A stretch of 12,697 nucleotides of DNA from an uncultured Rivibacter sp. (GTDB lineage: Bacteria; Pseudomonadota; Gammaproteobacteria; Burkholderiales; Burkholderiaceae), in contig CAMLLU010000110.1 in the NCBI GenBank assembly GCA_946480925.1, positions 1 to 12,697 of the forward strand, in the 5' to 3' direction. Of the stretch, positions 1-12,697 are shown piece after piece (position 1 is the stretch's first letter; the number at the start of each line of letters is the position of its first letter). The notes under the pieces were generated by a model. The model did not search any database and was not told the origin of the DNA. It saw only the letters and a program-made list of their open reading frames with translations. A program made the translations under genes and the position numbers.

Positions 1-56
1 GTTGCGGGGGCGGCGCAAACTTTGCGCTTCACCCCACCCGCCAACAGGAGGCTGCC

Positions 57-536
57 ATGTCGATTCCCACCCGCCTGTCCAGCTACCTCGACCAGCGTGG
101 TGCGCGCTACGAGATCCAGGCGCATGAGCCCAGCCGCAGCAGCGCCGAGACCGCGCGTGCCGCGCACGTGTTGCCTCGGCAGATCGCCAAGTCGGTGCTG
201 CTCGAAGACGACGACGGCTGCGTGATGGCCGTGCTGCCGGCGGACAGGACGGTGCAGCTCGGCGAGCTGGCCGACATGCTGGGCCGCAAGGAGCTGCATC
301 TGGCCAGCGAGGAGCGCATTGCAAGCGTGCTGCCCGACTGCGAGCGCGGCGCCGTGCCGCCGGTGGGCATGGCCTGGGGCATCGAGACCGTGGTCGACGA
401 CGAGCTCGAGGCCAACGACGTGGTCTACCTCGAATGCGGCGACCACCAGCGCCTGCTGCGCATGTCGCGCGAAGAGTTCCGCGAGCTCATGAGCGACGCC
501 CAGCACGGGCACTTCGCGAAAGAGCGCTTCCACTGA
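57..536 (+). CDS. YbaK/ProX-type aminoacyl-tRNA deacylase domain protein
   Basis: A 159-residue protein of the YbaK/EbsC/ProX family, whose members hydrolyse mischarged aminoacyl-tRNAs (for example Ala- or Cys-tRNA(Pro)) in trans. The family signature is visible near residues 98-109 as DCERGAVPPVGM, corresponding to the conserved Gly-Ala-(Val/Ile)-Pro-Pro-(Phe/Val)-Gly loop of the substrate pocket. The stretch QIAKSVLLEDDDG (about 42-54) matches the family's conserved Lys strand, and MAVLPADRTVQL (about 57-68) follows it. Length is normal for a single-domain free-standing editor. The start is fixed by a strong AGGAGG at 46-51, five bases before the ATG. It is followed by about 200 bp without a gene and a stem-loop, so it is probably a separate transcription unit from the operon at 741. 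The family call is firm. The tRNA substrate cannot be read from the sequence. Confidence 0.88.
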   Translation: MSIPTRLSSYLDQRGARYEIQAHEPSRSSAETARAAHVLPRQIAKSVLLEDDDGCVMAVLPADRTVQLGELADMLGRKELHLASEERIASVLPDCERGAVPPVGMAWGIETVVDDELEANDVVYLECGDHQRLLRMSREEFRELMSDAQHGHFAKERFH

Positions 537-550
537 ATCCGCGAGGGCAT

Positions 551-573
551 GCAGGGCAGGTGAGCTGCCCTGC
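551..573 (+). terminator. Stem-loop after the YbaK-type gene, possible terminator
   Basis: GCAGGGCAG (551-559) pairs perfectly with CTGCCCTGC (565-573) across a five-base loop, starting 14 bases after the upstream stop codon. The position and strength suit a transcription terminator or an mRNA-stabilising 3' hairpin. No T-run follows, so it is not a textbook intrinsic terminator. Confidence 0.45.
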
Positions 574-728
574 GCGCTGCGTTGCAGATGCAACACGGCG
601 GCCTACACGTGAAATGCCGGCACCGAAACCGCCGGGCGGGTTCATTCGTCTGAGCTGACATCCAGGTCGAAGGTCGCATCACCGTTGCTGCCACGGCAGC
701 GGTGGGCGACGCGGCGACCGTTCGTCAC

Positions 729-733
729 GGAGG
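729..733 (+). promoter_or_regulatory. Ribosome binding site deciding the 741 start
   Basis: GGAGG seven bases upstream of ATG 741 favours this start over an in-frame GTG at 702 that would add 13 residues and has no comparable site. Confidence 0.7.
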
Positions 734-740
734 CTCGGAC

Positions 741-1304
741 ATGAACCACATCCCTGTCGCGGTGGGCATCGCGGACGTCTTCGAAAGATTGGCCTTGATG
801 GAGGCCGTGAGCTTCGAGGACTTCGACTTCGCCCCGTTCTTCAACGAGCCGGTCGATCCGGAGCCTTGGGAGCATTGGGAAAGCGGCGACGAGGAATTCC
901 GGGCCATCGCCGGTGAGAAGCGGCTGCTGCTCGTGTCGGGCGCCGCGGGCTTGCTGGCCACGCTCACTGAGCGCGACATCGCCTGCGTGCGTGCGCCGCA
1001 CGCCGATGGCGAACTTGCCTCGTTGGTGCAGGCGAGCCACGTGTTCAGCGAACTGGCCGTGCGCGGACTGCGCGTCTGCCTGCTCTACCGCACCGGCGCA
1101 TCGGGCCTGTTGCCGCTGCGGCTGAAGGTGGCCGGGGCCCACGGCATCGAGTGGCAGGCGCCGCGCTGCGAACCGCCCATGTTCAGTGGCGTCGTGTTCT
1201 CCGATCGCTGGCAGGCCGGCGTGCCGGCTCACGCGGCCGAGGTCGTCAGCCGCTTCATGAGCACGCTGCCGCCCTGGATGCAGGGTGCGGTCACTTGCCA
1301 CTGA
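741..1304 (+). CDS. Hypothetical protein, first gene of the GTPase/roadblock operon
   Basis: A 187-residue protein that I do not recognise. The N-terminal third (about residues 20-50) is strongly acidic and aromatic (FEDFDFAPFFNEP, then EPWEHWESGDEE). The middle alternates strands and helices: RLLLVSGAAGLLATLTE, a helix around SLVQASHVFSELAV, then RVCLLYRTG and LLPLRLKVAG. This could fit a small alpha/beta domain of the profilin/roadblock kind, but that is speculation. There is no signal peptide or membrane segment, so it is probably cytoplasmic. It ends 19 bases before the isopentenyltransferase gene on the same strand and is probably co-transcribed with it. A function in the GTPase/roadblock module is inferred only from position. 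Confidence 0.75.
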   Translation: MNHIPVAVGIADVFERLALMEAVSFEDFDFAPFFNEPVDPEPWEHWESGDEEFRAIAGEKRLLLVSGAAGLLATLTERDIACVRAPHADGELASLVQASHVFSELAVRGLRVCLLYRTGASGLLPLRLKVAGAHGIEWQAPRCEPPMFSGVVFSDRWQAGVPAHAAEVVSRFMSTLPPWMQGAVTCH

Positions 1305-1323
1305 ACGCGGAGCGAAGCCAGCC

Positions 1324-2091
1324 ATGACGATCTCGCTGCATCTCATCTGGGGCCCCACCACGACGGGCAAGACCAAGGTCGCCATCGAACTGTCGCGGCA
1401 GACCGGAGCGCCCGTCATCGCGCTCGACAGGGTCCAGTGCTGCCCTGAACTCGCCACGGGCAGCGGCCGCCCCGCCTTGCGCGAATTGCAGGGCACACCC
1501 AGGCTCTACATCGCGTCGCGAAGCCTGTCGGAGGGCATGCTCACCGCCGGGGAGGCCAACCGCCGCCTGAAGCTGCAGGTCCAGGAATGCGCGCGGACGA
1601 GCCCGCTCGTGATCCTCGAAGGCGGCTCGGTATCGCTGTTCAACGAGATGGCGGCCGACCCGTGGTGGGCGAGGGAATGCTCATGGCGCTTCACGCGCCT
1701 GCACATGCCCGAGCCGGTGGCTTTTCTGGCCCGTGCACGGCAGCGCGTGCGCGAGATGCTGCACCCGGAAGACGGCAGCCCGTCGCTGCTGCAGGAGCTG
1801 GCCATCGCGTGGCACGACATGACGTGCCGGGCCACGCTCGAAGACGTCGACGGATACCGCGCTGCCATTGAACTGGCACGCCGGCATCGGCTCTCGGTGG
1901 CAGAACTGCTCCATGTCCAGGAGCCGCTCGAAGTCGAACTCGTCGACGCCATCGCCGTGGAATACCTGCGACATGCCCGCTGGCAGGAAAGCGAGTTTCA
2001 CCGGATACCGCAGGCTTGGCGCGCCCGCCAGTCCGAGCGGCTGCAGGTGCCGGCAGGTGCACCGAGTGTCATATTTAATCAATCCGCGTGA
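1324..2091 (+). CDS. ipt: Adenylate isopentenyltransferase (cytokinin synthase, Ipt/Tzs type)
   Basis: A 255-residue enzyme predicted to transfer the prenyl group of DMAPP (or hydroxymethylbutenyl diphosphate) to N6 of AMP, the first step of cytokinin synthesis. The P-loop GPTTTGKT is at residues 10-17. It is followed by the Ipt/Tzs hallmark ALDRVQCCPELATGSGRP (from residue 33), then LEGGSVSL near the middle and LEDVDGYR at 172-179, which matches the conserved LEDIDGYR of Agrobacterium Tzs and holds a catalytic-site Asp. Agrobacterium Ipt and Tzs are about 240-243 residues, so the protein looks complete. The tRNA-modifying MiaA is longer, has a different substrate-binding motif (DSxQVY) and was rejected. 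The start is ATG 1324, with only a weak purine-rich site upstream. The gene sits between an unknown protein and a winged-helix/GTPase pair, an unusual place for a cytokinin gene. Whether AMP is the true acceptor here is untested. Confidence 0.88.
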   Translation: MTISLHLIWGPTTTGKTKVAIELSRQTGAPVIALDRVQCCPELATGSGRPALRELQGTPRLYIASRSLSEGMLTAGEANRRLKLQVQECARTSPLVILEGGSVSLFNEMAADPWWARECSWRFTRLHMPEPVAFLARARQRVREMLHPEDGSPSLLQELAIAWHDMTCRATLEDVDGYRAAIELARRHRLSVAELLHVQEPLEVELVDAIAVEYLRHARWQESEFHRIPQAWRARQSERLQVPAGAPSVIFNQSA

Positions 2092-2196
2092 GGAATTACC
2101 GCCCTGCAGGGGTTGGCGAGCAAACCCGTCATGTCGCCGCCATGTTTGGAAATGGGGCTGTGAATACGATTTCTTGCAATTACGACGAGGTAGTAA
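2092..2196 (+). other. Gap between ipt and the winged-helix gene
   Basis: This is the largest gap inside the operon (105 bases), and it is locally AT-richer than its surroundings (for example around 2068-2098 and 2145-2186). No ORF of interest is seen. It could contain an internal promoter, but no -35/-10 pair is convincing. Confidence 0.35.
2187..2190 (+). promoter_or_regulatory. Ribosome binding site supporting the GTG start at 2197
   Basis: GAGG lies six bases before the GTG at 2197. The next in-frame ATG at 2227 has a poorer upstream site. Confidence 0.5.
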
Positions 2197-2730
2197 GTGA
2201 CGTTCGAAAGCCTTGCCGCGAAGGCCATGAATGCAGTCGCATTGCGGCAGCACCGATTGCACGTGGAGGCGGCGGCCACCACCCCTGCAGAGCTCACCGA
2301 GAGCCGATTCCTGGCTGCTGCCACGTCGCGGCCGCCCGTGTTGCGCGCCGACCCACCCGGGGCGGCCGAGATGCCAGCCGATGACGCTGCCTTCGAGACG
2401 AAGGTGCTCATGCTGGCGAGCTGGCCGCAGATGAGGGCCGTGCCTGCAGAGCTGCTGGCCATCTACGCTCGCGTGTGCGCGCTGCTGGCCTACAGCCCTT
2501 CGGTCGGATTCCTGGTGCATAGAAGGCTGGGCCTGGAAAGCATGGAAGTGCTGCCTGTGCTGCGTGCGCTGCATGAGGCTGGCCACCTGCGCGTGACCAC
2601 CGGCGATGCGCATCATCAAAGTGACGTGCAGGGCGACGCGATCGCCGTCGAGGCTTCAATCGATGCGCAGGTGGAGCCGCCGCCCCGCAACACCTTGTGG
2701 ACCCGGCTGCTGGCCAAGCTGCTGCACTGA
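2197..2730 (+). CDS. Hypothetical protein with winged-helix-like C-terminal half
   Basis: A 177-residue protein using a GTG start (an in-frame ATG at 2227 would remove ten residues). Residues 1-65 are low-complexity Ala/Pro-rich and probably flexible. From about residue 66 a compact helical region follows: FETKVLMLASWPQM, then ELLAIYARVCALLAYSPSV, then LGLESMEVLPVLRALHEAGHLRV. The last segment looks like the recognition helix and wing of a winged helix, with the 'xVLxALxxAGxLR' pattern of small HTH domains. The tail is again acidic and Pro-rich. It ends two bases before the GTPase start, so the two are almost certainly translationally coupled. In actinobacterial conservons a DUF742 winged-helix protein (CvnC) precedes the GTPase CvnD, and I infer an analogous partner here. 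The fold call is by eye and not certain. Confidence 0.72.
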   Translation: MTFESLAAKAMNAVALRQHRLHVEAAATTPAELTESRFLAAATSRPPVLRADPPGAAEMPADDAAFETKVLMLASWPQMRAVPAELLAIYARVCALLAYSPSVGFLVHRRLGLESMEVLPVLRALHEAGHLRVTTGDAHHQSDVQGDAIAVEASIDAQVEPPPRNTLWTRLLAKLLH

Positions 2731-2732
2731 GC

Positions 2733-3311
2733 ATGGAAAGCCGCATCCTGTTCCTGGGCCCGGTGGGCGCAGGCAAGACCACCGCTGTTCGCACGATCAG
2801 CGACATCGAGGTGGTGGACACCGACGTTCGGGCCAGCGACGAGGTCGCGGCCTTGAAGACAAGCACCACCGTGGCCATGGACATGGGCGTCCTGCAGATC
2901 AGCGATGCCGACCGCATCGTCCTCTATGGCGCTCCGGGGCAGGACCGCTTCGACTTCATGTGGGAGATCCTGCTCGAGCAATGCGATGCGGTGCTGCTGG
3001 TGCTCGACCATTCCGCCGACGATCCTCTGGCCGACCTGCACCGCTATCACTCCGCGCTGATGCGCGCGGGCCAGCAGCGCCGGCCGCTGGCGATCGGGCT
3101 CACACATACCGACCGGGCCGTGCAGCGCCCGCTGAGCCTCTACGACGACTACCTTAAGACGCTGAAGGCGCGTTGCGGCTGCATGATGTGCACGCCGCCC
3201 GTCCAGACCATGGACGCTCGCGACCGTTCGGACGTGCGCGCGGCCCTCGTGACGCTGGCCGCGATGCTGGAAGTCGCACAGCGCTTCGCGCAGAAGCCAT
3301 GCCTGGCATGA
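2733..3311 (+). CDS. Small Ras-like GTPase of the MglA/Cvn (COG2229-like) type
   Basis: A 192-residue GTP-binding protein, about the usual length for prokaryotic MglA/CvnD-type GTPases. G1 P-loop: GPVGAGKT (9-16). G2/switch I: KTSTTVAMDMG (42-52), the pattern typical of the COG2229 group. G3/switch II: YGAPGQDRF (65-73), where the Ras DxxG is replaced by GAPGQ as in this group. G4: THTD (124-127) in place of NKxD. VLLVLDHSADDP (87-98) is the conserved strand after switch II. No lipidation signal or membrane segment is visible, so it is probably cytosolic. It presumably works as a nucleotide-dependent switch with the roadblock proteins encoded downstream, which in other systems act as GAPs or scaffolds. 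The start is ATG 2733, two bases after the preceding stop. GTPase class is firm and partner assignment is inferred. Confidence 0.9.
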   Translation: MESRILFLGPVGAGKTTAVRTISDIEVVDTDVRASDEVAALKTSTTVAMDMGVLQISDADRIVLYGAPGQDRFDFMWEILLEQCDAVLLVLDHSADDPLADLHRYHSALMRAGQQRRPLAIGLTHTDRAVQRPLSLYDDYLKTLKARCGCMMCTPPVQTMDARDRSDVRAALVTLAAMLEVAQRFAQKPCLA

Positions 3312-3313
3312 GC

Positions 3314-3329
3314 GCCGCCGTACGGCGGC
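3314..3329. repeat. Perfect 16-bp palindrome between GTPase and ABC-phosphatase genes
   Basis: GCCGCCGTACGGCGGC is an exact inverted repeat located just after the GTPase stop codon. As RNA it could form a 6-bp GC stem with a GTAC loop. It may modulate mRNA stability or be a protein-binding palindrome. No T-run follows, so termination is unlikely. Confidence 0.5.
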
Positions 3330-3354
3330 TCCGAAGGGGCGAGAGGGTGTACCG

Positions 3355-4734
<1,380 letters not shown>

Positions 4735-4774
4735 CCACAACCCATAACGACAGTCCCACGAAAGGAACTTTGAG

Positions 4775-5179
4775 ATGTCCAAGCTAGACACCGTGTTGCA
4801 GAAGGCCGTGACCAGCGTGCCCGACTGCGTGGCCACCGGATTCATCGACCTCGCCTCCGGCATGCTGCTCGGCGTGAAGACGGTGGATTCGCACCCGCAG
4901 GAAGTCATCGAGCTGCTGGCCGCCGCCACGGCCGAGCTGTTCCAGGGGCCCAACGTGGTCGCCATCGAGAAGCTCTTCCGCTCGTCGCGCGGCGTGCCCG
5001 AAGACGGCCGCCACTACTTCCAGGAAATCATCGTCAACAGCGACAACCTGATCCACGTGTTCCTGCGCGGCAAGCGGCAGCAGCAGGTGGCCACCTTCGT
5101 GTGCCGCAAGGGCGCCAACCTCGGCATGGTGCTCACCAAGGCCCGCATGGCGCTGCCGGAAATCGAAGCTTCGCTGTAA
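4775..5179 (+). CDS. Roadblock-like small protein
   Basis: A 134-residue cytoplasmic protein. The pattern is a helix (LDTVLQKAVTSV), a strand pair around ATGFIDLASGMLLGVKTV, a long helix (EVIELLAAATAELFQG), then strands FQEIIVNSDNLIHVFLRG and QVATFVCRKG, and a closing helix (LGMVLTKARMALPEI). This alpha-beta-beta-alpha-beta-beta-beta-alpha order fits the roadblock/LC7 (profilin-like) fold, although sequence similarity to the classic family is weak by eye. A clear AAAGGAA at 4760-4766 supports ATG 4775. It starts 40 bases after the ABC-phosphatase fusion and ends six bases before the next roadblock gene. Its likely role is as a partner, scaffold or GAP for the GTPase encoded at 2733. Confidence 0.78.
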   Translation: MSKLDTVLQKAVTSVPDCVATGFIDLASGMLLGVKTVDSHPQEVIELLAAATAELFQGPNVVAIEKLFRSSRGVPEDGRHYFQEIIVNSDNLIHVFLRGKRQQQVATFVCRKGANLGMVLTKARMALPEIEASL

Positions 5180-5185
5180 GACGCC

Positions 5186-5590
5186 GTGGCCACCACCTTT
5201 GCATTGACCCCGGTGCAGGCCAGCCGCGCCCGCTCGGTCCTGCGCATCCTGCGCAGCACGCATGCGGCCATCGAAGGCTGTGCCTTCGTGACGAGCGACG
5301 GCAGAGTGGTGGCATCGGCACTCGGACCGGACACGGACCCTGACCGCTTCGGCGCCATGTGCGCCGCGCTCATGGCGCTGGCCACGCGCGCCGCACGCGA
5401 AGCTGCGCGCGGCGATCTGCAGCAGCTCATCCTCGAAGGCAGCGCTGGCCCAATGCTGGTCACGAGTGCCGGCCCGCACGGCGTGCTGTCCGTGTCGGCA
5501 AGGCCCGAATGTCCGCTGGGGCGGCTGATCCTGGACGCCAAGATCACTGCTCAGTCCCTGGCTTCGGTCTTCGGCGCTGGCCCGGCATGA
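5186..5590 (+). CDS. Roadblock/LC7 domain protein (MglB/CvnB-like)
   Basis: A 134-residue protein and the clearest roadblock/LC7 member in the window. After an N-terminal helix it shows the family pattern: IEGCAFVTSDGRVVASAL (about 31-48), a helix with FGAMCAALMALATRAAREA, the strand DLQQLILEGSAGPMLVTSAG, then GVLSVSARPECPLGRLILDAK near the C-terminus. Roadblock proteins dimerise and bind small Ras-like GTPases. Examples are MglB, which activates MglA hydrolysis, and CvnB in Streptomyces. The start is GTG 5186, six bases after the previous stop. Its stop overlaps the next ATG as ATGA at 5587-5590, which implies translational coupling. Which of the roadblock proteins binds the GTPase cannot be told from sequence. 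Confidence 0.88.
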   Translation: MATTFALTPVQASRARSVLRILRSTHAAIEGCAFVTSDGRVVASALGPDTDPDRFGAMCAALMALATRAAREAARGDLQQLILEGSAGPMLVTSAGPHGVLSVSARPECPLGRLILDAKITAQSLASVFGAGPA

Positions 5591-6123
5591 CGGCTGCCGC
5601 GCAACGCTTCATCGACCTCACGCCGCAGGGTGTGCTGTCGTGCGCCGGTGCCTCGGCGGCCGATCTTCAGGGCCGGCTGCTGCAGGCATTGCTGCTGCGC
5701 GATCCGCGGCACGCCTGGCACAGCGATGAGCTTGCACGGCTGCTGCCTGATGCGCCACGACAGGCGGCACGCGCCCTGTTCGCGCTGCAACGCGAAGGCT
5801 GCATCGACGTGCAGCTCGAGCCACCGCCCGCCGAGCCGCACCACTGGGCGGCCATCGGGGCAGACCTGCAAGCGCTCGTGGACGAAGGCGCCACGCTGGC
5901 CGCGCTGCTCGACCATGACGGTTTCGTCATCGCGCAAGCCGGTGCCGCGGCACCGGCCGACGATGCGCTCGCCGTGCCGCCGCAAGCCGCACTGCAGTTG
6001 CACGTCGGCGAAGGGGCCTTGCGCGCCACCTACGGCCTTGCGCTACTGGGCCTGCAGGCGCAGGGCTGCCGCGCGGTGGTGCAGCTGGTGCGCCGCCTTG
6101 CCCGCATGCGAGCGGCCCACTGA
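5587..6123 (+). CDS. Helix-turn-helix plus roadblock-like protein
   Basis: A 178-residue protein starting at ATG 5587, inside the ATGA overlap with the upstream roadblock gene. Residues about 25-78 resemble a small winged helix: DLQGRLLQALLLRDP, WHSDELARLLPDAPRQAARALFALQREGCIDVQL. The pattern 'elarllp-parqaaRAlfaLqreGcI' matches HTH units that end in a wing. Residues about 80-175 look like a roadblock-type unit: IGADLQALVDEGATLAALLDHDGFVIAQAG, then strands LQLHVGEGALRATYGLALLG and a C-terminal basic helix. The layout (helix-turn-helix then a partner domain) parallels the winged-helix protein encoded at 2197. It may bridge GTPase/roadblock signalling and a DNA or protein target. Domain calls are by pattern only. 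Confidence 0.75.
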   Translation: MTAAAQRFIDLTPQGVLSCAGASAADLQGRLLQALLLRDPRHAWHSDELARLLPDAPRQAARALFALQREGCIDVQLEPPPAEPHHWAAIGADLQALVDEGATLAALLDHDGFVIAQAGAAAPADDALAVPPQAALQLHVGEGALRATYGLALLGLQAQGCRAVVQLVRRLARMRAAH

Positions 6124-6129
6124 AAAACC

Positions 6130-6567
6130 ATGAGCCTGCCGCCTCCCGATTCCCGCGAATTCCTGCCGCTCGACATGCGGCTGCAGGCAGAACTCCACCG
6201 CCTCCATGAAACGTGCGCAGAACTGCAGGGCGTCGCCGTGGCCACCGAAGAAGGCCTGGCCCTGTGCACGCTTGGCAGCCTGTGGCCCGAGGCGGCCTGC
6301 GCGACGGCCAGCTTCCTCATCAACCAGCTCAACACGCACCTGGGCATGCTGCGCGCCGGCCGCGCACGAGAGGTGCTGATCTGGACCGACAGCGGCCCTT
6401 GGTATATCGCGCGCATCGCCTCGCTGCCTTACGTGATCGCGCTACTCGGGGCCGGTGGTACGCCTGCCGCCGGGCTGCGCCATGCCGGCGCGCTGGCGGC
6501 GGCCCGGCTCGTCGGCGTGCTGGCCTCGCTGGCCGAACAACCCACCGAAACGGATTCCACACCATGA
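6130..6567 (+). CDS. Roadblock-like protein
   Basis: A 145-residue protein starting six bases after the previous stop, with only a weak ribosome site. An N-terminal helix (RLQAELHRLHETCAEL) leads to LQGVAVATEEGLALCTLG, the strand-turn-strand expected for a roadblock domain. A helix follows (EAACATASFLINQLNTHLGML), then strands REVLIWTDSGPWYIARI and YVIALLGAGGT, and a closing helix. This is probably the fourth roadblock-fold protein of the operon. Its stop overlaps the next start as ATGA (6564-6567). Function is inferred from fold and neighbours. Confidence 0.8.
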   Translation: MSLPPPDSREFLPLDMRLQAELHRLHETCAELQGVAVATEEGLALCTLGSLWPEAACATASFLINQLNTHLGMLRAGRAREVLIWTDSGPWYIARIASLPYVIALLGAGGTPAAGLRHAGALAAARLVGVLASLAEQPTETDSTP

Positions 6568-7223
6568 GCCAGGCGCCTGTCGTGTTCGGCGTGACCCACG
6601 TTCGCCTGCCCGTGCGCAGCATCACCCGCGCGAAGGCGCTCTATGGTGATCTGCTGCGCTTCGAGCAACGCGCGCAAGGCCAGGGCTGGCTCGAACTGGA
6701 TGCAGGCGGCACGGTGGGCCTGCTGCTCGTGGAGTCCGCTCTTGTGGAACACAACGCCTGCCTGCGGCTGCTCACGGCCGACGTGGAAGCGGCGCTGGAC
6801 ACTTTGCTGCTGCACGGCGGCTGCTCGCTGGTCGACGACGTGGCCCGTACGTCCGAGATGACGCTCGCCGCCACCGTGCGTGACGCCGACGGGCACCTGC
6901 TGACCGTGTGGCGCGCGCTCACCGAAGACGAGTACGACACGCCGCCGGATCTGCCCACCGTGCTCACCTGGAAGGAAGATGCGGAGGCCCTGCTCAAGCA
7001 ACTGCTGAAAGCAGTGCCGGCGCTGTTTCGCAGCCTTGCGCGGCGCAAGGTCGTGCGGGTGGTGGAAGAGCTGGCCGCCCACAGCCGCATCGTCACACGG
7101 GAAGAGGTGATCCGCGGCTTCATCCTCGCCAGCCCGAAGATCACGCGCGAGCGCAACCGCAAGCCGCTGATCGAGGCGGGCATCGACGTGAGCCGCTACC
7201 AGGCCGACTGGGACACGGACTGA
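6564..7223 (+). CDS. VOC (glyoxalase-fold) protein with C-terminal PCP_red-like domain
   Basis: A 219-residue protein starting at ATG 6564 in a four-base overlap with the upstream roadblock gene. Residues about 7-118 follow the vicinal-oxygen-chelate pattern: VTHVRLPVRSITRAKALYGD with His12 in the usual first metal-ligand place, LLRFEQRAQGQGWLELDAGG, and DADGHLLTVWRA, where the glutamate ligand expected near the last strand is not obvious, so metal catalysis is uncertain. Residues about 130-205 (LTWKEDAEALLKQL, VPALFRSLARRKVVRVVEEL, IVTREEVIRGFILASPKITR) resemble the PCP_red domain found at the C-terminus of protochlorophyllide reductase subunit B and in stand-alone proteins. No photosynthesis genes are present, so a reductase role is not implied. 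It is the last gene of the operon, 48 bases before a terminator hairpin. Confidence 0.78.
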   Translation: MSQAPVVFGVTHVRLPVRSITRAKALYGDLLRFEQRAQGQGWLELDAGGTVGLLLVESALVEHNACLRLLTADVEAALDTLLLHGGCSLVDDVARTSEMTLAATVRDADGHLLTVWRALTEDEYDTPPDLPTVLTWKEDAEALLKQLLKAVPALFRSLARRKVVRVVEELAAHSRIVTREEVIRGFILASPKITRERNRKPLIEAGIDVSRYQADWDTD

Positions 7224-7271
7224 ACAAGACGTGAATCAACCAAGTCGAGCGAGCAAGGCGTCGCTCAATGC

Positions 7272-7306
7272 ACGAAGCCCGGCTCCGCTCCTGGACCGGG
7301 CTTCGT
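7272..7306 (+). terminator. Hairpin terminator closing the ten-gene operon
   Basis: ACGAAGCCCGG (7272-7282) pairs perfectly with CCGGGCTTCGT (7296-7306) around a 13-base loop, and is followed by a short T-rich run TTCGTT. It sits 48 bases beyond the stop of the last plus-strand gene and 33 bases beyond the minus-strand flgN stop, so it may serve both converging units. The T-run favours plus-strand use. Confidence 0.75.
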
Positions 7307-7338
7307 TTCGTTCGGGGCTGTGGAGAGGGAAAAGCCCT

Positions 7339-7791
7339 TCAGGCCTGGATGGAGCCGCCGCCCCTGGGGCCGCTGGTGAGGCCTTGGGCCGAATAGACGC
7401 CGCCGCCGTGCGAGCGCGGCATCAGCACGTCGATGGCGCGGTCGAGCGCGGCGGTGGCACGGGCCAGCGATTCGCGCTGTGCGGCGAGCTGGCCGCTGGC
7501 CTGCGCCAGGCGGTGGCGCAGCGGGCGCGGAACGGCGCCCTGGCGGGCGGCCTGCGTGAAGCCGTCCATGGCGTGGGCCAGGGCCTTGTGCAGTTCGGAC
7601 GCGTGGTTTTCGATGCCCCGGCTGTCGCGCTCGCGCAGCGCATCGCCCAGGGCGGCAAGGTGCAGTTCCACCCGCGCGATCAGGCCTTCGAGGGCATGGC
7701 TCGCTGCCTTGGCGCTCGCGTCTTCCAGGGCTTTGGCTTCGGGGCTGCCGGCGGGAGGAATCATCATGGCGTTTCGGCGAGTGGAGAGCAT
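7339..7791 (-). CDS. flgN: FlgN-type flagellar export chaperone
   Basis: A small, Ala-rich, almost wholly helical protein (about 150 residues), next to flgM, as expected for FlgN, the cytoplasmic chaperone for the hook-filament junction proteins FlgK and FlgL. Long amphipathic helices run from LEDASAKAASHALEGLIARVELHLAALGDAL through LAHAMDGFTQAARQ to ATAALDRAIDVLMP, and the tail GGGVYSAQG resembles the tail of other FlgN proteins. The start is unsure. ATG 7791 is used here. ATG 7767 and 7764, or a TTG at 7809, are alternatives, and none has a good ribosome site. It probably shares transcripts with flgM, 66 bases upstream. FlgN sequences are poorly conserved, so the call leans on context. Confidence 0.68.
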   Translation of the reverse strand: MLSTRRNAMMIPPAGSPEAKALEDASAKAASHALEGLIARVELHLAALGDALRERDSRGIENHASELHKALAHAMDGFTQAARQGAVPRPLRHRLAQASGQLAAQRESLARATAALDRAIDVLMPRSHGGGVYSAQGLTSGPRGGGSIQA

Positions 7792-7857
7792 TGCGAGACC
7801 GTCGCGCAAGGCAGCGGTGCCGGCTCGTGGCGCAGCCCGCTGCCCGAAGACGGCAGA

Positions 7858-8181
7858 TCAGTGTGAGGACTTGCCCAGCAGCTCTTGCGCGTTGGCGATC
7901 AGCTTGTCGGCAATGGCTTCGGCGTTGACGCTGAAGCTGCCGTCTGCGATGGCCTGGCGCATGCGTTCGACCTTGTCGGCGTCGAACTCGGCATTGGTGG
8001 CCGACAGCAGGCTGGACGCGGTGGCAGAGAGTTTCACGGTGGTGCTCCCGGACGCAGCGGAGCCGGCCTCTGCCTCCTTCAGCGGCGGCTTGGCCGCTGC
8101 CGCTTCGCCCGTCGCGCCCCGCGCGACGGCACCCGTCGTCGCCTGCGGGGGCGCCGGGGTGTTGTTGTTGCCGATCTTCAT
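7858..8181 (-). CDS. flgM: FlgM, anti-sigma-28 factor
   Basis: A 107-residue protein. FlgM binds sigma-28 (FliA) and blocks late flagellar genes until it is exported through the finished hook-basal body. The N-terminal half (MKIGNNNTPAPP, then Ala/Gly-rich) is low-complexity and probably disordered, as in the family. The C-terminal half carries the FlgM signature: VKLSATASSLL, then FDADKVERMRQAIADGSFSV and NAEAIADKLIANAQELL, the helices that contact sigma-28. The length is close to that of enteric FlgM (about 97). AAGGAG (8188-8193), six bases before the ATG, fixes the start. A sigma-28 promoter candidate lies 46 bases upstream of the ATG, so the gene is probably autoregulated late, besides possible read-through from flgA. 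Confidence 0.93.
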   Translation of the reverse strand: MKIGNNNTPAPPQATTGAVARGATGEAAAAKPPLKEAEAGSAASGSTTVKLSATASSLLSATNAEFDADKVERMRQAIADGSFSVNAEAIADKLIANAQELLGKSSH

Positions 8182-8187
8182 CTAATG

Positions 8188-8193
8188 CTCCTT
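8188..8193 (-). promoter_or_regulatory. flgM ribosome binding site
   Basis: AAGGAG on the minus strand, six bases before the flgM ATG. It fixes the start. Confidence 0.75.
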
Positions 8194-8226
8194 CCGGCCT
8201 CGCCGGGCCGAAACATGTCCTCCGGG

Positions 8227-8253
8227 CTTTCGGCGGCTGGCCGCAAGACTTGA
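8227..8253 (-). promoter_or_regulatory. Sigma-28 (FliA) promoter candidate for flgMN
   Basis: On the minus strand TCAAGTCT (8253-8246) is followed after exactly 11 bases by GCCGAAAG (8234-8227). The FliA consensus is TAAAGTTT-N11-GCCGATAA, so each half matches at six of eight positions with the correct spacing. It lies 46 bases upstream of the flgM start, in the 109-base gap after flgA, where enteric bacteria have the class III flgMN promoter. Confidence 0.72.
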
Positions 8254-8290
8254 GGACCCATTTGCAACATTTCGTTCATCGCGGGCGGAA

Positions 8291-9019
8291 TCACAAACGG
8301 ATCTCCACCTGCCGTTCGCCGACCGGGGTGCCGGTCACGATACGTCCGTTATCGGTACGCACGCGGGCAGCTTGACCCTCTATTCCGGGGGTGAGCGCCT
8401 GGCCCTCGGAAGCCACGGCAAATCCCGCGCCTTGTGCCACCAGCTTCACGGTCTCGCCGGCGGCGAACCACTGGCGGGCCCGCAGGTGGGCCTGCCGCAG
8501 CGTCTGCCCCGGAGCGAGTGCTCGCGCCAGCGGGCGGCCCACGGCGTCGGCGGCGTTCAGCAGTGCGGGCGAGCTTTCCTCGGCCAGGTCCACCTCGGCC
8601 GCGCGCAGGTCGGCAACGGTGAGTTCCTGGCCCTGGCCCAGGCTGGTGGAGGCCACCAGCGCCTGGCCGTAGACCTTGACGGTGACTGGCAGGTAGACGT
8701 TCCAGGCCACCGGGCCCTGCGTGCAGCGCAGGCCCACGCGGCTCCTGCCCCACAGGCGCGTGCCGGCGGGCAGGTAGGGCTGGATCTTCTGGCAAGGCGC
8801 GAGCTTCAGGCGCGCGTCGAGCTGGCCGATCGTGAATTCCACACGGGTGCCGGTCGGGCTGGCCTTGGTTTCACGCGAGAGCAGGGCGCGCAGTTCGTCG
8901 GTGGTGTCGGGCGGCTGCTGCGCCGCCGTCGTCTGCCCGCGCGCGGCCGCGGCGGCCACCATCAGCGCGGTGGCCACGACCAGATAGAACAGCACGGCGG
9001 GCAGGTAAGGGGACTTCAT
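8291..9019 (-). CDS. flgA: FlgA, P-ring assembly chaperone (periplasmic)
   Basis: A 242-residue periplasmic protein needed to assemble the FlgI P-ring around the rod. An N-terminal signal peptide is clear: basic start MKSPYLP, hydrophobic core about 8-26 (VLFYLVVATALMVAAAAA), and probable cleavage near residue 28. Two cysteines, Cys76 (LAPCQ) and Cys99 (GLRC), sit where the family has its disulfide. The C-terminal SAF/ChapFlgA domain includes AAGETVKLVAQGAGFAVASEG and RVRTDNGRIVTGTPV, with the typical ending VEIRL. Length compares with 219 in E. coli. ATG 9019 is preferred over the adjacent GTG 9022. It is divergent from flgB and shares with it a 145-base control region containing an FlhDC-box candidate. 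Confidence 0.93.
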   Translation of the reverse strand: MKSPYLPAVLFYLVVATALMVAAAAARGQTTAAQQPPDTTDELRALLSRETKASPTGTRVEFTIGQLDARLKLAPCQKIQPYLPAGTRLWGRSRVGLRCTQGPVAWNVYLPVTVKVYGQALVASTSLGQGQELTVADLRAAEVDLAEESSPALLNAADAVGRPLARALAPGQTLRQAHLRARQWFAAGETVKLVAQGAGFAVASEGQALTPGIEGQAARVRTDNGRIVTGTPVGERQVEIRL

Positions 9020-9063
9020 CACACGCTCACTGTAGAAGCGTTCGCGCCAGCGGGTGGCCCGGA

Positions 9064-9107
9064 AATGGCCGAAAGAACGGCCCTTATTCCCGCTAATGTT
9101 TTGCGAG
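9064..9107. promoter_or_regulatory. FlhD4C2 box candidate between flgA and flgB
   Basis: Left half AATGGCCGAAAGAACG (9064-9079) fits the E. coli consensus AAYGS-N3-AAATARCG at 12 of 13 defined positions. After an 11-base spacer, within the expected 10-12, the right half starts CGCTAATG (9091-9098), matching CGYTATTT at six of eight. The rest of the right half is weaker. Position in the divergent flgA/flgB region is exactly where the master regulator binds in enterics. Confidence 0.7.
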
Positions 9108-9164
9108 CCGCGGTCAAAGAATGCCAGCCATTCCGTTCAAAGCCCCCAAAGGGCAGGTGACGCC

Positions 9165-9569
9165 ATGCTGGACCGCTTGACCAACACGCTCGACTTCCAG
9201 AGCCAGGCCCTGGTGCTGCGCTCGGAGCGCCAGCGCCTGATCGCCAGCAACATCGCCAACGCCGACACGCCGGGCTACGTGGCCCGCGAGATGGATTTCG
9301 CCGCGGCCCTGAAGCAGGCCACCGGCCAGCTGCCCGTGGCGGGCGCGCTGGCCGCCACGCAGCCGGGGCACATCGCCCCCACCGCCGGCGCGCGCGCCGA
9401 GCCCAACCTGCTGTACGCCTCGCCCAGCCAGACCAACCTCGACCGCAACACGGTGGACATGGACCGCGAGCGCGCGAACTTCGCCGACAACGCGGTGAAG
9501 TACGAGGCCACGCTGCGTTTCATCAACGGGCAGGTGAAGACCATGCTCAGTGCCATCACCGGTCAGTAA
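9165..9569 (+). CDS. flgB: FlgB, flagellar proximal rod protein
   Basis: A 134-residue protein, close to the 138 of E. coli FlgB. It is exported by the flagellar type III system and forms the most cell-proximal rod, next to FliE. The N-terminal rod/hook signature SNIANADTPGY (28-38) is intact. The C-terminal helix (ERANFADNAVKYEATLRFINGQVKTMLSAITG) is the second half of the coiled coil typical of axial proteins. Several positions match family-conserved residues (for example DFQSQALVLRSERQRLIASN). ATG 9165 is preceded by AGGTGA (9155-9160). It is the first gene of flgBCDEF, 21 bases before flgC, and probably class II under FlhDC. Confidence 0.95.
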   Translation: MLDRLTNTLDFQSQALVLRSERQRLIASNIANADTPGYVAREMDFAAALKQATGQLPVAGALAATQPGHIAPTAGARAEPNLLYASPSQTNLDRNTVDMDRERANFADNAVKYEATLRFINGQVKTMLSAITGQ

Positions 9570-9590
9570 AAGACATCGGAGGAGTAGCAG

Positions 9591-9995
9591 ATGTCCATGC
9601 TTCGCATCTTCAACGTGGCCGGCAGCGCGGTGAGCGCGCAGAGCCAGCGCCTGAACGTGGTGGCCTCCAACCTGGCCAACGCCGACACCGTGGCCGGGCC
9701 CGACGGCCAGAGCTACAAGGCGCGGCAGGTCGTCTTCCAGACCGTGCAGATGGGCGACGTGGGCGCCGCCGGCGTGAAGGTGAGCCAGGTCACCGAAGAC
9801 CAGACCGCCGGCCGCCGCGTGCACGATCCCAAGCACCCGCAGGCCGATGGTGAAGGCTACGTGACCTACAGCAACGTGAACGCGGTGGAGGAGATGGTCA
9901 ACATGATCTCGGCCTCGCGCTCCTACCAGAACAACATCGAAGTGATGAACACGGCCAAGACGCTGCTGCTGAAAACGCTGCAGATGGGCTCGTGA
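9591..9995 (+). CDS. flgC: FlgC, flagellar proximal rod protein
   Basis: A 134-residue protein, the same length as E. coli FlgC. The N-terminus MSMLRIFNVAGSAVSAQSQR leads into the signature ASNLANADT (25-33). The C-terminal family motif is VNAVEEMVNMISASRSYQNN, followed by an amphipathic helix ending LLLKTLQMG. It is a type III secreted rod component that sits between FlgB and FlgF/FlgG. GGAGGAG upstream of ATG 9591 gives a strong start. The gap to flgD is 17 bases. Confidence 0.96.
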   Translation: MSMLRIFNVAGSAVSAQSQRLNVVASNLANADTVAGPDGQSYKARQVVFQTVQMGDVGAAGVKVSQVTEDQTAGRRVHDPKHPQADGEGYVTYSNVNAVEEMVNMISASRSYQNNIEVMNTAKTLLLKTLQMGS

Positions 9996-10012
9996 TCACG
10001 AGGAGCTGACAC

Positions 10013-10663
10013 ATGAGCACCGTTTCTTCCGTCTCCAACCCCTACGCCGCGCTGAACGCCGGCACCTCGGGCAAGAGCGAATCGACCGCGGAGGCGGCCG
10101 ACCGCTTCCTGAAGCTGCTGGTCACGCAGATGCAGAACCAGGACCCGCTGAACCCGATGGACAACGCGCAGGTCACGAGCCAGATGGCGCAGATCAGCAC
10201 GGTCTCGGGCATCGAGAAGCTCAACACCAGCATCGAGACGATGAGCGGCCAGTTCACGCAGATGCAGGCGCTGCAGGGCGCCTCGCTGGTGGGCCGCAAG
10301 GTGCTGCTCGAAGGCGACACGCTGGCCGTGGCCGACGGCAAGGGCGCTGCCGGCTTCGACCTTGCAGGCGCGGCAGACAACGTGAAGGTCGAGATCCTGT
10401 CGCCCTCGGGCCGCGTGATCGACACGCTGCAGCTGGGCGCCCAGAGCGCCGGCCGCCACGGCTTCGAATGGACCGCCACCGGCGTGACCGACAACAGCGG
10501 CCTGCGCTTTCGCGTGACGGCCACGACGGGCGCCGCGAAGGTGCCCGCCACGCCGCTGGTCGGCGACGTGGTGAACGCCGTCTCCACCACCGGCGACAAG
10601 CTTTCGCTCGAACTGCTGGGCGGCCGCACCGTGGCCTACAGCGACATCAAGGCGTTCTCCTGA
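10013..10663 (+). CDS. flgD: FlgD, hook-cap (hook assembly scaffold) protein
   Basis: A 216-residue protein (231 in E. coli) that caps the growing hook and is lost from the mature structure. The N-terminal secretion region holds the diagnostic FLKLLVTQMQNQDPLNPMDN (about 32-51), then TSQMAQISTVSGIEKLN. The C-terminal half contains the FlgD tudor/Ig-like strands, with VKVEILSPSGRVIDTLQLG and GRHGFEWTATGVTDNSG. The start follows GAGGAG. It lies 49 bases before flgE. Confidence 0.95.
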   Translation: MSTVSSVSNPYAALNAGTSGKSESTAEAADRFLKLLVTQMQNQDPLNPMDNAQVTSQMAQISTVSGIEKLNTSIETMSGQFTQMQALQGASLVGRKVLLEGDTLAVADGKGAAGFDLAGAADNVKVEILSPSGRVIDTLQLGAQSAGRHGFEWTATGVTDNSGLRFRVTATTGAAKVPATPLVGDVVNAVSTTGDKLSLELLGGRTVAYSDIKAFS

Positions 10664-10712
10664 ACCGCCGCCGCAGCAACCAAGACAACACAGGCATCAA
10701 CAAGGAATCACC

Positions 10713-11975
10713 ATGGGCTTCCAGCAAGGTCTTTCGGGTCTGAGCGCATCGAGCCGCAACCTCGACGTCATCGGCAACAACGTGGCCAACGCCAACACCT
10801 ACGGCTCCAAGGTCGCGCGCGCCGAGTTCGCCGACGTGTACGCCAACTCGATGAACGGCGCCGGCACCAGCAGCGTGGGCATCGGCGTGCAGGTGGCCGC
10901 GGTGGCGCAGCAGTTCACGCAGGGCAACGTGACCACCACCGACAACCCGATGGACATCGCCATCAACGGCGCGGGCTTCTTCCAGGTGAGCGACGGCGTC
11001 AACCCGACGATGTACTCGCGCAACGGCCAGTTCAAGATCGACCGCGAGGGCTACATCGTCAACAACCAGCGCCAGCGCCTGCTGGGCTACCGCGCCGACG
11101 CGACCGGCAACATCGTGCCTGCGCAGGCCACGCCCATCCAGCTGCCCACGGTGGGCATCGCACCGCGCGCCACCGACGACATCACGATGGAGCTGAACCT
11201 CGATTCACGCGCGGCCGTCACGCAGCCGGCCGCGGGCGGCATCGACTTCAACGACCCCACCACCTACAACAACGCCACGTCGGTGACGGCCTACGACGCG
11301 CTGGGCCAGGACATTTCGCTGACCTACTACTTCCAGAAGACTGGCAACGGCACCTGGGACGTGTACGTCACCGCCAACGGCAGCACCGTCAACGGCACCG
11401 CGGCCGCGCCGCTGCCCGTGACTTCGGCGACCTTCAACGCCAGCGGCACGGCGCCGACCTTCGTGCCCGACCCGCCCACGATCAACATCCCGGCCGGCCT
11501 CACCAATTCGTCGGGCGCCTTGATCGCCACGCCGCTGGCCATTCCGTTCGACATGAGCAGCGCCACACAATACGGCTCGAGCTTCGGCGTCACCGACCTC
11601 ACGCAGACCGGCTATGCACCGGGCCAGCTGACGAGCATCACGATCGAGGGCAACGGGATCATCATGGCCCGCTACTCGAACGGCCAGTCGCAGCCGGCCG
11701 GCCAGGTCGAGATCGCCACCTTCCGCAACCCGCAGGGCCTGCAGCCCATGGGCGGCAACGCATGGAACGCCACCTATGCCTCGGGCGATGCCGTGGTGGG
11801 CGTGCCGGGTGACGGCAACATGGGCGCGCTGCAGGCCGGCGCGCTGGAAGAGTCCAACGTGGACCTCACCGCCGAGCTGGTGAACATGATCACCGCGCAG
11901 CGCAACTACCAGGCCAATGCGCAGACCATCAAGACGCAGGACCAGGTACTGCAGACGCTGGTCAACCTCAGGTAG
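10713..11975 (+). CDS. flgE: FlgE, flagellar hook protein
   Basis: A 420-residue hook subunit (402 in E. coli), secreted by the flagellar type III apparatus and polymerised under the FlgD cap. N-terminal motif MGFQQGLSGLSASSRNLDVI, then NNVANANTYGSKVARAEFADVYANS (from about residue 21), then PMDIAINGAGFFQV. The C-terminal motif is EESNVDLTAELVNMITAQRN, ending QVLQTLVNLR, the paired helix of axial proteins. The middle (about 150-330) is the variable surface domain, rich in Thr, Asn and Gly. ATG 10713 is preceded by AAGGAA. It is followed by flgF after 39 bases. Confidence 0.97.
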   Translation: MGFQQGLSGLSASSRNLDVIGNNVANANTYGSKVARAEFADVYANSMNGAGTSSVGIGVQVAAVAQQFTQGNVTTTDNPMDIAINGAGFFQVSDGVNPTMYSRNGQFKIDREGYIVNNQRQRLLGYRADATGNIVPAQATPIQLPTVGIAPRATDDITMELNLDSRAAVTQPAAGGIDFNDPTTYNNATSVTAYDALGQDISLTYYFQKTGNGTWDVYVTANGSTVNGTAAAPLPVTSATFNASGTAPTFVPDPPTINIPAGLTNSSGALIATPLAIPFDMSSATQYGSSFGVTDLTQTGYAPGQLTSITIEGNGIIMARYSNGQSQPAGQVEIATFRNPQGLQPMGGNAWNATYASGDAVVGVPGDGNMGALQAGALEESNVDLTAELVNMITAQRNYQANAQTIKTQDQVLQTLVNLR

Positions 11976-12014
11976 TGACCAGCCACTGCGAGCGAACGCA
12001 GAGAGCGAGCAAAC

Positions 12015-12697
12015 ATGGATCGGATGATCTATCTGTCGATGTCGGGCGCGAAGGCGACGATGCAGCGCCAGGAGGTGTTGTCGAACAACCTCGCCAACGT
12101 CTCGACGGTGGGCTTTCGTGCCGAGCTGCAGGCGTTTCGCGCCGTGCCGGTGCAAGGCGATGGGGCCTCGACCCGCGTGTACGCGCTCGAAACGACCACG
12201 GGCTACAACCCCGACGCGGGCACCGTGACGGCGACCGGCCGCAACCTCGACGTCGCGATGCAGGGCAATGCGTGGCTGGCGGTGCAGGGGCTGGACGGCA
12301 CCGAGGCCTACACGCGTGCGGGCTCGCTGCAGGTGAACGCCGAAGGCGTGCTGGTGACGAGCGGCAACGGCTTGACCGTGCTGGGCGACGGCGGGCCGAT
12401 CACGCTGCCGACCAACACCACGCCTTCGATCGCGCCGGATGGCACGGTGACGGTGAAGCAGCCCAATGGCACGGTGTTGCCGGTGGGGCGGCTGAAGCTG
12501 GTGACGCCGGAGGCGCCGCTGGAGCGGGGCACTGATGGGTTGTTCCGTGCGCCTGAGGGGGACTTGCCGGCGGATCCGAATGCACGGTTGCAGGATGGGG
12601 CGTTGGAGGGGTCCAACGTGAGCCCGGTGGAGACGATGGTGGCGATGATTGCTGCGGCTCGGCAGTTTGAGGCGCAGATGAAGATGGTGCAGACGGC
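12015..12697 (+). CDS. flgF: FlgF, flagellar proximal rod protein (3' end cut by the window)
   Basis: The reading frame opens at ATG 12015 (MDRMIYLSMSGAKATMQRQE) and stays open to the last base, giving 227 residues plus two bases. E. coli FlgF is 251, so only about 20 residues are missing. The rod signature SNNLANVSTVGFRAEL is at about 23-38. NLDVAMQGNAWLAVQG marks the conserved FlgF/FlgG core. The C-terminal rod motif is LEGSNVSPVETMVAMIAAARQFE. It could be mistaken for FlgG, but its position directly after flgE and the MDRMIYLSMSGAK start fit FlgF. The ribosome site is weak (GAGAGCGAG). The final third uses more G-ending codons (gtg, ttg, ggg) than the rest of the flagellar genes. Confidence 0.93.
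   Translation, partial: MDRMIYLSMSGAKATMQRQEVLSNNLANVSTVGFRAELQAFRAVPVQGDGASTRVYALETTTGYNPDAGTVTATGRNLDVAMQGNAWLAVQGLDGTEAYTRAGSLQVNAEGVLVTSGNGLTVLGDGGPITLPTNTTPSIAPDGTVTVKQPNGTVLPVGRLKLVTPEAPLERGTDGLFRAPEGDLPADPNARLQDGALEGSNVSPVETMVAMIAAARQFEAQMKMVQT

Follow-up and report, generated by a model that had tools for sequence, protein, structure and literature searches.

Ten genes that follow each other on one strand with short gaps invite reading as a single operon, and the question raised by this locus is whether they belong together. The window, the whole 12,697-nucleotide stretch of DNA analyzed here, comes from an uncultured Rivibacter sp. An earlier note, made from its sequence alone, had described the genes as a candidate new operon in which a GTPase switch would make or respond to a prenylated nucleotide. 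Our results favour instead, with a probability of about 0.75, two unrelated modules lying side by side: a cytokinin cassette (g1-g2) and an extended switch of the Group 3 MglA type (g3-g10).

Layout of the ten-gene run

The ten open reading frames are all on the plus strand between 741 and 7223 (Table 1), and the description of them as co-directional and mostly close is correct. Successive gaps from g1 to g10 are 19, 105, 2, 43, 40, 6, -4, 6 and -4 bases, i.e. eight of nine are 43 bases or less. The sole wide gap, of 105 bases, lies between the isopentenyltransferase (IPT) gene and g3, and has a GC content of 0.52 vs. 0.65-0.72 in the ten genes. Both ATGA overlaps noted earlier are real (at 5587 and 6564), as is the closing hairpin (stem 7272-7282/7296-7306, MFE -32.8 kcal/mol, z -2.86, equalled by 3 of 200 shuffles); its T-tail is weak and a consensus terminator scanner did not list it. 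An RBS-like sequence was seen by eye ahead of g1. A sigma-70 promoter scan of 500-7400 gave no match and no RNA element reached Rfam gathering scores. Since both modules are on the same strand, they could share a transcript here.

Table 1. Genes and flanking features of the run, with the basis of each assignment.
Feature	Position	Strand	Basis or remark
g1: 187-aa protein, no Pfam/NCBIfam family	741..1304	+	Bradyrhizobium and P. savastanoi homologues directly upstream of IPT genes
g2: Tzs-type adenylate isopentenyltransferase (IPT, PF01745), cytokinin synthase	1324..2091	+	profile match and residues kept
intergenic gap, 105 bases, AT-richer	2092..2196	.	module boundary
g3: putative winged-helix-like protein	2197..2730	+	resembles C-terminal part of longer GTPase-preceding proteins
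g4: small MglA-type GTPase, beta/gamma (Group-3-like) clade	2733..3311	+	motifs, tree
g5: ABC-type ATPase fused to DSP/tyrosine phosphatase	3355..4734	+	Pfam, motifs
g6: roadblock-fold protein, missed by Pfam	4775..5179	+	structure model, constant g5 neighbour
g7: MglB-like Robl_LC7 protein, Asp-Gly pair, likely GAP	5186..5590	+	Pfam
g8: helical N-terminal part (putatively helix-turn-helix-like) and probable roadblock domain	5587..6123	+	relatives, weak model
g9: divergent roadblock protein	6130..6567	+	weak Robl_LC7 match
g10: VOC-like N-terminus (weak) and DUF2621/PCP_red-like C-terminus	6564..7223	+	Pfam
terminator-like hairpin	7272..7306	+	between g10 and convergent flgN

The cytokinin cassette and its boundary

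Genes g1 and g2 (741-2091) form a cytokinin cassette, in which a Tzs-type IPT stands behind a small protein of no known family. The naming of g2 as an AMP isopentenyltransferase held, as it matches PF01745 over its full length (290 bits, residues 4-235). It also matches the Tzs-type structure 2ze5 (231 bits) and is about 50% identical to Agrobacterium tzs, and its closest relatives are P0242 (69%) and P0243 (60%). The reference sites were Tzs D173 and H214; g2 D176 and H217 align with these, and among 79 aligned sequences the D is found in 51 and the H in 52. The enzyme would join DMAPP or HMBPP to AMP, giving a prenyl-AMP cytokinin precursor.

No Pfam or NCBIfam family was matched by g1. A homologue in Bradyrhizobium (36% identity) is located directly upstream of IPT, in the order g1 homologue, IPT, LOG, and another in P. 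savastanoi (27% identity) directly before ptz. In Pantoea agglomerans, pre-etz occupies the same slot upstream of etz and its resemblance to g1 is weak (hhalign probability 37%, best pairwise E 0.001); judged by sequence, pre-Etz is perhaps a true g1 homologue. PMC10425158 reports no homologues of pre-Etz. A g1 profile search of 360 Gammaproteobacteria genomes, run with no positive control, gave one weak match (E 0.002) with an internal stop, which was set aside. Like the window, pre-etz-etz and ptz have a small unknown gene just upstream of IPT, and these two and Agrobacterium tzs share the Tzs-type IPT with it. In contrast to bacterial cytokinin operons, the window IPT has no adjoining LOG and precedes a GTPase operon; the Bradyrhizobium cassette has a LOG gene, whereas none was found among the ten proteins (Pfam, NCBIfam). 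Possibly, g1 serves as an accessory gene and accompanies cytokinin synthases of this kind. The small gene ahead of ptz, and perhaps pre-Etz, thereby acquire a relative in g1, which opens the accessory gene of these bacterial operons to testing.

The boundary of this cassette was visible when related loci were compared. In Roseateles chitinivorans L001, g3-g10 keep their order, g8 and g9 being in one frame, but g1 and IPT are missing from the locus, and IPT was not found in the genome either. Neither IPT nor g1 was found beside any of 29 loci carrying the ABC-phosphatase g5 (0/29 for each). In a set of 10 genomes IPT gave one weak 22-bit match only, and it was found in 0 of 399 Burkholderiaceae genomes; judging by their numbering, the same genomes were used for the g5 search, so this zero covers the 21 genomes that bear g5. 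The top PF01745 match in 399 Burkholderiales scored 35.9 bits, vs. 290 for g2, and covered the profile start only, as a MiaA would. The boundary was further supported by a Methylibium rhizosphaerae-like locus (L103), where DNA similarity to the window begins at 2183, 14 bases before g3 and between IPT and g3, and where the flagellar flank is 88.7% identical. The L103 site retains only part of g3, g5 and g10, which shows that this relative can do without the switch and that g5 may be kept when the switch is lost.

Gene families, order and linkage, as well as the module boundary, are thus established. The counts and the weak-only profile matches rule out IPT as a conserved member of the switch. 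With g1-g2 unrelated to g3-g10, the idea of a single new operon for prenyl-nucleotide signalling fails, and because IPT and g1 are absent from the loci and the similarity breaks at 2183, the proposal that the GTPase switch produces or senses such a nucleotide is without comparative support. Conservation of the ten-gene set in order across genera, the check that the earlier note had proposed, failed: the full set of eight, g3-g10, was encountered in a single genus (Roseateles), and many genera have shorter sets. What stands of the joint interpretation is a GTPase/roadblock switch operon in a betaproteobacterium, its core kept in several genera; IPT membership and kinship with conservons do not. 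In sister lineages, IPT may be linked to the switch. Most plausibly, g1-g2 would be an acquired cassette beside the GTPase switch. A compositional signal of transfer was sought and none was clear, as the GC content (0.67-0.68) and codon index (0.54-0.63) of g1-g2 are inside the g3-g10 range (0.65-0.72 and 0.50-0.77). Repeats at the cassette borders were short and chance-like only, and neither border gave plasmid matches.

The GTPase and its partner proteins

Genes g3-g10 (2197-7223) are an extended Group-3-MglA-type operon and a module separate from g1-g2. The GTPase g4 matches PF03029 (39 bits) and gave no PDB sequence match at E 0.01. It has Thr in place of Arg in G2, GAPGQ in G3, THTD without Lys in G4 and DAR in G5. 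Group 3 MglA systems are known from beta/gamma-Proteobacteria, e.g. Neisseria and Xanthomonas (PMC4316618), and share with g3-g10 the G2 Thr for Arg, a G4 without Lys, the G5 DAR and MglB-like neighbours, of which Group 3 has one or two with an Asp-Gly pair; the GTPase is also preceded by a partner protein, which in the window (g3) matches the C-terminal part of longer ones. The Group 3 partner is described as having a receiver-like N-terminus and a winged-helix C-terminus. They differ in G3, which is GTPGQ in Group 3 and GAPGQ in g4 and in most nearer rows of our alignment, and in that g3 lacks the long N-terminal part carried by other Group 3 partners. The ABC-phosphatase, g6, g8 and g10 are extras, unmentioned in the available portions of PMC4316618 and PMC11112851. 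In a midpoint-rooted tree of 37 rows, which included no Group 3 sequence named in PMC4316618, g4 fell within a group of 32 beta/gamma rows (97/92), separate from the CvnD of Actinomycetota (three rows, 100/99) and from two Deinococcus sequences. Gonococcal GTPase pieces were left out of the tree (sequence in two frames); Nonomuraea L149 was not used. Taken together, motifs, tree, the MglB-like g7 and the literature definition identify g4, at the level of sequence, as a beta/gamma (Group-3-like) MglA-type GTPase.

The switch partner proteins are widespread and little-studied. No Pfam family was found for g3, which aligns only with the C-terminal part of longer partners preceding the GTPase in relatives; of two such long partners examined, L012 gave weak matches to HTH families (E 0.0017) and L010 gave none. 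A clear Robl_LC7 match was obtained for g7 (55 bits, E 8e-15), which has SDG, containing the Asp-Gly pair, and a weak one below cut-off for g9 (E 0.014). The only Pfam match of g8 is at chance level (E 0.55) and its structure model is weak (pLDDT 66, best PDB E 0.059); it probably contains a roadblock domain. For g10, DUF2621 was matched with 51 bits, and PCP_red and glyoxalase below their cut-offs.

The ABC-phosphatase and the competing readings

The call of a phosphatase-ABC fusion was borne out, as g5 matches both ABC_tran (54 bits) and a DSP-type phosphatase (57 bits), the latter with an intact HCRAGLGRTGT motif. Motifs read by eye showed Walker A, the Q-loop Gln, Asp-Glu and His to be invariant in 31 rows; the canonical LSGGQ is absent, with L-P-L-x-x-Q-R in the signature region of the window protein. 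ABC transporter ATPases have the LSGGQ signature and a membrane partner, whereas g5 lacks that signature and no permease family was matched among the ten (Pfam). The next gene, g6, has no Pfam family; its structure model (pLDDT 91.6) finds roadblock/MglB as the best PDB match (E 7e-8), and by this model g6 is a roadblock-fold protein.

Within 3.5 kb of g5, the 29 loci carried g6 in 28 cases (27 at 3 kb), the GTPase in 17, g7 in 15 and a ferredoxin-globin in 13. This count leaves out L030 (phosphatase half only), and L031-L079, which match one g5 half by residue ranges, were unused. The tightest pair is thus g5-g6, found also at loci without the GTPase and in other phyla; outside Burkholderiaceae, g5 loci occur in Planctomycetales, Myxococcales, Acidobacteriota and Bacteroidia. 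At one locus (L025), g6-g5-ferredoxin-globin comes straight after a pilus chemosensory operon with two response regulators, CheW, a receptor of PilJ type and a ChpA-like kinase. A GTPase-phosphatase fusion (P0147) was rejected as linkage evidence, as its reading looks frame-shifted. A defence system was also rejected: the PADLOC matches are of P-loop/ABC type, the best being mad3 with g5 (E 2e-13), with no other system part. No viral contigs bearing g5 were found, and in the open-access literature we noticed no paper linking an ABC-phosphatase with roadblock or MglA proteins.

We propose that g4 cycles between GTP and GDP, with g7 as a putative MglB-like GAP, g3 as the winged-helix partner and g8 and g9, in one frame in Roseateles, as a probable further roadblock pair. 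The output arm would be g5, with g6 as its dedicated roadblock partner, and the nucleotide state may thereby control the phosphatase through an action of g6 on g5. A likely target would be surface motility or other cell-surface behaviour, because of the pil-chp neighbourhood of L025 and of a result in Snodgrassella, where a mutated orphan mglB of a Group 3 system changes how cells spread in soft agar, an effect that the authors interpret as T4P motility (PMC11112851). Wuichet and Sogaard-Andersen 2014 (PMC4316618) suggested that Group 3 systems act on gene transcription, and not through a phosphatase. With the output unsettled between transcription and pilus motility in these sources, the ABC-ATPase-phosphatase, always linked to a roadblock protein of its own, offers a direct and testable candidate for it, and the ferredoxin-globin neighbour a candidate input.

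Against two modules stands the reading of one ten-gene operon, whose switch would regulate, or respond to, the prenylated nucleotide made by g2. The common strand, the short gaps and the RBS-like sequence agree with it, and the g2 cluster (8 contigs) and g4 cluster (9 contigs) have the same longest contig, of 113,841 bases, which makes one misassembly an improbable source of the pairing. We nevertheless consider it very unlikely, given the empty IPT and g1 counts, also in genomes carrying g5, and that g1-IPT exists as a unit of its own in Bradyrhizobium and P. savastanoi. Strand, spacing and overlaps alone can fuse two unrelated modules into one apparent operon. Even less credible, to the point of being nearly dismissed, is a conservon-like system transferred from Actinomycetota, a likeness suggested by the earlier note. 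Conservons, as described in the accessible part of PMC13343842, share with the window a roadblock protein and an MglA-family GTPase in one operon, and in tblastn Streptomyces ATP/GTP-binding proteins were about 30-34% identical to g4. They differ in phylum, in GTPase clade, with CvnD branching elsewhere in the tree, and in having the CvnA histidine kinase and a DUF742 protein, neither found among the ten (Pfam, NCBIfam); a Streptomyces region has, in a row, a sensor protein (annotated as nitrate/nitrite sensing), roadblock, DUF742 and GTPase. Conservon kinship was rejected on the tree and the missing kinase.

A third reading, which overlaps with the two-module explanation, we regard as tentative and rather doubtful. 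Here g5-g6 would be the real unit, ancient and cross-phylum, in which the roadblock protein gates an ABC-ATPase-tyrosine phosphatase and not a GTPase, often fed by the ferredoxin-globin as a redox/gas sensor, and the MglA-type GTPase would have been wired in later, in beta/gamma-Proteobacteria. If true, small-GTPase switches would be connected with the dephosphorylation of proteins and with pilus/surface behaviour. The neighbour counts and the spread over phyla speak for it, as do five Burkholderiaceae genomes (completeness not given) that have g5-g6 with no GTPase match at E 1e-6. However, stops were counted inside the g5 match in two of these five (G013 and G223), and where the GTPase is missing from the locus (16 genomes), 10 genomes have one elsewhere.

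Ten genes and two neighbourhoods

The earlier note had read the ten plus-strand genes (g1-g10) as one operon for a GTPase switch that makes or answers a prenylated nucleotide. The layout was confirmed: ten open reading frames in the stated order, ATGA overlaps at two junctions and a hairpin at the end were all recovered, and eight of nine gaps measure at most 43 bases. The sole wide gap (105 bases, GC 0.52 vs. 0.65-0.72 in the ten genes) lies between the isopentenyltransferase (IPT) gene g2 and g3. Downstream follows a convergent flagellar block, flgN, flgM, flgA and then flgBCDEF (named by eye; six served as queries).

A species-genome scan with a 31-row alignment of g5, the ABC-ATPase-phosphatase fusion, yielded at least 79 loci, a sample, of which 29 (L001-L029) match both g5 halves (split into two neighbouring frames in L024 and L028, and truncated by the contig end in L015). 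Counted on the same strand within 3.5 kb at E 1e-5, a distance inside which some contigs end, g6 was near g5 at 28 of 29 loci, a GTPase at 17, g7 at 15, g3-type proteins at 14 and ferredoxin-globin proteins at 13; g8 (2), g9 (2) and g10 (1) were rarer. Looser clustering gave g3-type proteins at 16 loci and ferredoxin-globin at 15. The neighbourhood search supported a conserved set in part: g3-g10 are complete and in the same order in Roseateles chitinivorans, with a divergent ORF upstream, but IPT and g1 were found at 0/29 g5 loci under the same rule. The observation was right and the joint function wrong; the IPT does not belong with the switch (g3-g10).

Coordinates of the features discussed
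Locus	Position	Source	Content
Window	2197-7223	Rivibacter sp.	g3-g10
L001	12249-13235	Roseateles chitinivorans	g8 and g9 as a single 328-residue frame
L011	5815-9454	Acinetobacter MAG	three tandem g3-type proteins, g6 between second and third
L015	2018-7241	gammaproteobacterial	g5, two g6-type, one g10-like, one roadblock protein
L025	718-12868		two response regulators, CheW, PilJ-type receptor, ChpA-like kinase, then directly g6-g5-ferredoxin-globin
L103	9629-11780	Methylibium rhizosphaerae-like	same site beside flgN; g3 start, g5, g10 remain
L113	4890-5527	gonococcal record	GTPase in two overlapping frames
L138	992-1495	Pantoea	gene directly upstream of IPT, weakly like g1
L144	1729-2343	P. 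savastanoi	g1 homologue upstream of ptz, 27% identical to g1
L145	1198-1704	Pantoea	gene directly upstream of IPT, weakly like g1

The cytokinin cassette g1-g2

The g2 product is a full-length PF01745 enzyme (Pfam, 290 bits) that scores 231 bits against the Tzs-type structure 2ze5 and is ~50% identical to plasmid-borne Agrobacterium tzs. Its positions corresponding to Tzs D173 and H214 are conserved. At E 1e-15 none of 399 Burkholderiaceae genomes matched g2, in a search run without a known positive, whose empty result carries no weight by itself. A PF01745 scan of 399 Burkholderiales matched in 307, and also in 9 of 14 control genomes, with a top score of 35.9 bits; the matches listed cover the profile start, as MiaA would. 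A protein database search, reaching only relatives with short exact words in common, returned 81 relatives of g2 vs. 4691 of g4 at E 1e-3. Three longest-contig values were common to the 81 IPT rows and the 120 listed GTPase rows (by eye): the window's own (113,841), 1,500 and 2,676, of which the last two each come from different sources (jgi vs. lgn) and are taken for chance.

When 72,556 plasmid records were searched with g1 (tblastn, E 0.01), the single match was on a Bradyrhizobium peanut-nodule plasmid, where an IPT (53% identity) directly follows the g1 homologue (36%) and is itself followed by a LOG gene. On P. savastanoi pPsv48A, this homologue as query matched a hypothetical gene that lies 112 bases ahead of ptz (E 2e-6); two hits in Rhizobium phaseoli (E 0.9) were left out. 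Pantoea carries the operon pre-etz-etz, and the consulted part of PMC10425158 gives the function of pre-Etz as unknown and reports that homologues were not found. Pre-Etz has the same slot upstream of the IPT as g1, its likeness to g1 being confined to two short stretches. Six further IPT stretches were opened, one from Pantoea, four from Rhizobium/Mesorhizobium and one from Actinacidiphila; in the latter five no g1-like gene is annotated beside the IPT in an incomplete gene table, and these records were also unmatched in the searches with g1 and the Bradyrhizobium homologue. So the pairing of g1 with IPT holds for only a part of these enzymes. The cassette adds a further case to the known cytokinin operons, some of which have the same accessory gene.

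The GTPase switch and its g5-g6 pair

The genes g3-g10 form a variant of a known switch type with a conserved putative output pair, g5-g6, which we did not find described. In g5, an ABC ATPase is fused to a DSP-type phosphatase; 31 aligned sequences, the window among them, show no variation in Walker A, Q-loop Gln, Asp-Glu, His or the phosphatase loop H-C-x5-R, and the LSGGQ signature is absent (motifs by eye). For g6 there was no Pfam match, and its model from 32 sequences (pLDDT 91.6) gave 1549 Foldseek matches in PDB at E <=10, 120 of them at E <=0.001 (best 7e-8). The best 50 of the 1549, judged partly by title, are roadblock-fold proteins (MglB, MglC, Streptomyces and Asgard roadblocks, LAMTOR/Ragulator subunits). 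Pfam identifies g7 clearly and g9 weakly as Robl_LC7 proteins, and g8 combines a helical N-terminal part with a domain whose top PDB matches are MglB, from a weak model (pLDDT 66, E 0.059).

The g4 product is an MglA-type GTPase (PF03029). In a midpoint-rooted tree that left out named Group 3 references it falls among beta/gamma rows (97/92), apart from CvnD (100/99), and the conservon likeness was not upheld. Its motifs fit the Group 3 MglA description in the consulted part of PMC4316618 except for G3, GAPGQ here instead of GTPGQ. As described there, the GTPase of a Group 3 system is accompanied by a receiver/winged-helix protein and by one or two MglB proteins, with transcription control as suggested output; the word "phosphatase" is absent from the paper's main text.

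Among the 399 sampled Burkholderiaceae genomes g5 was found in at least 21 at E 1e-40, a lower bound with four candidates scored per genome (stops were counted inside the match in G013, G223 and G393). Within ~1.5 kb on each side, g6 accompanied g5 in 20/21 and a GTPase in 5/21; of the other 16, ten carry a related GTPase elsewhere and six none (E 1e-6; genome completeness not given). In two large-genome members (L107, L110) that have no GTPase at the locus, g5-g6 lies near genes for an ArsC-family protein, a histidine kinase and a trypsin-like PDZ protease (neighbours by Pfam in L107, by clustering in L110).

The flagellar block of the nearest relative reached, L103, is 88.7% identical to the window, and the similarity runs piecewise via g10, g5 and the g3 start, ending at window position 2183. 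No IPT was found there. The site also lacks the GTPase and g6-g9, as well as the linker of g5, through either deletions or an assembly effect, and no GTPase match occurs elsewhere in the genome, which tells against an essential switch.

Proposed mechanism

Judging from families and linkage, g4 would act as timer and g7 would stimulate its hydrolysis, and g8-g9 may be a second roadblock pair, since in Roseateles they share one frame. The output would be g5-g6, an ATP-driven conformational switch joined to a phosphatase, with g6 as putative adaptor. Snodgrassella has a Group 3 system, and mutating an orphan mglB of it alters soft-agar spreading, which the authors interpret as a change in motility by type IV pili (PMC11112851, consulted in part). 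Because of this result and the pil-chp-like chemosensory operon at a single locus, L025, we propose, on a modest basis, surface motility as the target. The ferredoxin-globin of relatives (Fer2 and Bac_globin, with or without FAD/NAD domains, in three proteins scanned) may supply an input signal (redox, oxygen or NO). The operon in the window has no such gene, and g10 stands in its place.
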